From the NCBI GenBank assembly GCA_947494565.1, contig CANLVG010000008.1, positions 248,001 through 312,000 on the forward strand: 64,000 nucleotides of DNA. Reading direction: 5' to 3'. The position numbers were made by a program, and so were the translations under genes. The notes beneath the pieces were generated by a model, which searched no databases, was not told the DNA's origin, and was given only the letters and a program-made list of their open reading frames with translations. The stretch is from an uncultured Flavobacteriaceae bacterium (GTDB lineage: Bacteria > Bacteroidota > Bacteroidia > Flavobacteriales > Flavobacteriaceae). Positions 1-64,000 of this stretch are shown here, in pieces (position 1 is the first letter of the stretch; each line of letters starts with the position of its first letter).

Positions 1-2052
1 GTCATTGAGGGATATATAAATGCCGTTATCAACACCCAAATACAACATGCCTTCACGTTTGGGGTCTTCCTTAATAACATGGGCAAAACTGTGCACGGAT
101 TTGGGCATCATAGCACTGATCAATTTCCAAGATTGGCCATAATCTTCCGTTTTGTACACATAGGGATCAAAATCGCCCATCTGATGCAGGTCGACGGTGA
201 GGTATGCAGCACCTTTTTTGTAGCGGGACACCTCGATATTGGCTATGGTACCCCATTTGGGTAAATCGGGAATATTTGCGGTAACGTTCGTCCAGTTCGC
301 CCCACCATTCTTTGTCAGCTGCACTTGCCCATCGTTGCTGCCTGTCCAAATTAATCCGGGTTCCAGATTCGACTCGACGATACTGAACAAAGTAGCCCCG
401 TCGAAGGTCATCAGATTGTCCACCGCGATGCCGCCAGAACTTTGTTGGTGTGATTTGTCGTTCAGGGTTAAATCAGGACTGACTACCCGCCAGCTTTGAC
501 CGTCGTCATCACTTTTGTGTACAAATTGACTACCGACATATACCCGATGTTTGGTGTGGGGTGAAAAAGCCAATGGAAAATTCCAGTGCCATCGGTATTT
601 CATATCGGCCGGGGCCCAGCCATACCCCGCTTCAGGCCATACCCGCACATCCCGCGCATGTCCTGTTTTTGCATTGTAACGCTGTAATCCGCCGTCGTAG
701 CAACCTGACCAAACAATGTCATTGTCGTGAGGGTCAGGCTGGGCGAAACCACTTTCGCAACCCCCAACACCTTTCCATAAACCGACCGGTATATAACCCT
801 GCAGACTATTGCTCGGGCCCTTGTACGAGTAGCCATCCTGTCGGTTGCCATAGACATTATACGGAATTTGATCGTCTACGGAAACATGGTACATCTGGGC
901 AATAGGAAGCACGATTCGGTTAAAGGTTTTTCCATGGTTCAAACTCATACTGGCGCATCCATCATGGGCTACCATAATACGGTTCGAGTTGGTCGGATCG
1001 ACCCAAATGTCGTGATTGTCACCCCCGGCCTTGTATCCCGCATCAATGGTCTTTCCGCCATCTTTTGAAATACTGAACTTTACACTGGCGAAATACAGTT
1101 CGTTCGGGTCGGAAGTCGAGACGGCCATTCGTGTGTAGTAGGGTGCGCGTTCGGCAATATCATGGTTTCGGGTCTGTAGCGACCAGGTATCCCCGAAATC
1201 CTCGGAACGGTATAAGGCCGGACTATCGATTTCAAAAAGGGCATAGACAATATTCGGCTCGGAATGGGAGATAGCGACCGCAGTCTTTCCCACAGGATTT
1301 TCCGCACCTCCGGGCAATCCCTTTTTTGAAAGCGCCTCCCAAGTAGTTCCTCCATCCACAGAGCGGTATACCCCACCTCCCGGACCCCCACTTCGCAATC
1401 CCCAGGTATTGATGTGAATCGACCACATGCCTACGAGTAACCGATCCGGGTTTTTGGGATCCAAAGCCAATTCAGCAGCGCCAGTATGTTCGTCAACGAA
1501 AAAAACGCGTTTCCAAGTCTGGCCTCCATCCTCGGTTTTGTAGACGCCGCGGTCTTGCTGCGGACCATAGGTATGGCCCAAAGCCGCGACATAAACAACA
1601 TCGGGATTGGTCGGATGGACCAGAATGCGACCGATGCGTCCCGTTTTTTCCAAGCCCATTCTTTTCCATGTCTTACCCGCGTCCTCAGATTTGTAGATGC
1701 CGTCGCCCATGGCATGTGCAGGGCGAATGACAAAAGTTTCCCCGGTACCCGCCCAAACAATATCGGGCTTGGTAGGCGTTATCGCAATAGCGCCTATGGA
1801 AGAGGCTTCCTGTGCATCAAAAATCGAGTTCCAATTGAGTCCGCCATCAGTGGTTTTCCAAAGCCCTCCTGAAGCCGCCCCGATGTAATTGATCATAGGG
1901 TCGCCGGGTACGCCCGAAATGGCGATGGCGCGATTTCCCTCAGGGCCGATAAATCGAAATTTCAGGTGTTCAAAGACCGATGGATCTTGTTGCGAAAAGG
2001 TAATGAAGGGAAGGAACAAAAAAAGAGCGATACGTTTTAGGTTGGTCCGCAT
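1..2052 (-). CDS. Exported Asp-box (BNR/sortilin-like) beta-propeller protein, C-terminus outside window
   Basis: The reading frame enters from the left edge and stays open for 684 codons up to an ATG at 2050-2052, so the N-terminus is complete and the C-terminus is missing. It opens with a Sec signal peptide (about 20 residues, ending FITFSQQ). The rest is packed with Asp boxes (S/T-x-D-G-G-x-T-W type): I count about nine, for example TTDGGLNW, SEDAGKTW, TEDGGQTW, SVDGGTTW, SEDFGDTW and TEDYGQSW. This is the fold of sortilin/VPS10-like and BNR-repeat proteins, often labelled glycosyl hydrolase in flavobacteria without proof of activity. Probably periplasmic or surface-located; substrate unknown. 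It is divergent from the aminopeptidase P gene, with 111 bp between the starts. Confidence 0.85.
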   Translation of the reverse strand, partial: MRTNLKRIALFLFLPFITFSQQDPSVFEHLKFRFIGPEGNRAIAISGVPGDPMINYIGAASGGLWKTTDGGLNWNSIFDAQEASSIGAIAITPTKPDIVWAGTGETFVIRPAHAMGDGIYKSEDAGKTWKRMGLEKTGRIGRILVHPTNPDVVYVAALGHTYGPQQDRGVYKTEDGGQTWKRVFFVDEHTGAAELALDPKNPDRLLVGMWSIHINTWGLRSGGPGGGVYRSVDGGTTWEALSKKGLPGGAENPVGKTAVAISHSEPNIVYALFEIDSPALYRSEDFGDTWSLQTRNHDIAERAPYYTRMAVSTSDPNELYFASVKFSISKDGGKTIDAGYKAGGDNHDIWVDPTNSNRIMVAHDGCASMSLNHGKTFNRIVLPIAQMYHVSVDDQIPYNVYGNRQDGYSYKGPSNSLQGYIPVGLWKGVGGCESGFAQPDPHDNDIVWSGCYDGGLQRYNAKTGHARDVRVWPEAGYGWAPADMKYRWHWNFPLAFSPHTKHRVYVGSQFVHKSDDDGQSWRVVSPDLTLNDKSHQQSSGGIAVDNLMTFDGATLFSIVESNLEPGLIWTGSNDGQVQLTKNGGANWTNVTANIPDLPKWGTIANIEVSRYKKGAAYLTVDLHQMGDFDPYVYKTEDYGQSWKLISAMMPKSVHSFAHVIKEDPKREGMLYLGVDNGIYISLND

Positions 2053-2163
2053 AAAGTCTCGTAGTAATTAAATGAATAGCACCTAAAAGTACAAAATTGT
2101 CGCCCTATAACAGATGGTATGCCTGTCGTATTTCTTACATTTAGGACATCAAAGTGAATCAAT

Positions 2164-3456
2164 ATGAAGTACAAGCAAATTTCCAATTCCCTTTTTAAAA
2201 AAAACCGCAAAAAATTCATGGCCCAAATGAAGCCAAAGAGTATTGCTATCTTTAATTCAAATGATATCTATCCGATAAGTGCTGATAGTACCATGCCTTT
2301 CGAACAGCATCGCGATATTTTTTATTTGAGCGGCGCGGACCAGGAAGAAACGATTTTATTACTGTTTCCAGAGGCAATGGACGCAGCTCATAGGGAAGTG
2401 CTCTTTGTACGGGAGACCAATGCACATATTGCGGTTTGGGAAGGTGCTAAATTGACGAAGGAAAAAGCGACGGAGGTATCAGGAATCAAGACCATTTATT
2501 GGCTCACCGATTTTGATAAGGTCTTCTTCGATTTAATGACGGAAGCCGAAACAATTTACTTTAATACCAATGAGCATTATCGCCAGGCAGTAGAAACCCA
2601 AACCCGGGAAGATCGGTTTATCGCAAAATGTAAGAAGGAATATCCTGCGCATTCGTATGCAAAGAGCAATCCGATTTTACAGGAGATTAGAGGAGTGAAG
2701 GAGGCTGAGGAAATCGAATTGATGCAGACCGCTTGTGACATCACCGAGAAGGGATTCCGCAGATTGTTGGGTTTCATCAAACCAGGAGTCTGGGAATATG
2801 AAATTGAAGCGGAATTATCCCATGAATTTTTAAGAAATCGCTCCAAAGGCTTTGCCTATGCCCCGATTATCGCTTCAGGAGACAATGCGAACGTCTTGCA
2901 TTACCTTGAGAACAATAAGCAATGTAAGGATGGAGATATGCTTCTTATGGATGTGGCCGCGGAGTATGCGAATTACTCCAGTGATTTGACACGTACCGTT
3001 CCGGTTTCCGGGAAGTTTACCCAACGCCAGCGGGATGTCTACAATGCGGTTTTACGGGTGAAAAATGAAGCGACCAAGCTATTGGTACCCGGAACTATTT
3101 GGGCGGAATACCATAAAGTATGCGGGAAGTTGATGACTTCGGAACTTTTAGGATTAGGATTGTTGGATAAGGCCGACGTGCAAAACGAGAACAAAGATTG
3201 GCCAGCATATAAAAAATACTTTATGCACGGTACCAGTCATCACATCGGGTTGAACACGCATGACTATGGGGAATTAAAAACGCCGATGAAAGCGAATATG
3301 GTCTTTACGGTAGAGCCTGGTATTTACATTCCTGATGAGCAAATGGGTGTTCGTTTAGAAGATGATGTTGTAATCCAAGAAAGCGGGGCACCCTTGAATC
3401 TAATGGCGACGATTCCGATTGAAGTGGAGGAGATCGAGGAGTTGATGAACGCATAA
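2164..3456 (+). CDS. pepP: Xaa-Pro aminopeptidase (aminopeptidase P, M24B)
   Basis: 430 residues, the usual size for aminopeptidase P, which removes the N-terminal residue from peptides with proline in second position. The N-terminal third matches the aminopeptidase P N-domain (PFEQHRDIFYLSG). The C-terminal pita-bread domain shows all five metal ligands: Asp in MDVAAEYANYSSD and the second Asp of the same motif (about residues 263 and 274), His in HGTSHHIG (about 355-360), Glu in VEPGIYIP (about 383) and Glu in GVRLEDD (about 398). There is no signal peptide, so it is cytoplasmic. A TACATTTA box lies 20 bp upstream of the start, a possible but weak -7 element. It is followed by a bidirectional hairpin terminator. 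Confidence 0.93.
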   Translation: MKYKQISNSLFKKNRKKFMAQMKPKSIAIFNSNDIYPISADSTMPFEQHRDIFYLSGADQEETILLLFPEAMDAAHREVLFVRETNAHIAVWEGAKLTKEKATEVSGIKTIYWLTDFDKVFFDLMTEAETIYFNTNEHYRQAVETQTREDRFIAKCKKEYPAHSYAKSNPILQEIRGVKEAEEIELMQTACDITEKGFRRLLGFIKPGVWEYEIEAELSHEFLRNRSKGFAYAPIIASGDNANVLHYLENNKQCKDGDMLLMDVAAEYANYSSDLTRTVPVSGKFTQRQRDVYNAVLRVKNEATKLLVPGTIWAEYHKVCGKLMTSELLGLGLLDKADVQNENKDWPAYKKYFMHGTSHHIGLNTHDYGELKTPMKANMVFTVEPGIYIPDEQMGVRLEDDVVIQESGAPLNLMATIPIEVEEIEELMNA

Positions 3457-3484
3457 ACTTATCTAGCATTCGGATTTAAAATAA

Positions 3485-3508
3485 AAAAGCGGCTCTAGGG
3501 CCGCTTTT
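3485..3508. terminator. Bidirectional intrinsic terminator
   Basis: Nine-bp stem AAAAGCGGC / GCCGCTTTT with a 6-nt loop, lying between two convergent genes. It serves pepP on the plus strand and the Met/Lys-rich protein gene on the minus strand, where the T-run is longer. Confidence 0.85.
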
Positions 3509-3528
3509 CCAATGAAAAAAGATGGAGA

Positions 3529-3852
3529 TTAGCTCTTTTTCATAGCTTTCTCTTTCTTCATAGCAGCCTTTTCCATTTTTTCTTTCTTCTTCATTTTGGC
3601 CATTTCCGCCTTTTTCATCTGGGTATTTTTCTCTTGCTTCATCATGGCGTCTTCCTTTTTCATGTCGCTCATTTTCTTTTCCTCGGCCATGGTCGCTTTT
3701 TCCTCCATTCGGGCCATTTTCTCTTTTTCGGCCATTTCCTTTTTCATCATTGTTTCTTTTTTCTGCATTTCTTTCTTTTCCATGCTATCTTGAGCGGTGG
3801 CGGTGAAGGAGAATCCTATAAGAAGTACAGCACTTGCTAGTAATTTTTTCAT
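3529..3852 (-). CDS. Exported Met/Lys/Glu-rich low-complexity protein
   Basis: 107 residues. A clean Sec signal peptide (MKKLLASAVLLIGFSFTATA, cleavage before QD) is followed by about 86 residues composed almost only of Lys (28), Met (18), Glu and Ala, in irregular MKKE / MEKK / MAKMKK units. It has no Cys, no aromatic residue and no hydrophobic core, so the mature protein is probably a highly charged helix or disordered. The function is not recognised. Methionine-rich exported proteins sometimes bind Cu(I)/Ag(I), but no ordered MxxM series proves that here. The gene is real rather than a shadow frame: signal peptide, its own terminator, and no competing frame with better features on the opposite strand. 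Confidence 0.75.
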   Translation of the reverse strand: MKKLLASAVLLIGFSFTATAQDSMEKKEMQKKETMMKKEMAEKEKMARMEEKATMAEEKKMSDMKKEDAMMKQEKNTQMKKAEMAKMKKKEKMEKAAMKKEKAMKKS

Positions 3853-4121
3853 GATTTCTATTTTAGTATTATTTGAGACAAATGTATGGGCGAGGTACTA
3901 CACGGAGATAACAACGACATAAACTTTTCGAATATCGCTGTGAGGTTTTGGGGAGAATTAGGATACACCTAGTTTTTATGAAGGAAAAGAATGTTCTAAT
4001 CAAATTATCAAAGCGCTGATGGAACCCGTATAAAATTTAGTACATCGCTTCAGAACAATGAAGACGCATTGCTCAAGCCGTTAAGCCCTGAGCATCGGAA
4101 GTGCAACCTTTTCAGTATAGT

Positions 4122-5696
4122 CTAATCCTTGGTTTTCATTTTCTGTTCCTCAACCATCTCCTCCACATCCTTAAGAAGCTGCTTGGCATCATAGAGTATC
4201 CCATCTTTGATGGTGTATTTTACACCGCCGACCCGTTCTACTTCCCCGGTTTCGTCATTCAATCTTGGAAATCCTGTTCCGTACAGCACTTTTAGATTTT
4301 CAATAGGGTTTTCGTCTATGATTACCAAATCTGCCAATAGACCTGGGCGCACAATACCGAATTCAATGGGTTTGCCTTTGGGTTCAAAGAGCGCCTCAGC
4401 AGCGTGAAGCGTAGCGCCTCGAATCACTTCCAAAGGGTGAAAACCGGCCTCTTGCAACAATTCCATTTCTTCAATGACCCCAAATCCATAGAGGTTGTAA
4501 ATAAAGGAAGCATCATCGCTAACGGTTACCCGGCCCCCGGCATTTTTGTAATCGTTCAAAAAGGACATCCAGACCCGATAGAAGTTTTTCCAAGCTACTT
4601 CTTCCCAGGTTGTCCAATTGTAAAAATAAGAGCCGTGATCCAATCTATTCGGATCGTAGAACTCTTGAAGTGATGGAAGTACATAGGTGTCCATCCAGTC
4701 CGCATTGCGAGCCTTCATCACATCGCGACCCGCAAGATAGGCGGTCATGGTGGGATCGAGAATGAAATCTTTTTCCAAAAAGAAATCGATGAGTTCATTC
4801 CATTCGTCACTTCCCCTTGCATGAATTTTGTCCCATTGATAGGCTACTTGGCTAAAACGCTGTTGTTCATCATTGTAGATAAGGTCTCTTGGCCAGTGTT
4901 GAATGTCTTCCTCTTTATACAATGACTCGAACAGTCCGTAAAAATGAGTTAGATTGTGCAGACCCATTTCTGCAGCATCCCTAGCATTTACGCGCCCTAC
5001 CATCATCTGAGATAGGTGGGCTACAGAGCCCATATTTCGTTTTCGCGCCTCATCCACTGCTGCTTTGAAGATTTCGGGATCTAGATTGAAGATCTTAATG
5101 CCATCGACGCCCTCGCTGTGGGCCCAAGCCACCCATTCTCTAGCTTTTTGAGGGGTCAGTAAGGGTCCGCCTTTCCAATCGACCCCAGTTCCCGGCACTT
5201 GAAAGTTGATAATTCGCGGCGCCACGATTTTGTTGGCTGCACTACGCTTTTTCTCGTTTTCAACCCAGTTCAGTTCCCCCGCAGGCACACCACGAATTGT
5301 TGTGATACCATGGCCCATCCATAGTTTATAGGCATACTCCGATTCCGGTGCTTTCGGATTGCCACCAACATGGGTATGGATATTAATAAAACCGGGCAAT
5401 ACGTATGCGCCATGGGCATCGATTTCCTTGGTGCCTTTTTCCGGACGGTCTTCTGCATTGATCGGAACTTTTGGAGTGCCGACCAAGACTACATCGGCAA
5501 TTCTATTCTTTTCGATAACAATGTCGACCGGCCCGAAAGGAGGGGCTCCGGTTCCGTCGATCAAGGTCGCACCGCGAATGACCATGCGGTCAAAAGGGCC
5601 TTCGCCTTCATCCGAACCACGGTCGGGAGCGGGTGCTACTTGGGCTTTGGTCAAAAAGGTACTGGTTAGCAAGACAAGAAGAAGTATACGTTTCAT
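4122..5696 (-). CDS. Exported amidohydrolase family protein
   Basis: I choose the ATG at 5694-5696, which begins a standard signal peptide (MKRILLLVLLTSTFLTKAQ); an upstream in-frame ATG would add eight residues that spoil it. The mature protein is a metal-dependent amidohydrolase of the imidazolonepropionase/prolidase-like branch: beta-sandwich start MVIRGATLIDGTGAPP, metal motif GFINIHTHVGG (HxH), a lysine in GIKIFNL that could be the carbamylated bridge, further His in GSVAHLSQ and HNLTHFYG, and Asp in TVSDDASF. The C-terminus has the usual LADLVIIDENPIEN. About 524 residues, normal for the family. Probably periplasmic; substrate unknown. A second exported amidohydrolase lies at 16351-17895. 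Confidence 0.88.
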   Translation of the reverse strand: MKRILLLVLLTSTFLTKAQVAPAPDRGSDEGEGPFDRMVIRGATLIDGTGAPPFGPVDIVIEKNRIADVVLVGTPKVPINAEDRPEKGTKEIDAHGAYVLPGFINIHTHVGGNPKAPESEYAYKLWMGHGITTIRGVPAGELNWVENEKKRSAANKIVAPRIINFQVPGTGVDWKGGPLLTPQKAREWVAWAHSEGVDGIKIFNLDPEIFKAAVDEARKRNMGSVAHLSQMMVGRVNARDAAEMGLHNLTHFYGLFESLYKEEDIQHWPRDLIYNDEQQRFSQVAYQWDKIHARGSDEWNELIDFFLEKDFILDPTMTAYLAGRDVMKARNADWMDTYVLPSLQEFYDPNRLDHGSYFYNWTTWEEVAWKNFYRVWMSFLNDYKNAGGRVTVSDDASFIYNLYGFGVIEEMELLQEAGFHPLEVIRGATLHAAEALFEPKGKPIEFGIVRPGLLADLVIIDENPIENLKVLYGTGFPRLNDETGEVERVGGVKYTIKDGILYDAKQLLKDVEEMVEEQKMKTKD

Positions 5697-5867
5697 AAGG
5701 GTCGGTTTTAGGTAAGGCACACAAGATGTGCCAAGACCTTCTTCTTAAAGATAGTAAATGGCTGACAAAGGCAACTTACCTACCCTAATTTGAATCCGAC
5801 TTTTTTCTAACCTTGGATCGACCTGTGATACCTAATCTTGTGTATAACGTCAATGCCCTGTATGTAT

Positions 5868-7052
5868 TTAGAAGGGCGTAAGTGCTTGTGCATCCTTTAC
5901 CAAGACCAAAAAGTCGAAATTGAAGATGAACTTTTTTAGGGCTTCCGAATACTTTTTGCCATACGCGTATTCGCGTAGGGGTTGTAAATGGACTAGGGTA
6001 TACTTCTTCGTAAATGTGGGAACAAGTTCTTGCAGCTCCTTGGGTAATTGTTCGGTATTGTCGAAAGGAGCAATAGGGTTTTCCGCGAATGGATTACCGA
6101 CCATCGCGTTTCCCGTAATACCGGCGACCATAAAATGCAACGACTTTTTATTATTGAAATGTGCCAGTTCAGCGGCGTAATTTGAAATGTCGTAGATATT
6201 GGTCATGCTAAGTCCGCGGGTAGCATGGGTAGCACCGAGCTTGAAGATGACCTTAGGGATTTCCACCTGCTTCAGCGCTTTTTTGTAATAGCTGTTGAAA
6301 TTGTCTTTCATCAACTGGCCGCGTACCTGATTGTTCAAATAATATCTCTTGTCATTGTTGTATCCATAGATTTCCTTTGTTTTCCATAATTGCGTTAGAA
6401 TCTCCTTTTCCTCTGGGTTATCGCTTAGCGCCAATAGCTCTTGATGTGTTGCTTCGTCATAGGTTTGCCAAAACATTTTATCGAAATTCTTGGTGTCGAT
6501 ACTTTCTTTGTAGGCTGCCATGGCACGTTGTTTCAGTGGAATGAGTTTTTCCTTGAAAGCGGTATTCTCCGTCGTCTGGATCAAATGGTCAAAATTCAGA
6601 CGGAATTGCGCCATAAAGGTCTGATCGATGCCCCATAGCTCACCGCCCTTGTCGATTACGTTCTTAAATAGGGTATAGTCGTTTTTGGTATTGTAAAAGG
6701 GAATGGCAAAAGGAAAGGCGTTGCTCAGTTTTTCCGCGGCTTGCAGTGGCTCTTCCGATGAGGCGATTTGCTTCAATTTTTGGGCCAGTAGCGCGTCTGT
6801 CTCAATACAAAGTGTCGTATAGCCTTTTGGGTATGCCAAATCGAACAAGGCATTGGCGATTTCTCCCACTTCCTTGATCCCATGTTGCTCTCCCACGAAA
6901 ATGAACTGGCTCTCCAGAATTTGTTTTTCCATAAGAGAGGTAAACACCGTTTCATTCAGTGTAGCTACTTGATAGGTATTTTCATCAAGGTGAAGGTCAT
7001 TTTGAGCGGATACTAAATAGGTGCCGATAAATAGGAAGACGAGGTATTTCAT
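5868..7052 (-). CDS. Exported ChaN/EreA-like (Tiki superfamily) protein
   Basis: 394 residues with a signal peptide (MKYLVFLFIGTYLVSAQ). The motif FVGEQHGIKEVGEIANAL near residue 52 is the GE-x-H signature shared by ChaN, erythromycin esterase-like and TraB/Tiki proteins, where Glu and His sit in the active or haem-binding pocket. A second conserved stretch, KLGATHATRG near residue 270, supplies another His. The family includes hydrolases and haem-binding lipoproteins, so the reaction cannot be stated. It stands alone, 171 bp downstream of the amidohydrolase start and divergent from the LytS-type kinase gene. Possible role: periplasmic hydrolase or ligand-binding protein. Confidence 0.7.
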   Translation of the reverse strand: MKYLVFLFIGTYLVSAQNDLHLDENTYQVATLNETVFTSLMEKQILESQFIFVGEQHGIKEVGEIANALFDLAYPKGYTTLCIETDALLAQKLKQIASSEEPLQAAEKLSNAFPFAIPFYNTKNDYTLFKNVIDKGGELWGIDQTFMAQFRLNFDHLIQTTENTAFKEKLIPLKQRAMAAYKESIDTKNFDKMFWQTYDEATHQELLALSDNPEEKEILTQLWKTKEIYGYNNDKRYYLNNQVRGQLMKDNFNSYYKKALKQVEIPKVIFKLGATHATRGLSMTNIYDISNYAAELAHFNNKKSLHFMVAGITGNAMVGNPFAENPIAPFDNTEQLPKELQELVPTFTKKYTLVHLQPLREYAYGKKYSEALKKFIFNFDFLVLVKDAQALTPF

Positions 7053-7253
7053 GAGTCAATGTTTGTTCGGTCAAAGATAGCTGATGACCTTGTTGCCCAT
7101 AAATCGATATATATAGAACGGTTTATGATGCTCGTGAAATCAAATACTTAAAACATGAAGGCCGATAAAACCTGTGTGAACCTTTTTTAAAAACCAGATT
7201 CGCGCAGAAATATAGTATTCAAATCTGTACATTTAGTTCAACAATCTCTTGAT

Positions 7254-8303
7254 ATGACGACGACCATTCATAAAATACCCTGGCTTTGGCGTTTAGTCTT
7301 GGCCTTAGTGGTTTCTTCTCTTTTATTTATTATGATTTCGATATTCTCTCGCTTTAGAGAACCTCCGAAATTCAATCTGCTCTTGAATACGCTTTTGTTG
7401 GCCATGGTATTTGTTTCGTTGGAGTTGGTTCGATGGGTACAGCGCAGCATGCTAAACCGAACAAAAGGTGATATTTCCATAAAACGACAGGCCCTGGTTT
7501 TCACCTATAGTGTGTTATTGGGAACTTTGGGATATACCTTGCTCTTCTATTTTTTCAAGTGGTTGGATCATTTGGTATTTTACAGTGAACCTCCGATGTT
7601 GCAGCATATGATTTCCGCTGCTTTGATCGGACTCATCCTCTGCGTTATTTTCGGCCTGTTTTTTCTTCTCCTTCATTGGAAGGATCGTTATTACAGTTCC
7701 TATATACGCAATGAAGCGTTCAAAAAAGAAATCACAACGGCTAATCTACACATGCTCCGAAACCAATTGGATCCGCATTTTATGTTCAACAACTTCAATA
7801 CCTTATACTATTTAATAGATGAAGACAAGGTCTTGGCCAAACGCTTTCTCAATAATGTTTCGGGTATTTATCGCCACGTACTACAAAACACCAGGGATCA
7901 TTTGATACCGGTGGCCGAAGAGTTTAAGGTGGTGAAACAGTATTTAGAGGTGCTCAAAGAACGATATGGTAATGGTCTTGTCATAAGCGACTCGGTAGTT
8001 GAAGAACATTTACAAGGTAAATATATTCCGCCCTTGGTACTGCAAGAGATCATTGAAAACGTGTTCAAGCATAACCAAATAAATGAACAGCACCCGATTT
8101 CGATTCAGTTTCTTTCCAAGACAGGTTCCTTAAAGATACAGAATACGGTGCGGCCGAAACCGAAGCCCACTAGTCATAATACAGGTTTACAAAACGTCAT
8201 TCGGCGCTATGATTTATTAACGGACGCCATAGTAGTCGTGGATGTTTCGGACAATCGATTTTCTGTCACCATACCTTTAATCGAACAGATACATGAGCAC
8301 TAA
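7254..8303 (+). CDS. LytS/YehU-type membrane sensor histidine kinase
   Basis: 349 residues. Four predicted membrane helices occupy about residues 10-145 (for example LVLALVVSSLLFIMISIF and AALIGLILCVIFGLFFLLL), with no large periplasmic domain. The kinase core is the His_kinase (LytS) type: phosphoacceptor motif NQLDPHFMFNNFNTLYYL near residue 170 and an ATPase region with LQEIIENVFKHN. It overlaps the following LytTR response regulator by 11 nt, so the two form a translationally coupled pair. The signal sensed is not evident. A TACATTTA box (7228-7235) is a weak -7 candidate. Confidence 0.92.
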   Translation: MTTTIHKIPWLWRLVLALVVSSLLFIMISIFSRFREPPKFNLLLNTLLLAMVFVSLELVRWVQRSMLNRTKGDISIKRQALVFTYSVLLGTLGYTLLFYFFKWLDHLVFYSEPPMLQHMISAALIGLILCVIFGLFFLLLHWKDRYYSSYIRNEAFKKEITTANLHMLRNQLDPHFMFNNFNTLYYLIDEDKVLAKRFLNNVSGIYRHVLQNTRDHLIPVAEEFKVVKQYLEVLKERYGNGLVISDSVVEEHLQGKYIPPLVLQEIIENVFKHNQINEQHPISIQFLSKTGSLKIQNTVRPKPKPTSHNTGLQNVIRRYDLLTDAIVVVDVSDNRFSVTIPLIEQIHEH

Positions 8304-9069
8304 AGTCTTACTCATAGAAGATGAGCCCAAAGCACAGCAGCACCTAAAAAACCTCATCCGGAATTCGGAGTTTCCCATGGCCATTTTAGCATGCCTCACC
8401 CATGTGAAGGAGGCCGTCCGCTGGTTAAAAGAACACCCTAGGCCCGAGTTGATCATCATGGATATTCAATTATCGGACGGACTTTCCTTTGAGATTTTGG
8501 ATGAGGTTCCTGTTGACGTGCCGATAATTTTTACGACGGCTTATGATGAGTATGCGATACAGGCATTTAAAACCACGGGGATTGACTATCTGCTGAAGCC
8601 TGTAACCCAAGACAGTATGGATGTAGCCTTAAAAAAGTATGATCGCCTTTATCCAAATTCGAAAATCGATTGGTCCTTTAAGAATTTAGAGGCCTTGCAA
8701 CAGTATCGCGTAAACCAAGCTCCGGCCTACAGGAATCGTTTTTTATTGAAAGCCGGAAATGCCTTAGTTCCCGTCTTGACCAACCAGATCGCCTATTTTT
8801 TTCGTCAGGAAATCGTTTTTGCCAAAACCGTGGATGGCAAGGTATTTCCTGTTGATTTTTCGTTGGGGCAGCTACAGTCGCAGTTAGACCCCAAGCAATT
8901 TGTACGGTTAAATCGACAGCTTTTGGCCAATTTCTCCTCCATTGTCAAGTTGAGAAGTTCAAAACCCGGGCAATTCAGTATTGACTTGCAGCCGGCATAT
9001 CATGAACAGGTACAAATCAGCCAAGAACGATCCAGTTGGCTCAAGCGATTTTTAAGTGGGGAAAGTTAG
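8293..9069 (+). CDS. LytTR-family response regulator
   Basis: 258 residues. An N-terminal receiver domain carries the acidic pair in LLIEDEP, phosphoacceptor Asp in IIMDIQLSDG (about residue 56), TTAYDEYAIQAF and the conserved Lys in YLLKPV. The C-terminal LytTR DNA-binding domain (about residues 150-255) shows FFRQEIVFAKTVDG and FVRLNRQLLANFSSI. It is the partner of the overlapping LytS-type kinase. Its targets are not obvious nearby. The gene ends in a 4-bp convergent overlap with brnQ. Confidence 0.93.
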   Translation: MSTKVLLIEDEPKAQQHLKNLIRNSEFPMAILACLTHVKEAVRWLKEHPRPELIIMDIQLSDGLSFEILDEVPVDVPIIFTTAYDEYAIQAFKTTGIDYLLKPVTQDSMDVALKKYDRLYPNSKIDWSFKNLEALQQYRVNQAPAYRNRFLLKAGNALVPVLTNQIAYFFRQEIVFAKTVDGKVFPVDFSLGQLQSQLDPKQFVRLNRQLLANFSSIVKLRSSKPGQFSIDLQPAYHEQVQISQERSSWLKRFLSGES

Positions 9070-10364
9070 TGTTTTACAGTGCTCCCTTTTGGTAGGGTAT
9101 TCGAAAGCACAAATACGATGAAGGCCGGCAATACCCAACCCAAACTGAATTTACTAAAAGGTATGTAAGGTTGGAGGCCACTCGTCAATTCTCCAAGACC
9201 GATACTCCCTAGAAAATCAGGGATGCTAAAAATCATTGTGGTGACGACCACCGTTTTGAAGACCATGGGCGAAGCGTACTTCTCGGGTACCACATTCAAA
9301 AGGATAAGGATAATGGTAATCGGATAAATAAACATCAGCGCGGGAATGGCGATAATGACAATAGAGTGAAAGTCGAGCTGCCCGATTAAAACCCCGATAC
9401 AACAGGCCAAGATTCCAGTGATGACATAGGCTTTTTGTGACTCTTTAAACAGCCCTTTAAAGTAGTCGGCCGTTCCGGTAACAATGCCCACCGCGGTTGT
9501 AAAACAGGCCAGGGCTATTAAAATACTGAGCACTTTGTTTCCGAATGAGCCTAGGGATGTGATACTGATTCCGCGTAAGAGATTGGCACGTTGCATATCA
9601 CCACTTAGGGTTTGATCGACTTCGATATCCGTCCCGAAAAATGAACCTACGGAAATCAAACCCGCGTAGATCAGTAGTAGGCCCAAACCGGCAATAAAAC
9701 CTGATTTCCGAAGGATATCCTTTTTTGCTTCGAACGAATGGTGCCCTCTTAAATTCAATGAAATAATGACTACGGCACCAACTACTACGGCCCCAATGGC
9801 ATCAAAAGTTTGGTACCCTTCCAATAAACCACTGACGACTGGAGCTTCAAATGTGGAGGGATTCATCACCCCGTCCGAGGAAAAGAGTCCTATACCAATG
9901 ACCCCTAAGAGCATAATAACAATCAATGGCGTCAAGAACTTCCCTATAAAACTCAATATTTTTGAACGATTTAAAACGAAGAGCAAAACTAGGGCAAAAT
10001 ATACGCTGCTGGTCAATAAGGGACTGGTACCAAAATTGGGATGAATAGCGATTTCATGTGTAGCGGATGCCGTTCTCGGTGAGGGAATGGTCATCGAAAT
10101 CAGGTAAACGATAATGCAGTAAATGGTACTAAAGGTCGGAGAGACCTTCTTTCCAAAGTCGAACATCGTACCCTGTAAACGCGCATGCGCCAATATACCT
10201 AAAAGCGGAATGAGCACGGCGGTAATCATAAAGCCCAAGGTTACCCACAACCAATCTTCTCCGGCATTGTACCCTAAGAGTGGTGGTAAGAGCAGATTGC
10301 CCGCTCCAAAGAACAAAGAGAATAGCGCAAAAGCGCTAACGAGGGTTTCCTTAGTGGTATTCAT
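9066..10364 (-). CDS. brnQ: Branched-chain amino acid transport system carrier BrnQ (LIVCS family)
   Basis: 432 residues, the usual size. It has about 12 hydrophobic segments and the family's N-terminal signature FALFSLFFGAGNLLLPPLLG, plus internal motifs such as GYQTFDAIGAVVVGAVVI. It is an inner-membrane cation-coupled symporter for leucine, isoleucine and valine. It is monocistronic: convergent with the LytTR regulator (4-bp overlap) and with its own promoter-like sequence upstream. Confidence 0.94.
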   Translation of the reverse strand: MNTTKETLVSAFALFSLFFGAGNLLLPPLLGYNAGEDWLWVTLGFMITAVLIPLLGILAHARLQGTMFDFGKKVSPTFSTIYCIIVYLISMTIPSPRTASATHEIAIHPNFGTSPLLTSSVYFALVLLFVLNRSKILSFIGKFLTPLIVIMLLGVIGIGLFSSDGVMNPSTFEAPVVSGLLEGYQTFDAIGAVVVGAVVIISLNLRGHHSFEAKKDILRKSGFIAGLGLLLIYAGLISVGSFFGTDIEVDQTLSGDMQRANLLRGISITSLGSFGNKVLSILIALACFTTAVGIVTGTADYFKGLFKESQKAYVITGILACCIGVLIGQLDFHSIVIIAIPALMFIYPITIILILLNVVPEKYASPMVFKTVVVTTMIFSIPDFLGSIGLGELTSGLQPYIPFSKFSLGWVLPAFIVFVLSNTLPKGSTVKH

Positions 10365-10386
10365 TCATGGGTTGTTGTTTCGGTTG

Positions 10387-10417
10387 GAAAGATAACCGAA
10401 AAATAAGCCATGGACAA
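10387..10417 (-). promoter_or_regulatory. Bacteroidetes-type promoter candidate for brnQ
   Basis: On the minus strand TTG is followed after 20 nt by TATCTTTC, one mismatch from TAnnTTTG. The -7 box ends 22 bp before the brnQ ATG. Confidence 0.45.
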
Positions 10418-10630
10418 TAGTGTATTTCATCGTATAAATGATACCGTTCATCGAATAAAATGCAGTTCATCGAAAATCCAGATGGAAACGACCATGACGC
10501 TCAATAAAAGAGAAGAGGAAGGCGTTCTAAGATGGTATTAGCAATCACTACGTGATGAACAATTGACCCAAATTTTCCAAAATGTGTTTTTGGTCCCCAA
10601 ATACCGGAAGCCATTTCAATACCTACAAAC

Positions 10631-10849
10631 ATGAAAAAAGTTTTTTGCAGCATTTTTGGACACCACTATTCGGTTTCAAAAAAAGTTACCCAACACATCA
10701 AAGAATACAAGTGCATTCACTGCGGTAAGGAAGTTACCACCGACGTGAGTGGAAACCTTTCCATTTTGACTCCTGAATTACAGGATATCAATAAAACCTT
10801 GGAAAATATATATCAAAAAAGACATAGGGCCGCTGAACAGGCGGCATAA
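10631..10849 (+). CDS. Small Cys/His-containing protein (zinc-ribbon-like)
   Basis: 72 residues with no signal peptide. The first half, MKKVFCSIFGHHYSVSKK followed by KCIHCGKEV, holds a Cys, a His pair and a CxxC, enough for one tetrahedral metal site. The C-terminal half is a polar helix (LQDINKTLENIYQKRHRAAE). Small FGHHY...CxxCG proteins of this kind are common in flavobacteria and are unnamed; function unknown. A near-consensus promoter (TTG, 19 nt, TGTTTTTG) lies about 45 bp upstream. It is followed by a structured 3' region and a strong terminator. Confidence 0.7.
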   Translation: MKKVFCSIFGHHYSVSKKVTQHIKEYKCIHCGKEVTTDVSGNLSILTPELQDINKTLENIYQKRHRAAEQAA

Positions 10850-10850
10850 C

Positions 10851-11018
10851 CCTGAATCAAGTTCAGGACTTACTATGCTTTGGCACCTGAATTCGGAATT
10901 CGTAAGATTTTGAATTCGCAACGTATTCCCGGAAATCAAGTTAGCTCCGCTACTCTTATCTGTCGTTCGCCCCACAACAGTTAGAAAGGATTGCGCTTGA
11001 CCTTCCGGGAATTTTTTT
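10851..11018 (+). other. Structured intergenic region with long-range helix
   Basis: After the stop codon a hairpin CCTGAA-tcaag-TTCAGG lies at 10851-10867. Further on, a perfect 10-bp helix pairs ATTCCCGGAA (10925-10934) with TTCCGGGAAT (11003-11012) and is extended inward by TCAAG/CTTGA; it encloses about 68 nt and is followed by a run of T (11012-11018). It may be a long structured 3' UTR, a small RNA or an intergenic repeat. No coding gene is seen. Confidence 0.4.
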
Positions 11019-11053
11019 AAAGAAAACCGACCAATAAGGTCGGTTTTCTTTTT
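11019..11053 (+). terminator. Intrinsic terminator
   Basis: Fourteen-bp stem AAAGAAAACCGACC / GGTCGGTTTTCTTT with loop AATAA, followed by further T. It ends the transcript of the small Cys/His protein and the structured region. Confidence 0.88.
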
Positions 11054-11148
11054 GATGATGATTTCGCACGTATCATATGAACAGAATCACTTCGATCCCA
11101 GATATTCGAGCTCGGTTGATATGAAATTGAACAAACACTTTTTTAGGG

Positions 11149-13539
11149 CTATTCGCTGCGCAAGCTTTTGACCGGATCTACAAAAGCGGCTTTGAGCGCT
11201 TGAAAGCTAACGGTCAATAAGGCAACCACCAAAGCGCCTACTACTGCCAAGCCAAAAACCCACCAAGAGATTTCTATTCGGTACTCATAGTTCTGCAACC
11301 ATCGGTTCATAAAATGGTAGGCAACGGGTACCGCGATAATGCAAGAAATCAATACGAGTACCACAAAATCTTTGGAGAGCAATTTCCATACACTGAGCAC
11401 AGAAGCGCCAAGCACCTTTCGGACTCCTATTTCTTTGGTGCGTTGTTCCGCAACAAACGATGCAAGTCCGAATAGCCCCAAACAACAAATAAAAATAGCC
11501 AGAAAAGCGAATATTCCCGAAAGGTGTCTTATTCGTTCTTCAGCCTTGAATTTTCCGGCGAAGGCCTCATCGACAAATTGGTATTGAAACGGAACATTCG
11601 GTACGTACTTCTGAAAAACCGTCTCAATTTGTGCGAGCGATTGGGTGATGCTTTTTGACGGCGATAGCCGAAGCTCGATCCAATTCGTATTGGTGTAGTC
11701 AATCAAGTAAATCGCTTGTCTTACGGGTTCAAAAGGAGACTCGGTCACCATATTTTTAACGACGCCTATGACCTCATGTTCTTGACCCGCCCATCGAATC
11801 GTCTTGCCGACAGGATTTTCCAACCCCATATACGCCACGGCCGCTTCGTTCAACACAAAGGCCGTTGAATCGGTAGCAAATTCCCTTGAAAAGCCCCGGC
11901 CTTTTATAAGCTCCCAGCCCACGGTCTTACCATAGTCATGAGAGACAAAGAACGTAATCATATTGGTGTCGAACTCAGGATCTTTGCCTTCCCAGTCAAA
12001 TCCTCCCGTGCTGTTCCAGACTTCGGTCAACGGACTCGAGGATTCCGACATTTCGTCAACCACCCGCTCTTGAATTAGTGCCTCGCGAAGCAAGTTGTAT
12101 TTGCCCTCATAATCTTCAGTAGTTTTTTCGATCATGACCAATTGGCTTTTCTCATAGCCGACCGGACGGTCTTTTGAATGTTCGATTTGGTCTCGTATCA
12201 CCAGTGTTCCAATGATAAGAACCAAAGAAATCGTGAATTGCCCTATCACTAAGACTTTGCGAAAAGAGAGGGCCGACCTGCCGGATTTGATGGTTCCCTT
12301 CAATACTTTTACGGGTTTAAAGGAAGAGAGGTACAGTGCCGGATAACTTCCTGCCAAGACCGCTGTAATAAAGATTAAACCTAAACATATCAGCCAAAAG
12401 GCCAGGTTTGCTATGGGAAAGACAATGGCTTTGTCAGCCAATACATTGAAGTAAGGAATCAATGTTAAAACCAAACTTACCGCTACTAAGAAGGCAAAAA
12501 ACGTTACCAATACCGATTCAATAAAAAATTGGACTATCAATTGATGCTTGCTTGAACCGACTGTTTTTCGGACACCTACTTCCTTTGCACGTTTCTCCGA
12601 TTGGGCGGTCGACAGGTTCATGAAGTTGATACAGGCCAATAGCAATACAAAAAGCCCTATGATTCCGAAAAGCCAAACATATTGCATGAGCCCGTCAGTC
12701 TGTACCCCGTTCTTCCAACTTGATTTTAGATGCCAGTCTTTCATGGGGTGTAGAAATAGCTCAGGGTTACTTCGTTTGCCCACTTCCGACAGGTTATTGT
12801 AAATAATGGATTTGATTTTATCGCTGACGACGCCCATCTCCGATTTTTCCGAAACCTGCACATAGAGTTGGTAAGAGTTATTGTCCCATAAGTTTCTATC
12901 ACGAGCTTCTCGCACCCAATCCGTAGAAGAAACGTATAGTTTCCAAGGCGCAATGAATTGTAGCCCCCTAAATTCGGAATTGTAGGGAAGGTCATCAAAT
13001 ACCCCCGTGACCAAAACGTTCAATGCGTTGTTGATCTGCATATGTTGCCCCACAGGTTCTGCATCACCAAAATATGCGTTGGCCGTAGCTTTCGAAATGA
13101 CAATGGAATTGGGTTCGGCCAATCCATTTTCGGTTCCCCTTAGCATCTGTAATGAGAGCATTCGTAGAACATCAGCTTCCATATAAGCTCCATGTCGTGT
13201 ACTGTTTTTTTCCCCGACTGAAAGAATATGATCTCCACGACCCGAACTCATCACGATATATTTGAAATCACTACCGTAGGTATTCCTCAGTTCGTCACCA
13301 ATGGGATATGGTAGTATGGAACGCGTCCGCATATCTCCATTCGAGGTTTTGTGCACCATGACCTGGGCGATATCCTTATAGTTGTCGTGATCAGTATTAA
13401 AAGTGACTTCGTCGTAAATCCATAACCCTATCATCATCACCACTGCGATTCCAACGGCAAGTCCTCCGATATTGATAATCGAATAGCCTTTGTTCTTTTT
13501 GAGGTTTCGCCAAGCGATTTTTAGATGGTTTTTCAACAT
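11149..13539 (-). CDS. MacB/FtsX-type ABC transporter permease
   Basis: 796 residues from the ATG at 13537-13539 (MLKNHLKIAWRNLKKNKGYS), the canonical start of this family; an in-frame ATG 78 nt upstream would add an unrelated tail. Two tandem units are seen, each with a MacB-type periplasmic domain and FtsX membrane helices: TM1 near residues 20-45, a helix group near 290-420 containing KEVGVRKTVGSSK, and a final group near 680-790 containing KEIGVRKVLGAS. Such 800-residue permeases pair with a LolD-like ATPase and move lipids, peptides or antibiotics in efflux or lipoprotein trafficking. No ATPase gene lies beside it. Confidence 0.92.
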   Translation of the reverse strand: MLKNHLKIAWRNLKKNKGYSIINIGGLAVGIAVVMMIGLWIYDEVTFNTDHDNYKDIAQVMVHKTSNGDMRTRSILPYPIGDELRNTYGSDFKYIVMSSGRGDHILSVGEKNSTRHGAYMEADVLRMLSLQMLRGTENGLAEPNSIVISKATANAYFGDAEPVGQHMQINNALNVLVTGVFDDLPYNSEFRGLQFIAPWKLYVSSTDWVREARDRNLWDNNSYQLYVQVSEKSEMGVVSDKIKSIIYNNLSEVGKRSNPELFLHPMKDWHLKSSWKNGVQTDGLMQYVWLFGIIGLFVLLLACINFMNLSTAQSEKRAKEVGVRKTVGSSKHQLIVQFFIESVLVTFFAFLVAVSLVLTLIPYFNVLADKAIVFPIANLAFWLICLGLIFITAVLAGSYPALYLSSFKPVKVLKGTIKSGRSALSFRKVLVIGQFTISLVLIIGTLVIRDQIEHSKDRPVGYEKSQLVMIEKTTEDYEGKYNLLREALIQERVVDEMSESSSPLTEVWNSTGGFDWEGKDPEFDTNMITFFVSHDYGKTVGWELIKGRGFSREFATDSTAFVLNEAAVAYMGLENPVGKTIRWAGQEHEVIGVVKNMVTESPFEPVRQAIYLIDYTNTNWIELRLSPSKSITQSLAQIETVFQKYVPNVPFQYQFVDEAFAGKFKAEERIRHLSGIFAFLAIFICCLGLFGLASFVAEQRTKEIGVRKVLGASVLSVWKLLSKDFVVLVLISCIIAVPVAYHFMNRWLQNYEYRIEISWWVFGLAVVGALVVALLTVSFQALKAAFVDPVKSLRSE

Positions 13540-13946
13540 GGATACAACATTATGATTTACTCGTGGTTTGAGCGCTTCTTTAACTATTTCAGGTAAAGAA
13601 ATTGAGACACCTCCCACATGGACAAGATGAGCCCTAAAATTATGCCAAGTATGTAAGCTGTTTTAAATCAATGTGTTAGTGTTATTTGGGATGAATTTCA
13701 GCGATGTAGTGTAAAGAAAATTTACAATTGATGTCCATTAATTATACACTGCCACCCTGGTTGAGATTACTTTTACTTGGATAATGAGTAGATCAACTAC
13801 TTTCACATGCTACACAAGAAAATGGATAGCGGCGAAATTCAATACGTAAAACTTACTTTTTTTGGTGGTTACATGAGTCGTCCGCAAATATGAATATCTT
13901 TAAAGTGATTTTAAGGTGAACCGAATAACCCTATTAAATAATTCTA
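13540..13946. other. 407-bp intergenic region between divergent genes
   Basis: Separates the permease gene (minus) from a membrane AraC regulator (plus). It is AT-rich and should hold both promoters, but I find no convincing TTG/TAnnTTTG pair and no RNA gene. A small AGTAG-atcaa-CTACT palindrome is the only symmetry noted. Confidence 0.5.
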
Positions 13947-15080
13947 TTGAAGTTAGTAGTCGATTTTATGCTGATATTCGGAATCGTACTGAACGCGTTG
14001 GCATTATTCGGGCTACTAAGAGTCAAGAACAAAAAGCTGCCGCAATTGATCTTGATCGTCTTTTGGGCGTTTACCGTATTTGTTTTCCTTTACTTTTACG
14101 CAAGTTTACATCAGCTTTATATCCTCAAGACCATCAGTTTTTGCCTTGAAAACGGAGTGCGCTTGTTTATTCCTCCGTTGGTGTATCTCTATATACAATC
14201 CATTTTTTACCCGAGAAAGAACCTGGTCCAGAAGAATTTCGGGCATTTTGTACCCTTTCTACTGTTCTTGATTCTCTACAACCTCCCTAAAGTCCTTGGT
14301 TTGAAGCTTTCGTATCTCAATTTTTCGGATCACTATCTCAACTGGGGACTCTTACAAGATCTCTTCGGAATCGTTTACTTTGGTCTAGCACTGAAAATCT
14401 ATTATTCCCTGAAAAAAACAGTAGTCGACCATCATCAGGTGAACCTCACTACTCAAGACTTCTTCTGGTTAGAAAAATTTCTTTTTAGTTTTCTCATGGT
14501 GCTTCTAGTGGATTTGATGATAACCCTTAATGAACTGATTTTTGGGTACAGCGTGTTTTGGGACGCCTATATCACTGTCTTTTTCTTGTTATGCGCTATG
14601 CTGTATATTGGATATTACGGACTCACACAATCTACCGTGTTCCTGCCTTCGTTTTTAGCCCATGATACCGGTGTAGTATCGATAAAAAGAACGAAATCGG
14701 TCTACCTCAACAAAAATGAAATTACCTATTTCAAGAATAAGTACAATGACCTGATGGAAACGGATCGTCTCTATTTGGAAAAGGACTTGAGTTTGACCGC
14801 ACTGGCGCATAAGATGGAGATCTCGACGCGAAAGCTCTCGGCATTTTTCAACGAGGTTCTGGGGAGTTCCTTTAATGAGTCCATAAATCGTTATCGGGTT
14901 GAAGAGGCCAAAAGAAAACTAAGTGCGAATGCCCTTCAACAGTATACCATCGCCGGAATAGGGTTCTCTTGTGGGTTCAAATCAAAAAGTAGTTTTTACA
15001 GAATCTTCAAGAAGTTTACCGGTATTTCGCCTTTAGCCTATATTGAGAAGACATTGAAAGAGTCCCAAGACGAGCGATAG
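13947..15080 (+). CDS. Membrane-anchored AraC-family transcriptional regulator
   Basis: 377 residues. The N-terminal 220 residues form about seven hydrophobic helices (for example LVVDFMLIFGIVLNALALFGLL), and the C-terminal 100 residues are an AraC/XylS double helix-turn-helix: LTALAHKMEISTRKLSAFFN and IAGIGFSCGFKSKSSFYRIF, ending in the family hallmark FTGISPLAY. This is an integral-membrane one-component regulator of the kind common in Bacteroidota. It lies 132 bp upstream of the acyltransferase operon and points at it, so control of that operon is a reasonable inference. Two further regulators of the same design are at 25929-27137 and 29092-30231. Confidence 0.9.
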   Translation: MKLVVDFMLIFGIVLNALALFGLLRVKNKKLPQLILIVFWAFTVFVFLYFYASLHQLYILKTISFCLENGVRLFIPPLVYLYIQSIFYPRKNLVQKNFGHFVPFLLFLILYNLPKVLGLKLSYLNFSDHYLNWGLLQDLFGIVYFGLALKIYYSLKKTVVDHHQVNLTTQDFFWLEKFLFSFLMVLLVDLMITLNELIFGYSVFWDAYITVFFLLCAMLYIGYYGLTQSTVFLPSFLAHDTGVVSIKRTKSVYLNKNEITYFKNKYNDLMETDRLYLEKDLSLTALAHKMEISTRKLSAFFNEVLGSSFNESINRYRVEEAKRKLSANALQQYTIAGIGFSCGFKSKSSFYRIFKKFTGISPLAYIEKTLKESQDER

Positions 15081-15212
15081 GACAAAAAAACGGACCAAAA
15101 CGTGTCTTTCGATCTTTTTAAACGCATCTTTAGCCTTCTAAAGCAATCGGAGATGCCCTTAAGAAAAATACTCCGGTACTCATGAACCGAACGAGATCCA
15201 AATAGTGACGTA

Positions 15213-16364
15213 TTGAGCATTGAATCAAAAATAGCTAAGCGAAATATAGGGATAGATATTTTCAGGGGAATCTGTATCCTCGCAGTCATTCTTCTGCATT
15301 TGAATATCCATTTTGCCTTCACCAAGACCTTTTTGAAAGATGCCTTGCCCAAAAAATTGTTTACGCTTCTTTTCTGGAACGGATACAACGGTGTCGTGGT
15401 ATTTTTTACCATCTCGGGCTTCCTGATTACCTCTTCTATCATCAAGAAATGGGGCGGCTTATCACAACTAAGCCTCAAAGGATTCTATTGGTTGCGTTTC
15501 TCTAGAATCATGCCGCTACTTGTATTCCTCCTGCTCGTATTATCCGTATTACACCTTGTGGGGATAGAAGGATTTGTGATCGATGTCTCAAAAACCTCAT
15601 TGCCTAGGGCCATCTTCGCCGTATTGACCTTTCATTTGAACTGGCTGGAAATACAGGTCGGTTATCTTCCGGCCAATTGGGACGTACTTTGGTCCATCTC
15701 GATTGAGGAAAGTTTCTATTTTGTATTTCCCTTGGTATGTCTCTTTTTAAAAAAGGAGTGGCAATTCGTTGGTGTTCTGATACTCTTACTCATTGTTTCG
15801 CCCTGGGCAAGAACAGCATTGTACCCTGATTCAGAATTGGGTTCCAAAAACCATTTCGCCTTTCTTGATGCCATCGCACTAGGCTGTATGACCGCTATTG
15901 TTGCCTATAGGGTTGTCATTCCGAAACTTTGGAACACCTATTTTCTATATATGGGCTGGTCCCTGATCATATTGACCTTTGTCTTTAAAAGTTTCGTCTA
16001 TAAATCCGGATTAGTAGGATTGGGACTCGACATGACCCTGCAGTCGATTGGAGTTTCCCTAGTATTGCTATGGATGTTTGCATCCCATCGTTCAGGGAAA
16101 CAAAGAAACAGAAGCTTCTTGAAATGGCTAAGGCATATGGGTATCTATAGCTACGAGATTTATTTGACCCACATGTTCGTCATCATTTTCGGAGCGCAAC
16201 TTTTCAAGCATTTGAACTTGGGAGAACACTGGCTTGTGCCTTATTCGGTGCTCTTGATCGCGTTGTCTTATGGGATAGGAAAGGTAACCTTTACCCTTTT
16301 CTCGGAACCCGTGAACCAACGGTTACGAAAGTCATTTAACAGATCGAAACATGAAAAAAAGTAG
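15213..16364 (+). CDS. Acyltransferase 3 family membrane protein (OafA/YrhL-like)
   Basis: 383 residues with about ten membrane helices. The family signature is near the start (RNIGIDIFRGICILAVILLH), with the active-site His in ILLHLN, and the later SISIEESFYFVFP motif is also typical. These inner-membrane enzymes O-acetylate surface polysaccharides, peptidoglycan or other exported molecules; the acceptor here is unknown. No ATG is available near the N-terminus: a TGA at 15183-15185 closes the frame upstream, so the start is probably the TTG at 15213. It overlaps the next gene by 14 nt, as first gene of a three-gene operon. Confidence 0.88.
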   Translation: MSIESKIAKRNIGIDIFRGICILAVILLHLNIHFAFTKTFLKDALPKKLFTLLFWNGYNGVVVFFTISGFLITSSIIKKWGGLSQLSLKGFYWLRFSRIMPLLVFLLLVLSVLHLVGIEGFVIDVSKTSLPRAIFAVLTFHLNWLEIQVGYLPANWDVLWSISIEESFYFVFPLVCLFLKKEWQFVGVLILLLIVSPWARTALYPDSELGSKNHFAFLDAIALGCMTAIVAYRVVIPKLWNTYFLYMGWSLIILTFVFKSFVYKSGLVGLGLDMTLQSIGVSLVLLWMFASHRSGKQRNRSFLKWLRHMGIYSYEIYLTHMFVIIFGAQLFKHLNLGEHWLVPYSVLLIALSYGIGKVTFTLFSEPVNQRLRKSFNRSKHEKK

Positions 16365-17895
16365 TAACGGTTTGGGTCACCCTGCCGTATATGGCAGATT
16401 AAACTTAACAATTGGCAAATTAGAATGGCCGCATTCCAAATTACGGTCTTCCTTCGCGATGCTAGTCACCATCTTGATTTCGACCTTGCTTTTTAGCTCG
16501 TGCACAAGCTCTCAACGTTCGCAACCAGCGGTTAATAGGATCAAGCTGTCAGAATACACCCGCTCTTTTGTCAAGATCGACACTTCCAAAATTGCTTTGA
16601 TCGGTGCCAAGGTCTTTGACGGTAGGGGAACTCAACCGAAATCAGCCCAGACAGTTTTAATTCAAAACGGGGTAATTCTGGAGGTCGGAGACTCCGAAGC
16701 TATTTCTGTTCCAAAAGGATTTCAAAAGCTCGCAATGAACGGGAAGACCATTATTCCTGGTATTGTTGGTACACACAACCATATGCGTTTTCCCAGAGGA
16801 GCGCTTTTTTTCTCCTCACCAAGGCTTTACCTCGCCAGCGGTGTAACCACCATCCAGACCTGTGGAACGGGGCATCCGAAAGAAGAAATAGCCATCGATA
16901 GTGCCATTAAAAGCGGGAAGCTCCCAGGTCCGGAAATCATAGGATCAAGTCCCTATTTTACAGGTCCCGAGGGAAAAGCGAACTTTATTAGAAACACGGA
17001 TGAAAAACTGGTTCGGGATACTATAAGTGCCTTGGCTAAAATCGGGGTGAAATGGATCAAGGTGTATCAACGTACACGTCCGGAAGACTTAAGAATTATC
17101 GTTGATGAAGCACATAAGAACGGATTGAAGGTGACAGGGCACCTTTGTGCCACAACCTATACAGAAGCGGCCCACCTAGGCATTGATGCCATTGAACACG
17201 GGTTTATCCATAGTTTTGACCATGCTGAGGAGCACGTCAAAGGGACCTGTTCCGGTAATAGGAATTTCAGATCCCAGCTCAATATCGATAGTGAGGAAGT
17301 CAGGCAAGTTCAAAGTGCCTTGATCGATAACAATGTGGCCCTTTCTTCAACGCCATCGATCTTTGAAACACAGGCCAGAGGCGCAGCGGATCCTCGGGAT
17401 TTGGAAGTGTTAGCACCATTTTATGTCGAGGCTTATAGCGAACGAAGGGTAAGAAAAGAAAAACAAGGGGCTGATTGGTATTTTAAGGAGATATGGTTGA
17501 CCAAATCGCTTGCGTATGACTTGGCCTTTTACACCGCCGGAGGCCTTCTGACAGCAGGACCGGACCCTGGATTGCATAATTTGCCCGGATATGGAGATCA
17601 AAAGAACTACGAACTGTTCATTGAAGGCGGGTTTACACCAGCGCAAGCCATTCAAGTGATGACATTCAATGGAGCCAAATCATTGGGGCTTGCCGATGAG
17701 ATTGGGAGTATTGAAAAGGGAAAGAAGGCCAATTTGGTTCTACTTGACGGTGATTTGGAAAAAATGCCGTCGGTTATTCGCAAGGTCGATATCGTATTTA
17801 AAGAAGGGATAGGTTTTGACCCTCAAAAGATGATAAGGTCCGTTCGTGGATTAGTCGGGTCGGAAATGGACGAGCAATTGTTTTTGGGAAAATGA
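16351..17895 (+). CDS. Amidohydrolase family lipoprotein
   Basis: Up to 514 residues. Residue 37 is a second ATG (16459) that starts a standard lipoprotein signal (MLVTILISTLLFSSC); the longer start adds a polar leader, so the shorter one may be correct. The enzyme domain has the metal-dependent amidohydrolase motifs: GTHNHMRF (HxH), lysine in KWIKVYQRT, His in VTGHLCATT and in IEHGFIHS, and Asp in TAGPDPGLH. It ends with GSIEKGKKANLVLLDGD, typical of the family. Lipid-anchored in the periplasm or on the surface; substrate unknown. It overlaps its upstream neighbour by 14 nt and its downstream neighbour by 4 nt. Confidence 0.88.
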   Translation: MKKSSNGLGHPAVYGRLNLTIGKLEWPHSKLRSSFAMLVTILISTLLFSSCTSSQRSQPAVNRIKLSEYTRSFVKIDTSKIALIGAKVFDGRGTQPKSAQTVLIQNGVILEVGDSEAISVPKGFQKLAMNGKTIIPGIVGTHNHMRFPRGALFFSSPRLYLASGVTTIQTCGTGHPKEEIAIDSAIKSGKLPGPEIIGSSPYFTGPEGKANFIRNTDEKLVRDTISALAKIGVKWIKVYQRTRPEDLRIIVDEAHKNGLKVTGHLCATTYTEAAHLGIDAIEHGFIHSFDHAEEHVKGTCSGNRNFRSQLNIDSEEVRQVQSALIDNNVALSSTPSIFETQARGAADPRDLEVLAPFYVEAYSERRVRKEKQGADWYFKEIWLTKSLAYDLAFYTAGGLLTAGPDPGLHNLPGYGDQKNYELFIEGGFTPAQAIQVMTFNGAKSLGLADEIGSIEKGKKANLVLLDGDLEKMPSVIRKVDIVFKEGIGFDPQKMIRSVRGLVGSEMDEQLFLGK

Positions 17896-19280
17896 AAAAG
17901 AGCACATACTACCTTCTTTTTTGCCTTTTGGGCCTGCTTCATATGAAGATTTCGGCCCAAAGTATTCAAAGAACCGTTTGCGATGGTAATGTGGTACGGC
18001 TCGATAGCTTGCTTCAACATACCGACATCAACATCACCGATGATAGCGGTCGTTCGCTCTTGCATTGGGCCGTGGCCTGCAAACAAAAAGAAACATTCGA
18101 TTTCTTGGTTCAAAAAGGAATCCGGATAAACGTAGCGGATAATCAAGAACAAACCCCGATGCACGTTGCCGTACGGTTTGGTAATTTGCAGTATTTTGAA
18201 TTACTACTACGGCTTCAGCCCAGTAACCAATGGATCTCTAATTATGGGGCTTCCCTCATGGAAAAAGCCGTTTTGAACAAGGATACCGTATTTGTAAAGA
18301 AATTGATCCAAAGCGGTATCGCAATAAACGGCGCCAATGAGCGAGGCAGTACGGCCTTGGAAATTTCCGAACGGATTGGAGCCAAAAAAGTAGCTTCGAT
18401 CTTGCGCTCTTTGGGTGCGGACGATGGCTTGGTACGTATGATAGAAAAGAAAGGAAACTATATGGGAGAATCAGCACCTGACACCATTCCAAAAATATTC
18501 GCTCCAAATTTCATTTCTACCGAGGAACAGGAATTCGGCTCCATTTTTAACTCCTCGGGTACTGAGTTCTATTTCGGGGTAGATAGAGGTGGCACGAATG
18601 AAATTCGCTATTCCAAAATGGTGGATGGTCTTTGGAGCAAACCGGAAACCCTTCTATCACACGAACTATACAGTTATAACGACCCCTTTCTTTCGAATGA
18701 CCAGAAGCGACTTTACTTTATTTCCAAAAGACCATTCGATAGTGTAGGGAAACCCAAAGATGTCGATATCTGGTACATCCAAAAAAGTAAAACGGGTTGG
18801 TCCGACCCCATCAATGCCGGACCGGAAATAAACACGACCGGCGACGAATACTATATTTCATTTACCGATACAGGCACCTTATACTTTGCGTCAAATGGCC
18901 ATAATCCTGATAAATCGGATCATGATATCTACTCCGCCGCGTTGGTCGATGGGGTGTATCAAAAACCTGTAGCGCTTAGTGACGCTATCAACACCGAAAA
19001 CTATGAAGCTGATGTTTTCATTGCTCCTGATGCCTCCTATATGATTTTTTGTTCTACACGAGAGGAAGGTTTGGGAAGGGGAGATTTATATATCAGCTTT
19101 AAAACCAATGACGGCCAATGGTCAGAAGCGGTCAACATGGGCGATACGATCAACACTCCTTATTACGAATATTGCCCGTTTGTGACCAAAGATGGAAAGT
19201 ATTTGTTCTATACTAGTAATCAAGATATATACTGGGTCAGTACAGCGGTTATCAATAGATTGAAGGGTGACCAGCGGTGA
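17892..19280 (+). CDS. Exported ankyrin-repeat / PD40 beta-propeller fusion protein
   Basis: 462 residues. Signal peptide (MKKSTYYLLFCLLGLLHMKISAQ), then three to four ankyrin repeats at about residues 35-185 (SGRSLLHWAVACKQKETFDF, QTPMHVAVRFGNLQYFELLL, STALEISERIGAKKVASIL), then a PD40/WD40-like propeller at about 205-455 with repeats such as YNDPFLSNDQKRLYFIS and DEYYISFTDTGTLYFASNG. Ankyrin repeats bind proteins and PD40 repeats occur in TolB-like and peptidoglycan-associated proteins. There is no enzymatic domain. It overlaps the amidohydrolase gene by 4 nt (ATGA), so it is translationally coupled and probably acts with it. The exact function is not known. Confidence 0.85.
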   Translation: MKKSTYYLLFCLLGLLHMKISAQSIQRTVCDGNVVRLDSLLQHTDINITDDSGRSLLHWAVACKQKETFDFLVQKGIRINVADNQEQTPMHVAVRFGNLQYFELLLRLQPSNQWISNYGASLMEKAVLNKDTVFVKKLIQSGIAINGANERGSTALEISERIGAKKVASILRSLGADDGLVRMIEKKGNYMGESAPDTIPKIFAPNFISTEEQEFGSIFNSSGTEFYFGVDRGGTNEIRYSKMVDGLWSKPETLLSHELYSYNDPFLSNDQKRLYFISKRPFDSVGKPKDVDIWYIQKSKTGWSDPINAGPEINTTGDEYYISFTDTGTLYFASNGHNPDKSDHDIYSAALVDGVYQKPVALSDAINTENYEADVFIAPDASYMIFCSTREEGLGRGDLYISFKTNDGQWSEAVNMGDTINTPYYEYCPFVTKDGKYLFYTSNQDIYWVSTAVINRLKGDQR

Positions 19281-19318
19281 AGCCCAAGGATCTAGGGAAT
19301 CCTTTTAGCGCGAATAAT

Positions 19319-20785
19319 TCATTCCAAATTGCGAAGTGCTTTGAGGGCATTTGTGTTTTCTGGATTTAAGGTTACGGCTTGTCTATAGTTCTCTATAGCT
19401 TTATCCTTGTTTCCAAGGAGTGCATGTACCTCTCCCAGACTGTCATAGGCATTTGAAGATTCGGGAAACAAGTCGGTGTTCATCTTGAAAATTTCAAGGG
19501 CGATATGGAGCTTTTCCGCTTCAAGGAAGTCATATCCCAGACTGTTCATTTCCCGCTCCTTTACCTCAAACTGGTCGGAGGTTTTCTGATTTCGATAAAA
19601 AACGATTCCAGCATCAAGCCCCTGTTGAGATATGATGTTTGACAAACCGTCGGCAAATGACCTTTTAGGAAGATCATAGGATTTTTCTTTAAGAATACCG
19701 TTAATGGCGTAGGTCATTGGTCTGGTTTCGGTGCCTTGAACATTGCTAAGTATGATAATGAGGTTCTTATCGGATGGAACTCTGGTAATTCGCGCACTAT
19801 ATCCTTGAATTCCCCCACTGTGTTCAAGCACTTTGATACTATCTTTGGTATTGCCGATAGGGTATTTTGAATTGAACCAACCATAGCCATAGAATCTGCC
19901 TAAACCAGCAATATGTGACTCAAACAAGAGGGCTGTGTATTTTGGCGATAGTATTTTATTTGAGTAAAGGGCCTGATCCCAGCGGTACATATCCTCCACC
20001 GTTGAATACATCGCTCCCGCCGAATAAGAAACCGTCATATCTGTATACCCAGCATTTTCATAGCCAATTCCTTTTTTAACATAACCGGAGGATCGATTTT
20101 TAAGTAAAGTGTTGTGACGGTCATATCCGCTATTTTTCATGCCTAAAGGACCTAAAATCCGCTCTTGTAGAACTTGCTCGTAAGATTTTTTGGTTACTCT
20201 TTCAATAATCACACCTAGCAAAAAGTAACCAGGGTTACTGTAGGTAAATTGACTGCCGGGCCGAAAATCAAGACCTGAATCGTCCCAGAGGGCTAAAAGT
20301 TCCTGCGGAGTATAAGGGTCTCTGTAGTTCTTTAATCGGAACCTTGGTATTCCTGAGGAATGGGTCAATAAATGGTGAATCGTAATTTCATTCCCTCCCG
20401 CTCTTGGATAATCAGAAATGTACGTATTGATGGTCGCATCAAGTTCGATTACTTTTTGCTCCACCAATTGCAGAATCATCATTGCGGTAAACTGTTTGGT
20501 CAAAGAACCGATCCTGTGTTTCGTGTTAGGCATATTGAGAACTTCAAGCTCTTTATTGGCATAACCAATGCCCTTTTTATAGATCACTTTTCCATTTTCA
20601 GCGACCAGAACAGAACCGCTAAAGCCAAGGCGCTCCTCGTACGTTTCTAGGAGCCTATCAATTTTGGTAGACTTGTTCTGATCTATTTGAGAGTTGGCTT
20701 TTTCGGAATCACTTGACTGAATCTCATAGTTACAAGACAAGAGCAGCAACATGGCCAAAAGCGCTAGGGTTATTTCTTTTTTCAT
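19319..20785 (-). CDS. Serine beta-lactamase-like hydrolase lipoprotein with C-terminal TPR
   Basis: I place the start at the ATG 20783-20785 (MKKEITLALLAMLLLLSC), a lipoprotein signal; a start 21 nt upstream adds only polar residues. The catalytic domain belongs to the class C beta-lactamase/PBP4* superfamily: SxxK in GSLTKQF (about residue 87), YxN in TYSNPGYF, and HxG as HSGGIQGY. About 75 residues at the C-terminus form tetratricopeptide repeats (SLGEVHALLGNKDKAIENYR). In this superfamily the reaction ranges from D-amino-acid peptide to ester hydrolysis; a true antibiotic resistance role is unlikely. It is a paralogue of the gene at 44217-45722, which has the same two-part layout. Confidence 0.9.
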   Translation of the reverse strand: MKKEITLALLAMLLLLSCNYEIQSSDSEKANSQIDQNKSTKIDRLLETYEERLGFSGSVLVAENGKVIYKKGIGYANKELEVLNMPNTKHRIGSLTKQFTAMMILQLVEQKVIELDATINTYISDYPRAGGNEITIHHLLTHSSGIPRFRLKNYRDPYTPQELLALWDDSGLDFRPGSQFTYSNPGYFLLGVIIERVTKKSYEQVLQERILGPLGMKNSGYDRHNTLLKNRSSGYVKKGIGYENAGYTDMTVSYSAGAMYSTVEDMYRWDQALYSNKILSPKYTALLFESHIAGLGRFYGYGWFNSKYPIGNTKDSIKVLEHSGGIQGYSARITRVPSDKNLIIILSNVQGTETRPMTYAINGILKEKSYDLPKRSFADGLSNIISQQGLDAGIVFYRNQKTSDQFEVKEREMNSLGYDFLEAEKLHIALEIFKMNTDLFPESSNAYDSLGEVHALLGNKDKAIENYRQAVTLNPENTNALKALRNLE

Positions 20786-20844
20786 TTCTGATCTTATGTG
20801 TGGCATTAGAGTGGTTTTGATTTTAGTTCGGACAGATTCATATC

Positions 20845-21708
20845 CTAATCCCCATGTTGTTTTAGGTAGTCATTAATGGAAATGTATTTGACCAACGGAC
20901 TGTTCTTATAGAAATCTTCTAGAATAGCCTTGTGCCCTGCTCCCATGATCAAAATGACTCTCTCATGTTTGGTTAGCAAAGCGTCTAGATTCTTTTTGAT
21001 GTGTAAATTCCTTTTCAACCAATTGGTAACTATTTCTACTTCTAACCCTTCCGGATTATCGGAGATATTCAAAATCTGATCGGTATATAGCCCTTTATTG
21101 AATGCATTGGATCGACTTTCATTTAAATCGATCAATACCGGCAAAAGGGCACTGTGTTTTAGTAATCGTGTTCTACGTTCCGTAAAATTTTGGGCTTTCT
21201 TAATGATGTGCTCAAACTTTTCCAAGAGCTGATTATCCGATAAATACTTCGAAAATGCGACGTCATCAAATTCCATTTGGTAGTCCGCACCGTAGACAGC
21301 GTCCAAACCCGATGCAGCAGCCAACTTGAAGCCCAACTGATACAATTCATTTTTAGGCAGTTGGTGAGGGGTTTCTAAGTAAGCATTCAGCATTTTTGTC
21401 AATGAATCATTCAAAGACGGTTCTCGCTCCACGACTATTTTTGTGGGATGAAACTGTTTTAACCGGAGTATGACTTCATCAATTTCTCTTTGTCTTTTTT
21501 CGGAATAAATACTATCCATAACAATAGCACTGAAGTCACTAGAGCCGGCAAAATGAAACGTGCCTAAAATGGCTAATACAGGCACTTCCGTCGATATGGG
21601 TATAGCAATGGGTGGTGCCGCTTTTCGTTGCTCTCGAAAATCACAGGAGACCAAAACAAAGAGCAATAGGAGTATTGGAAAAAATCTCACTGATAAGTTG
21701 GTTCCCAT
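20845..21708 (-). CDS. DUF5694-type lipoprotein
   Basis: About 287 residues from the ATG at 21706-21708, giving a lipoprotein signal that ends LLFVLVSC; the upstream ATG would overlap the preceding gene and precede the signal by 13 residues. The body matches the DUF5694 pattern: LAILGTFHFAG just after the signal, KIVVEREPS, and near the C-terminus VILIMGAGHKAIL. The paired H and E/R residues recall TraB/ChaN-type folds, but no function is established. It lies 4 nt downstream of the gene at 21713-22321 and 59 nt upstream of the serine hydrolase, a likely three-gene transcript. Confidence 0.75.
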   Translation of the reverse strand: MGTNLSVRFFPILLLLFVLVSCDFREQRKAAPPIAIPISTEVPVLAILGTFHFAGSSDFSAIVMDSIYSEKRQREIDEVILRLKQFHPTKIVVEREPSLNDSLTKMLNAYLETPHQLPKNELYQLGFKLAAASGLDAVYGADYQMEFDDVAFSKYLSDNQLLEKFEHIIKKAQNFTERRTRLLKHSALLPVLIDLNESRSNAFNKGLYTDQILNISDNPEGLEVEIVTNWLKRNLHIKKNLDALLTKHERVILIMGAGHKAILEDFYKNSPLVKYISINDYLKQHGD

Positions 21709-21712
21709 GATC

Positions 21713-22321
21713 TTATAACCCAAATTCTTTTTCCATTTCAACAGCACACCGGTTGATAAGGGTGCTGGTGTTGTTGTCGGTAACTACCCAGTGTTCTTCA
21801 AGTAGTGATGAATAGCATATCCGTATTTTTAGCGTATCCAAGAATTCTTCAAACAATCGGGTCTCGTCGGTCCATCTTAAAAAAATCAGATTGAGCTTTT
21901 CTTCGGGGGTAATCATTTCATTTTGAATACTACCTACCGTATTGATCATACTATAATTTATCTTGGATTCAGGAGACAAGGTTTGCAGTACATCAAACCA
22001 ATCCTTAAAGTGTATACTGTCAGTATATACTTGGTACGAATTGATTTTGGCCAGACCATTGCCACTGTTCTTTATGATGATGCCATAACCATCGGAATTG
22101 TATGTTTTTGTAATTGTCAGATACGGAAACATGGTGGCCTTTTGCTGTGTTCTCATTATTCTAACTTCTTGAATTGAAATATAGAGCGCGCAGGCACTGA
22201 GTAAAAGGGCATTTGAGGCAACTATGGTATTCAGGCTTGGAAACTTGACTTTACGGAAAAGGAGTTGTATCCTTTTTATAGCACGATCGGGTCTTATGTT
22301 GTACCACATATTTGAACTCAT
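21713..22321 (-). CDS. Single-pass membrane protein of unknown function
   Basis: 202 residues. One hydrophobic segment at about residues 33-50 (IVASNALLLSACALYISIQ) follows a basic N-terminus, and a soluble C-terminal domain of about 150 residues follows (TMFPYLTITKTYNSDGYGII and GLAKINSYQVY). The organisation suggests an inner-membrane anchor with an extracytoplasmic domain. I do not recognise the family. It ends 4 nt before the DUF5694 gene, so they are probably co-expressed. Confidence 0.7.
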   Translation of the reverse strand: MSSNMWYNIRPDRAIKRIQLLFRKVKFPSLNTIVASNALLLSACALYISIQEVRIMRTQQKATMFPYLTITKTYNSDGYGIIIKNSGNGLAKINSYQVYTDSIHFKDWFDVLQTLSPESKINYSMINTVGSIQNEMITPEEKLNLIFLRWTDETRLFEEFLDTLKIRICYSSLLEEHWVVTDNNTSTLINRCAVEMEKEFGL

Positions 22322-22522
22322 GAACTAAACTATTTTATCATATCAAAATACTCGGCGGTACTAAAAATTACTATTGATATAATCAGTAAGACCTAGTCTT
22401 TTCTTCATAGACGTTCGCGAAAGATTCTTTCAAACGACCTTTTAGGTGTAACCAGATTACTGTACTAAATTTAATGCTAGTTCTTACTGATTTAAGGGGA
22501 TTTTCGAATTTGTGACGAACGG

Positions 22523-23356
22523 TCACGTTTTTGTTTTGAACGGTAAGTCTTTTAGTGCTTTTGTTTTCATGTTTCGTGCTACCGGAATCTTGATGCCATA
22601 ACTTAAATCAACAAACAGGTTTGTTTTCTGTTTGATAAAGCCCTTAAAGAAAAGCGTATTGATCAAATACGACCGGTGTGTTCTATAGAGTTGGGGAAAC
22701 TGCGCGGCGATATCCGCCAACCGCGCCCTCAAAATCTTCTTTTTTAAATGCGAAGAATCGAGATAATGCACTTCAACATAGTTGCCCGATGCTTTTAGAT
22801 AGATGAGTTGGTCAGGCTTCAACTCAATGACCAGATTGTCGGTACTGGTTTTGATGACGTACATAGGGTTCTTCAACAGGTTCTTCTCCTTTGGGGGATT
22901 GAATTTTCCGAGTAGCAATCGACCTCCAATTAAATAGGGTAGAATGATAATCAAAGATGGTAAGTAGACATCGGTTAGGTAGTTCATAAAATAAAGCGAT
23001 ACCGGATTCTCGTTGCCGAAAAAAAGAAAAATGCCATACACTGAAAAGGAAGAGAACGTACATGCAACCAACAGCAACACGGTCTCATTTAGAAAAACCC
23101 ATTGTTTTTTAAACCTTGTACGTTGGTATTGGTAACTTAGGGATATAGTGTAGCTGAGCGAGCCGACACAGGCATAGGCCAAAAGTCTTTTGAACTTCTC
23201 GGCACTCGAAAGTTGATAGAGTTCAAAAGCATCGGAAAGCCACAAAAATGAGAATATCCATAGGCCGAAACCCACACCCAATAAAAAATGATGTCCAAAG
23301 TTTTTATCAAGAGGATATTCTCTTTTGCATATTTGAACACTGCTAGACCACTTCAT
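22523..23356 (-). CDS. Membrane-anchored LytTR-type DNA-binding regulator
   Basis: 277 residues. About four membrane helices at residues 20-150 (for example FLLGVGFGLWIFSFLWLSD, PSLIIILPYLIGGRLLL) are followed by a C-terminal LytTR domain (about 165-270): LIYLKASGNYVEVHYLD and LYRTHRSYLINTLF. There is no receiver domain, so it is a one-component membrane regulator rather than a response regulator. It lies 111 bp downstream of the DoxX-S41 gene on the same strand. Confidence 0.88.
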   Translation of the reverse strand: MKWSSSVQICKREYPLDKNFGHHFLLGVGFGLWIFSFLWLSDAFELYQLSSAEKFKRLLAYACVGSLSYTISLSYQYQRTRFKKQWVFLNETVLLLVACTFSSFSVYGIFLFFGNENPVSLYFMNYLTDVYLPSLIIILPYLIGGRLLLGKFNPPKEKNLLKNPMYVIKTSTDNLVIELKPDQLIYLKASGNYVEVHYLDSSHLKKKILRARLADIAAQFPQLYRTHRSYLINTLFFKGFIKQKTNLFVDLSYGIKIPVARNMKTKALKDLPFKTKT

Positions 23357-23467
23357 GTTTGTCTTCCTTAACGATTTTTATGACGAGCGCTCTCCTTCTA
23401 TTTTAGTACCCCAAAACACCTTACTTCCGCTAGTCGAACAGTTGGATTTTTGTGGTTGGGACCGTCT

Positions 23468-25810
23468 TTAGTTTTTATGTATTAGGTCTAAGACTGCGTT
23501 TAATTCGGTGTCTATTCCATTGGCGAAATCCACCGTGTTTTTTTCTACAAGAATATGCGGTTGTACACCGCCATCAAAGATTTCTTTGGCGTTGGACTGC
23601 ACTTGTTGCCCCATAACCGGAATGTCCAATTCAACTCTGGTATTCGGTAACCTTAAAAAGAACATGTAGTTTCCGTTGGTGCCTTGTTGATTTCCTCCGG
23701 TTTCTTGCCCTACTTGGGTTATATTTTCAATTTGATTGGCGTACATGGCCATTAGGTGGGTAGCTGAACTATTGGAGGCATCGGTAATCAGATAGGCTTG
23801 CCCTTTAAAGCCATCTTTTCTGGGTTTGTACACTTTCTTCACTATCCTATCTTTACTATCCAAGTAAAAACGACCCTCCTTTTCTTGTCTTATTTGACCG
23901 GTAAAATCGTAAGGCGCTTTGGCCCAAGTACTGATATGCTTTTTAAATCTTGCAGGAATTTTTTTGTATCTCACGGACAAAATCATTTCAGGTAACTCAA
24001 GAGGGGTTTGAATAAGTCTTTGCAGAATATATTTGCCGACTTCACCTTGACCTCCCTCATTTCCGCGGATGTCGATTATAAAATCCGTAACTCCCTTGTC
24101 ATTGATTTCATCAAAGGCATTGTCGAGAAAGGCTTTCCAGTCAAACTCGTTGCGCTGTACCGCAAAGGATTTTATGGATAATCGGGCGATTTTATCACTT
24201 AGGAGTTCAAAACTCCATCCATCTTTTACAGAACTTTCCAATTTTCCGTAACGTTCTTCCAGGATTTTGGTTCGGTTGGTTTTTGATATTGCCTTGACCG
24301 AAACTTTGATGATCTCTTGAGCATTCGGGGGAGCAAGCTCCAGTTCAAATTTTTCGGTACTTCCAAATTCCAACGGATAGAAGATATCGAACATCGAGAA
24401 TTTCTCCGTGCCATCAGTGAGTAGGCGCTCTAATTTCTTTTCGTAGTTGTTACCGTCGGAAGTGGTGTACTGTGCTAAGCGGGTCATGAGTTCCTCCGAA
24501 GCGACCCCATTGATGCGTACGATTTCCAGGCCTTTTTTAAGCGCTTCGTTTTCAGAGGCATTTTTGTCGATGAACAACCTTTTTCCTAACCTATTAAAAG
24601 TAAAAGGAATTTTATCGGGCTGATTGAAAATCGCCTTCTCTACACTGCTTGATTGGTTCCATGGGTTGGTAAATGTATGACTGCACTTCACTTTTGCAGC
24701 AAATTTTGAAACGAGCTTATAGGTGTCGGTCAATGTGGGATTCGCCAGTATTTGGCTTTCCAATTCTTGAAAATCATCCTGCAGGCTTAAAGAATCTCTG
24801 TATTTATAAATGTTAGGGTGTATGTATTGTAGTACTTCCTTCAAGACCGCAATATCTTCTTTGATTTGAGACTTTGTATACACCAGTTTCTCAAGTTGTT
24901 CAGGGGTGTAGTATTCAAACTCGTTAAACGTGGCGTTAATGATTACGGGTTCATCCTTGAACCATACCACTCTATTGTCAGCACCTTGTAATTCTTCTTT
25001 ACCATCATTTGTGAATTTGAATTTGACATTCTTTTTTGCCGTTTTAAAATTAATAGTGGCCTCGTAGATACCATCATTGTCGGTATCGGTTAGTATAAAG
25101 TTTTCATCCCAGGAGAGCGGACGCTCGCTTCCCCTTATTCCGACATTTGTAGCCGTGGCGACACCCTTCATGTCCACTTTAAAAATAACCTGTTGGTTTT
25201 GGGCGGTTAGATGAATTGTGGTCAATAATAGAATTAGAACTGCAATGGTCTTGGACGGGGCCTTACTATTGGACGATTTTTGAAGCTGATCTAACTGTAT
25301 TAAAGGGGTGGTAAGAATTCTATTTTCTTCAAGACTTTTGCCGATGAGATAATCCAATCCAAATCGACCTGATCCAAGAACGATGCCGTAAAGGGATACC
25401 CATAAGAAACCCATGGCTGGAAGCATTCCCCATACGCCTTGATCCCATTGTTGGAAAAAAATTGCGACCATCATGGTACAAGAGATACAAAGAGATACTA
25501 CTCTGGTCTTGAGCCCCAAGGCAAGAAACAAACCTCCGATTGCTTCACTTGCGGCCCCAAGCCAGGCAAAGAAAACAGGACTCAAGGCAAAGAGACCTCC
25601 GTATTGGGCGATGTCTTCTACAAACCAATTCGATACCTCAAATAATGACAAATCACGTTCAGGAGAGGTCCAAGGCATTCCGAATTTTGAAGCTCCGAAA
25701 TCAAAAGCTAAAAGAAGTCCGCAAAGAATGCGCGGTAAGGCAATAACACTGTCGGCTATTCTTGAAGGTTGAGTGACTGGGGTGATTAGTTTTTCAAATA
25801 AACGTTTCAT
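23468..25810 (-). CDS. Fusion of DoxX-like membrane domain and exported S41 peptidase
   Basis: About 780 residues from the ATG at 25808-25810 (MKRLFEKLITP); an in-frame ATG 87 nt upstream precedes an unrelated leader. Residues 1-160 are a four-helix DoxX-family membrane domain (LPRILCGLLLAFDFGASKFG, WLGAASEAIGGLFLALGLKT). A hydrophobic segment at about 195-212 (KTIAVLILLLTTIHLTAQ) looks like the signal peptide of a formerly separate protein. Then come a small beta-rich domain resembling starch/glycogen-binding modules (QVIFKVDMKG, about 215-300) and an S41 tail-specific-protease domain with DIRGNEGGQGE, catalytic Ser region DASNSSATHL and QETGG. The reading frame is continuous across the junction. 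Likely inner-membrane anchored with the protease in the periplasm. Confidence 0.85.
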   Translation of the reverse strand: MKRLFEKLITPVTQPSRIADSVIALPRILCGLLLAFDFGASKFGMPWTSPERDLSLFEVSNWFVEDIAQYGGLFALSPVFFAWLGAASEAIGGLFLALGLKTRVVSLCISCTMMVAIFFQQWDQGVWGMLPAMGFLWVSLYGIVLGSGRFGLDYLIGKSLEENRILTTPLIQLDQLQKSSNSKAPSKTIAVLILLLTTIHLTAQNQQVIFKVDMKGVATATNVGIRGSERPLSWDENFILTDTDNDGIYEATINFKTAKKNVKFKFTNDGKEELQGADNRVVWFKDEPVIINATFNEFEYYTPEQLEKLVYTKSQIKEDIAVLKEVLQYIHPNIYKYRDSLSLQDDFQELESQILANPTLTDTYKLVSKFAAKVKCSHTFTNPWNQSSSVEKAIFNQPDKIPFTFNRLGKRLFIDKNASENEALKKGLEIVRINGVASEELMTRLAQYTTSDGNNYEKKLERLLTDGTEKFSMFDIFYPLEFGSTEKFELELAPPNAQEIIKVSVKAISKTNRTKILEERYGKLESSVKDGWSFELLSDKIARLSIKSFAVQRNEFDWKAFLDNAFDEINDKGVTDFIIDIRGNEGGQGEVGKYILQRLIQTPLELPEMILSVRYKKIPARFKKHISTWAKAPYDFTGQIRQEKEGRFYLDSKDRIVKKVYKPRKDGFKGQAYLITDASNSSATHLMAMYANQIENITQVGQETGGNQQGTNGNYMFFLRLPNTRVELDIPVMGQQVQSNAKEIFDGGVQPHILVEKNTVDFANGIDTELNAVLDLIHKN

Positions 25811-25928
25811 ATGATATCTTTTTTTGTTCGACAGGTCAAAATTGCAAAACAAAGGAAAGACAGGCGTTTCAATTCGTGGCAATAGGGCCTCACCCACGAA
25901 TTGAGACGTCTTAAATTATGTAACTAAC

Positions 25929-27137
25929 TTATTTTAAAGTGTTTATAAAATCGGAAGGTGATAATCGAGTCATTTTTTTGAACACCCTATTAAAGGTCGC
26001 TTTACTATTGAAACCACACTCATAGGCAATTCCGGTCAAAGAGAGCTCGGCCTGTTTGTTTTCAGATAACATCTGTTTTATCGCTTCTATGCGATACCCG
26101 TTGATGAAGTCGTTGAATTTTAAACGAAAGCCTTTATTGATGACCTCCGAGAGCTCTTCACGAGATACATCCAATTGCTTTGCAAGGGTAACCAACGTCA
26201 TATCAGGATCTAGATATGGTTTTTCATTTTGCATATAGGAAGACAGAAATTCCTTGGTCTTTACAAGTTTGGGAGAGAGTTCTTCCTTTTTGTTGACCGC
26301 TATAGTATGCTTCGTAGTATCCTCTTTTTTTTGACTAAAGCCAAAGTCAAGATATTCAAAGCCTAGGGCTTTTAAATTACCTACTGGCGTAAAATAGCCC
26401 TTGACGCCGATATAAATGATCAGAATAGCCGAAAAGAAGTGGTACCACCACTCCTGTGTCCACTTCAGATCAACGATGAGCTCATTCACAATAGTCTGAA
26501 CACTATTAAAAAGAAACAGGAAAGCATAGATATAAAGAAAATTTCTCAACCAATTGAGTTCAACGCTATAGGTATTTGAAAAAAAGTCCTTGATTTTCTG
26601 TCTGTAGGCATAGAACAATTGAAAGGTCAGTGCCAAATAAACAATCATCTGCAGCATCGAAAATAAGTAGACAATGGGATCAAGGTATTTCCACTGAAAA
26701 TTAATGACCATTTCCCCATTTTGAACGGAATCAAAATCAGGCGAGGAAGCATCGCTAAAAAGGATTAGGATTTTGATGAAAAGGAAGATCAACCACGGAA
26801 TGAAATGTACACTATGCTTTCGGGAAATCTTGAATGCTGAACAGGTGACGGACCGTACGTAAAAATAGAGTAAGGGAGCTAAAATCATAGATAGGTCCAC
26901 CACGTAGTAATTGATCTTGGTATTTTGATAGGTATCGTACCAATCCATGAAGCCAATAGTATAGGTTGTTCTATGGTAGCATGTAATTAATATAATCAGG
27001 CTTAGTAAAATGTCTGATAAGGCCTTCTTATCAAGATATCTTTTGAACAGTAAAAAGGCAAAAATGAGTCCTTGAACGGAAAGTATGAGTAATGGCGAAC
27101 TATAAATATTGAAATTTGGGAAGCTTTGAAAAATCAT
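25929..27137 (-). CDS. Membrane-anchored AraC-family transcriptional regulator
   Basis: 402 residues with about seven membrane helices in the first 240 residues (SPLLILSVQGLIFAFLLF onward) and a C-terminal AraC double helix-turn-helix: MTLVTLAKQLDVSREELSEV and LTGIAYECGFNSKATFNRVF, ending MTRLSPSDF. It lies 118 bp upstream of the DoxX-S41 gene on the same strand, which makes that gene and the following LytTR regulator its likely targets. Confidence 0.9.
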   Translation of the reverse strand: MIFQSFPNFNIYSSPLLILSVQGLIFAFLLFKRYLDKKALSDILLSLIILITCYHRTTYTIGFMDWYDTYQNTKINYYVVDLSMILAPLLYFYVRSVTCSAFKISRKHSVHFIPWLIFLFIKILILFSDASSPDFDSVQNGEMVINFQWKYLDPIVYLFSMLQMIVYLALTFQLFYAYRQKIKDFFSNTYSVELNWLRNFLYIYAFLFLFNSVQTIVNELIVDLKWTQEWWYHFFSAILIIYIGVKGYFTPVGNLKALGFEYLDFGFSQKKEDTTKHTIAVNKKEELSPKLVKTKEFLSSYMQNEKPYLDPDMTLVTLAKQLDVSREELSEVINKGFRLKFNDFINGYRIEAIKQMLSENKQAELSLTGIAYECGFNSKATFNRVFKKMTRLSPSDFINTLK

Positions 27138-27350
27138 TTTTGGTATGAATCGTCGGTCAAAACATAAATGTAGAAGAAAAAAATGATTTTAGATGAACTC
27201 ATATCCCTTGACATGTTTATACTTTAGAATGGTTTTCGCCTAATTTTTAGCACAATTAAGGGAACCTCCATATTTCACCGATAAAATAAACATACTGGTT
27301 TGTGTGCTACAAACCTCGGATCGCACAAAGGATAGCCCTGACTTAAGGGA

Positions 27351-28370
27351 CTACTCGAAATTCGAAATCATTGTTCTGACAATTTGAGGCAACGCAGCTT
27401 CAGGAAAATCATGACCCATATTCGCTATCCAAAGTGTATCAGCTTGAGGCATCAATGTCGCAAGTTTCTTATCATGCGATATCGGAATGACTGGATCTTG
27501 TACTCCATGAATCAGTAAAGTCGGGATTTCCAGTTCAGAAAGGGCCTCATATCTTGAACTAGCATTCAGGATGGCCTCATAGTGGTGCCGTGCCGATAGT
27601 AATTTATATCCCTCCCTTTTCCTTAGGTTGTATAGTGATGCTTCGGCCATGGGTTTTATGGCGATGGCTCCGGTCGCCTTGCCCATTAAGATTTTTTTCT
27701 GAACGATTTGGCGTTTGATCTGTCCTTTTTTATTTCCGAAAAAGCCATATTTGAGAATCGCGCCCACCATTTTAGGAACTACCTTATTTGACATGGGTGG
27801 TAGTTCTGGGTCCAGTACATCGCCCGATGACATGATAGAGGTCAGGCTTGCAGTTCTATTGGGATGTTCGATAGCCACTATTTGGGCGATCATACCGCCC
27901 ATGGATGCTCCTACAATATGTGCTTTTTGGACGTTCAAGGTATCCAAAATAGCAATGACATCGTCGGCCATATCATCTAATGAATAGGGGTCTTTCTTTT
28001 TCCATTTTTTAGTTGAGGTGGATAAACCTGTCCCGCGATGGTCAAAACGAACGACCTCATAGTTTTCCGCTATCAAGGCAGAAACGAAACTTGCTGGCCA
28101 ACTTAAGGCATCATTTCCATTGCCCATAATAAGCATGATAACCCCTTTGCTAGGTGGGTCAGGTCGAATTCGCTCGTACCAAATGGAATGGTCTTTTGAG
28201 ATGGCCAAACCGGTCTCTCCCCGAACTATTTCCGGTACCGGTGCGCGTACAACATCCCGTATAATCCGTTTTTCGGCTTTAGACAGTTTCGGTAGGGGTC
28301 CGCAAGCAAAAAAGCATCCCATTCCGAACACTAGCGTTGCTACCTTGATTCTTTTGTAAAGCCGTTTCAT
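27351..28370 (-). CDS. Alpha/beta hydrolase lipoprotein
   Basis: 339 residues. The signal MKRLYKRIKVATLVFGMGCFFAC ends in a lipobox Cys. The alpha/beta hydrolase core has the nucleophile elbow VGASMGGMIAQ (Ser about residue 157), oxyanion region MLIMGNGNDALSWP, FDHRGTGLS, acidic residue in LIHGVQDPVIP, and catalytic His in NMGHDFPE near the C-terminus. Substrate unknown; similar proteins are annotated as esterases or haloperoxidase-like hydrolases. It overlaps the upstream DUF2306-like gene by 4 nt and is therefore coupled to it. Confidence 0.88.
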   Translation of the reverse strand: MKRLYKRIKVATLVFGMGCFFACGPLPKLSKAEKRIIRDVVRAPVPEIVRGETGLAISKDHSIWYERIRPDPPSKGVIMLIMGNGNDALSWPASFVSALIAENYEVVRFDHRGTGLSTSTKKWKKKDPYSLDDMADDVIAILDTLNVQKAHIVGASMGGMIAQIVAIEHPNRTASLTSIMSSGDVLDPELPPMSNKVVPKMVGAILKYGFFGNKKGQIKRQIVQKKILMGKATGAIAIKPMAEASLYNLRKREGYKLLSARHHYEAILNASSRYEALSELEIPTLLIHGVQDPVIPISHDKKLATLMPQADTLWIANMGHDFPEAALPQIVRTMISNFE

Positions 28371-29020
28371 TTTCGGGACAACCTATTTTTTCTGTAAAAA
28401 TACAGTATAAATGATAGTGCCATTAACATACCGAAAGCTGAGGGTAGGTATTGACTATGAGGTTGGAATTCATCGTATATCGTACCTGTTGCAGCGGACA
28501 AGAGCGCAGTAAAGGCCGCGACCATTTTATATATATGTTCATAAAGCCACAGCTTTCCATACTTTTTTTGTGGGATCAAATACCGAAGTAGGTCATACGA
28601 GATAATGAAGAATAGAGCACCTAGCGTACTATACACGACAATGGGCGACCAAAAAAAACCGATTTTCTTGATATAGTACAAAAAATAGATTCCCGTAGAT
28701 ACGGTCATGATAGCCACCAGAATATCCTGTTTGTTGATCTTGTTGGTTTTGTTTTGTAGTACCCGTATACCTGAATAGGCGTTATACCCACTGAGTACGG
28801 TAACCACAATTAGAAACTGGTTTACCTTAAAGACAAAAACCCCAAATAGACCCGTAACAATAACGACCGACAGAAAGTATAGAAAAAGCCTGCCGCTGAT
28901 TCGATGTGCTTTTCCTCCTTTCGGAGTAGTTAGAGCGATAATCGCGATACATAATGCAATGAGACCACAAGTGACATGAATGAGGATGTTTACCTTATGC
29001 CAGAAATCGAAATTTTCCAT
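28367..29020 (-). CDS. DUF2306-like multi-pass membrane protein
   Basis: 217 residues with about seven hydrophobic helices. The N-terminal half has the DUF2306 pattern: a His in ILIHVTCGLIALCIAIIAL and the loop TPKGGKAHRISGRLF. No biochemical function is established for the family. It is the upstream partner of the hydrolase lipoprotein (4-nt overlap) and lies 71 bp downstream of a membrane AraC regulator on the same strand. Confidence 0.78.
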   Translation of the reverse strand: MENFDFWHKVNILIHVTCGLIALCIAIIALTTPKGGKAHRISGRLFLYFLSVVIVTGLFGVFVFKVNQFLIVVTVLSGYNAYSGIRVLQNKTNKINKQDILVAIMTVSTGIYFLYYIKKIGFFWSPIVVYSTLGALFFIISYDLLRYLIPQKKYGKLWLYEHIYKMVAAFTALLSAATGTIYDEFQPHSQYLPSAFGMLMALSFILYFYRKNRLSRK

Positions 29021-29091
29021 GAGAGTTGTTTTTTGGTCAAAACTCTAGAAAATGTGATAGACAGGCGACCCAACCCATAGGCTGAAACCGA

Positions 29092-30231
29092 TTACTGAGG
29101 TTGATTTTTGAATTCGGAGGGGGAAACACCGGAGTATTTTTTAAAATAGCGATTGAATGACGATTTTGACTTGAATCCACAATCAAAGGCGATGCCCAAA
29201 ACGGATAGATGCTTATGGTCTTCCGAAATCAAACGCTCTTTGGCCTCCTCGACACGATACCGATTGACAAAATCATAAAAATTCATCTGATACTCTTGGT
29301 TGATAATTTGGGAAAGATAAGGCCTTGAGATTTCACTTTGTTCGGCCAATAAAGGCAGGCTGAGGTCTTCGTTTAGAAAGGGCTTTTCAGTTTCCATATA
29401 GGTCTTTAATCTGTGAGCCAAGCTTTTGACTTTTTCCGGTGTTAGTCCCGATTTGGAATACGAGGCTTTCCGGGCTGTCGTATCTACTGAATTTGAACTT
29501 GTCAGTTGTTGGAATTCCCTATTGGAAAAAACCGCTGTCTGCCGAAATCCATAAAACCCAAAGGCGATCATCATGAAGCTAAGGCAAATGGCAACGAAGG
29601 CGAATGCTTTTTCAATGGGAAACAGTTGAAATTGAACAGCTCCGAATACTAGAAATGAGGTAGACAGAAATAACATGAAATAGGAATTCACAACATAGCT
29701 TACCCATTTCAGATTGATCCTTTCTTCAAATGAAAAGAAATCGCGAATGCGTTTTCGGTGCGTATTCAAGAGCACCAAATCCCAAGTGCAGTAGACCAAT
29801 CCTGAAATAGCTAGGGGAACGGCATAATGATACATCCACCAAGGAGACTGTGCGGTAGGTTCAAAAAAGCCGTTGATAGCGATGAGCGTGATGTCATCTT
29901 TCTGTTGTAATGCAAAAAAGAGCAGTACATAGGCCACATAGACCCCCAAGTGTGTGATGAGTAGTTTTGGGGTAATCAGATGCCCGGTCAGTGATTGGAT
30001 GTAAAGAAACAACATCGGTGCACCCAGCAAGGGCAATCCAAAAACCACAATCGCCAAAAAGCCTTCGATTGCAAAACGGTAGATGGTCACCTCATAAAAG
30101 GCAATTTGACCCAAAGTAACCAAAATCCATCCTAAAAAGTAAAAGTCGCCCTGCTTCTTGTTTCGCTTGAAAAGCAGTAACAAGAACATTAGGGTGCCTA
30201 CGCCCAAACCTGCATTTAGAATAAATTCCAA
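29092..30231 (-). CDS. Membrane-anchored AraC-family transcriptional regulator
   Basis: 379 residues: about seven membrane helices over residues 1-230 and a C-terminal AraC helix-turn-helix pair (LSLPLLAEQSEISRPYLSQI and LGIAFDCGFKSKSSFNRYF, ending YSGVSPSEF). It is 36 nt downstream of thiL and may be carried on the thiL transcript. The DUF2306/hydrolase pair immediately downstream is the probable regulated unit. Confidence 0.9.
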   Translation of the reverse strand: MEFILNAGLGVGTLMFLLLLFKRNKKQGDFYFLGWILVTLGQIAFYEVTIYRFAIEGFLAIVVFGLPLLGAPMLFLYIQSLTGHLITPKLLITHLGVYVAYVLLFFALQQKDDITLIAINGFFEPTAQSPWWMYHYAVPLAISGLVYCTWDLVLLNTHRKRIRDFFSFEERINLKWVSYVVNSYFMLFLSTSFLVFGAVQFQLFPIEKAFAFVAICLSFMMIAFGFYGFRQTAVFSNREFQQLTSSNSVDTTARKASYSKSGLTPEKVKSLAHRLKTYMETEKPFLNEDLSLPLLAEQSEISRPYLSQIINQEYQMNFYDFVNRYRVEEAKERLISEDHKHLSVLGIAFDCGFKSKSSFNRYFKKYSGVSPSEFKNQPQ

Positions 30232-30267
30232 CGAATAGAATATATATTTCTGCCGTAAGATACGGCA

Positions 30268-31317
30268 TTACTCGCTTTCCGAAAACGAACTCCATCCTTG
30301 GGCCGTTAGCGGAATTTTGGTAGCGCTACGCGTAATGAGATGCGCCCCCTCGGAAGCATCCGTCATATGGCCGATTACCGTAAGATTAGGGTTCCCTTTA
30401 ATCTTGTCAAAATCTTTTTGACCGATGGTAAAGAGCAATTCATAATCTTCCCCTCCGCTCAAGGCCACGGTGGTACTATCGATTTTGAATTCTTCGGTAG
30501 CCGAAATTACGGTGGGATCCAAAGGAATTTTGTCTTCGTATAGATTACAACCTACCTTACTTTGTTTACAGAGGTGCAAAACTTCCGAGGAGAGTCCGTC
30601 ACTAATGTCGATCATCGCTGTCGGCCTTACCTCCAATTGTTTCAAAAGTTCTACGATATCTTTTCGGGCCTCTGGTTTTAGCTGTCGCTCTACAATGTAG
30701 GAGTAGGGTTCTAGATCAGGCTGGTTGTTCGGGTTCACTTTGAACACCTCTTTTTCGCGTTCCAGTACTTGAAGTCCCATATAAGCTGCTCCAAGATCTC
30801 CGGAAACCACCAACAGGTCATTCGGTTGGGCCCCACTTCTATAAGTGATTTCCTCTTCTAGATGTTCGCCCAGGGCGGTAATACTGATCAGCAATCCTTT
30901 GGTTGATGAGGTGGTATCACCTCCGATGAGATCAACCCCGTATTTTTTACAGGCGAGGGCAATACCTTCGTACAGTTCTTCAAGGGCTTCCAATGGAAAA
31001 CGATTGGAGGCGGCAATGGAAACCGTGATTTGCGTGGCTAGGGCATTCATCGCGTAGATGTCCGACAAATTGACCATGACGGCCTTATAGCCCAAATGCT
31101 TCAAGGGCATGTAGCTCAAATCAAAATGAACCCCTTCTATCAATAGATCCGTGGAAATTATGGTCTGGTTTTTGTGGTTGATGACGGCAGCATCATCCCC
31201 TATACCTTTAAGAGTGGATTCTTGAGCGGTAGGGAACTTTTGGGTCAAGTGGTCGATCAAACCGAATTCACCTAATTGTTCAAGTGATGTACGTTCTTGG
31301 TGTTTGTCAGCTAACAT
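30268..31317 (-). CDS. thiL: Thiamine-monophosphate kinase
   Basis: 349 residues from the ATG at 31315-31317 (MLADKHQERTSLEQLGEFGL); a longer in-frame start upstream lacks conservation. ThiL phosphorylates thiamine monophosphate to thiamine pyrophosphate in the last step of thiamine synthesis. Motifs: GIGDDAAVI near residue 40 (nucleotide/Mg binding), STDLLIEGVHFD, MVNLSDIYAM, LIGGDTTSS, and MIDISDGLSSE with its catalytic acidic pair, then ALSGGEDYELLFT. Cytoplasmic. No other thi genes are nearby. Confidence 0.95.
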   Translation of the reverse strand: MLADKHQERTSLEQLGEFGLIDHLTQKFPTAQESTLKGIGDDAAVINHKNQTIISTDLLIEGVHFDLSYMPLKHLGYKAVMVNLSDIYAMNALATQITVSIAASNRFPLEALEELYEGIALACKKYGVDLIGGDTTSSTKGLLISITALGEHLEEEITYRSGAQPNDLLVVSGDLGAAYMGLQVLEREKEVFKVNPNNQPDLEPYSYIVERQLKPEARKDIVELLKQLEVRPTAMIDISDGLSSEVLHLCKQSKVGCNLYEDKIPLDPTVISATEEFKIDSTTVALSGGEDYELLFTIGQKDFDKIKGNPNLTVIGHMTDASEGAHLITRSATKIPLTAQGWSSFSESE

Positions 31318-31496
31318 AATGCAAAAATAGGGCGAATCACCAAAATGGTTTCCAATTTGGGAAAAAATCACATCGAGTGAAATATTTCGTATTAATTTTC
31401 GTCATATAGTATAGGGTCATTGCGATGTTAGCTGTTATAAACAAAATGGGACCTTCTTTGAAAACACAATAACTTAGTCCTACTTTAACGATCAAT

Positions 31497-32738
31497 ATGC
31501 GAAAAATTCCAATTCTCTTAGTAACGTCCTTTTTGATTTTTGCTTGTAGCAATGACGATAACGCATCGGACAGCGAACCTCAGCTTATGGATCAATCTGC
31601 CAATACGGATACCGGAGAACCATTTCCTTGTGAAAATGGTATGGCAGGAATTTATCCTTGTAATGGCCTAGACCTTGTTGGCCGGGTAAATCTGGCGGAC
31701 ATGGATGCCGGCAGGGGAAATGACATCTGGGGGTGGACCGATAGTGCCTCTGGAAAAGAATACGCGATTATGGGGCTGGACAATGGCACGGCTTTTATCG
31801 ATATTTCCGACCCAAACAATATGCGCTATTTGGGCAAGCTACCCACGGCAACCGTTTCCAGTGGCTGGCGTGACATCAAGGTATATCAAGATCATGCATT
31901 TGTGGTGTCCGAGGCCTCTGGGCACGGTATGCAGATCTTTGACCTGACCCGCTTGAGAACTATTTCAAACCCTCCGCAGACTTTTGATGCGGACGCCAGT
32001 TATGACGGATTTGGCAATGCGCATAATATCGTGATCAATGAGGATACCGGTTTCGCGTACGTGGTCGGTACCGATCGGGGCGACGCTTTTAATGGGGGAG
32101 CCCATTTCATCAATATCCAAGACCCGAAAAATCCGGTTGCGGCGGGAGGTTATGGTGATAATGGCTATTCGCATGATGCTCAAGTGGTTACTTATAACGG
32201 TCCCGATGCCGATTATACCGGAAGGGAAATCTATATAGGTTCAAACGAAAATGTGGTCATTATAGCAGACGTCACTGATAAAGAAAACCCTACGAACATT
32301 TCATCGGTATCGTATCCAAATCGAGCGTATACACACCAAGGATGGTTTTCGGAAGATCAACAGTATTTTATTTTAGGGGATGAGGTCGATGAAATCGATT
32401 TCGGTTTCAACACGAGAACTTTGTTATTCGATTTTACCGATTTAGACAATCCCGTACTTCACGACTCTTATGCGGGGCCGACAACGGCCATTGACCACAA
32501 TGGCTATGTCAAGGGGAATGAATACTTTTTATCGAACTATACGGCTGGAGTACGTATTCTGGATATTTCCGGTATAGCCGATAAGTCGATTTCCGAAACA
32601 CACTTCTTCGATACGTTCACCAGTTCAAACGGCCCACAATTCAGTGGGGTGTGGAGTGTTTATCCCTATTTTGAAAGTGGTAACATTATCGTAAGTGATA
32701 TTAATTCCGGTTTGTTCGTGATCAAAAAATCAAATTGA
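31497..32738 (+). CDS. Choice-of-anchor B family (LVIVD-type) lipoprotein
   Basis: 413 residues with a lipoprotein signal (MRKIPILLVTSFLIFAC). The body has repeated LVIVD-like propeller strands: TAFIDISDPNNMRYLG, HFINIQDPKNPVA, VVIIADVTDKENPT, TLLFDFTDLDNPVL, VRILDISG. The stretch GRGNDIWGWTD early and HNIVINEDTG are typical of choice-of-anchor B proteins. It is surface- or periplasm-located with unknown ligand. It overlaps the next lipoprotein gene by 4 nt (ATGA), so the two are a pair. Confidence 0.87.
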   Translation: MRKIPILLVTSFLIFACSNDDNASDSEPQLMDQSANTDTGEPFPCENGMAGIYPCNGLDLVGRVNLADMDAGRGNDIWGWTDSASGKEYAIMGLDNGTAFIDISDPNNMRYLGKLPTATVSSGWRDIKVYQDHAFVVSEASGHGMQIFDLTRLRTISNPPQTFDADASYDGFGNAHNIVINEDTGFAYVVGTDRGDAFNGGAHFINIQDPKNPVAAGGYGDNGYSHDAQVVTYNGPDADYTGREIYIGSNENVVIIADVTDKENPTNISSVSYPNRAYTHQGWFSEDQQYFILGDEVDEIDFGFNTRTLLFDFTDLDNPVLHDSYAGPTTAIDHNGYVKGNEYFLSNYTAGVRILDISGIADKSISETHFFDTFTSSNGPQFSGVWSVYPYFESGNIIVSDINSGLFVIKKSN

Positions 32739-34084
32739 TGAAACCCCTTCTTTTTTTCGGTCTTTTCTTGTTTTTGATTTCCTGTTCAAAGGATTTTGAG
32801 GTGGTATCCACCGAGCAAGAACCCCAAACCGCTTTTTTAGGGGAATTGGAATTTGTGAGATCTTATGGAGGTTCGGGCGAGGATACGGCACGGGCCATCA
32901 TTGAAACCTCGGACGGAGGCTATGCAATTTTGGGATACTCCAACAGTACCGACGGGGATTTGCAAGGCAAAACTTTGGCGGTGAACGACTATTGGCTTTC
33001 AAAACTCGATGCCCAAGGTGAACTGCAATGGAGCAAAACATATGGTGGTAGCAAGGATGATCGTGGGCAAGGCCTGGTGCAGACGCAAGACGGAGGCTAT
33101 GCCCTAACGGGCTATGCGATGAGTGATGATGGCGATGGTAGTGTCAATAACGGGTTTCATGACAATTGGATCTTAAAAGTAGATGCTCAAGGAGTAATCG
33201 AATGGGAAAAAAGTTATGGTTTTTCCGGTCATGACCATTCCTATGATATTTTGGATACCGGTGATGGTGGATTCTTTTTTACTGGCTTTTTGGATATTAC
33301 TTCGGCCCGAGCGGATGGAAATACCGAGAAAAGAAACACTATTGCCAGCCACGGTGTTGGTGAATTCTGGGGTACAAAAATCGATAGTAAGGCAAAGGTA
33401 CAATGGCGTGGCTATTATGGCGGCACCAATAATGACCGGGCCCATGCCGCAGTTAGGGCCGATGATGGAGGCTATGTGATGGCAGGTTTTACAGAGAGTG
33501 ATGACTTTGACATCAATAATTCCCGAGGCAGTTATGACTTTTGGGTGGTCAAAATAGATGAGGGTGGAGAATTGGTATGGCAACAAACGTTTGGGGGTAC
33601 TGGTATCGAACGGGCACAAGATATTGCCAAGACAACCGATGGAGGCTATGTCATTATAGGAAATACGTTCAGTGCCGATGTAGATATTTCAGAGAATCAC
33701 GGTGAATCGGACATCTGGCTGATTAAGGTCGATGGAGACGGAAATCTCCTTTGGAACCGTTCTTTCGGCGGTACACAATTCGACGATGCCCAAAGCGTAA
33801 CCACAAGTAAGGACGGCGGGTTTATCATCTCCGGAAATTCAAAAAGCAGTGATGGAGATGCCAACTTGAACGCCGGTGAAAATGACATTTGGCTCCTTAA
33901 GACTGATGCCCAGGGTGAGATGGTCTGGCAGAAGTCTTTTGGCGGTAGCGGACTCGACTTTGGGTTCGATGCTTTGGAAACTTCCTCTGGGGCTATAGTT
34001 CTCGTAGGTGAAATGGCAAGTGCCGATTTCATGGAAATATCAAATAAAGGAGCATCCGATATAGTAGTCATAAAGATGAAGTAA
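32735..34084 (+). CDS. Lipoprotein with seven tandem propeller-like repeats
   Basis: 449 residues with lipobox FLFLISC. After the signal there are seven repeats of about 55-60 residues, each opening with a YGGS-type motif (SYGGSGEDTARAI, TYGGSKDDRGQGL, SYGFSGHDHSYDI, YYGGTNNDRAHAA, TFGGTGIERAQDI, SFGGTQFDDAQSV, SFGGSGLDFGFDA), continuing DGGYAILGY and ending in DxWLxKLDAQGELxW. Seven units fit a seven-bladed beta-propeller. The family is widespread in Bacteroidota and uncharacterised. Coupled to the LVIVD-type lipoprotein upstream; no terminator is evident after it. Confidence 0.82.
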   Translation: MMKPLLFFGLFLFLISCSKDFEVVSTEQEPQTAFLGELEFVRSYGGSGEDTARAIIETSDGGYAILGYSNSTDGDLQGKTLAVNDYWLSKLDAQGELQWSKTYGGSKDDRGQGLVQTQDGGYALTGYAMSDDGDGSVNNGFHDNWILKVDAQGVIEWEKSYGFSGHDHSYDILDTGDGGFFFTGFLDITSARADGNTEKRNTIASHGVGEFWGTKIDSKAKVQWRGYYGGTNNDRAHAAVRADDGGYVMAGFTESDDFDINNSRGSYDFWVVKIDEGGELVWQQTFGGTGIERAQDIAKTTDGGYVIIGNTFSADVDISENHGESDIWLIKVDGDGNLLWNRSFGGTQFDDAQSVTTSKDGGFIISGNSKSSDGDANLNAGENDIWLLKTDAQGEMVWQKSFGGSGLDFGFDALETSSGAIVLVGEMASADFMEISNKGASDIVVIKMK

Positions 34085-34223
34085 TGCGGATACCTGGGCA
34101 ATTGAAGCCCTAATTTTATAGCTTAAGCGTATCTTTTTCTTTCCAAAATATGCTATAGAAAACCCCTATTCCCACATTTGTTATATTAATGTTAGTAAGT
34201 GTGTTAAAAAGCGACGAATGGCG

Positions 34224-34231
34224 TATATTTG
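34224..34231 (+). promoter_or_regulatory. -7 promoter box before sufA
   Basis: TATATTTG is an exact match to the Bacteroidetes -7 consensus TAnnTTTG, 29 bp upstream of the sufA ATG. No clear TTG -33 box stands at 17-23 nt; TGTTAA at 34202-34207 is the nearest candidate. Confidence 0.5.
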
Positions 34232-34260
34232 CTAACTATTTAGATTAAATCCAATTAAGA

Positions 34261-34590
34261 ATGATTCAGGTATCTGAAACGGCGAAAACCAAGGTCATCA
34301 GCCTAATGACGGAAGAAGGCTTTGATGCGAACAAGGACTTTGTGCGTGTCGGGGTCAAAAGTGGAGGATGTAGCGGACTATCATATGAGCTGAATTTTGA
34401 CAATCAGGTAGGGGAAACCGATAAACTTTTTGAAGACAATGATGTGCGTATCATCGTAGACAAAAAGAGCTTTTTATATTTGGTCGGGACTATCTTGGAA
34501 TATTCGGGTGGACTCAACGGAAAGGGTTTTGTGTTCAACAACCCCAATGCCCAACGTACCTGCGGCTGCGGGGAGAGCTTTTCGTTGTAA
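34261..34590 (+). CDS. sufA: A-type iron-sulfur carrier SufA/IscA
   Basis: 109 residues, the usual size. It has the three conserved cysteines of A-type carriers: GGCSGLSYEL (about residue 40) and CGCGESFSL at the C-terminus. It accepts Fe-S clusters from the SufBC2D scaffold and hands them to apoproteins in the cytoplasm. First gene of the suf cluster, 71 bp upstream of sufB. Confidence 0.95.
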   Translation: MIQVSETAKTKVISLMTEEGFDANKDFVRVGVKSGGCSGLSYELNFDNQVGETDKLFEDNDVRIIVDKKSFLYLVGTILEYSGGLNGKGFVFNNPNAQRTCGCGESFSL

Positions 34591-34661
34591 GTAAAATAAT
34601 TTGAAAATGAATCAATGTAACAATTCATATTGCTGCATTAAACCATTGATACACTAGGAAG

Positions 34662-36107
34662 ATGGCGTATACTGAAGAAGAATTAAAGAAGGAGCTCGAG
34701 ACCAAGGAATATGAATATGGGTTCTATACGGATATTGAGTCGGATACCTTTCCGAAAGGTTTGAACGAAGAGATCGTCCGTGCGATTTCCAAAAAGAAGA
34801 ATGAGCCCGAATGGATGACTGAATGGCGTTTGGAAGCCTTCCGTATTTGGGAAGGTATGGAAGAACCTGAATGGGCCAATGTGCGTTACGAGAAACCCGA
34901 TTTTCAAGCAATAAGCTACTATTCCGCTCCTAAGGCCGCCGATCCGAACAAATCTATAGATGATGTGGATCCAGAGTTATTGGCCATGTACAAAAAATTG
35001 GGTATTTCCGTCGATGAACAAAAGCGATTGCAAAATGTGGCCGTCGATATCGTAGTAGATTCCGTTTCCGTGGCAACGACCTTCAAAAAGACCTTGGGGG
35101 AAAAGGGAATCATCTTTATGCCTATTTCTGAAGCAATTCAAGAGCATCCCGAGTTGGTGAAAAAATACATGGGTACGGTAGTTCCTAAAACCGATAACTT
35201 CTATGCGGCCTTGAATTCGGCCGTGTTTACTGATGGCTCATTTTGTTACATACCCAAAGGAGTTAGATGTCCCATGGAACTCTCCACATATTTTAGGATC
35301 AATGAAGGGGGCACAGGTCAGTTTGAGCGAACTTTGGTTATCGCTGACGAGAGCAGTTATGTCAGTTACCTAGAGGGTTGTACAGCACCTTCACGAGATG
35401 AGAACCAATTGCATGCCGCTGTGGTAGAGCTGATCGCCCTAGACGACGCGGAAATAAAATACTCAACGGTACAAAACTGGTATCCCGGGAATAGTGAAGG
35501 AAAAGGGGGTGTATACAACTTCGTAACAAAAAGGGGGTTGTGCGAGAAGAATTCAAAAATCTCATGGACTCAAGTGGAAACTGGTTCCGCTGTTACATGG
35601 AAATACCCTAGTTGCGTGCTAAAGGGGGACAATTCGGTCGGTGAGTTTTACAGCATTGCCGTAACGAACAATTTCCAACAGGCGGATACGGGTACCAAAA
35701 TGGTGCATTTGGGCAAAAACACAAAGAGTACCATTATCTCTAAAGGAATCTCGGCAGGAAAATCCCAGAATAGTTACCGCGGATTGGTACAGGTCAATAG
35801 CCGTGCCGAAAATGCACGTAATTTTTCACAATGCGATTCCTTGCTGATGGGTAATGAATGTGGCGCTCATACCTTTCCGTATATCGAAGCGAAAAACAAA
35901 ACCGCTCAAATAGAGCATGAGGCGACCACAAGTAAAATTGGTGAAGATCAGATTTTCTATTGCAATCAGCGCGGAATAGATACCGAAAAAGCCATTGCCT
36001 TGATCGTAAACGGATTTAGTAAAGAAGTACTGAACAAACTCCCGATGGAGTTCGCCGTAGAGGCACAGAAACTTTTGGAAATTAGTTTGGAAGGATCCGT
36101 AGGATAA
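34662..36107 (+). CDS. sufB: Fe-S cluster assembly scaffold protein SufB
   Basis: 481 residues, close to other SufB proteins. Typical motifs: [27 protein letters not shown], and the cysteine-bearing QCDSLLMG...CGAHTFPY near residue 390-405, where persulfide and cluster assembly occur. It forms the SufBC2D complex that builds Fe-S clusters from SufS/SufE sulfur. The next gene starts only 7 nt downstream, but it is a lipoprotein hydrolase, not sufC. Confidence 0.96.
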
Positions 36108-36114
36108 ACGAAAT

Positions 36115-36987
36115 ATGAAAAAACTAGTATACCTTTTCTTGATAATTACCATTGTCGCCTGCAAGGAAACCAAAAAAGAAAATACCGAGTCCCCAGAACA
36201 AGTGGCGGTAGAAAAAACCGATGTGAAGCTCTACACCTTTGATGGAGGCACGGTGATGGTAAATAACCTAGAGTTATTTTCCCAAGACACCACCTATCAA
36301 GGGCAGACCAAAGAGTTCTCCGACGCCTTTTATGTGGTGAGCCATCCTGATGGAAATTTAATGTGGGATGCAGGGCTACCAGAAGGCTTGGTAGGTTTGC
36401 CAGAACCTTTTACCGACCCTAGCGGGGCATTTACCGTTTCTCGAAAAGACTCCTTGGTCAACCAATTGAAATCGATTGGGATGACTCCTGAAGATTTTAA
36501 ATACATCGCCCTTTCCCATACACATTTTGACCATAGCGGGCACGCCAACACCTTAAAAAATGCAACTTGGCTAGTGCAGGAAGCGGAACATGATTTCATT
36601 ACAAGCGAAGAATCACAACAAAACAATGCCGATAATTATAACGCCATAAAAGAACTGACTTCAGTGAAAAAGTTAAGCGGTGACTTTGATGTTTTTGGTG
36701 ATGGAACGGTGGTCATCAAATCAATGCCAGGACACACGCCAGGACATCAGGTACTTTACCTTGACCTACCACAGACTGGACCAACATTGTTATCAGGAGA
36801 TCTATATCATCTCTATGAAAATAGGGAGCACAAACGCATACCCATTTTCAACTTTGATGTGGACCAAACGTTAAAAAGTATGGAGGCATTTGAAGCATTT
36901 GCCGCAGAAAAAGAAGCAAAAGTGTATTTACAACACCAAAAAGAAGATTTTAATAAGATGCCTAAGGCACCTGAATATTTAAATTAA
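36115..36987 (+). CDS. MBL-fold metallohydrolase lipoprotein inside the suf cluster
   Basis: 290 residues with a lipoprotein signal (MKKLVYLFLIITIVAC). The metallo-beta-lactamase fold shows SHTHFDHSGH (zinc motif HxHxDH), Asp in LSGDLYHLY, and His in MPGHTPGHQ and YLQHQKED. Overall it resembles AttM/AiiA-type N-acyl-homoserine lactonases, but substrate cannot be inferred. It starts 7 nt after sufB and ends 6 nt before sufC, so it is transcribed with them although its product is periplasmic and theirs are cytoplasmic. Probably a lineage-specific insertion. Confidence 0.9.
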   Translation: MKKLVYLFLIITIVACKETKKENTESPEQVAVEKTDVKLYTFDGGTVMVNNLELFSQDTTYQGQTKEFSDAFYVVSHPDGNLMWDAGLPEGLVGLPEPFTDPSGAFTVSRKDSLVNQLKSIGMTPEDFKYIALSHTHFDHSGHANTLKNATWLVQEAEHDFITSEESQQNNADNYNAIKELTSVKKLSGDFDVFGDGTVVIKSMPGHTPGHQVLYLDLPQTGPTLLSGDLYHLYENREHKRIPIFNFDVDQTLKSMEAFEAFAAEKEAKVYLQHQKEDFNKMPKAPEYLN

Positions 36988-36993
36988 GACACC

Positions 36994-37746
36994 ATGTTGA
37001 AAATTACGGACTTGCACGCGAGTGTAGAGGATAAAGAGATTTTAAGAGGAATTAACCTCGAAGTAAACGCCGGGGAAGTACATGCGATTATGGGCCCGAA
37101 CGGTTCGGGCAAGAGCACCTTGGCCTCTGTAATAGCAGGTAAGGAAGAATTCGAGGTCACCCAGGGCACAGTAGCACTTGATGGTGAGGATTTAGAAGAT
37201 GCTGCTCCCGAGGAACGGGCACACAAAGGTGTATTTCTTTCATTTCAGTACCCCGTGGAGATACCAGGTGTTTCCGTGACGAATTTCATGAAAACAGCCA
37301 TCAATGAATCTCGAAAGGCAAGAGGGTTGGAAGACATGCCTGCCAATAAAATGCTGAAATTGATCCGTGAGAAATCCGAATTGTTGGAAATCGACCGCAA
37401 ATTTTTATCCAGATCCTTGAACGAAGGATTTTCAGGAGGTGAAAAAAAGCGAAACGAGATTTTTCAAATGGCGATGTTGGAACCCAAGTTGGCTATTTTG
37501 GATGAAACAGATTCCGGTTTGGATATCGATGCGTTGCGTATTGTAGCCAATGGTGTGAACAAATTGAAGAGCAGTGACAATGCGGTCATCGTCATTACGC
37601 ATTATCAGCGGTTATTGGAATACATCGTGCCAGATTATGTACACGTTTTGCACAATGGAAAAATCGTTAAATCAGGAGGTAAAGAACTGGCCCTTGAACT
37701 AGAAGAGAAAGGCTATGATTGGATCAAGCAAGAAGCAACAGTTTAA
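36994..37746 (+). CDS. sufC: Fe-S cluster assembly ATPase SufC
   Basis: 250 residues. ABC-type ATPase with Walker A GPNGSGKSTL, the SufC-type signature FSGGEKKRNEI, Walker B LAILDETDSGLD and H-loop VITHYQR. It powers conformational change of the SufBC2D scaffold. It is separated from sufD by a 73-bp spacer containing a perfect 10-bp inverted repeat. Confidence 0.97.
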   Translation: MLKITDLHASVEDKEILRGINLEVNAGEVHAIMGPNGSGKSTLASVIAGKEEFEVTQGTVALDGEDLEDAAPEERAHKGVFLSFQYPVEIPGVSVTNFMKTAINESRKARGLEDMPANKMLKLIREKSELLEIDRKFLSRSLNEGFSGGEKKRNEIFQMAMLEPKLAILDETDSGLDIDALRIVANGVNKLKSSDNAVIVITHYQRLLEYIVPDYVHVLHNGKIVKSGGKELALELEEKGYDWIKQEATV

Positions 37747-37761
37747 AAGTATGAAGTTGAA

Positions 37762-37791
37762 AAGTAAATAGGTCGTAAGAACTATTTACTT
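37762..37791 (+). repeat. Perfect 10-bp inverted repeat in the sufC-sufD spacer
   Basis: AAGTAAATAG (37762-37771) and CTATTTACTT (37782-37791) flank a 10-nt loop. It is AT-rich and lacks a downstream T-run, so it is a regulator site or an mRNA hairpin (processing or stability) rather than a terminator. Confidence 0.6.
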
Positions 37792-37819
37792 AATATTCAT
37801 TACGAAATACCACTAAGAC

Positions 37820-39136
37820 ATGGACTTAAAAGAAAAATTGATTTCATCCTTTATGATGTTCGAAAACAATATCGACATCGAGCATCCCGTACATGATGTA
37901 CGTACGGAGGCGATGAAGAATTTTGAACAGAAAGGTTTTCCTTCACGTAAAGATGAGGCGTGGAAATATACTTCCTTGAACAAAATACAAAAAGTCGATT
38001 TCAGTATTTTTCCAAAAGAAGTCAATGCGATAGAGTACAAAGACGTCAAGAAGTATTTCATTAATGAAATAGATACCTATAAAATCGTTTTTGTAGATGG
38101 TATTTATAGTTCTTTCCTTTCCGAGACGACCCATGATGGCGTAGATATTTGCTTGATGAGTTCGGCTTTGACGAAAGACATGTACAAACCGATTATCGAT
38201 GTGTATTTCAATAAGGTCGCTTCAAAAGACGAGTCATTGACCTCTTTGAATACGGCATTCAGTAGAGAGGGCGCCTATATCTATATTCCCAAGAATAAGA
38301 TGCCTAAAAAGCCAGTGGAAATCATTCACTTTGCCACGGGTAATGAGTCTACCCTAATGTTGCAGCCGAGAAACCTGATCATTGTAGAGGAAAATGCGGA
38401 GTTACAGGTTATTGAAAGGCACCAAAGCTTGACTTCCAATGAGGTATTGACCAATTGCGTTACTGAGATTTTCGCAGCTAAGAATGCTATCATCGATTAT
38501 TACAAGGTTCAGAACGACACTGAAAACTCCTCGTTGATCGATAATACCTATATCGACCAAAAAGATAAAAGCGTGGTCAAAGTCCATACTTTTTCGTTTG
38601 GCGGGAAAATGACCCGTAACAACCTTAACTTCTATCAAAACGGAGAGTACATCGATTCCACCATGAAGGGCGTGACCATTTTAGGGGAAAAACAACATGT
38701 CGATCATCATACGCTCGTACATCATATCGAACCCAATTGTGAGAGTCATCAAGACTACAAGGGAATTTATGGAGAGCGTTCAACAGGTGTTTTTAATGGA
38801 AAGATCATTGTCGACAAAATTGCCCAGAAGACCAATGCATTTCAGCAGAACAACAATATCTTGATCAGTGATCAAGCGACTATCAATACAAAACCGCAGC
38901 TTGAGATTTTTGCCGATGATGTCAAGTGCTCACATGGTTGTACGATAGGTCAGTTAGATGAAGATGCCCTCTTCTATTTACAATCACGAGGAATTCCTAA
39001 AAAAGAGGCGCGAGCCCTTTTGATGTATGCTTTTGCCAACAATGTATTGGAAAGTGTGCGCATACCGGAACTCAAAACCCGGATCAATAAGCTTATCGCC
39101 AAAAAACTCGGAGTAAACTTAGGGTTTGACCTCTAA
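37820..39136 (+). CDS. sufD: Fe-S cluster assembly protein SufD
   Basis: 438 residues. The SufB/SufD beta-helix core is seen with DVKCSHGCTIGQLDEDALFY near the C-terminus, which contains the conserved His of SufD, and EARALLMYAFA. It pairs with SufB in the scaffold and assists iron acquisition. Its end overlaps the next reading frame by 11 nt. Confidence 0.96.
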   Translation: MDLKEKLISSFMMFENNIDIEHPVHDVRTEAMKNFEQKGFPSRKDEAWKYTSLNKIQKVDFSIFPKEVNAIEYKDVKKYFINEIDTYKIVFVDGIYSSFLSETTHDGVDICLMSSALTKDMYKPIIDVYFNKVASKDESLTSLNTAFSREGAYIYIPKNKMPKKPVEIIHFATGNESTLMLQPRNLIIVEENAELQVIERHQSLTSNEVLTNCVTEIFAAKNAIIDYYKVQNDTENSSLIDNTYIDQKDKSVVKVHTFSFGGKMTRNNLNFYQNGEYIDSTMKGVTILGEKQHVDHHTLVHHIEPNCESHQDYKGIYGERSTGVFNGKIIVDKIAQKTNAFQQNNNILISDQATINTKPQLEIFADDVKCSHGCTIGQLDEDALFYLQSRGIPKKEARALLMYAFANNVLESVRIPELKTRINKLIAKKLGVNLGFDL

Positions 39137-39809
39137 GACGTTACAGAAAAAAAAGAAGGGGCGGCGGATAGTATTGCTCTTTTCGAGCTGCCTGTTCTTT
39201 AGTGCAATAGTGATGGCTCAAGAGACCCGATTTGGACTACAGGCCGGACTCAATTATTCATCGATTGTAGGGGATTTGACCGAAGGAATAAAATTCCGTT
39301 TTTCCGGACATGGGGGTATCGTCATGGAATCGGAGTTCAGTCGTAAATTTACCTTGCAAGCGGCAGTGCTGTATTCTTCACAGGGCTTTCAGTTTAGTTC
39401 CGATTTGCAAGTCCTGCAAAGCGGTCCCTCAGACCCCTTTGACGAAAATGACTTTAGAACCAATGTGCAGTTAAACTATCTTACTGTTCCGGTGCTGGGA
39501 AAGTTCGCCTTGAACGACCGCCTCGATGTAGCATTTGGTCCACAGTTCGGTTTTTTGTTGAACCAGGTGTCCAAAATTAAGAACCTAGATCAACGCGATG
39601 ATACCATACCCGAAAACCGTCTGGTAACAAACGGTAATTTTCAATTGGATTATGGTCTGGTTGCAGGCTTAGGCGTGAACATTACTGATGCCATTAGTGT
39701 AGAGCCGCGGTTTTATGTCGGTCTTCGAAATCGCTTGAACGGTCTGACCGGTAACCTACAGAATTACAATGTGGCCCTACAGGTATCAGCGAGGTATCTC
39801 TTTTTATGA
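39126..39809 (+). CDS. Outer-membrane beta-barrel protein (porin-family type)
   Basis: Up to 227 residues. The frame is open from a TTG at 39126 inside the sufD end; no ATG precedes the signal peptide (IVLLFSSCLFFSAIVMAQ), so the start is a non-ATG codon, with TTG at 39126 the most likely. The mature part has the alternating pattern of small eight-stranded barrels (FGLQAGLNYSS, FSGHGGIVMESE, LQAAVLYSSQGF, SVEPRFYVGLRN, NVALQVSARYLFL) and ends in an aromatic residue, as usual for BamA-inserted barrels. Function unknown. It sits between sufD and sufS and is probably co-transcribed with sufD. Confidence 0.82.
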   Translation: MTSKTLQKKKKGRRIVLLFSSCLFFSAIVMAQETRFGLQAGLNYSSIVGDLTEGIKFRFSGHGGIVMESEFSRKFTLQAAVLYSSQGFQFSSDLQVLQSGPSDPFDENDFRTNVQLNYLTVPVLGKFALNDRLDVAFGPQFGFLLNQVSKIKNLDQRDDTIPENRLVTNGNFQLDYGLVAGLGVNITDAISVEPRFYVGLRNRLNGLTGNLQNYNVALQVSARYLFL

Positions 39810-39880
39810 ACTCCTTGTAAAACATAACGTGTTAGATCGATTATAGCTTTGATTTAAAGCTGATTTTAAAGCATAGTCGG

Positions 39881-39888
39881 TATCTTTG
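39881..39888 (+). promoter_or_regulatory. -7 promoter box before sufS
   Basis: TATCTTTG matches TAnnTTTG exactly, 18 bp upstream of the sufS ATG in the 97-bp gap after the barrel gene. No matching -33 box at usual spacing. Confidence 0.45.
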
Positions 39889-39906
39889 TTGCTTAATTGA
39901 TTCGCT

Positions 39907-41121
39907 ATGATCGATGTACAGAAAATACGTGAAGATTTCCCCATACTGACACGAGAAGTCAATGGAAAACCCCTGGTATATCTTGACAATGCCGCGACCT
40001 CACAAACACCGCAACAGGTCATTGACGTTATTGTGGACTATTATCAGCACTACAATGCGAACATTCACAGAGGCGTGCATGCGTTATCGCAAGAAGCAAC
40101 GGATAAGTACGAACAGGCAAGAGTTACCATTCAAAAACACTTTAATGCAGCGAAGGCCCACGAAATCATATTTACATCGGGTACTACACATAGCATCAAT
40201 ATGGTCGCCAATGGGTTTTCATCCCTGTTGGATAGAGGAGATGAGGTTTTGGTCTCGGCCATGGAACACCACTCCAATATCGTTCCCTGGCAGATGTTGT
40301 GCGAGCGAACCGGGGCAAGCTTAAAAGTAATTCCCATGAATCAAAAAGGCGAACTAGTGATGGACGCCTATGAAGAACTGCTCAACGAGCATACGAAACT
40401 GGTTTTCTGCAACCATATTTCCAATGCCTTGGGTACGATCAATCCCATAGAAGCGATTATCGAAAAAGCACATCAGGTCGGCGCTGCTGTACTCATTGAC
40501 GGGGCGCAGGCAGCACCACATCTAGTTGCCGATGTACAGGCTCTTGATGTCGATTTTTATACCATATCGGCACATAAGGTGTGTGGTCCTACGGGTCAAG
40601 GGATGCTCTATGGCAAGGAGGAGTGGCTCAATAAACTACCGCCCTATCAAGGGGGAGGCGAAATGATTGCGGAGGTGACCTTTGAAAAAACCACCTATGC
40701 CGATCTGCCACACAAATTTGAGGCCGGCACACCCAATATTTGTGGGGGTATTGCTTTTGGAGCAGCGATTGATTACATGAATTCCATCGGTTTTGAGGCC
40801 ATTGCCACCTATGAACAAGAATTGTTAGACTACGCGACAGAACAACTGTTGGCTATCGAAGGATTGAAGATTTACGGTACGGCGAAACATAAGACCTCGG
40901 TATTATCGTTCAATATTGAAGGCATACATCCCTATGATATCGGTTCTATATTGGATAAGCTGGGTATTGCCGTGAGAACAGGCCACCATTGCGCGCAACC
41001 CATCATGGATTTCTATCAAATTCCCGGTACCGTTCGCGCCAGCTTTTGTTTCTATAATACCAAGGAAGAAGTCGATGTATTGGTCGCGGGTGTTATACGT
41101 GCAAAGAATATGCTACGTTGA
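39907..41121 (+). CDS. sufS: SufS-type cysteine desulfurase
   Basis: 404 residues, group II NifS-like enzyme. PLP-binding Lys in SAHKVCGPTG (about residue 225) and catalytic Cys in RTGHHCAQP (about 362); also YLDNAATSQTP near the N-terminus and MEHHSN. It takes sulfur from cysteine and gives persulfide to SufE. The gene has its own -7 box, so it may be expressed apart from sufBCD. Confidence 0.97.
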   Translation: MIDVQKIREDFPILTREVNGKPLVYLDNAATSQTPQQVIDVIVDYYQHYNANIHRGVHALSQEATDKYEQARVTIQKHFNAAKAHEIIFTSGTTHSINMVANGFSSLLDRGDEVLVSAMEHHSNIVPWQMLCERTGASLKVIPMNQKGELVMDAYEELLNEHTKLVFCNHISNALGTINPIEAIIEKAHQVGAAVLIDGAQAAPHLVADVQALDVDFYTISAHKVCGPTGQGMLYGKEEWLNKLPPYQGGGEMIAEVTFEKTTYADLPHKFEAGTPNICGGIAFGAAIDYMNSIGFEAIATYEQELLDYATEQLLAIEGLKIYGTAKHKTSVLSFNIEGIHPYDIGSILDKLGIAVRTGHHCAQPIMDFYQIPGTVRASFCFYNTKEEVDVLVAGVIRAKNMLR

Positions 41122-41148
41122 CCAAGGTGTTATCCTTCTCTTAAACAA

Positions 41149-41179
41149 TTGAAAACCACCGTAACTTGTCGTATTTTTG
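41149..41179 (+). promoter_or_regulatory. Bacteroidetes-type promoter before sufE
   Basis: TTG (41149-41151), 20-nt spacer, TATTTTTG (41172-41179): both boxes and spacing fit the Bacteroidetes consensus. It lies 52 bp upstream of the sufE ATG. Confidence 0.65.
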
Positions 41180-41231
41180 TTCGGTCTTTATCTTCGCAGA
41201 AGTGAGACCAAATAAATAGGACGTACAGCAT

Positions 41232-41654
41232 ATGCAGATACAAAACATACAGGAAGAAATTGTTGATGAGTTTTCAATGTTCGACGATTGGATGCAACGG
41301 TATGAATATATGATTGAATTGGGGAAATCACTTCCCCTGATCGATGCGCAATACAAAACGGACGACAACATCATCAAAGGCTGTCAGAGCAAGGTATGGG
41401 TCCATGCTGAGCTAGAGACGGACAAACTCGTTTTTACCGCTGATAGTGATGCCATTATTACCAAAGGAATCATTGCGATATTGATACGCGTGTTCAGTAA
41501 TCAGAAGCCTGCAGACATTATTGAAGCGAATACTGATTTTATAGATGAAATCGGATTAAAAGAACATTTGTCCCCAACCCGGGCCAATGGTCTGGTCAGT
41601 ATGATCAAACAACTGAAGTTGTATGCTGTGGCCTATCAAACACAGTTAAATTAA
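41232..41654 (+). CDS. sufE: SufE sulfur-acceptor protein
   Basis: 140 residues. The acceptor cysteine is in IKGCQSKVWV (about residue 55), and the C-terminal SPTRANGLVSMIKQLK is typical. SufE receives persulfide sulfur from SufS and passes it to SufB. It is followed 8 nt later by sufT. Confidence 0.96.
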   Translation: MQIQNIQEEIVDEFSMFDDWMQRYEYMIELGKSLPLIDAQYKTDDNIIKGCQSKVWVHAELETDKLVFTADSDAIITKGIIAILIRVFSNQKPADIIEANTDFIDEIGLKEHLSPTRANGLVSMIKQLKLYAVAYQTQLN

Positions 41655-41661
41655 GAACGAT

Positions 41662-41991
41662 ATGAGTGAAGAAACTACAATAGATACCCAAGAACTCGGT
41701 GAAAAGATAGTAAACGTTCTAAAGACGATTTATGACCCCGAAATACCGGTTGACATTTATGAGCTGGGTTTAATATATGATGTATTGGTCAATGAAGCCA
41801 ACGACGTTAAGATATTAATGACCCTAACCTCTCCGAATTGTCCGGTGGCTGAAACCCTTCCGGTAGAAGTAGAAGAAAAAGTAAAGTCCTTAGATCTGGT
41901 CAAAGATGCCGAGGTCGAAATTACGTTCGACCCTCCTTGGACCCAAGATTTGATGAGCGAAGAGGCTAAATTGGAACTGGGTCTACTCTAG
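41662..41991 (+). CDS. sufT: SufT / MIP18-family (DUF59) Fe-S maturation factor
   Basis: 109 residues. MIP18 signature: IYDPEIPVDIYELGLIYDV, LTSPNCPVAETLP with the conserved Cys, and FDPPWTQDLMSEEAK. Proteins of this family help Fe-S protein maturation. It follows sufE by 8 nt. Confidence 0.93.
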   Translation: MSEETTIDTQELGEKIVNVLKTIYDPEIPVDIYELGLIYDVLVNEANDVKILMTLTSPNCPVAETLPVEVEEKVKSLDLVKDAEVEITFDPPWTQDLMSEEAKLELGLL

Positions 41992-42100
41992 TCTAGTCTT
42001 ACCGCGTCAATCACCTGATACCCCACTGACGGCGATAGTTCCCAGAGGGGAAATTGACTATGACTGATTAGAAAAATGGGAAACACATAGCTGCGAAAAC

Positions 42101-42604
42101 ATGTCCGAAATCATAAACAGAGTTGCCAAAAGCCCCTTGATCACCTTTAACCTTGAGGACTACTATCCCGAGGGAAAGAGAGTTGTAATCGACATCAAGG
42201 ATTGGCTCTATGAGGGATTGATTTTACGAGAGAAAGAATTCAGAAATCACGTCGCGGAACATGATTGGGCGCAATACCAAGATGCCTATGTTGCGTTGAG
42301 CTGTACGTCAGACGCTATTATTCCCGGCTGGGCCTATATGCTGTTGAGTTCAAGATTGCAGCCCTTTGCCAAAAAGACGCTTGTGGGCGATTTGGAACAA
42401 TTGGAGACGATGCTCTTTCAAACCGTTATCGAAAACATCGATATGACTCCATTTACTGACAAACCCGTCATCATTAAAGGGTGTAGTAATAAACCCATTC
42501 CTGCCAATGCTTATATATGGATAACCGCTAAAGTTCAGACGGTTGCCAAAAGCATTATGTACGGAGAGGCATGCTCTTCAGTGCCGCTGTACAAAAGAAA
42601 ATGA
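42101..42604 (+). CDS. DUF2480 family protein
   Basis: 167 residues, cytoplasmic, no signal peptide. It has the DUF2480 start (MSEIINRVAKSPLITFNLED), then IDIKDWLYEGLILREKEFR and the Cys motif VIIKGCSNKPIP. It regularly sits at the end of flavobacterial suf clusters, which suggests a role in Fe-S handling, but no function has been shown to my knowledge. It lies 109 bp after sufT. Confidence 0.88.
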   Translation: MSEIINRVAKSPLITFNLEDYYPEGKRVVIDIKDWLYEGLILREKEFRNHVAEHDWAQYQDAYVALSCTSDAIIPGWAYMLLSSRLQPFAKKTLVGDLEQLETMLFQTVIENIDMTPFTDKPVIIKGCSNKPIPANAYIWITAKVQTVAKSIMYGEACSSVPLYKRK

Positions 42605-42637
42605 CCCATTTTTTCTAAAGGGTATATGCACAATTTG

Positions 42638-42645
42638 TATTTTTG
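42638..42645 (+). promoter_or_regulatory. -7 promoter box before the DUF3078 gene
   Basis: TATTTTTG matches TAnnTTTG exactly, 35 bp upstream of the ATG at 42681. No TTG at the usual -33 distance. Confidence 0.45.
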
Positions 42646-42680
42646 TGCCACTTACAAAAACAAACACTAAACACATTATC

Positions 42681-43610
42681 ATGAAAAAAATCGTACTTAC
42701 GATTGCGGCGACCCTCGCATTCGTTACCACTTATGGTCAGACCATCGATGAATTAAAAGGAGCACAAGCTGCTAAAAAAGACTCTATCGCCGTAATACAG
42801 GCAAGAGTAGATGCCCTACAGGGCCAAATAGATGCATTCCCGGGTTGGAAGAAAGGTATTTTCGGCACGTTAGGTGCAAATCTATCCGGTTCCAAAAATT
42901 GGTACCAACAAGGTACTCCGAACAACTCCGCCGGAAATATAGGGATAACACTCAATGGATTTGCCAACTTGGATAAGGACAAATTTTTCTGGAGGAATTC
43001 TGGAAATATCAATGCACAATGGGTGAAAATCGATAACAAGGATATCGACACCGATGACGACAGCTTCAATAGTACTACCGACGTATTTAATATCACTTCG
43101 CTTTATGGATACAAGCTAAGTGATAAGTTCGCCATTTCTGGCCTTGGGGAATACCGGACATCGATCATTAATAATTTTAATGACCCAGGTTATCTAGATT
43201 TAGGTATCGGAGCCACTTGGACGCCGATTACCGATATGGTCGTTGTAATTCACCCGTTGAACTACAACTTCGTTTTTGCAAAAGATGATGTGGCCTATGA
43301 ATCGTCAACAGGTGCAAAAATCTTGGTCGATTATACCAGAAAGATTGGAGCAATCAACTTCAAGACGAACTTTTCTACCTTTCAGAGTTATAAAAGTGGA
43401 GACTTGAGCAATTGGACATGGATTAACTCATTTGGCTATACCTTCTGGAAAGGAATCGGATTAGGTTTCGAATTTGGACTGAGAGGAAATAGGCAAGAGG
43501 CCTTTGCCAATGCCCTAGCGCAACCTGGCGTTGATCCAGCGCTTACAATAGGAGAAGTCGACAGCCCAACACAGAGTTATTGGCTTTTTGGATTGAACTA
43601 TTCGCTTTAA
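42681..43610 (+). CDS. DUF3078 predicted outer-membrane beta-barrel protein
   Basis: 309 residues from the ATG at 42681, which opens a clean signal peptide (MKKIVLTIAATLAFVTTYGQ); longer frames upstream are not signal-like. A short charged helix (ELKGAQAAKKDSIAVIQARV) follows, then a beta-rich domain of alternating strands with FSTFQSYKSGDLSNWTW, ending SYWLFGLNYSL with an aromatic-rich last strand. Probably an outer-membrane barrel of unknown function. Last gene of the suf region; it has its own -7 box and is followed by a hairpin terminator. Confidence 0.87.
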   Translation: MKKIVLTIAATLAFVTTYGQTIDELKGAQAAKKDSIAVIQARVDALQGQIDAFPGWKKGIFGTLGANLSGSKNWYQQGTPNNSAGNIGITLNGFANLDKDKFFWRNSGNINAQWVKIDNKDIDTDDDSFNSTTDVFNITSLYGYKLSDKFAISGLGEYRTSIINNFNDPGYLDLGIGATWTPITDMVVVIHPLNYNFVFAKDDVAYESSTGAKILVDYTRKIGAINFKTNFSTFQSYKSGDLSNWTWINSFGYTFWKGIGLGFEFGLRGNRQEAFANALAQPGVDPALTIGEVDSPTQSYWLFGLNYSL

Positions 43611-43641
43611 TCGAACAAGCTTAGAAATGGAATACTATGAG

Positions 43642-43665
43642 AACGTCCCGCGATTGCGGGACGTT
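43642..43665. terminator. Hairpin terminator after DUF3078 gene
   Basis: Perfect stem AACGTCCCGC / GCGGGACGTT with loop GATT. The plus strand continues TTTGTCTT, a moderate T-run. On the minus strand no T-run follows, so termination of a leftward RNA here would be weak. Confidence 0.8.
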
Positions 43666-43800
43666 TGTCTTAAGTAGGATTCGTAAATTTGGTTGTTAGT
43701 CAAAATTCGAACTCTTGATTCAAGTTCGAGTAAAAATCCAAATACTAGATTTTCGGTTAAGACTACGGTTTCTTTGGGACAAACACTAAATCTCAAATAC
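43642..43800 (-). ncRNA. Candidate small RNA, copy 1 of a three-copy family
   Basis: Read on the minus strand, this stretch aligns with 43927-44096 and 50407-50579. Shared blocks in order: a GTGTA-TT start, a 6-bp helix TTGAGA/TCTTAA closing a loop with TGTCCCAAA, CTTAACCGAAAA, AACTTGA and CCTACTT just before the hairpin. The helix shows compensatory change against the other copies (TTAAGT/ACTTAA). A local hairpin CGAACT/AGTTCG is special to this copy. The terminator has no T-run on this strand, so this copy may be degenerate. No open reading frame of note. The RNA itself is inferred. Confidence 0.4.
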
Positions 43801-43805
43801 ACTAA

Positions 43806-43871
43806 CGAATGTAACGGAGTCGATGAAGACGGCTAAACTTTTGTTGTGAAGCTGGTAAAAACTGTTGTGAA
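43806..43871 (-). promoter_or_regulatory. Promoter and twin operator of small RNA copy 1
   Basis: Minus-strand reading: two copies of TTCACAACA (43863-43871 and 43842-43850) with a 12-bp spacer, 4 bp later TTTAG (43833-43837), 19 nt later TACATTCG (43806-43813), two-mismatch or better to TAnnTTTG. Spacing is identical in the other two copies. Confidence 0.45.
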
Positions 43872-43926
43872 ACGCGTTAAAAGGTGTGGTCTCTTCGACG
43901 AAATGCATTCGTTGTACCAGTGAAAT

Positions 43927-43959
43927 AAAAAATCCCCGTCACGTTGACGGGGATTTTTT
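43927..43959. terminator. Strong bidirectional intrinsic terminator between the tandem copies
   Basis: Fifteen-bp stem AAAAAATCCCCGTCA / TGACGGGGATTTTTT with loop CGT. No coding gene ends here on the plus strand, but a leftward RNA from copy 2 would end with a six-T run. This is the best evidence that the element is transcribed on the minus strand. Confidence 0.88.
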
Positions 43960-44096
43960 TAAGTTAAGTAGGTATCGTAAGATTTAGGTTCCGATGTTAC
44001 TCGGTATTTCTTAGGTCAAGTTTCTTTTTTGGGGAAAAGAAAACTTTTTTCGGTTAAGTTCAAGAGTCGATTTGGGGTCAATACTTTCACTTAATT
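43927..44096 (-). ncRNA. Candidate small RNA, copy 2 of a three-copy family
   Basis: About 170 nt on the minus strand from a predicted start near 44097 to the terminator. Blocks shared with copies 1 and 3: AGTGTA, helix TTAAGT/ACTTAA around TTGACCCCAAATC, CTTAACCGAAAAAAGTTTT, CCCC, AACTTGA and CCTACTT. It is closest to copy 3. Unlike copies 1 and 3, no protein gene shares its terminator, which supports a free-standing RNA gene. No protein-coding potential noticed. Type and function unknown; Rfam models of flavobacterial RNAs (6S-Flavo, Flavo-1) would be the first comparison. Confidence 0.55.
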
Positions 44097-44102
44097 ACAC
44101 TG

Positions 44103-44168
44103 TAAATATAGGTTCGATTTGAAAGGTCTCTAAATTATTGTTGTGAACTGGTTGGATATTGTGGTGTG
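44103..44168 (-). promoter_or_regulatory. Promoter and twin operator of small RNA copy 2
   Basis: Minus strand: TTCACAACA (44139-44147) preceded 21 nt upstream by a decayed second copy (six of nine matches, 44160-44168), then a 4-bp gap, TTTAG (44130-44134), 19 nt, TATATTTA (44103-44110; one mismatch to TAnnTTTG). Confidence 0.5.
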
Positions 44169-44216
44169 TCCGACGAACGACAATCTCGATTCGATGAACA
44201 GCATAACCATTTATGC

Positions 44217-45722
44217 TTATTTTCCATTCCCTCCTTTAATTTTAAGGACAGCATTCTTTGAATGTCCGTATTCCGAATTTATGGACAACGATTTTTCAAA
44301 GCATTCCAGTGCTTTTGATTCATTGCCTGACAAAAGATGGGCATCTCCTAACATGGACCATGAATACTCATCTGGAAATGTATCAGTATACAATTCAAAA
44401 ATTTTGACCGCGGCATCGGGGTCACCTGCGTTCATTAACTCCGTTCCGATTTCCTCAAAATCATAGTCCACAAAAGGAACATAGGCCGTATCATTTTTAT
44501 ACTTCTGGTAGGTGCTAAACGCCACTGCAATGCCGTTGGAGATGTATTCGTTAGAGAATAATCGGGGTAGGGAAATCCGATCGAGCTGATAAGGGGCTCG
44601 GTTTAGAATACGCATCGGAGTTGTAAAAGTATAGCGGTCGGTTTCTACATTATTCGTAAGCAAAATGACACATTGGTCCTTTTTGAGGTTTCGTATCAAA
44701 AAACTGCGTCCCCCTTGAAATCCTCCGGAATGGTAAACTATTTTTCCAACGGTGCTATCCTTAGCTACTTGCCAACCAGTACCTACAACTGCGGGATAAT
44801 TTGATTTTTCATTGATCGTAAACTCCTTTTTACCATTTAATGTAATTGGGTCATACATTTTGGTAAGAGAGGCTATAGATAGTAGTACATTGTTTTGAAG
44901 TGCCGTATGAAACTTGAGCAAATCCCCAGCTGTGGTGTGAATCGAGCTTGCACCATAAATGTTATCGAAAGTTGCGCTATCTTCAATATTTGCGGCCAAT
45001 GTATCGACCAGATGAAATCGCTTTGACAGCCATTTTGGTTTCCGATAATACGACACCACATTTTTTTGGAGGTGGAGAGGTACATTTCTCTCAAACAAAA
45101 ATGTCCGGTGCATGCCGGAAGGCTCGAAAATATGTTGCTGTAAAAATTGCTCAAATGACAATTTCGAAATTTTTTCGATGATGAGCGCAAGAAAAATATA
45201 ATTGGTATTCGCGTAGTTGTAGTTGGATCCAGGAGAAAAGTATAATTCTGGAGCCACTCGGGTATAGACCTCCAATAGTTCCTCATTGGTATACCCTTTG
45301 CCTGAAATCTCTTTTCTAAAGGGGTGTATTTGAACCTTGGGCAAGCCCGACGTATGCGAGAGCAAGTGTTGTATGCGAATCCCATGGTAAGGCAGACCGC
45401 TGAGATGTTTTGTCAGATCATCGTTCAAATTAAGAAGGCCCCGTTCTACCAATTGCATAGTAGCAACTGCTGTAATCGTTTTCGAAACCGAAGCGACGTT
45501 GAACATATGCTGTGGCCTTAATGGCGTGCGATCATCGTAATTTGAAAACCCGAAGGACCTTTCATAGATGATCTTGCCTTTTTCTGCAATGAGAATGTTT
45601 CCGTTAAAACCGCGCTGCAGATTCAAAACGGTGAATACCGAATCGATTTCTGCTAACTGTTGTGCTTGAAGTGCCGTGTTCGAGACGGCCATGAGTACTA
45701 ATAAAAAGGACAGTCTTTTCAT
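44217..45722 (-). CDS. Exported serine beta-lactamase-like hydrolase with C-terminal TPR
   Basis: 501 residues with signal peptide (MKRLSFLLVLMAVSNTALQAQ). Catalytic motifs of the class C/PBP4* superfamily: SxxK in ASVSKTITA (about residue 79), YxN in YNYANTNYIF, HxG as YHSGGFQGG. C-terminal residues 415-500 resemble tetratricopeptide repeats (SMLGDAHLLSGNESKALECF). Same layout as the gene at 19319-20785. It is divergent from the histidine kinase gene; three 11-bp-phased GGTTAA repeats stand at the expected -33 position of its promoter (CATATTTG at 45745-45752, minus strand), so it is probably a target of the neighbouring OmpR-type regulator. Confidence 0.92.
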   Translation of the reverse strand: MKRLSFLLVLMAVSNTALQAQQLAEIDSVFTVLNLQRGFNGNILIAEKGKIIYERSFGFSNYDDRTPLRPQHMFNVASVSKTITAVATMQLVERGLLNLNDDLTKHLSGLPYHGIRIQHLLSHTSGLPKVQIHPFRKEISGKGYTNEELLEVYTRVAPELYFSPGSNYNYANTNYIFLALIIEKISKLSFEQFLQQHIFEPSGMHRTFLFERNVPLHLQKNVVSYYRKPKWLSKRFHLVDTLAANIEDSATFDNIYGASSIHTTAGDLLKFHTALQNNVLLSIASLTKMYDPITLNGKKEFTINEKSNYPAVVGTGWQVAKDSTVGKIVYHSGGFQGGRSFLIRNLKKDQCVILLTNNVETDRYTFTTPMRILNRAPYQLDRISLPRLFSNEYISNGIAVAFSTYQKYKNDTAYVPFVDYDFEEIGTELMNAGDPDAAVKIFELYTDTFPDEYSWSMLGDAHLLSGNESKALECFEKSLSINSEYGHSKNAVLKIKGGNGK

Positions 45723-45772
45723 GATGTATTGTTTTTGATTCCCTCAAATATGGGGCAACCCCTTCAATAAGG

Positions 45773-45801
45773 CGGTTAAGCAGGGGTTAAAGACGGGTTA
45801 A
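45773..45801. promoter_or_regulatory. Triple direct repeat in 11-bp phase: OmpR/PhoB-type operator candidate
   Basis: CGGTTAA-gcag-GGGTTAA-agac-GGGTTAA: the GGTTAA units start at 45774, 45785 and 45796, exactly 11 bp apart (7-bp box, 4-bp spacer), as in PhoB-type boxes. It lies about 50-80 bp upstream of the serine hydrolase start and 20 bp from a CATATTTG -7-like box, where a -33 element would be. Confidence 0.65.
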
Positions 45802-45880
45802 TGTCATTTGTCAGCATGTTCACTTGTCATTAACATAAGAAGATCAGCTTTGAGCCCACCGCAGCTCAGGGCTTTATTAA

Positions 45881-45897
45881 CGTTAATGCAGGGTTAA
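45881..45897. promoter_or_regulatory. Second GGGTTAA pair in 11-bp phase before the kinase gene
   Basis: CGTTAA (45881-45886) and GGTTAA (45892-45897) are 11 bp apart, about 50-65 bp upstream of the kinase ATG. Same box type as the triple repeat, suggesting autoregulation of the two-component operon. Confidence 0.5.
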
Positions 45898-45946
45898 CAG
45901 GCGCCATTTGGCCTATAGTGCAAGAGGTTTGCCCTATTTTTGGGTC

Positions 45947-47335
45947 ATGCAACGGAAAATAAACACTCTTATAATAACCGCGGTTTTGACGCTATTGGCC
46001 ATGACAAGCATACAGGCGTATTTGATTTACAATACGTACGAGTTGAAAAAAGATGCCTTTATCAATGAGACCAAAAAAGCCATCAGTCGAATAGATGACG
46101 AAACCGAAATGGTCGTGGAAACAAGTGAGTTATGGGGGCAGGTTTTTTCAGAGCTGCTATGGGAGTATAGATTTAAGGGTTTGAGCAAAAACCAGTTCAT
46201 AGAAGAATTGAAAAAAGAGAAAGATTCCTTTTCCAGGGCCTTCAACAAGTTGTATCAAGAAGAATTAAAGAAATCGGATCTGGGCTACGAAATCAAGTTC
46301 AAGAAGAACATTTATTCCATTATGGTCATGGATTCTATGCAAATTGATACCGTTGCGATATTTTCAAAAGAGCGACCGCTATTCGTTCTTGGTGACGATT
46401 TTGAAGAAAGCCAGGCCTACACCATCAGTCAGGCCAGATGGCAAACCGACTATACCGCCCTTGATGCCGATGGCATCGAAAAAACTGTAGAATTCCGGGT
46501 CCATACCAGAGACCGAATGAATATTTCAGAATGGCAACGCATAGTACTGGGGCGAATGGCGGCCTTGTTGGCAGGATCTGTGCTTTTGCTTCTATTTGTG
46601 GTCGGTCTGTTTTACTATTCCATCAAAAATCTTATTAAGCAAAAGAAAGTCGCTGATGTAAAAACCGATTTCATCAATAATATCACACATGAACTTAAGA
46701 CACCCCTCGCCACTTTGGGCATTGCTACGAAAAGTCTGAAAAAGCCCGAAATAAAACAATCACCGGAGGCATTTGAAAACACCTTGAATATCTTGGATAG
46801 GCAGAATACCAGACTTCAAAAGCTGATTGATCAAGTATTGACCAATAGCTTGGGTTCTGAAGAATTGACCCTGAAAAAAGAACAAGTAGTCGATGAGGAG
46901 TATATCATGAACGGTATTGCTGATTTTTCACTTTCGGTACAGGATAAAAACGTGTCTTTTACCACAAGTATTGAACCAAAGGAGGTGCTACTGACAATCG
47001 ACACTTTTCTATTCACTACAGCGCTGTTCAATATTCTTGAAAATGCGATTAAATACGGCAAGGAATCCGTCGCCATAGCAATAGAGACAAAGCTTAGCAA
47101 CGATAGGTATGAAATTCGAATATCGGATAATGGGGTCGGTATTCCACGAGAACATCTGCCCTCGATTTTCGACAAGTTCTATCGAGTGACCTCTGGAAAT
47201 GTCCATGATGTTAAGGGGCTGGGGCTAGGGCTCTATTATACGAAACAAGTCATAGACGCACATCAAGGCACCATCGATGTTGAAAGTGAACCCGATCGAG
47301 GAACAACATTTAGTATAACCATTCCAACAAATTAG
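45947..47335 (+). CDS. Two-transmembrane sensor histidine kinase
   Basis: 462 residues from the ATG at 45947 (MQRKINTLIITAVLTLLA). TM1 about residues 7-27, a periplasmic sensor region of about 175 residues, TM2 about 205-228, then HisKA with NNITHELKTPLATLG (His about residue 248) and HATPase with ILENAIKYG, DNGVGIPRE and GLGLGLYYTK. Partner of the response regulator 6 nt downstream. A TATTTTTG box ends only 5 nt before the ATG, which would mean a leaderless message. A sensor next to two serine hydrolases suggests a cell-envelope signal, by inference only. Confidence 0.95.
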   Translation: MQRKINTLIITAVLTLLAMTSIQAYLIYNTYELKKDAFINETKKAISRIDDETEMVVETSELWGQVFSELLWEYRFKGLSKNQFIEELKKEKDSFSRAFNKLYQEELKKSDLGYEIKFKKNIYSIMVMDSMQIDTVAIFSKERPLFVLGDDFEESQAYTISQARWQTDYTALDADGIEKTVEFRVHTRDRMNISEWQRIVLGRMAALLAGSVLLLLFVVGLFYYSIKNLIKQKKVADVKTDFINNITHELKTPLATLGIATKSLKKPEIKQSPEAFENTLNILDRQNTRLQKLIDQVLTNSLGSEELTLKKEQVVDEEYIMNGIADFSLSVQDKNVSFTTSIEPKEVLLTIDTFLFTTALFNILENAIKYGKESVAIAIETKLSNDRYEIRISDNGVGIPREHLPSIFDKFYRVTSGNVHDVKGLGLGLYYTKQVIDAHQGTIDVESEPDRGTTFSITIPTN

Positions 47336-47340
47336 TAGTT

Positions 47341-48027
47341 ATGACGCATGTATTATTAGCAGAAGACGATTTTGATTTTGGGAGTATTCTCAAGCAGTAT
47401 CTTGAAATACACCAATTTCAGGTGACTTGGGCAAAAGATGGTAAGGAGGCCTTGGGTCTTTTCACCACCGCTGATTTTGACATCTGCGTTTTCGATGTGA
47501 TGATGCCTAAAATGGATGGCTTTACCCTAGCTGAAAAGGTCATCGAAATCAATCCTGAGGTCCCATTCGTGTTTCTGACCGCAAAAAAAATGAAGGAAGA
47601 TAGGGTTACAGGGTTGAAGTTAGGGGCCGATGACTATATCGTAAAACCGTTCGAAGCCGACATTCTTGTACTTCGCCTCAAGAATATCTTAAAAAGAACA
47701 GGAAGGGTGCAGCCCAGAAAATCAGAAGTACATCGTATAGGAAACTATGATTTCGATGCAATCAATCACCAGTTGGTTTTTGACGGCACTGCCCAACGAC
47801 TTACTGAAAAAGAGACCCTATTGATACAGTATTTGTATCAACATAAAAATACAATGATCAAGCGCGAAGACCTCCTCAAAGACGTTTGGGGTAACGACGA
47901 CTTTTTCTCAGGAAGAAGTATGGACGTATTTATTAGCCGCCTCAGAAAATACTTTAAGCAAGACCCATCAATTGCAATTGAAAGTGTACGAGGTGTCGGA
48001 TTAACATTTAAAATCAATTTGACTTAA
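47341..48027 (+). CDS. OmpR-family response regulator
   Basis: 228 residues. Receiver with LLAEDDFDFG, phosphoacceptor Asp in CVFDVMMPKMDG (about residue 53), FLTAKK and Lys in VKPFEAD; C-terminal winged helix (LTEKETLLIQYLYQHKN, FISRLRKYF, VRGVGLTFKI). Dimeric regulators of this family bind direct repeats in 11-bp phase; such GGGTTAA repeats lie in the region between the kinase and the divergent serine hydrolase, so both are its likely targets. Confidence 0.95.
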   Translation: MTHVLLAEDDFDFGSILKQYLEIHQFQVTWAKDGKEALGLFTTADFDICVFDVMMPKMDGFTLAEKVIEINPEVPFVFLTAKKMKEDRVTGLKLGADDYIVKPFEADILVLRLKNILKRTGRVQPRKSEVHRIGNYDFDAINHQLVFDGTAQRLTEKETLLIQYLYQHKNTMIKREDLLKDVWGNDDFFSGRSMDVFISRLRKYFKQDPSIAIESVRGVGLTFKINLT

Positions 48028-48070
48028 GGAGTTTATTCATCAACCGATACCTATCAAAAACAAAGAAAAC

Positions 48071-49282
48071 ATGAAACAACTATTCATACTGGCATTACTC
48101 TTCATCACAGTAGGCCATACTTCCAGAGCACAGAGCGCTGAAGAAAAATTAGATCAAAAGTTAGACAGTATAAGCAAGCTAGATGGTCTTGCCGGATTTG
48201 GGGTTTCCGTATTCACCTTGGATACCGTATTGTTTCAAGGAGGATTCGGCTACGCCGATCTGAAAAACAAAAAACCGTATACGGTTGCGACTGTTCAGAA
48301 TATCGGGTCGATATCCAAAACCTTTACTGGAATTGCCCTCATGAAAGCAGTAGAAATGGGCAAGCTATCTATGGACACCCGAGTAAACGAGATATTGCCT
48401 TTTAAAGTAGTACATCCGAAACACCCGGAACAACAGATTACCATCAGGCATTTGGCGACCCATACCTCAGGGATTATAGACCTTGAGCAGACCTATGATA
48501 TGAGTTATGTACTCGAGAACCCAAATGAAGTAGATGCGGATGAATACAACAAGGAAATTACCAAATACATGCATCAACTCAAACAAAACACCGCTATGCC
48601 TTTAGGAGCCTATCTAAAAGCATATTTGACCAAAGGTGGCGCACTGTACAATAGAAAAAACTTTTTGAAAACAGCACCCGGAGCACGTTATGAATATTCG
48701 AATATTGCCACGGCATTGGCCGCCTATTGTGTGGAAATAGTGATGGAAGAGCCATTTCATAAGGTCACCCAGAAGTACATTTTCGATGAAATCGGAATGA
48801 GCGAAACAGGCTGGTTTTTAGATTCGGTTTCAAAAGAAAACCATGCGCAAATCTATTCGGATAACCTGAAAGTATTACCGAGGTATCAGTTGATTACCTA
48901 TCCTGACGGCGGTTTGCGAACCAATGTGGCTTCACTTACAAAATATATGCAAGTCATGATGGGGTGCTATGAAGGCCGCGAATCAATTCTCCCTACGGCC
49001 TTATGTCAACAAATGATGAAAGCTCAACTGACCCAAAGCCAATTGGGCACAGAAGACCTCGATGACAATTATGGCTTTTATTGGGAAAACAAAGGAGGCG
49101 CTACCATTGGTCATAATGGAGGAGATCCAGGCATTCTCACCTTGATGTACTACAATACTGAGATGAAGGTGGGCGCTATCTTCTTTACCAATACCAATGT
49201 TATAGACAACCCGAAAGCAGCAAGGCTGGTACAACAAAGTTGGAACGCAATTCGGGCGTACCGAAATAAAAAAGCAAAATAA
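48071..49282 (+). CDS. Exported serine beta-lactamase-like hydrolase
   Basis: 403 residues with signal peptide (MKQLFILALLFITVGHTSRAQ). Catalytic motifs: SxxK in SISKTFTG (about residue 80), YxN in YEYSNIATAL, and HNGG in IGHNGGDPG. It has no TPR extension, unlike the paralogue on the other side of the kinase. It starts 44 nt after the response regulator and is probably in its operon. Substrate may be a peptidoglycan or D-amino-acid peptide, by family analogy only. Confidence 0.92.
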   Translation: MKQLFILALLFITVGHTSRAQSAEEKLDQKLDSISKLDGLAGFGVSVFTLDTVLFQGGFGYADLKNKKPYTVATVQNIGSISKTFTGIALMKAVEMGKLSMDTRVNEILPFKVVHPKHPEQQITIRHLATHTSGIIDLEQTYDMSYVLENPNEVDADEYNKEITKYMHQLKQNTAMPLGAYLKAYLTKGGALYNRKNFLKTAPGARYEYSNIATALAAYCVEIVMEEPFHKVTQKYIFDEIGMSETGWFLDSVSKENHAQIYSDNLKVLPRYQLITYPDGGLRTNVASLTKYMQVMMGCYEGRESILPTALCQQMMKAQLTQSQLGTEDLDDNYGFYWENKGGATIGHNGGDPGILTLMYYNTEMKVGAIFFTNTNVIDNPKAARLVQQSWNAIRAYRNKKAK

Positions 49283-49319
49283 GTAACCTAACAAGAAGGA
49301 TCATTCAAAAAAGTAAAAC

Positions 49320-49775
49320 ATGAGAACGATTAAAATTACAGTTTGCATACTGTGTATGGGGCTAACGGCTCTAACGGCACAAGAAAAAGAACCGAAATTC
49401 AATTTAAGCCCTGAAGAAGTAGTCGTGTATGACTATACGGTATCAACCAAGGGAGTACAATTCGACTATCAGTTTGAAGATGACTATATGCTTAAGCTGA
49501 CCAACAAGACATACAAAATCAAACTGTTCTTCGATGAAAAGAAAAAAGAGGCCGTTCAACTTGCCCTATCTAAAATCATGGATGACGATGTGGCAACTAC
49601 CGGATTTGAAAGGACGGTATGGAAGAAAACATTGGACAACGGAAAACCCGTCTATGAAGTAGAACTGAAAGAAAATCAGTTGCTCATTCACATTAAACGA
49701 AAGCAAATGGATGATGAAGCCTACGAAAGGCTTACCAACTTAGGGCAGCGGTTTTTAGAAGCGATCAACAGTTGA
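49320..49775 (+). CDS. Small exported protein, paralogue of the next gene
   Basis: 151 residues with signal peptide (MRTIKITVCILCMGLTALTAQ). The mature part has a core KLTNKTYKIKLFFDEKKKEA followed by VWKKTLDNGKPVYEVELKEN and LLIHIKRKQ, which lines up with YKVRAKFNAEKTAKI, WRVAVDGITSYEIKIDEGN and LRIFVDK of the next gene. Family not recognised. It follows the serine hydrolase by 38 nt in the same operon and ends 12 nt before the next start. Confidence 0.75.
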   Translation: MRTIKITVCILCMGLTALTAQEKEPKFNLSPEEVVVYDYTVSTKGVQFDYQFEDDYMLKLTNKTYKIKLFFDEKKKEAVQLALSKIMDDDVATTGFERTVWKKTLDNGKPVYEVELKENQLLIHIKRKQMDDEAYERLTNLGQRFLEAINS

Positions 49776-49786
49776 TAACAAGCACT

Positions 49787-50404
49787 ATGAGAGTACTAGT
49801 ATACATTCTAATCAGTATGGCACTAAGCCTTGCAACAGGTTATGCCCAAGAAGATTCGACGGTGACTTCCGATAAACAGGAGGAGGGATCAGGTCTTTCA
49901 ATTTCATTTGACGGAGATCTTTCCTTTTCGGGAAATGAAAACACTTATTTTTCAACAAGTGATTCCGATGACACTTATAAGGTTCGCGCAAAATTCAATG
50001 CCGAGAAAACGGCAAAGATCAGAGCATATCTGCTTGAAGAGTTCGGTAAAAAACAGCTAAAGGTTTCTGGAACAAAACAACAATGGCGGGTAGCTGTAGA
50101 CGGCATCACCAGTTATGAAATCAAGATAGATGAGGGAAACTTGAGAATTTTTGTGGATAAGGAACTGGCTTCTTCGAGTACGTTGAGCAAGATGAAGGCC
50201 ATCACCAAAAACATCAAGGCCCATACTTCCGGAAAATCACGGGAACAACGCGAAGCGGAAAAAGCGAAGCGTGATAAAAGTCGTCTTGATCGAGAAGCGG
50301 CCCAAAAGATACGGGAAGCTGAACGTTTAAAAAGAGAAGCCGAACGCTTAGAGCGAGAGGCCGCCCGTTTAGAAAAAGAAGCGAATGCAAAGCGCAACAA
50401 GTAA
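49787..50404 (+). CDS. Exported protein with C-terminal charged helix
   Basis: 205 residues from the ATG at 49787 (MRVLVYILISMALSLATGYAQ), better than a TTG 15 nt upstream. The middle domain is related to the 151-residue protein upstream. The last 55 residues (SREQREAEKAKRDKSRLD onward) are almost only Arg, Lys, Glu, Ala and Leu, with sevenfold units AERLKRE-AERLERE-AARLEKE, a single alpha-helix or coiled coil that could span the periplasm or bind an anionic surface. Last gene of the two-component operon, ended by a strong hairpin terminator. Confidence 0.78.
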   Translation: MRVLVYILISMALSLATGYAQEDSTVTSDKQEEGSGLSISFDGDLSFSGNENTYFSTSDSDDTYKVRAKFNAEKTAKIRAYLLEEFGKKQLKVSGTKQQWRVAVDGITSYEIKIDEGNLRIFVDKELASSSTLSKMKAITKNIKAHTSGKSREQREAEKAKRDKSRLDREAAQKIREAERLKREAERLEREAARLEKEANAKRNK

Positions 50405-50406
50405 AT

Positions 50407-50435
50407 AAAAAACCCTCCGTTACGGAGGGTTTTTT
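50407..50435. terminator. Strong bidirectional intrinsic terminator
   Basis: Thirteen-bp stem AAAAAACCCTCCG / CGGAGGGTTTTTT with loop TTA. It ends the kinase operon on the plus strand and would end small RNA copy 3 on the minus strand, with T-runs both ways. Confidence 0.9.
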
Positions 50436-50579
50436 ATCAAAGTAGGTTTGGGTTAATTTGGTTTGGTGTTTTTAAGTTTACTAAATCAAGTTCTGATCTG
50501 GGGAGAAAAAAACTTTTTTCGGTTAAGTTCGTGCCCTGCTTTTCAGCAGGTAGATTTGGGTCAACACATTCACTTAAAT
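50407..50579 (-). ncRNA. Candidate small RNA, copy 3 of a three-copy family
   Basis: About 173 nt on the minus strand. It shares with copies 1 and 2 the TTGTA start, helix TTAAGT/ACTTAA, TTGACCCAAATC, CTTAACCGAAAAAAGTTTT, CTCCCC, AACTTGA, CCTACTT and the terminal hairpin. Inside the helix this copy carries an extra perfect hairpin CCTGCT-GAAA-AGCAGG; the loop is a GNRA tetraloop only on the minus strand, a further hint at the transcribed strand. No coding potential noticed. Transcription is inferred. Confidence 0.55.
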
Positions 50580-50585
50580 ACAATG

Positions 50586-50651
50586 TAAATATAGAGACGA
50601 TTGGGATAGTAGCTAAATTATTGTTGTGAAGTGGTCGCTAGCTGTTGTGAA
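50586..50651 (-). promoter_or_regulatory. Promoter and twin operator of small RNA copy 3
   Basis: Minus strand: two perfect TTCACAACA boxes (50643-50651 and 50622-50630) 21 bp apart start-to-start, 4-bp gap, TTTAG (50613-50617), 19 nt, TATATTTA (50586-50593). The rest of the gap to 50915 shows nothing further. Confidence 0.52.
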
Positions 50652-50915
50652 AAATATGAACGGTTCATTTTGATCGATGAACGGTACGGCCAACGACCAA
50701 AAAAGGACTTTGTACAGGGGTCTTATTGGAGTATGTGGGCTGGTCAAGTGCAAACACAAATAGGGAATGAGATGTCAGGTTGAGCTTTACGAAACGTTTA
50801 TGGTTCATCAAAACACTCTCGAATTGATCAAACATCCTCCACGGTCTTGTTGCAGACGGACGGGCTCGAACTGATATATTCGATTTGACTGTGTAAACGA
50901 GACCTTAGGCTTAGG

Positions 50916-52127
50916 TTAGTACTGATCCAAGTGCTCAGGATAAAGAAAGTTGTTATACGGAAAGCGCGTCACATGAATCTCACGTACTTCGTTATAGACC
51001 CTTTTTCGAAACTCGTCCAAATTCTCCTTGTTCAAGGCCGAAATAAAGAGTACACGATCTCCAAGCTTATCCATCCAAGTTCTTTTCCACTCTTCTATAG
51101 TGAAATGTCGCCCGGTTTTCTCGGTCATTAAATCGTCTTCCTCAATGGTTTCGTGCTGGTATTGGTCGATTTTATTAAAGACCATGATCGTCTTTTTGTT
51201 CGAACTGTTGATTTCTCCCAAGATTTTGTCCACAGACTCGATTTGCTCTTCGAATTGCGGATGCGAGATGTCGACCACATGCAACAAGAGGTCCGCCTCA
51301 CGAACCTCATCCAGCGTACTTTTAAAACTCTCTACCAACTGGGTAGGTAACTTACGGATGAATCCTACCGTATCGCTCAGAAGAAAAGGAAGATTTCCGA
51401 TAACGACCTTCCGTACGGTCGTGTCTAGGGTAGCAAAGAGTTTATTTTCGGCAAAGACATCACTTTTACTAACCACGTTCATAAGGGTCGACTTGCCCAC
51501 ATTGGTATATCCGACCAAAGCAACTCTGACCAAAGCTCCTCTATTGCCACGTTGGGTTTCCATTTGACGATCTATTTTGAGAAGTTTCTTCTTCAAAAGA
51601 GAAATACGGTCGCGCACGATACGCCTATCGGTTTCGATTTCGGTCTCCCCAGGTCCGCGCATTCCAATACCCCCTTTTTGACGCTCAAGGTGCGTCCATA
51701 GACCGGTCAGCCTAGGAAGAAGAAACTCGTATTGTGCCAGTTCGACCTGGGTGCGCGAATAACTCGTTTGCGCACGTTGCGCGAAAATATCAAGTATGAG
51801 ACTCGTACGATCTATAATTTTACAGCGCAATTGCTTTTCGATATTCCGCTGTTGGGCCGGCGTGAGCTCATCATCGAAAATCACCGAACCGATTTCATGT
51901 TCTTCTACATAGGCCTCGACCTCTTTCATCTTTCCGCTCCCGATCAATGTTTTGGGGTTGGGCACATCCATACGCTGTACAAAGCGTTTGTACACTTCGC
52001 CGCCGGCTGTATAGGTCAAAAACTCTAGCTCATCGAGAAATTCGGTTACTTTTTCCTCATTTTGCTCTCGATTGATGACCCCGATTAATACCGCTTTTTC
52101 GTATGCTATGGATTTTCTTTCTAACAT
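50916..52127 (-). CDS. hflX: GTPase HflX
   Basis: 403 residues. HflX N-terminal domain (VYKRFVQRMDVPNPKTLIGS, DDELTPAQQRNIEK), the signature RGPGETEIETDRR, then the GTPase domain: G1 GYTNVGKST, switch region ATLDTTVRK, G3 DTVGFIRKLP, G4 FNKIDQ. Ribosome-associated GTPase that splits stalled ribosomes under stress. A TAATTTTG -7 box lies on the minus strand at 52144-52151, 17 bp from the start. Confidence 0.96.
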   Translation of the reverse strand: MLERKSIAYEKAVLIGVINREQNEEKVTEFLDELEFLTYTAGGEVYKRFVQRMDVPNPKTLIGSGKMKEVEAYVEEHEIGSVIFDDELTPAQQRNIEKQLRCKIIDRTSLILDIFAQRAQTSYSRTQVELAQYEFLLPRLTGLWTHLERQKGGIGMRGPGETEIETDRRIVRDRISLLKKKLLKIDRQMETQRGNRGALVRVALVGYTNVGKSTLMNVVSKSDVFAENKLFATLDTTVRKVVIGNLPFLLSDTVGFIRKLPTQLVESFKSTLDEVREADLLLHVVDISHPQFEEQIESVDKILGEINSSNKKTIMVFNKIDQYQHETIEEDDLMTEKTGRHFTIEEWKRTWMDKLGDRVLFISALNKENLDEFRKRVYNEVREIHVTRFPYNNFLYPEHLDQY

Positions 52128-52204
52128 GTATCACTTGAAAGTGCAAAATTAAGCAATAGAACACTAGCTATTTTCGTAAATTTACATCCCCAATAGAAAA
52201 ATCC

Positions 52205-53176
52205 GTGAAGTTTTCGTTTTTTAAAAGAAAGAAAAAGAATATCTACTCAGTAGGTTTCTACAACCTAGAGAACCTTTTCGATACTATTGATGACCCAGAT
52301 ACCCTAGATGACGACTTTACCCCGAAGGGAATAAAAAAGTGGTCAAACAAACGTTATCGAAGAAAACTGTATAAATTGGCCAAGACCATTTCTGAAATAG
52401 GAAATGAGACCACCGACCATTGCCCAGTATTGATGGGGGTCGCCGAAGTCGAAAACGAAACGGTAATGCAGGATCTCATCGATGCGGAACCCTTGCGCGA
52501 CATCAATTACGGTTTTGTTCATTATGACTCCCCTGATGAACGCGGTATCGATACTGCGCTAATCTACCATAAGGATTGTTTTGAGGTTTTGTATTCTGAC
52601 CCGATTACCTTATTTATTTACGAGAAAAACGGAAATCGTGATACCACGCGTGATATTCTATACGTAAAAGGAAAATTGAACGGTGAGCTGGTACATATTT
52701 TCGTGAACCATTGGCCTTCAAGAAGAGATGGCTCCAATGAAACCAGCTATAAAAGGGTAAAGGCCGCCGAAACCATTAAGGCATATATGGCAGAAATAGA
52801 ATTGGAGGAAGCTGAGCCTAACTATATCATAATGGGCGATTTTAATGATGGGCCGGAATCAGAGAGCATCAAAACGCTTATGGACTCAAATCGGCTCTAT
52901 AACCCTATGGAAAAATTGCTCACCCCAGACCGCGGAAGCGCCAACTACAGACAATCATGGATGTTGTTCGATCAAATCATGGTATCCCATAACTTTTTGA
53001 ACTACGAAAAAGGAACACATAGTTTTGCCCATGCAAATATCTTTGATGAAAACTTTTTAATGGAATTTAAAGGAAAGTACAAGGGAACCCCGTATCGAAC
53101 CTATGCAGGCCGAAAGTATATCGGAGGCTATAGCGATCACTTTCCGGTATATATTCAATTGAAATACAACGGCTGA
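52205..53176 (+). CDS. Endonuclease/exonuclease/phosphatase (EEP) family hydrolase
   Basis: 323 residues; the start is GTG at 52205 (no ATG nearby), giving a basic N-terminus KFSFFKRKKKN. EEP motifs in order: VGFYNLENLFDT (Asn), GVAEVENETV (Glu, metal), VNHWPSRR (His), IIMGDFNDGPESES (Asp, Asn) and GGYSDHFPVYI (Asp-His). Mg-dependent phosphodiesterase or nuclease; the substrate (nucleic acid, phospholipid or inositol phosphate) cannot be told. Convergent with the 3'-5' exonuclease gene, 1 bp apart. Confidence 0.88.
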   Translation: MKFSFFKRKKKNIYSVGFYNLENLFDTIDDPDTLDDDFTPKGIKKWSNKRYRRKLYKLAKTISEIGNETTDHCPVLMGVAEVENETVMQDLIDAEPLRDINYGFVHYDSPDERGIDTALIYHKDCFEVLYSDPITLFIYEKNGNRDTTRDILYVKGKLNGELVHIFVNHWPSRRDGSNETSYKRVKAAETIKAYMAEIELEEAEPNYIIMGDFNDGPESESIKTLMDSNRLYNPMEKLLTPDRGSANYRQSWMLFDQIMVSHNFLNYEKGTHSFAHANIFDENFLMEFKGKYKGTPYRTYAGRKYIGGYSDHFPVYIQLKYNG

Positions 53177-53177
53177 A

Positions 53178-53891
53178 TCATACTTTTTTAATTTCACTTT
53201 CGTGAAGTAGTTCCTCATTTCTAAGACGGAGGAAAACTTGTGCAGTAGTCACCACATCAAGCTCGCAATATGTGATAATACGGTCGATATCTTGATCTTC
53301 ATAATATACTTGACGCACCCTGCTGCCGTCAATATCCTGCTTTGGTGAAGGAATCCCTAAGATATGGGCCAAGAGTTTTAAAGAGGTAAAATGCTTGTAG
53401 TCGCCGAATTTCCACAGATCCATGGTGTCGAGATGCGGCACTTCCCACGGTTTTTTGCCAAAAAGGTTGAGTTTGTAGGGCAATTCAATACCATGTATGA
53501 TCATTCGCCGTGCGATATACGGAAAGTCGAACTCTTTGGCATTATGACCACACAAAAGGTGTTTTGCCAAATTGAAATGGCTATTGACCAAATTCTTGAA
53601 ATCTTTCAGGAGTTTGGCCTCGGGCCCATAAAAGGAGGTGGTTCGGAAGGTTCTGATTTCTCCTTGGAAATGGAAGTAGCCTACCGAAATACAGATGATT
53701 TTACCGAATTCCGCCCAAATACCGGCCCGTTCGTAAAATTCTTCCGCCGTATAATCCTCCTTACGTTGGTATTTTGACTTATGCTCCCATAACTCCTTCT
53801 TTTCATCGTCAAGCGCATCAAAGCTGCTGTTTTCCGGAACGGTCTCTATGTCCAAAAACAAAATATGGTCCAAACGAATTCTTTCTAGCAT
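53178..53891 (-). CDS. Predicted 3'-5' exonuclease related to PolB (DEDDy type)
   Basis: 237 residues. DEDDy motifs: Exo I LFLDIETVPE (Asp, Glu), Exo II GHNAKEFDFPYIARR (Asp) and Exo III YCELDVVTTAQ (Tyr, Asp). It matches the stand-alone PolB-related exonuclease family common in Bacteroidota. Likely role in DNA repair or RNA/DNA end trimming in the cytoplasm; partner unknown. A TATATTTA box lies upstream on the minus strand. Confidence 0.9.
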   Translation of the reverse strand: MLERIRLDHILFLDIETVPENSSFDALDDEKKELWEHKSKYQRKEDYTAEEFYERAGIWAEFGKIICISVGYFHFQGEIRTFRTTSFYGPEAKLLKDFKNLVNSHFNLAKHLLCGHNAKEFDFPYIARRMIIHGIELPYKLNLFGKKPWEVPHLDTMDLWKFGDYKHFTSLKLLAHILGIPSPKQDIDGSRVRQVYYEDQDIDRIITYCELDVVTTAQVFLRLRNEELLHESEIKKV

Positions 53892-54065
53892 AAAAACGAT
53901 TTAGCGAATAAATATAAGAAAATAGTGGCCTTGGCTTCCGAAAACGATGATATTTCCTACAATACTGATCCTGAAAGCGGGTAGTTCATCGAAATTGTTG
54001 AAGAATAACCAATATCAGAGTGAAGCCTCACGTTCATGGTATATCCCACAAATCTTAAAATTACT

Positions 54066-54833
54066 ATGCAAAAACTAAAGCTACGGAAAAGACCTACTTT
54101 TGTCTCGTATTTGATCTTGACATTCTTTTTAATCTCCGTTATTACCTCTTGTAGTACGGATGATGGCATCCCTGATGAGGAAAGTGTTGAGAACACCTCC
54201 AAGGATGTACCTTGTGCCAATGCCGCCGATCTTGTTTTTAATGAAAAAGACGGACTCTTGGTGGTCGAATTCGAGAATGCCGAGTTTCCCGACAATTGGA
54301 AGTTAAAGAATGGAGGAAACGGTTTTTCTGGAAAAGGTTTTATGGTATGGCAGGGCGAACAATACTTTAGCCAACCGGGAAATGGTGCTGCCACCTTTAA
54401 AATCAGGATAAAGAATAGCGGACAGTACCGATTTCTTTGGAATTCGGCCGTAAAATCCGGCAACAACGGTACAGAACACAATGATACTTGGTTGCGATTT
54501 GCCAACGCTAAGAATTTTTACGCCCAGAAAGGGGACAGTCGAGTCTTTCCGAAAGGTTCTGGGAAAACACCGAATCCTGAGGGAGCCTCGAAAGACGGGT
54601 GGTTTAAAATCTACCGTGGAGGTAATGATTTGGGCTTCAAATGGCAGGCCTTGACATACGATAACAATGGCCATGAAGTTTTTGTGGTTTTCGATAAACC
54701 TGGCATTTACGAAATGGAGGTTTCGGCCCGTTCATCAGGGCACGCTATTGACAAATTCGTGCTGTTCAATTCATCACATACTCTTGAATCGGCCACCTCG
54801 TCCGATGAATTGAGTGCCACAAGCTGTAATTGA
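54066..54833 (+). CDS. Lipoprotein with CBM6/malectin-like beta-sandwich
   Basis: About 255 residues from the ATG at 54066; an ATG at 54036 would add ten residues. Basic N-terminus then a hydrophobic stretch with lipobox VITSCSTDD. After a Ser/Glu linker, a domain with VVEFENAEFPDNW, FKIRIKNSGQYRFLWNSAV, DTWLRF and YEMEVSARSSGHAIDKFVLF resembles carbohydrate-binding modules of the CBM6/malectin type attached to flavobacterial polysaccharide enzymes. Here it stands alone, so it may be a surface glycan-binding protein. Function is inferred from fold resemblance only. Confidence 0.72.
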   Translation: MQKLKLRKRPTFVSYLILTFFLISVITSCSTDDGIPDEESVENTSKDVPCANAADLVFNEKDGLLVVEFENAEFPDNWKLKNGGNGFSGKGFMVWQGEQYFSQPGNGAATFKIRIKNSGQYRFLWNSAVKSGNNGTEHNDTWLRFANAKNFYAQKGDSRVFPKGSGKTPNPEGASKDGWFKIYRGGNDLGFKWQALTYDNNGHEVFVVFDKPGIYEMEVSARSSGHAIDKFVLFNSSHTLESATSSDELSATSCN

Positions 54834-55201
54834 TACGATATATTGGAGCTTGATATTTTTTGAACTCCATTGTCATCCTTTCTAACTTATAGTAGGAGCA
54901 ACAACCTAAAACCGACCGATACGTCGGTTTTTACCTTGAGCATTTGAATGGAAAGTGTTCTCGCAGCTCTTGCAATCAATAGGTTTTATCGACGAAATAC
55001 AAGACTTGCAACAATAGTCGTTGCGGACTAAATAAGAAAAGACCATTCGGTCGGTAATTTAACTCGATAAAAAACCTAAAACAGGAAATGGTACGTGTGC
55101 GAACCGAGGTCTGTAATAGGCGCTGGGATGCTGTTTTCTATTTAATACCCTAATTCTCCCATTTCATATCGGGAATGCGTATTTTTAATAAAAAAAGTGC
55201 G
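54834..55201. other. 368-bp intergenic region
   Basis: Holds the terminator at 54908-54932 and small symmetries such as GACC-attc-GGTC at 55041-55052. It does not share the small RNA element found at 43.6-44.2 and 50.4-50.7 kb. No RNA gene or open frame is supported; the promoter of the next gene should be near 55140-55190. Confidence 0.45.
54908..54932 (+). terminator. Intrinsic terminator
   Basis: Nine-bp stem AAAACCGAC / GTCGGTTTT with a 6-nt loop and a T-run; ends the lipoprotein gene 75 bp upstream. Confidence 0.8.
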
Positions 55202-56326
55202 ATGAAAAACTATCCTAAGGGCATCTTTGCCCTTGTCGTTTTTGCTCTTTTTTCGTGTGCTAAAGACGATGGTGTTGATATAGAGGTCTCTAATGAGCCC
55301 AATATCAATATTACTTTGGTGGGCGAGGATCTGGAAAGGGTATATCAATACGAGTATGATTCTTCCAGTGGTTTGGAAGTGCAATCTGACCTTACGCAAG
55401 AATTAGGGTTGGGGAGTTCGTACCTTACCCTTCGTCAAAAGGGGGATGTATTGTCATTCTATATTTTCTCTTCCGGTAATTTTTCCCTTATCCAAAAAAA
55501 TGTGGAAACAGGTCAAAGTTCGATCAATTCAAATTTTTACACGGAAAACAACGAACGCAATATCCTCTGGGGAACCAATGATGACGAAAACATTTATCTA
55601 GGGATTTTTGAACCGCAGGGAACTTCAAATTTTGGGGTACTCACTATTGACAATGCAAATGGTATGCAGCGCCAACTCATGATCGAGGAGGACATTCAAA
55701 TCTCATACCAGCCCATTTACCATCAGGGAAAGCTCTTGCTTACCTATCGCGATGGTCTGGATAATTACAAAGTAGCGGTGGTGGAAACAGCAACGAACAA
55801 TGTCATCAAACGCTTGGATTTTGGCGAGTTAGTTCCGAATATTTTCATCGATGGTATGGACGATGTAGTTATCTTGAAAAGTGAAAGCGGCGAAAACTAT
55901 AGCTACACCATTTATGATACGAACACGTTTGAACAGATTGAGGAAGTTGAATTTCCATTAACGCGTTACTTTGACCCCGGTATTTTAACGGCACGCTTTA
56001 TTGGAAAGGAGCTTTTCTATTACAGTTTATATGTGCAACCCGCGGAAGTCCGATTCGGCCCCGCATCTTTTAATTTCACAACAAATAGTGAAACACTGGT
56101 TGACATGGAGCGTATTGTGCGCCGAGTGGAGGCCGAAAGTGGGAAGAGCATTCAACTGTTGTCGCAAGGAATAGATGAACAGACCGGGTCTTATCTTGTA
56201 GGTTACGTTGAGGTAAATGACAATGACCAGCTTGAAGGGGGCGCGCTTATTATTTCCTCTAAAGGCGAATTAATCAAAAATATCGAATTGCCTTTCGTGC
56301 CGACGTATTTTTTGATCAAAGACTAA
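55202..56326 (+). CDS. Lipoprotein of unknown function
   Basis: 374 residues from the ATG at 55202 (MKNYPKGIFALVVFALFSC, lipobox); a start nine codons upstream adds only polar residues. The body is beta-rich with recurring strand patterns (SSYLTLRQKGDVLSFYIF, NIYLGIFEPQG, QPIYHQGKLLLTYRDG, DDVVILKSESGENYSYTIYD) that suggest a propeller-like cell-surface domain. No family recognised. It stands alone, convergent with ogt. Confidence 0.78.
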   Translation: MKNYPKGIFALVVFALFSCAKDDGVDIEVSNEPNINITLVGEDLERVYQYEYDSSSGLEVQSDLTQELGLGSSYLTLRQKGDVLSFYIFSSGNFSLIQKNVETGQSSINSNFYTENNERNILWGTNDDENIYLGIFEPQGTSNFGVLTIDNANGMQRQLMIEEDIQISYQPIYHQGKLLLTYRDGLDNYKVAVVETATNNVIKRLDFGELVPNIFIDGMDDVVILKSESGENYSYTIYDTNTFEQIEEVEFPLTRYFDPGILTARFIGKELFYYSLYVQPAEVRFGPASFNFTTNSETLVDMERIVRRVEAESGKSIQLLSQGIDEQTGSYLVGYVEVNDNDQLEGGALIISSKGELIKNIELPFVPTYFLIKD

Positions 56327-56350
56327 AGGAGAAAGTCGTGTAAACGATGC

Positions 56351-56824
56351 TTAAAATAGGGACTGTTGCTGCACAGGTGATTCATGATCCAGCAGCCATT
56401 TTTTTCGATGTAATCCTCCCGCGTAACCGGTCAAAGAACCATCGCTGCCAATTACCCGATGACAAGGTACTACGATCCACAAGGGGTTTTTGCCATTAGC
56501 GGCGGCCACGGCCCGAATGGCTTTTACATCGCCTAAGGTCTTCGATAGTTCTAGGTACGAGGTCGTTTTTCCGAAGGGAATATCGAGCAAGGCTTGCCAA
56601 ACCCGTTTTTGAAAATCAGTGCCTTGCGGATTCAAATCAAGGGTGAAGTCCTTCCGCTTGCCATCAAAATACTCTTTTAGTTGGTAGGCACCATCTTCTA
56701 AGACTTCCGGAATAATTTCCGTGGGTTCTTCCTCCGTATTCATAACGGTTATGGCCCGTAGGCCGTTTTCATCGCCTTCAAGCTTGGTGATACCCAACGG
56801 AGTTGGTATGTAGGCCCTTTCCAT
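56351..56824 (-). CDS. ogt: Methylated-DNA--[protein]-cysteine S-methyltransferase
   Basis: 157 residues. The acceptor cysteine is in IVVPCHRVIGSDGSLTGYAGG, preceded by GTDFQKRVWQALLDIPFGKT, the helix-turn-helix and minor-groove region. It removes alkyl groups from O6-alkylguanine by suicide transfer. The start overlaps the stop of the upstream CNNM/CorC gene by one nucleotide (TAATG), so the two are coupled. Confidence 0.96.
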   Translation of the reverse strand: MERAYIPTPLGITKLEGDENGLRAITVMNTEEEPTEIIPEVLEDGAYQLKEYFDGKRKDFTLDLNPQGTDFQKRVWQALLDIPFGKTTSYLELSKTLGDVKAIRAVAAANGKNPLWIVVPCHRVIGSDGSLTGYAGGLHRKKWLLDHESPVQQQSLF

Positions 56825-57945
56825 TAGTCGCTTGATTGTTCCTTGTCAATAATGCCAATGCGCTGCGCCCTGTTCTTCCAAGTCTTACGGGCCAATTCCT
56901 GTAGGTCTGCGACATTATCGCTTTCGTCCATGATTTCAAGACCGAGTAAGGTTTCGATAATATCTTCCATAGTTACCAAGCCGCTCACTGAGCCGTATTC
57001 ATCAACCACAAGCGCGATATGCTCTCTTTTACTGATCAGGGTATCAAAGAGTCTTGGAATAGGAGTATTGCGCTCCGTTACCAGAATATCGCGTTTGATT
57101 TCCGATAGAGGAGCATCCCCATTTTTGTTGATGATTTCTTCCAGAATGTTATCCTTGAGCACGAAACCGGTGATATGGTCTACTTTCTCTCCGTGAATCG
57201 GAATACGGGAAAAACGCATCTTAGGGTTTTCGCTGAAATAATCTTGTATGGTTTCTTCTTCGGAAGCGATTTTCATTACGGCCCGCGGCGTCATCACATC
57301 TTTGACCAAGACCTCATCGAAGCGAAGGAGGTTTTTGATTATGGTAGATTCCGACTGTTCAAAAACACCCTCTTCTTCGGCAATATCGGCCATAGCGCTA
57401 AAATCATCCCGACTGAGTACACTGCCATGGTGGCCCTTTCCACCAACCAATTTGGTGAAGAGTTGTAGAATCCATAGTAATCCGGTCCATTTCAACACAA
57501 GTACCATTCCCTTCAAGGTTTTGGCAGTAAAATTGGCCAGTTGTCTCCAAAAGGTCGCACCAATGGTTTTAGGAATGATCTCGGAAGCCACTAAAATCAA
57601 GATGGTCATGAGGGTCGATACGACCCCGACCATCAAATCTTCGGTGAACGTCAGTCCGAAAATGGAGCGTGGCGTGCTACCATAAAGCTCTGCATAGGCT
57701 ACTTTTGCCTGGACCCCGACCAAGATTGCCCCTACAGTGTGGGCAATGGTGTTGAGCGTTAGAATCGCGATTAGGGGTTTATCAACGTCTTTCTTGAGTT
57801 CTTCCAGTGTTTCGGCATAGACTTTTCCTTCTTTTTTCTTGATATTGACAAAGGTAGGAGTGACACTTAGTAGCACTGCTTCTAAAATGGAGCATAAAAA
57901 GGAAAAGAAAATGGATATTACAGCATAAAAAATTAGAAGGCCCAT
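56824..57945 (-). CDS. CNNM/CorC-type membrane protein with CBS domains
   Basis: 373 residues. An N-terminal DUF21 membrane domain of about four helices (FYAVISIFFSFLCSILEAVLLS, LMVGVVSTLMTILILVASEIIPKT, the EIIPKT motif typical) is followed by a CBS pair (KDVMTPRAVMKIASE, VVDEYGSVSGLVTMEDIIE). Such proteins are linked to Mg/Co transport or were named hemolysins; it lacks the usual CorC C-terminal domain. One-base overlap with ogt. Confidence 0.92.
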   Translation of the reverse strand: MGLLIFYAVISIFFSFLCSILEAVLLSVTPTFVNIKKKEGKVYAETLEELKKDVDKPLIAILTLNTIAHTVGAILVGVQAKVAYAELYGSTPRSIFGLTFTEDLMVGVVSTLMTILILVASEIIPKTIGATFWRQLANFTAKTLKGMVLVLKWTGLLWILQLFTKLVGGKGHHGSVLSRDDFSAMADIAEEEGVFEQSESTIIKNLLRFDEVLVKDVMTPRAVMKIASEEETIQDYFSENPKMRFSRIPIHGEKVDHITGFVLKDNILEEIINKNGDAPLSEIKRDILVTERNTPIPRLFDTLISKREHIALVVDEYGSVSGLVTMEDIIETLLGLEIMDESDNVADLQELARKTWKNRAQRIGIIDKEQSSD

Positions 57946-57983
57946 GCAATCTGTTTAATGATACGAATGTACTAAGAAAAATA

Positions 57984-59321
57984 CTAATCCGAATGGGTCG
58001 CTGCAGCTTCATAGAACACGGAATGCAATGCTGTTCTTATATTCAGGCTGTAGAGTTTCCGATGAGATCGGTAAGGGTACACGCGGTTGGATAGAAAAAT
58101 AAATACCAATTGGTCTTTTGGGTCTGCCCAAACGAAAGTCCCTGTAAAACCCGAATGTCCAAAGCTTTCGGCGCTCGCTTTCGGTGCCGGATAAGCCGCT
58201 TCGAGTTTTAGCGTATCATTGCCCAAGAGTGGTTTGTCAAAACCCAGTCCCCTTCGATTTTCGTTTTCCGGAAACTGTACCTTGATGAACTCTTTTACGG
58301 TTTCTTCTTTAAGATACCTTCTGCCCCCATATATACCGTAGTTCATGTACATCTGCATAAGGCGGGCAAGATCTTTGGCCGTGGCGAATAGGCCAGCATT
58401 ACCGGAAATTCCGCCCATCAGGGCCGCATTTTCATCGTGCACCCAGTCTTTGGTAAGCGAAAACCGGAACAGGGTATCTATTTCCGTAGGGACTATGGCA
58501 TTCGAAAAGTTTTTGGTTTTGGGATTAAAGCCCATGGTCGTGTTTCCCAAAGGGTCATAGAATTGGGTTCTTAGGTATGTCGCGTAATCGGTTCCGGTTA
58601 AATTTTTTACAAGTTGGGGATATAGTAAAAAGGTGAGTCCTGAATACCGGTATTTTTTTTCATCGTTTACTGCGGAACGTGAAATTTCACGATAGACTTT
58701 TCGCTTGAATCTGTCTTTGATGAACAGTTCTTCGTAGGCTTGGTTATTGTACTTTGAATTTGCCTTGGGGCGCACCCATCTTTTTTTGAGTCTTCCGTTC
58801 TTTTTGATAATCTCATTTAGAAAAACGATATATGGGGTAAGTCCGGCCTGATGTGACAGGATCTCACGCACGGTAAGTTGTTTTTTGTCGGCTACTTTTT
58901 TCCAAGGGTCCCAATAGGAGCTAAAGGGTTCGTCCAAGGATAACTTACCTTCACCGTGAAGTTTCATCAAGGCAGGAAGGGCAGCCGTGATTTTTGTCAC
59001 GGAGGCGAGGTCATAGATGTCATTCAAGGTTACCCGCTGAATACTATCATAGGTGTGGTGGCCATACGCTTTGTGAAAGATGATCTTCCCCTTTTTCGCT
59101 ACTAACAATTGGGCTCCGGGAAACGCTTCTTCCCGAATACCTAGACTCATAATGGAGTCGACCTGGGTATAAATAAATGCAGAATCTAGGTCGACCTCTA
59201 CGGGACGTCCATAGGTCAATTCTTCTGAAAAGGCAGTTAAATTTACTTCTGAAACACCTTGTGCATAGGCATTCGTAGCTAATAAACCGATTAGTATAAT
59301 AAAAGTAGTTTTCATTTTCAC
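57984..59321 (-). CDS. Exported serine beta-lactamase-like hydrolase
   Basis: 445 residues with signal peptide (MKMKTTFIILIGLLATNAYA). SxxK in DLASVTKITAALPAL (about residue 108), YxG in YRYSGLTFLLYP in place of YxN, and HSG in FGHSGFTGTFVWAD. It resembles the stand-alone form of the C-terminal domain that flavobacterial GH3-type enzymes carry. Fourth member of this superfamily in the window. Transcribed toward the CNNM gene, 33 bp downstream of hemB on the same strand. Confidence 0.9.
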   Translation of the reverse strand: MKMKTTFIILIGLLATNAYAQGVSEVNLTAFSEELTYGRPVEVDLDSAFIYTQVDSIMSLGIREEAFPGAQLLVAKKGKIIFHKAYGHHTYDSIQRVTLNDIYDLASVTKITAALPALMKLHGEGKLSLDEPFSSYWDPWKKVADKKQLTVREILSHQAGLTPYIVFLNEIIKKNGRLKKRWVRPKANSKYNNQAYEELFIKDRFKRKVYREISRSAVNDEKKYRYSGLTFLLYPQLVKNLTGTDYATYLRTQFYDPLGNTTMGFNPKTKNFSNAIVPTEIDTLFRFSLTKDWVHDENAALMGGISGNAGLFATAKDLARLMQMYMNYGIYGGRRYLKEETVKEFIKVQFPENENRRGLGFDKPLLGNDTLKLEAAYPAPKASAESFGHSGFTGTFVWADPKDQLVFIFLSNRVYPYRSHRKLYSLNIRTALHSVFYEAAATHSD

Positions 59322-59354
59322 ACTTGTGAAGACCTGTCTTCTTTTTGCGATGGA

Positions 59355-60344
59355 CTACCCCATCAATCGTACCGCATCTTTGGCAAAATAGCTCGCAATG
59401 ATAGTTGCTCCCGCTCTTTTAAAGGCGATAAGCTGCTCCATCATTACAGCATCATGGTCGAGCCATCCTTTTTCGGCAGCGGCTTTCACCATGGCATATT
59501 CTCCGCTGACCTGATACACCGCGACGGGTACATCGACCTCGTTTCGTATTTCACGAAGAATATCTAAATAAGCGGAACCCGGTTTCACCATCACGATGTC
59601 GGCACCTTCATCAATATCGGCTTGGGTTTCGGTTATGGCCTCAAATCGGTTGGCCGAATCCATTTGGTAGGTCTTCTTGTCTTTAGGTACGTTTTTCATA
59701 TCGACCGGAGCGGAATCCAGCGCATCGCGAAACGGCCCATAGAAGGCACTGGCATACTTGGCGCTATAGCTCATGATGCCCGTATTGATATGGCCTTCAT
59801 CTTCCAAAGCTTCCCGAATGGTGAGAATACGTCCGTCCATCATATCACTTGGTGCCACAAAATCCGCTCCGGCAGCGGCATGGCTGACACTCATTTCCGC
59901 CAAAACTTCAGAAGTTTCGTCATTTAAGATCATCCCATCTTGCACAATACCATCGTGCCCCAGTGAAGAATAAGGGTCCAAGGCAACATCGGTCATGACC
60001 AGCATTTCAGGACAGGCGTTTTTTACCGCTTTTATGGCCAGCTGCATGAGCCCGTCAGGATTGAGGGCTTCGGTGCCCTTATTGTCTTTTAGGTCATCGG
60101 GTACTTTCACGAACAGCAGTACGGCACATAGGCCCATGTTCCATAATTCCTTGACTTCTTTTTCAAGTTGGTCGATACTCAACCGATAGTAATTGGGCAT
60201 TGAAGCGATTTCTTCCTTTACGTTCTTTCCTTCGACCACAAAAAGGGGTACCAGAAAATCACTTGGGGTCAGAATAGTTTCACGTACTAAGTGACGAATG
60301 GCTTCGTTAGTTCTAAGTCTACGGTTTCTTCTTAAGGGATACAT
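59355..60344 (-). CDS. hemB: Porphobilinogen synthase (delta-aminolevulinate dehydratase)
   Basis: 329 residues, starting with the typical MYPLRRNRRLRTNEAIR. Both Schiff-base lysines are seen: SYSAKYASAFYGPFRDA and MVKPGSAYLDI. In place of the zinc cysteine cluster it has TDVALDPYSSLGHDG, so it is the magnesium-dependent type. It joins two 5-aminolevulinates into porphobilinogen in haem synthesis. Its start region lies opposite the helicase frame (60298 onward). Confidence 0.97.
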   Translation of the reverse strand: MYPLRRNRRLRTNEAIRHLVRETILTPSDFLVPLFVVEGKNVKEEIASMPNYYRLSIDQLEKEVKELWNMGLCAVLLFVKVPDDLKDNKGTEALNPDGLMQLAIKAVKNACPEMLVMTDVALDPYSSLGHDGIVQDGMILNDETSEVLAEMSVSHAAAGADFVAPSDMMDGRILTIREALEDEGHINTGIMSYSAKYASAFYGPFRDALDSAPVDMKNVPKDKKTYQMDSANRFEAITETQADIDEGADIVMVKPGSAYLDILREIRNEVDVPVAVYQVSGEYAMVKAAAEKGWLDHDAVMMEQLIAFKRAGATIIASYFAKDAVRLMG

Positions 60345-63054
60345 TGAATTGGCCTATTTTTGGAAACCCAAAGTTACTTATTATCTCTTTAAACCCATCA
60401 AAACCGCAGAACTCTTGACGGAACTCCGCAAAAAGCTAAAATTCAAATTCTCCTGGCGGAGCTATCAAGAAAAATTTCTCAGTCGGTTTGAAGATCATTT
60501 AGCGGACAAGCACCTGCATGTTGTTGCCCCACCAGGATCAGGGAAGACCATTTTAGGCTTGGAAATGCTTATACGGATGAATGCCCCAACACTGGTGTTG
60601 TCACCGACATTGACCATACGCAATCAATGGCAACATAGGTTAGAGACTTTTTTTCGTTGTGATAACGGGTTTGATGAATATACCACTGATATCAAGAATC
60701 CAGCTGTCATTACCTTTTCGACCTATCAATCGTTACATGCCCTCGACAAGTCATTAGCTGAAAATCAAGAGTGCCTTGTAGATTATGTCACGAAACATGG
60801 TATCGAAACCTTGGTGCTTGACGAAGCGCATCATCTCAAAAATGTGTGGTGGAAAAGTCTTTTCGCATTGAAGGAGATCGCACATATGACAATCATCTCT
60901 CTGACCGCAACTCCACCATATGACAGCACATCCCAGGAACTCAAAAAGTATTTTGAACTATGTGGGCCTATTGACGATGAAATTGCAGTGCCGGACCTCA
61001 TTGCGAATGGTGATCTGTGCCCTCATCAAGATTTTGTGTACTTCTCCCGACCCGATGCCGCCCAAATTAAATATATCGTTTCGTATCGAGAACAGATTAT
61101 CGCGTGTAACAATGCACTGGTCGCCAATGCGCATTTTCAAAAGTTGCTCACTGAACTTCCGATTTATGCCAAGGCTGCGGAACATTTGGAGCTGATTTAC
61201 GAAAACCCCGAGTTTTTCTCGTCCATACTCATATTCCTGAACGCCAGTGGACAGCCTATTGATAAAAAAAAGCTGAGGTTTCTAGGGTTCGACGACGGAA
61301 AAATAGAGTTCCCAAATTTGACCTATGAATGGTTGGAAATTTTGTTACAGCACCTATTGGTCGAACAAAGGGAAGCACTCTCGGCACACGAGCCGTTACT
61401 GTCCGATTTGGAAAAACAACTGGCACGTATTGGCGTATTCGATAAACGAAGAGTCGATTTCATTGGCGATGAACAGTTGTATCGAACGCTCTCAAACAGT
61501 CCTTCAAAACTTAAAAGTATTTCGTCAATACTTCTGCATGAGAAAGAGAACCTAAATCAAGAGCTGAAGGCCGTGGTGCTGACCGATTTTATTCGCAAAG
61601 AGTATATCGATTTTAAAGGAAACGATACGGATAAGCTTCAAAAACTTGGGGTGGTATCCATTTTCCAGTACTTAAGAGCGACTGTCGCTTTTAAGAGGGA
61701 TATTGCGGTTTTAACGGGTTCCTTGGTGATACTGCATGCCAGTGCGTTAGATGATTTTCAGCAATTGGTCAAAAGCACGCAGGTGAGCACGGTGCCTCTA
61801 CGAGGTGATGATGAATTCGTACTCATCAATTCTTCCGGAGGAGTCAAGAGCACTATAGTCGCTAGTATCACCCGATTGTTTCAAGATGGAATTATCAAGA
61901 TTCTTGTGGGAACCAAATCGCTGCTTGGCGAAGGTTGGGATGCGCCGGCCATGAATACCCTCATCTTGGCGTCGTATGTAGGCTCTTTTGTGTCGTCAAA
62001 TCAAATGCGAGGGAGGGCCATTCGAATTGATGCGAAAACTTCCGACAAAACTGGAAATATATGGCATTTGGCCTGTCTCGACCCAACGGCTGAAGATGGG
62101 GGCAAAGACTTGGAAAAACTCCAGCGAAGATTCGAAGCCTTTTCAGGAGTATCACTTTCGGGTACGACCTATATTGAAAATGGGTTGGAGCGACTTCAAA
62201 TTCCTGATAACTTTACTTCGGAGCAGAATTTGCAAACGTTGAACGACCCTATGCTACGGATAGCGGCCCAAAGGAATGAACTAAAAGACCGATGGTTCGA
62301 TGCCATTTCGAAAGGAAGTGTGCTTATTCGCGAGGTCAAGCTCCCGTATTTTGATAAGGTACCTTTTCAAGAGGCAAAAAGGTTACGGTGGGGAAGCGCT
62401 TCAAAATATCTATTTTTTGAGGTCGTTGTCGGTGCGGCCCTGTTCTTTCCGGAATTTTTGGCCAAGCATCTGGCTACCTTATTTACACAAGGCGTTTTTC
62501 AATTCCTATATGTTTTTCTAGCGGGTATTTTCGTGAGCCTAGCCCCGAAGACCTACAAGGCGCTTAAACTGTATCTATTGTTTGGAAATACGTATAAAAA
62601 AACCAAGAAAATAGGGTCCGCCTTGTTACAGGTAATGTATCGCACGGGTAAAGTGAACACACCCATCGATACGATTTCGGTACAAACGGAACAGCAATTG
62701 AACGGAACCTTTGTCTGTTATCTGAAGGGGGCATCCAATGCTGAAAGTAGCCTGTTCGTGAATTTACTGGCGGAAATATTGGCCCCTGTGGAGAACCCTA
62801 GATACCTTTTGGTATATAGACACTGGATCAAGCGACATTGGGGCTTGCGAAATTATTATGTGGTACCGATGCAATTTGGGAAACGCAAAGAGGACGCCCA
62901 TCTTTTTCATAAGTGTTGGAAGAGCCATGTAGACTCGTCAAAGCTTTTGTATACCAGATCGATCGCGGGCCGAAAGGAGCTGCTCAAAGCAAGGCTCTCC
63001 CATATCATATATCAATTCAAGCAAGTTTCCCAAAAGGCGATTACCTGGAAATAG
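60298..63054 (+). CDS. Superfamily II DEAD/DEAH helicase with predicted membrane hairpin
   Basis: Up to 918 residues. The frame opens with an ATG at 60298 inside hemB, but the first ~45 residues look noncoding and a TATTTTTG box lies at 60355-60362; the true start is probably a later codon such as TTG at 60415, just before KKLKFKFSWRSYQEKF. Motifs: Walker A APPGSGKTILGLEM, II LVLDEAHHLK, III SLTATPPYD, RecA2 motif ILVGTKSLLGEGWDAP and VI QMRGRAIRID. Near residues 704-752 two hydrophobic segments (YLFFEVVVGAALFFPEFLA; FLYVFLAGIFVSLAP) could form a membrane hairpin, which is unusual. The C-terminal 160 residues are unrecognised. Nucleic acid substrate unknown. Confidence 0.85.
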   Translation: MASLVLSLRFLLKGYIELAYFWKPKVTYYLFKPIKTAELLTELRKKLKFKFSWRSYQEKFLSRFEDHLADKHLHVVAPPGSGKTILGLEMLIRMNAPTLVLSPTLTIRNQWQHRLETFFRCDNGFDEYTTDIKNPAVITFSTYQSLHALDKSLAENQECLVDYVTKHGIETLVLDEAHHLKNVWWKSLFALKEIAHMTIISLTATPPYDSTSQELKKYFELCGPIDDEIAVPDLIANGDLCPHQDFVYFSRPDAAQIKYIVSYREQIIACNNALVANAHFQKLLTELPIYAKAAEHLELIYENPEFFSSILIFLNASGQPIDKKKLRFLGFDDGKIEFPNLTYEWLEILLQHLLVEQREALSAHEPLLSDLEKQLARIGVFDKRRVDFIGDEQLYRTLSNSPSKLKSISSILLHEKENLNQELKAVVLTDFIRKEYIDFKGNDTDKLQKLGVVSIFQYLRATVAFKRDIAVLTGSLVILHASALDDFQQLVKSTQVSTVPLRGDDEFVLINSSGGVKSTIVASITRLFQDGIIKILVGTKSLLGEGWDAPAMNTLILASYVGSFVSSNQMRGRAIRIDAKTSDKTGNIWHLACLDPTAEDGGKDLEKLQRRFEAFSGVSLSGTTYIENGLERLQIPDNFTSEQNLQTLNDPMLRIAAQRNELKDRWFDAISKGSVLIREVKLPYFDKVPFQEAKRLRWGSASKYLFFEVVVGAALFFPEFLAKHLATLFTQGVFQFLYVFLAGIFVSLAPKTYKALKLYLLFGNTYKKTKKIGSALLQVMYRTGKVNTPIDTISVQTEQQLNGTFVCYLKGASNAESSLFVNLLAEILAPVENPRYLLVYRHWIKRHWGLRNYYVVPMQFGKRKEDAHLFHKCWKSHVDSSKLLYTRSIAGRKELLKARLSHIIYQFKQVSQKAITWK
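60369..60402 (-). promoter_or_regulatory. hemB promoter
   Basis: Minus strand: TTTG (60399-60402), 22-nt spacer, TAACTTTG (60369-60376), exact matches to both Bacteroidetes boxes; 24 bp upstream of the hemB ATG. It lies inside the apparent 5' end of the helicase frame. Confidence 0.6.
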
Positions 63055-63085
63055 GTGCGGAATCGTGGGCCGACCATATGACTTT

Positions 63086-63694
63086 TTAATTACGCGAAGC
63101 TTCATGACAGGTGATGATATCCTGTAATTTTCTGCCGAGCCCTTTTTCTGCCCAAAGGCCTACATCTTTTTTCAATTCCATAGCATTTTGATCGAGGTCG
63201 ATATACCTCCTAACCGAAGTAATCAAGGGGTCCTCAGCACCTGATATCTTGAGGATCGATTTCCCGCCGGGTAGCGTATATCCACCTTCATAGTCATAGC
63301 AAAACACCAAAACCCGGTCTCCCGTCCGTAGATCGAGCCCATCAAAACAGTCCGTGGTAATGAATTGTTGATTGGCATAGGTGTCTTCACCCAGATCTTT
63401 GATGGTATAGACCCGCTCAATTTCAATGGTTCCTTTTTGGGAGGTATATAAAGGCCCGGCATCGTCAGTAGCAGGCTGGAGATTGATGAGTGTTCCTGAA
63501 AACACCAGGGAGAGTTCATCTCCACACTGCCCAATGAATGGTCCTGATTCTGGCCACCAATAGGTATAGCCAACGTTCAACGTATCTTGAACGAATTCGA
63601 TGTCGATATCGCTTTTTGATTTTTTACCTGTACAGCCTATCAAAAAAGATAAAATCAAAAGAAAGAAAGCCGGTCTATTTTTCAGATTCATCAT
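63086..63694 (-). CDS. Lipoprotein with possible netrin/TIMP-like domain
   Basis: 202 residues with lipobox FLIGC. The mature part has CGDELSLVFSGTLINLQ, followed by IEIERVYTIKDLG and a second Cys in TTDCFDGLDLRTGDRVLVFCYD, a pattern like the OB-fold netrin/TIMP-like domains of some bacterial lipoproteins. No catalytic motif. Function unknown; the domain call is a weak inference. It ends 32 bp from the helicase end and starts 7 bp from the downstream edge of the DUF4421-like gene on the same strand. Confidence 0.65.
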   Translation of the reverse strand: MMNLKNRPAFFLLILSFLIGCTGKKSKSDIDIEFVQDTLNVGYTYWWPESGPFIGQCGDELSLVFSGTLINLQPATDDAGPLYTSQKGTIEIERVYTIKDLGEDTYANQQFITTDCFDGLDLRTGDRVLVFCYDYEGGYTLPGGKSILKISGAEDPLITSVRRYIDLDQNAMELKKDVGLWAEKGLGRKLQDIITCHEASRN

Positions 63695-63700
63695 ACAAAG

Positions 63701-64000
63701 TTAATCGAAACCCAATTTACGATTTACCGCAGCGGCCTTTTCAATCCACTTTTTGGGTGCTTTAAAACGGTACCCCAAATATACTTCCACAAAATTAATA
63801 TCGTCTTGCACGATGGAATTGCCGGTGGTATCGTATTCTGTAAACTGAGCGCTCAGATTTATTCCGGTAAAGAAATGCTCCGAATTGTAGCCCAAGGCGG
63901 TTCTGAGTGTGGTATGGAACAATACCGCAGTACTTGACTTGTCGAAAGATTTGGTATGGTTTAACCCAATGCCTGCGGTCAGGCCTGCGGAAAGGAGAAA
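63701..64000 (-). CDS. DUF4421-like exported protein, N-terminus outside window
   Basis: The frame is open from the right edge for 100 codons to a stop at 63701. The visible C-terminus has alternating beta strands (FLLSAGLTAGIGLNHTKSF, HTTLRTALGYNSEHFFTGIN, FVEVYLGYRFKAPKKW), the pattern and ending of DUF4421 family proteins, likely outer-membrane barrels. Function unknown. The next gene starts 7 bp downstream, so they are probably one transcript. Confidence 0.7.
   Translation of the reverse strand, partial: FLLSAGLTAGIGLNHTKSFDKSSTAVLFHTTLRTALGYNSEHFFTGINLSAQFTEYDTTGNSIVQDDINFVEVYLGYRFKAPKKWIEKAAAVNRKLGFD

Follow-up and report, generated by a model that had tools for sequence, protein, structure and literature searches.

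In Vibrio, the Qrr RNAs are the output of one response regulator, LuxO, and one qrr gene lies beside luxO. LuxO is a sigma-54 activator, CiaR of the streptococci is OmpR-type, and LisR of Listeria is not known to be a LytTR protein. Regulatory RNAs controlled by LytTR response regulators through paired direct repeats are RNAIII (AgrA, Staphylococcus) and VR-RNA (VirR, Clostridium perfringens), which are single-copy, larger RNAs of Firmicutes.

According to excerpts of the cited reports, Vibrio carries 4-5 sibling Qrr RNAs, and streptococci carry 2-6 sibling csRNAs, tandem and distal, under one response regulator, CiaR (PMC4211561). Excerpts likewise describe LhrC1-5 of Listeria monocytogenes as five sibling sRNAs of one two-component system, with LisR as the response regulator (PMC4132741), FopS/GibS of Bacteroides thetaiotaomicron as multicopy paralogous sRNAs with a conserved promoter, FopS having 14 members and being bound by RbpB (PMC11697453), and Rfp18 of Flavobacterium psychrophilum as an sRNA conserved in its genus (PMC9723704).

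Here we describe three elements in a window of 64,000 nucleotides from an uncultured Flavobacteriaceae bacterium, which by their sequence resemble small regulatory RNA genes, belonging to a family common to many marine flavobacteria (family A). As far as the excerpts go, family A, if controlled as proposed below, resembles LhrC as sibling sRNAs under one two-component system, and the csRNAs as tandem and distal siblings under one response regulator; however, LhrC belongs to a Firmicute and has Shine-Dalgarno targets, and the csRNAs have another sequence. Qrr RNAs are from another phylum, their sequences being compared through Rfam alone, while RNAIII and VR-RNA share the proposed LytTR-driven transcription from paired direct repeats but not the copy number or size. 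FopS/GibS are likewise multicopy Bacteroidota RNAs with a conserved promoter, although the excerpt mentions no LytTR site, and Rfp18 is likewise a Flavobacteriaceae sRNA. Set beside these two by their descriptions, family A looks so far unreported, and neither a description of it nor a Bacteroidota two-component system with sibling sRNAs under LytTR was found in the open-licence PubMed Central literature.

Three candidate small RNA genes on the minus strand

The three elements occupy 43642-43871 (copy 1), 43927-44168 (copy 2) and 50407-50651 (copy 3) on the minus strand, with boxes, promoter, RNA and 3' hairpin in the places and order that the first-pass annotation had given. The boxes are 9-bp direct repeats, TTCACAACA, 21 bp apart (9 + 12). 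Both are perfect in copy 1 (43842..43871, TTCACAACA-N12-TTCACAACA) and copy 3 (50622..50651), and the first box is degenerate in copy 2 (44139..44168, CACACCACA-N12-TTCACAACA). The promoter, annotated correctly in 3 of 3 copies as TTTAG, a 19-nt spacer and a -7 box, lies at 43806..43837 in copy 1 (TTTAG at 43837-43833; -7 box TACATTCG at 43813-43806), and at 44103..44134 and 50586..50617 in copies 2 and 3 (-7 box TATATTTA). A genome-wide scan for the second box and the start box at fixed spacing (≤3 mismatches) yielded 8 places, and 0 with the reversed pattern, an excess over chance that the relatives described below put beyond doubt.

The predicted RNAs measure about 160 nt in copy 1 (43642..43802, 67.2 bits, 3' hairpin CGTCCCGCAATCGCGGGACG), about 172 nt in copy 2 (43927..44100, 83.6 bits) and about 175 nt in copy 3 (50407..50583, 81.1 bits), where the annotated extra hairpin with a GAAA loop, CCTGCT-GAAA-AGCAGG, is present. 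The RNA of copy 2 comprises helix I, hairpin 1, hairpin II with a CCCC loop, the linker CCTACTTAAC and an intrinsic terminator, the latter as strong as had been claimed (region 43927-43960). The terminal hairpin claimed for copy 1 is also strong, but has no proper T-run on this strand, and no terminator was scored there.

To the left lies a DUF3078 gene (42681..43610, plus strand), with genes upstream of it that we take to be suf-like, and to the right a gene on the minus strand (50916..52127) whose product has the Pfam domains GTP-bdg_N/M and MMR_HSR1 and is presumably an HflX-like GTPase. The hairpin of copy 1 is shared with the 3' end of the convergent DUF3078 gene, and the terminator of copy 3 with the convergent gene 49772-50404, so that these genes may use them as well. 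Transcription of a beta-lactamase-fold gene, which shares the strand of copy 2 and ends at 44217, only about 50 bp from the copy 2 boxes, could in this genome read through into copy 2.

Family A in related genomes

A covariance model, R1, was built from the RNA part alone, leaving the boxes out, and gave 93 matches in 53 sequence contexts. Upstream of 93/93 matches stood twin boxes with mismatches at no more than 4 of 18 positions, 54 of them perfect; the distance was exactly 68 bp in 85 of the 93, and random places had boxes in 38 of 9300 cases. R1 matched 33 of the 397 Flavobacteriaceae genomes drawn, from 23 of 237 genera, with 1-5 matches each (at least two in 22 genomes, one in 11; E up to 0.05), and some copies are tandem. 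Among the named genomes, 32/32 pattern matches had twin boxes. Family A therefore has what defines sibling sRNAs, at least two related genes per genome with one common regulator site, and what is expected of non-coding genes, their own promoter and an intrinsic terminator (scored in 81/93 RNAs, copy 1 being among the 12 unscored; median length 167 nt). Two candidate matches were rejected: L053, which read by eye is a chance match inside a gene, and L224 from a wider search, which is false and has no boxes.

Rfam at gathering thresholds returned nothing for the three copies, and a permissive search (up to E 10, two regions) returned mostly terminator hairpins, judged to be chance. The best of these was Phe_leader (E 0.0041, 30 bits vs 55), and csRNA scored 22.2 bits, its gathering score being 57. 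LhrC appeared neither at its gathering score nor in the permissive listings for the window copies, which gives no membership of that family; 6S-Flavo and Flavo-1, the models named earlier for comparison, were absent from both regions even when E values up to 10 were admitted. A tRNA/tmRNA search found none, and no known repeat or gene was matched of which the copies could be remnants. The relatives found by R1, their boxes, the covariation and the Rfam nulls thus support the earlier proposal of a multicopy regulated sRNA family with no described match.

RNA structure and possible modes of action

The compensatory helix change claimed earlier, from TTAAGT/ACTTAA to TTGAGA/TCTTAA, is borne out as one double change plus a G-U pair, but in the wider alignment it is hairpin II that covaries, and helix I hardly does so (97.2% of alignment cells pair, against 95.8% in shuffles). 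RNAalifold predicted zero pairs on the 93-row alignment, and few or none on mixed alignments. The 5' 30 nt are strongly conserved, with GTAATTAAGTGATAG as the conserved segment, and the linkers CUURACC and CCUACUU are conserved. C-rich apical loops (CCCCAAA) occur mostly two or three times per RNA; a second C-run is absent in the tested range from 17/93 RNAs, including window copy 1. Hairpin II, the C-rich loops and the LytTR nature of the twin boxes were all missing from the first-pass annotation.

CsrB and RsmZ are sponges for CsrA, and family A RNAs could in principle titrate an RNA-binding protein with their repeated CCCCAAA-loop hairpins in the same manner, without pairing to mRNA. This is what one would expect from the occurrence of CCC+A 2-3 times before the terminator in 75/93 RNAs, from the position of these motifs (71% within apical loops vs 28% in shuffles), from a loop that is kept while its stem sequence varies, and from several copies per genome. 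Yet the conserved linkers and the 5' 30 nt seem to exceed the needs of a loop-binding protein, and we regard a sponge as unlikely. Base pairing with mRNA is the mode of action that we favour, by a modest degree.

Twin boxes and their probable LytTR regulator

The twin boxes have the geometry of a LytTR-type operator, two 9-bp direct repeats about 12 bp apart directly upstream of the -35/-33 element, and sites in Tables 2-3 of PMC6193735, among the parts of that source used here, are alike, such as ACCACTTAC-12 bp-ACCACTTGC. As LytTR-type sites, they point to a regulator. The most likely one, judged from sequence, is a REC-LytTR protein (G000:C1:571639-572391), encoded next to a TPR-HisKA_2 sensor kinase, which was located through a profile range (3-89) and then by protein search and which would bind the boxes.

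This protein was found in 82 of the 397 genomes (E up to 1e-60), with at least 84% identity in 69 of the 82. It was present in 33/33 RNA-positive and 49/364 RNA-negative genomes, and in 68 of the 69 genomes where perfect twin boxes occur; these tables of regulator, boxes and RNA are raw counts over related genomes, which are not independent. R2 matched 12 of 40 additional genomes that have the regulator, in G359 at the leader of a peptide gene, and 0 of 40 that lack it. Twin boxes (≤3 mismatches) lay within 900 bp downstream at 72/82 regulator loci (shuffled sequence, 1/1640), and 10/82 had none in that range. Family A had no match in 49/82 (R1) and 28/40 (R2) regulator-positive genomes, and a perfect twin box was absent from 14/82, which indicates that the regulator does not depend on family A.

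Within the 900 bp downstream, 37 of the 82 regulator loci carry a second element, short and resembling an sRNA, in which one 19-nt core recurs exactly. In many genomes a short family B adjoins the regulator gene, at a position that recalls that of qrr beside luxO; its core is near-invariant and, in complement, resembles a translation start.

With 44 LytTR genes in the own genome, the twin boxes could be bound by another paralogue, or by several, and the co-occurring protein would then be a marker of the clade; clade effects do inflate the occurrence tables. We consider this improbable, given that boxes adjoin the regulator gene in so many genomes and were seen beside only 1/50 other LytTR loci (own and 13 other genomes). 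Moreover, every one of nine RNA-positive genomes, which have 9-28 LytTR genes each, had a LytTR match of the regulator type, and in five RNA-negative genomes none of that type was among the matches listed with the LytTR profile (for G025, 11 of its 12 LytTR matches were among those listed), nor was the regulator found there by protein search. With 20 of the 44 own loci as protein queries, one weak match to a LytTR gene was seen beside family A copies in 52 contexts (L090). The family, its promoter, terminator and hairpin II, and the association between regulator and boxes in occurrence and gene neighbourhood, are evident at the level of sequence.

Peptide and repeat explanations

The same promoter and a similar leader precede an ORF of 33-35 codons at some loci: an A-like leader stands directly 5' of a 33-aa ORF in G359 (L222), and peptide genes lie behind twin boxes in the own genome (C8:212548, 35 aa) and in G002 (34 aa). 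The elements might accordingly belong to a small-peptide gene, as its leaders or remnants, and the RNAs be decayed or alternative mRNAs. A coding function for the RNAs themselves was rejected, as 42/93 contain no ATG-started ORF ending inside the RNA and the longest such ORF has 28 aa. Since, in addition, GTAATTAAGTGATAG has stop codons in all three frames and hairpin II and the terminator appear selected, the peptide-gene origin is very improbable. Genomes with as many as 5 similar copies, of which some are tandem, might suggest mobile or palindromic repeat DNA devoid of RNA function. This is hardly credible, because neighbour genes are shared across contexts (DUF3078 in 31/52, HflX-like in 30/52) and the copies keep a promoter-to-terminator architecture and stem changes that preserve pairing.

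A proposed LytTR-sRNA circuit

Taken as sibling sRNA genes, the elements are probably activated by a LytTR response regulator at the twin boxes, their RNAs acting in trans. The kinase would sense a signal and lead to phosphorylated regulator, which would bind the pair of 9-bp direct repeats that immediately precede a promoter of the Bacteroidota sigma-A type; activation is the presumed direction because the boxes abut the -33 element. The family A copies, predicted to be transcribed, would be switched on together with other twin-box RNAs such as short family B. Their C-rich apical loops and CUURACC/CCUACUU linkers would contact target mRNAs in trans and alter translation or stability, and several copies with several sites each could give a strong response. 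By analogy with LuxO-Qrr, CiaR-csRNA and LisR-LhrC, a LytTR two-component system would thus act through sibling sRNAs.

Target searches used AACACTAT, the complement of a string common to families A and B. It occurred at most 15 nt before an ATG 80 times, against 49 for the reversed pattern, a mild enrichment. Of 30 of these 80 places followed up, 15 rows (12 loci) had ORFs of at least 60 aa, which showed no common theme, several lying inside longer open frames. A smaller scan gave 8 rows in the relatives' contexts (2-4 for control motifs) and 2 rows in own-genome DNA (2-3 for control motifs), a weak signal, and no target was identified by the AACACTAT searches.

The arrangement may extend to a signalling hub of marine Flavobacteriaceae, in which one LytTR system would drive small RNAs of as many as three kinds and a small peptide and pass its signal mainly by RNA; we put this forward tentatively, as somewhat short of an even chance. 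The kinds would be A (multicopy, C-loops), B (short, near-invariant core) and C (a further short RNA). Bacteroidota ribosomes do not use Shine-Dalgarno pairing, according to part of one report (PMC9976891), so in such a hub the C-rich loops would have to recognise a different kind of target.

Implications

Two-component circuits with sibling sRNAs are textbook cases in Vibrio, Streptococcus and Listeria. If the proposal is true, an RNA-based control circuit like that of the Vibrio quorum-sensing RNAs would exist in flavobacteria, whose phylum plays an important part in breaking down algal polysaccharides. If the wider hub is real, the target choice of the C-loops would amount to a recognition rule that is new for sRNAs. 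The conserved regulator with its adjoining RNA-like elements offers an entry point that could be tested in Zobellia, Maribacter and Euzebyella.

Three RNA copies and their promoters

Three predicted RNAs were read on the minus strand of the window (G000:C8:248001-312000, from a genome of 5.39 Mb in 45 contigs): copy 1 starts at ~43802 and ends at ~43642, copy 2 runs from ~44100 to ~43927, and copy 3 from ~50583 to ~50407. Every copy has the same order of parts, namely a pair of 9-bp boxes separated by 12 bp (twin boxes), TTTAG, 19 nt, a TAnnTTTG-like -7 box and the RNA. F. psychrophilum is described as having TAnnTTTG for its sigma-A -7 consensus, at positions -12 to -5 (PMC9723704), so that the +1 of the window copies would lie a few bases inside these starts. 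Box 2 followed by TTTACANTGTA at the same spacing (≤3 mismatches) occurs at eight places in the own genome, and the pattern read backwards at none; copy 1 is absent from the eight because its -7 region deviates.

Copies 2 and 3 are separated by ~6.2 kb (44217-50404), a separation not seen in the relatives G003 and G013, where copies of types 3, 2 and 1 stand in tandem. This stretch encodes a beta-lactamase-fold protein, a HisKA kinase, a response regulator (OmpR-like by eye) and three more proteins; an 81% relative of the response regulator is likewise encoded between sRNA copies of G039 (locus L126).

Spread of family A

A first homologue search ran a degenerate core pattern over 148 genomes, the own one and those of relatives. 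True homologues are present in three more genomes of the genus, G003 and G013 among them; L053, a fourth match, fell by chance inside a gene. A covariance model, R1, was then built on the RNA portion alone of nine copies. Of 397 genomes sampled from the family, 33 were matched, representing 23 of 237 genera, and each of them has 1-5 matches (E ≤0.05, stricter filters). At E ≤0.5, R1 gave 93 matches in the window plus 52 loci (53 contexts), and all 93 have twin boxes upstream (0-4 mismatches over 18 positions; 54 perfect), at exactly -68 in 85, -69 in six and -64 in two. Twin boxes were found at 38 of 9300 random places, some possibly on real elements. Because the promoter is not part of R1, the boxes serve as an independent check on the matches, and the multicopy family with a conserved promoter proposed in the first-pass annotation is borne out.

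Scanning 84,980 named species with one 30-base string gave 27 stretches, from Maribacter, Zobellia, Pseudozobellia, Ulvibacterium, Euzebyella, Kriegella, Aurantibacter, uncultured Flavobacteriaceae and two MAGs labelled just Bacteroidetes or Bacteroidia; boxes were present at 32 of 32 matches.

A further site of A copies (L093, L098, L101, L104, L109, L118) adjoins orthologues (~84%) of the window gene at 2164-3456, and no A copy was detected beside this gene in the window itself. In G003, types 2 and 3 (L138 8083-8586) are near-identical from box 2 to hairpin II and divergent beyond, which suggests gene conversion between them.

Layout and structure of the RNA

A simple script scored a terminator in 81 of 93 RNAs, and these are 122-201 nt long (median 167). 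In order, the parts of the RNA are GTAATTAAGTGATAGTGTTGACCCCAAATC, ACTTAACC, hairpin II, ACTTGACCTA, CCTACTTAAC and the terminator, with variable sequence between GTAATTAAGTGATAGTGTTGACCCCAAATC and ACTTAACC and again, as a third part, between ACTTGACCTA and CCTACTTAAC. An ATG-started ORF ending within the RNA is absent from 42 of 93, and the longest has 28 aa. An Rfam search of the window copies gave no match at gathering score and otherwise low-scoring ones only; the first-pass annotation likewise knew of no described family that fits.

The first-pass annotation had also described a covarying helix, of which the pairing stood and the covariation proved weak. In an alignment of 54 chosen rows made without structure, helix I (TTAAGT/ACTTAA) pairs in 97.2% of cells and in 11-50% when slid, but shuffles already pair at 95.8% and double changes fall at one pair only. 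A model-fitted alignment of 93 rows, which is biased towards the structure, gave 86.2% paired cells versus 75.0% in shuffles and, with the same bias, 116 double-change cells versus 37; RNAalifold predicted no pairs on it.

Hairpin II was assessed without alignment, excluding 17 of 93 RNAs with no C-run in the tested range. Its mean folding energy is -6.0 kcal/mol with native arms versus -3.3 with arms swapped between RNAs, the native hairpin being more stable than the swapped mean in 62 of 73, and the C-run is unpaired and stem-enclosed in 65 of 73 distinct cases. Before the terminator, the A RNAs carry 196 CCC+A motifs versus 88.6 in shuffles, and the share that falls in apical loops is 71% versus 28%. 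Two motifs are present in 49 RNAs, three in 26, four in two, one in 12 and none in four.

Palindromes such as TCCCGATAGCTATCGGGA occur at a variable spot of the RNA (L139 6349-6446 and 6830-6932, L111 9083-9185), the place of the GAAA hairpin in copy 3; hairpin insertion seems to be tolerated here.

A LytTR regulator accompanies the boxes

Paired 9-bp direct repeats, mostly at 12-bp spacing and just upstream of the promoter, are described as a hallmark of LytTR regulators (PMC6193735). The own genome has 44 LytTR genes. Read by eye, one LytTR type (profile match 3-89) occurs in each of nine RNA-positive genomes with 9-28 LytTR genes, and in none of five RNA-negative genomes, among the matches listed. 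Its genes, near-identical across ten genomes, encode REC and LytTR domains (Pfam; G000:C1:571639-572391), and the neighbouring gene in the window's genome encodes TPR, HisKA_2 and HATPase domains (Pfam).

A protein search (E ≤1e-60) of the set used for R1 found this regulator in 82 of 397 genomes, with at least 84% identity in 69 and down to 57% in the remainder. Regulator and A RNA occur together in 33 genomes, the regulator alone in 49, the RNA alone in none and neither in 315 (Fisher 5e-26); for perfect twin boxes the counts are 68, 14, one and 314 (Fisher 3e-61), both p-values ignoring kinship and thus overstated, since related genomes are not independent. The sole genome with perfect boxes (G237:C31:5767-5796) and no regulator at the cut-off has a genus-mate, G413, with a diverged regulator (60% identity).

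A broader model, R2, was run on 40 of the 49 further regulator-positive genomes (the nine of lowest regulator identity omitted) and on 40 regulator-negative ones, matching 12 and none, respectively. Boxes stand at 13 of the 14 new matches (≤5 mismatches, -68 to -74), among them the leader of a peptide gene (L222, in G359). One of the 14, L224, is false. In addition, 72 of 82 genomes have twin boxes (≤3 mismatches) in the 900 bp that follow the regulator gene (377 bp covered in G450), compared with 1 of 1640 shuffles. Of 50 other LytTR loci, covered over a wider range and on both strands, one has such boxes nearby.

Other elements behind twin boxes

Downstream of the regulator (≤900 bp), 37 of 82 genomes, including 17 of the 33 A-positive ones, carry the exact core TTTTCATATAGTGTTCTCG of a second short sRNA-like family, B; five more loci have it with one mismatch. 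Twin boxes lie 70-150 bp upstream of the 38 cores (two in one genome), with ≤4 mismatches in 37 and five in one, and a T-run follows 36. In the own genome, family B elements with this core stand away from the regulator, at G000:C1:40180 (L041) and G000:C5:394797 (L047), and G000:C13:155432 is probably a further one. L041, L047, L171-L173 and L176-L178 are examples with twin boxes, core and terminator. The complement of the core resembles a translation start (AACACTATATGAAAATG).

With a loose motif built around CCCAAATCTTA, a third twin-box element was found downstream of the regulator in 28 of 82 (e.g. L171, L173, L176, L177, L179). A AAAGGCTATGC..GCATGGCTTTTTT-type terminator often comes after it, promoter and terminator being read by eye. 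Rfam gave no match at gathering score in eight loci with family B or third elements.

The same promoter precedes a small peptide gene of 33-35 codons (...YKNDxxSGxxxLxKxLFML; L042/L135 at G000:C8:212548, L052, L222), whose leader in G359 is similar to the sRNA and which in G002 adjoins a type 1 copy. Genes of the own genome that we read as LRR-like (L005, L014) and sigma-factor-like (L012) have near-perfect twin boxes in front of them as well, and this group (with L009) includes a triple-box site at C17:18921-18971.

Discussion

Circuits of a two-component system with sibling sRNAs are already known, as described for csRNA and Qrr (PMC4211561) and also for LhrC. Open-licence PubMed Central yielded no publication on the A RNAs, on sRNAs of this phylum controlled by LytTR proteins or on the link to the regulator, which we take as the new part; Rfp18 of F. 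psychrophilum (PMC9723704) and FopS (PMC11697453) were compared by description.

C-rich motifs that recur both inside one RNA and among its siblings are a feature the A RNAs share with LhrC of Listeria, which is reported to bind mRNA through them (PMC4132741). Given that Bacteroidia ribosomes are reported to ignore Shine-Dalgarno sequences (PMC9976891), the usual G-rich target for such motifs would be missing, and action as a protein sponge is a possible alternative to mRNA pairing. For mRNA pairing, AUAGUGUU is common to families A and B (45 of 93 A RNAs have TAGTGTT among their first 40 nt), and its complement AACACTAT is mildly enriched before ATG in the own genome (80 versus 49 for the reversed pattern), which is no more than a lead to a possible target site.

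As the boxes abut the -33 element, control of the A promoters by activation is suggested. The likely circuit is one in which the sensor kinase would signal to the LytTR regulator, which would act on the twin-box promoters and so set the expression of sibling sRNAs.
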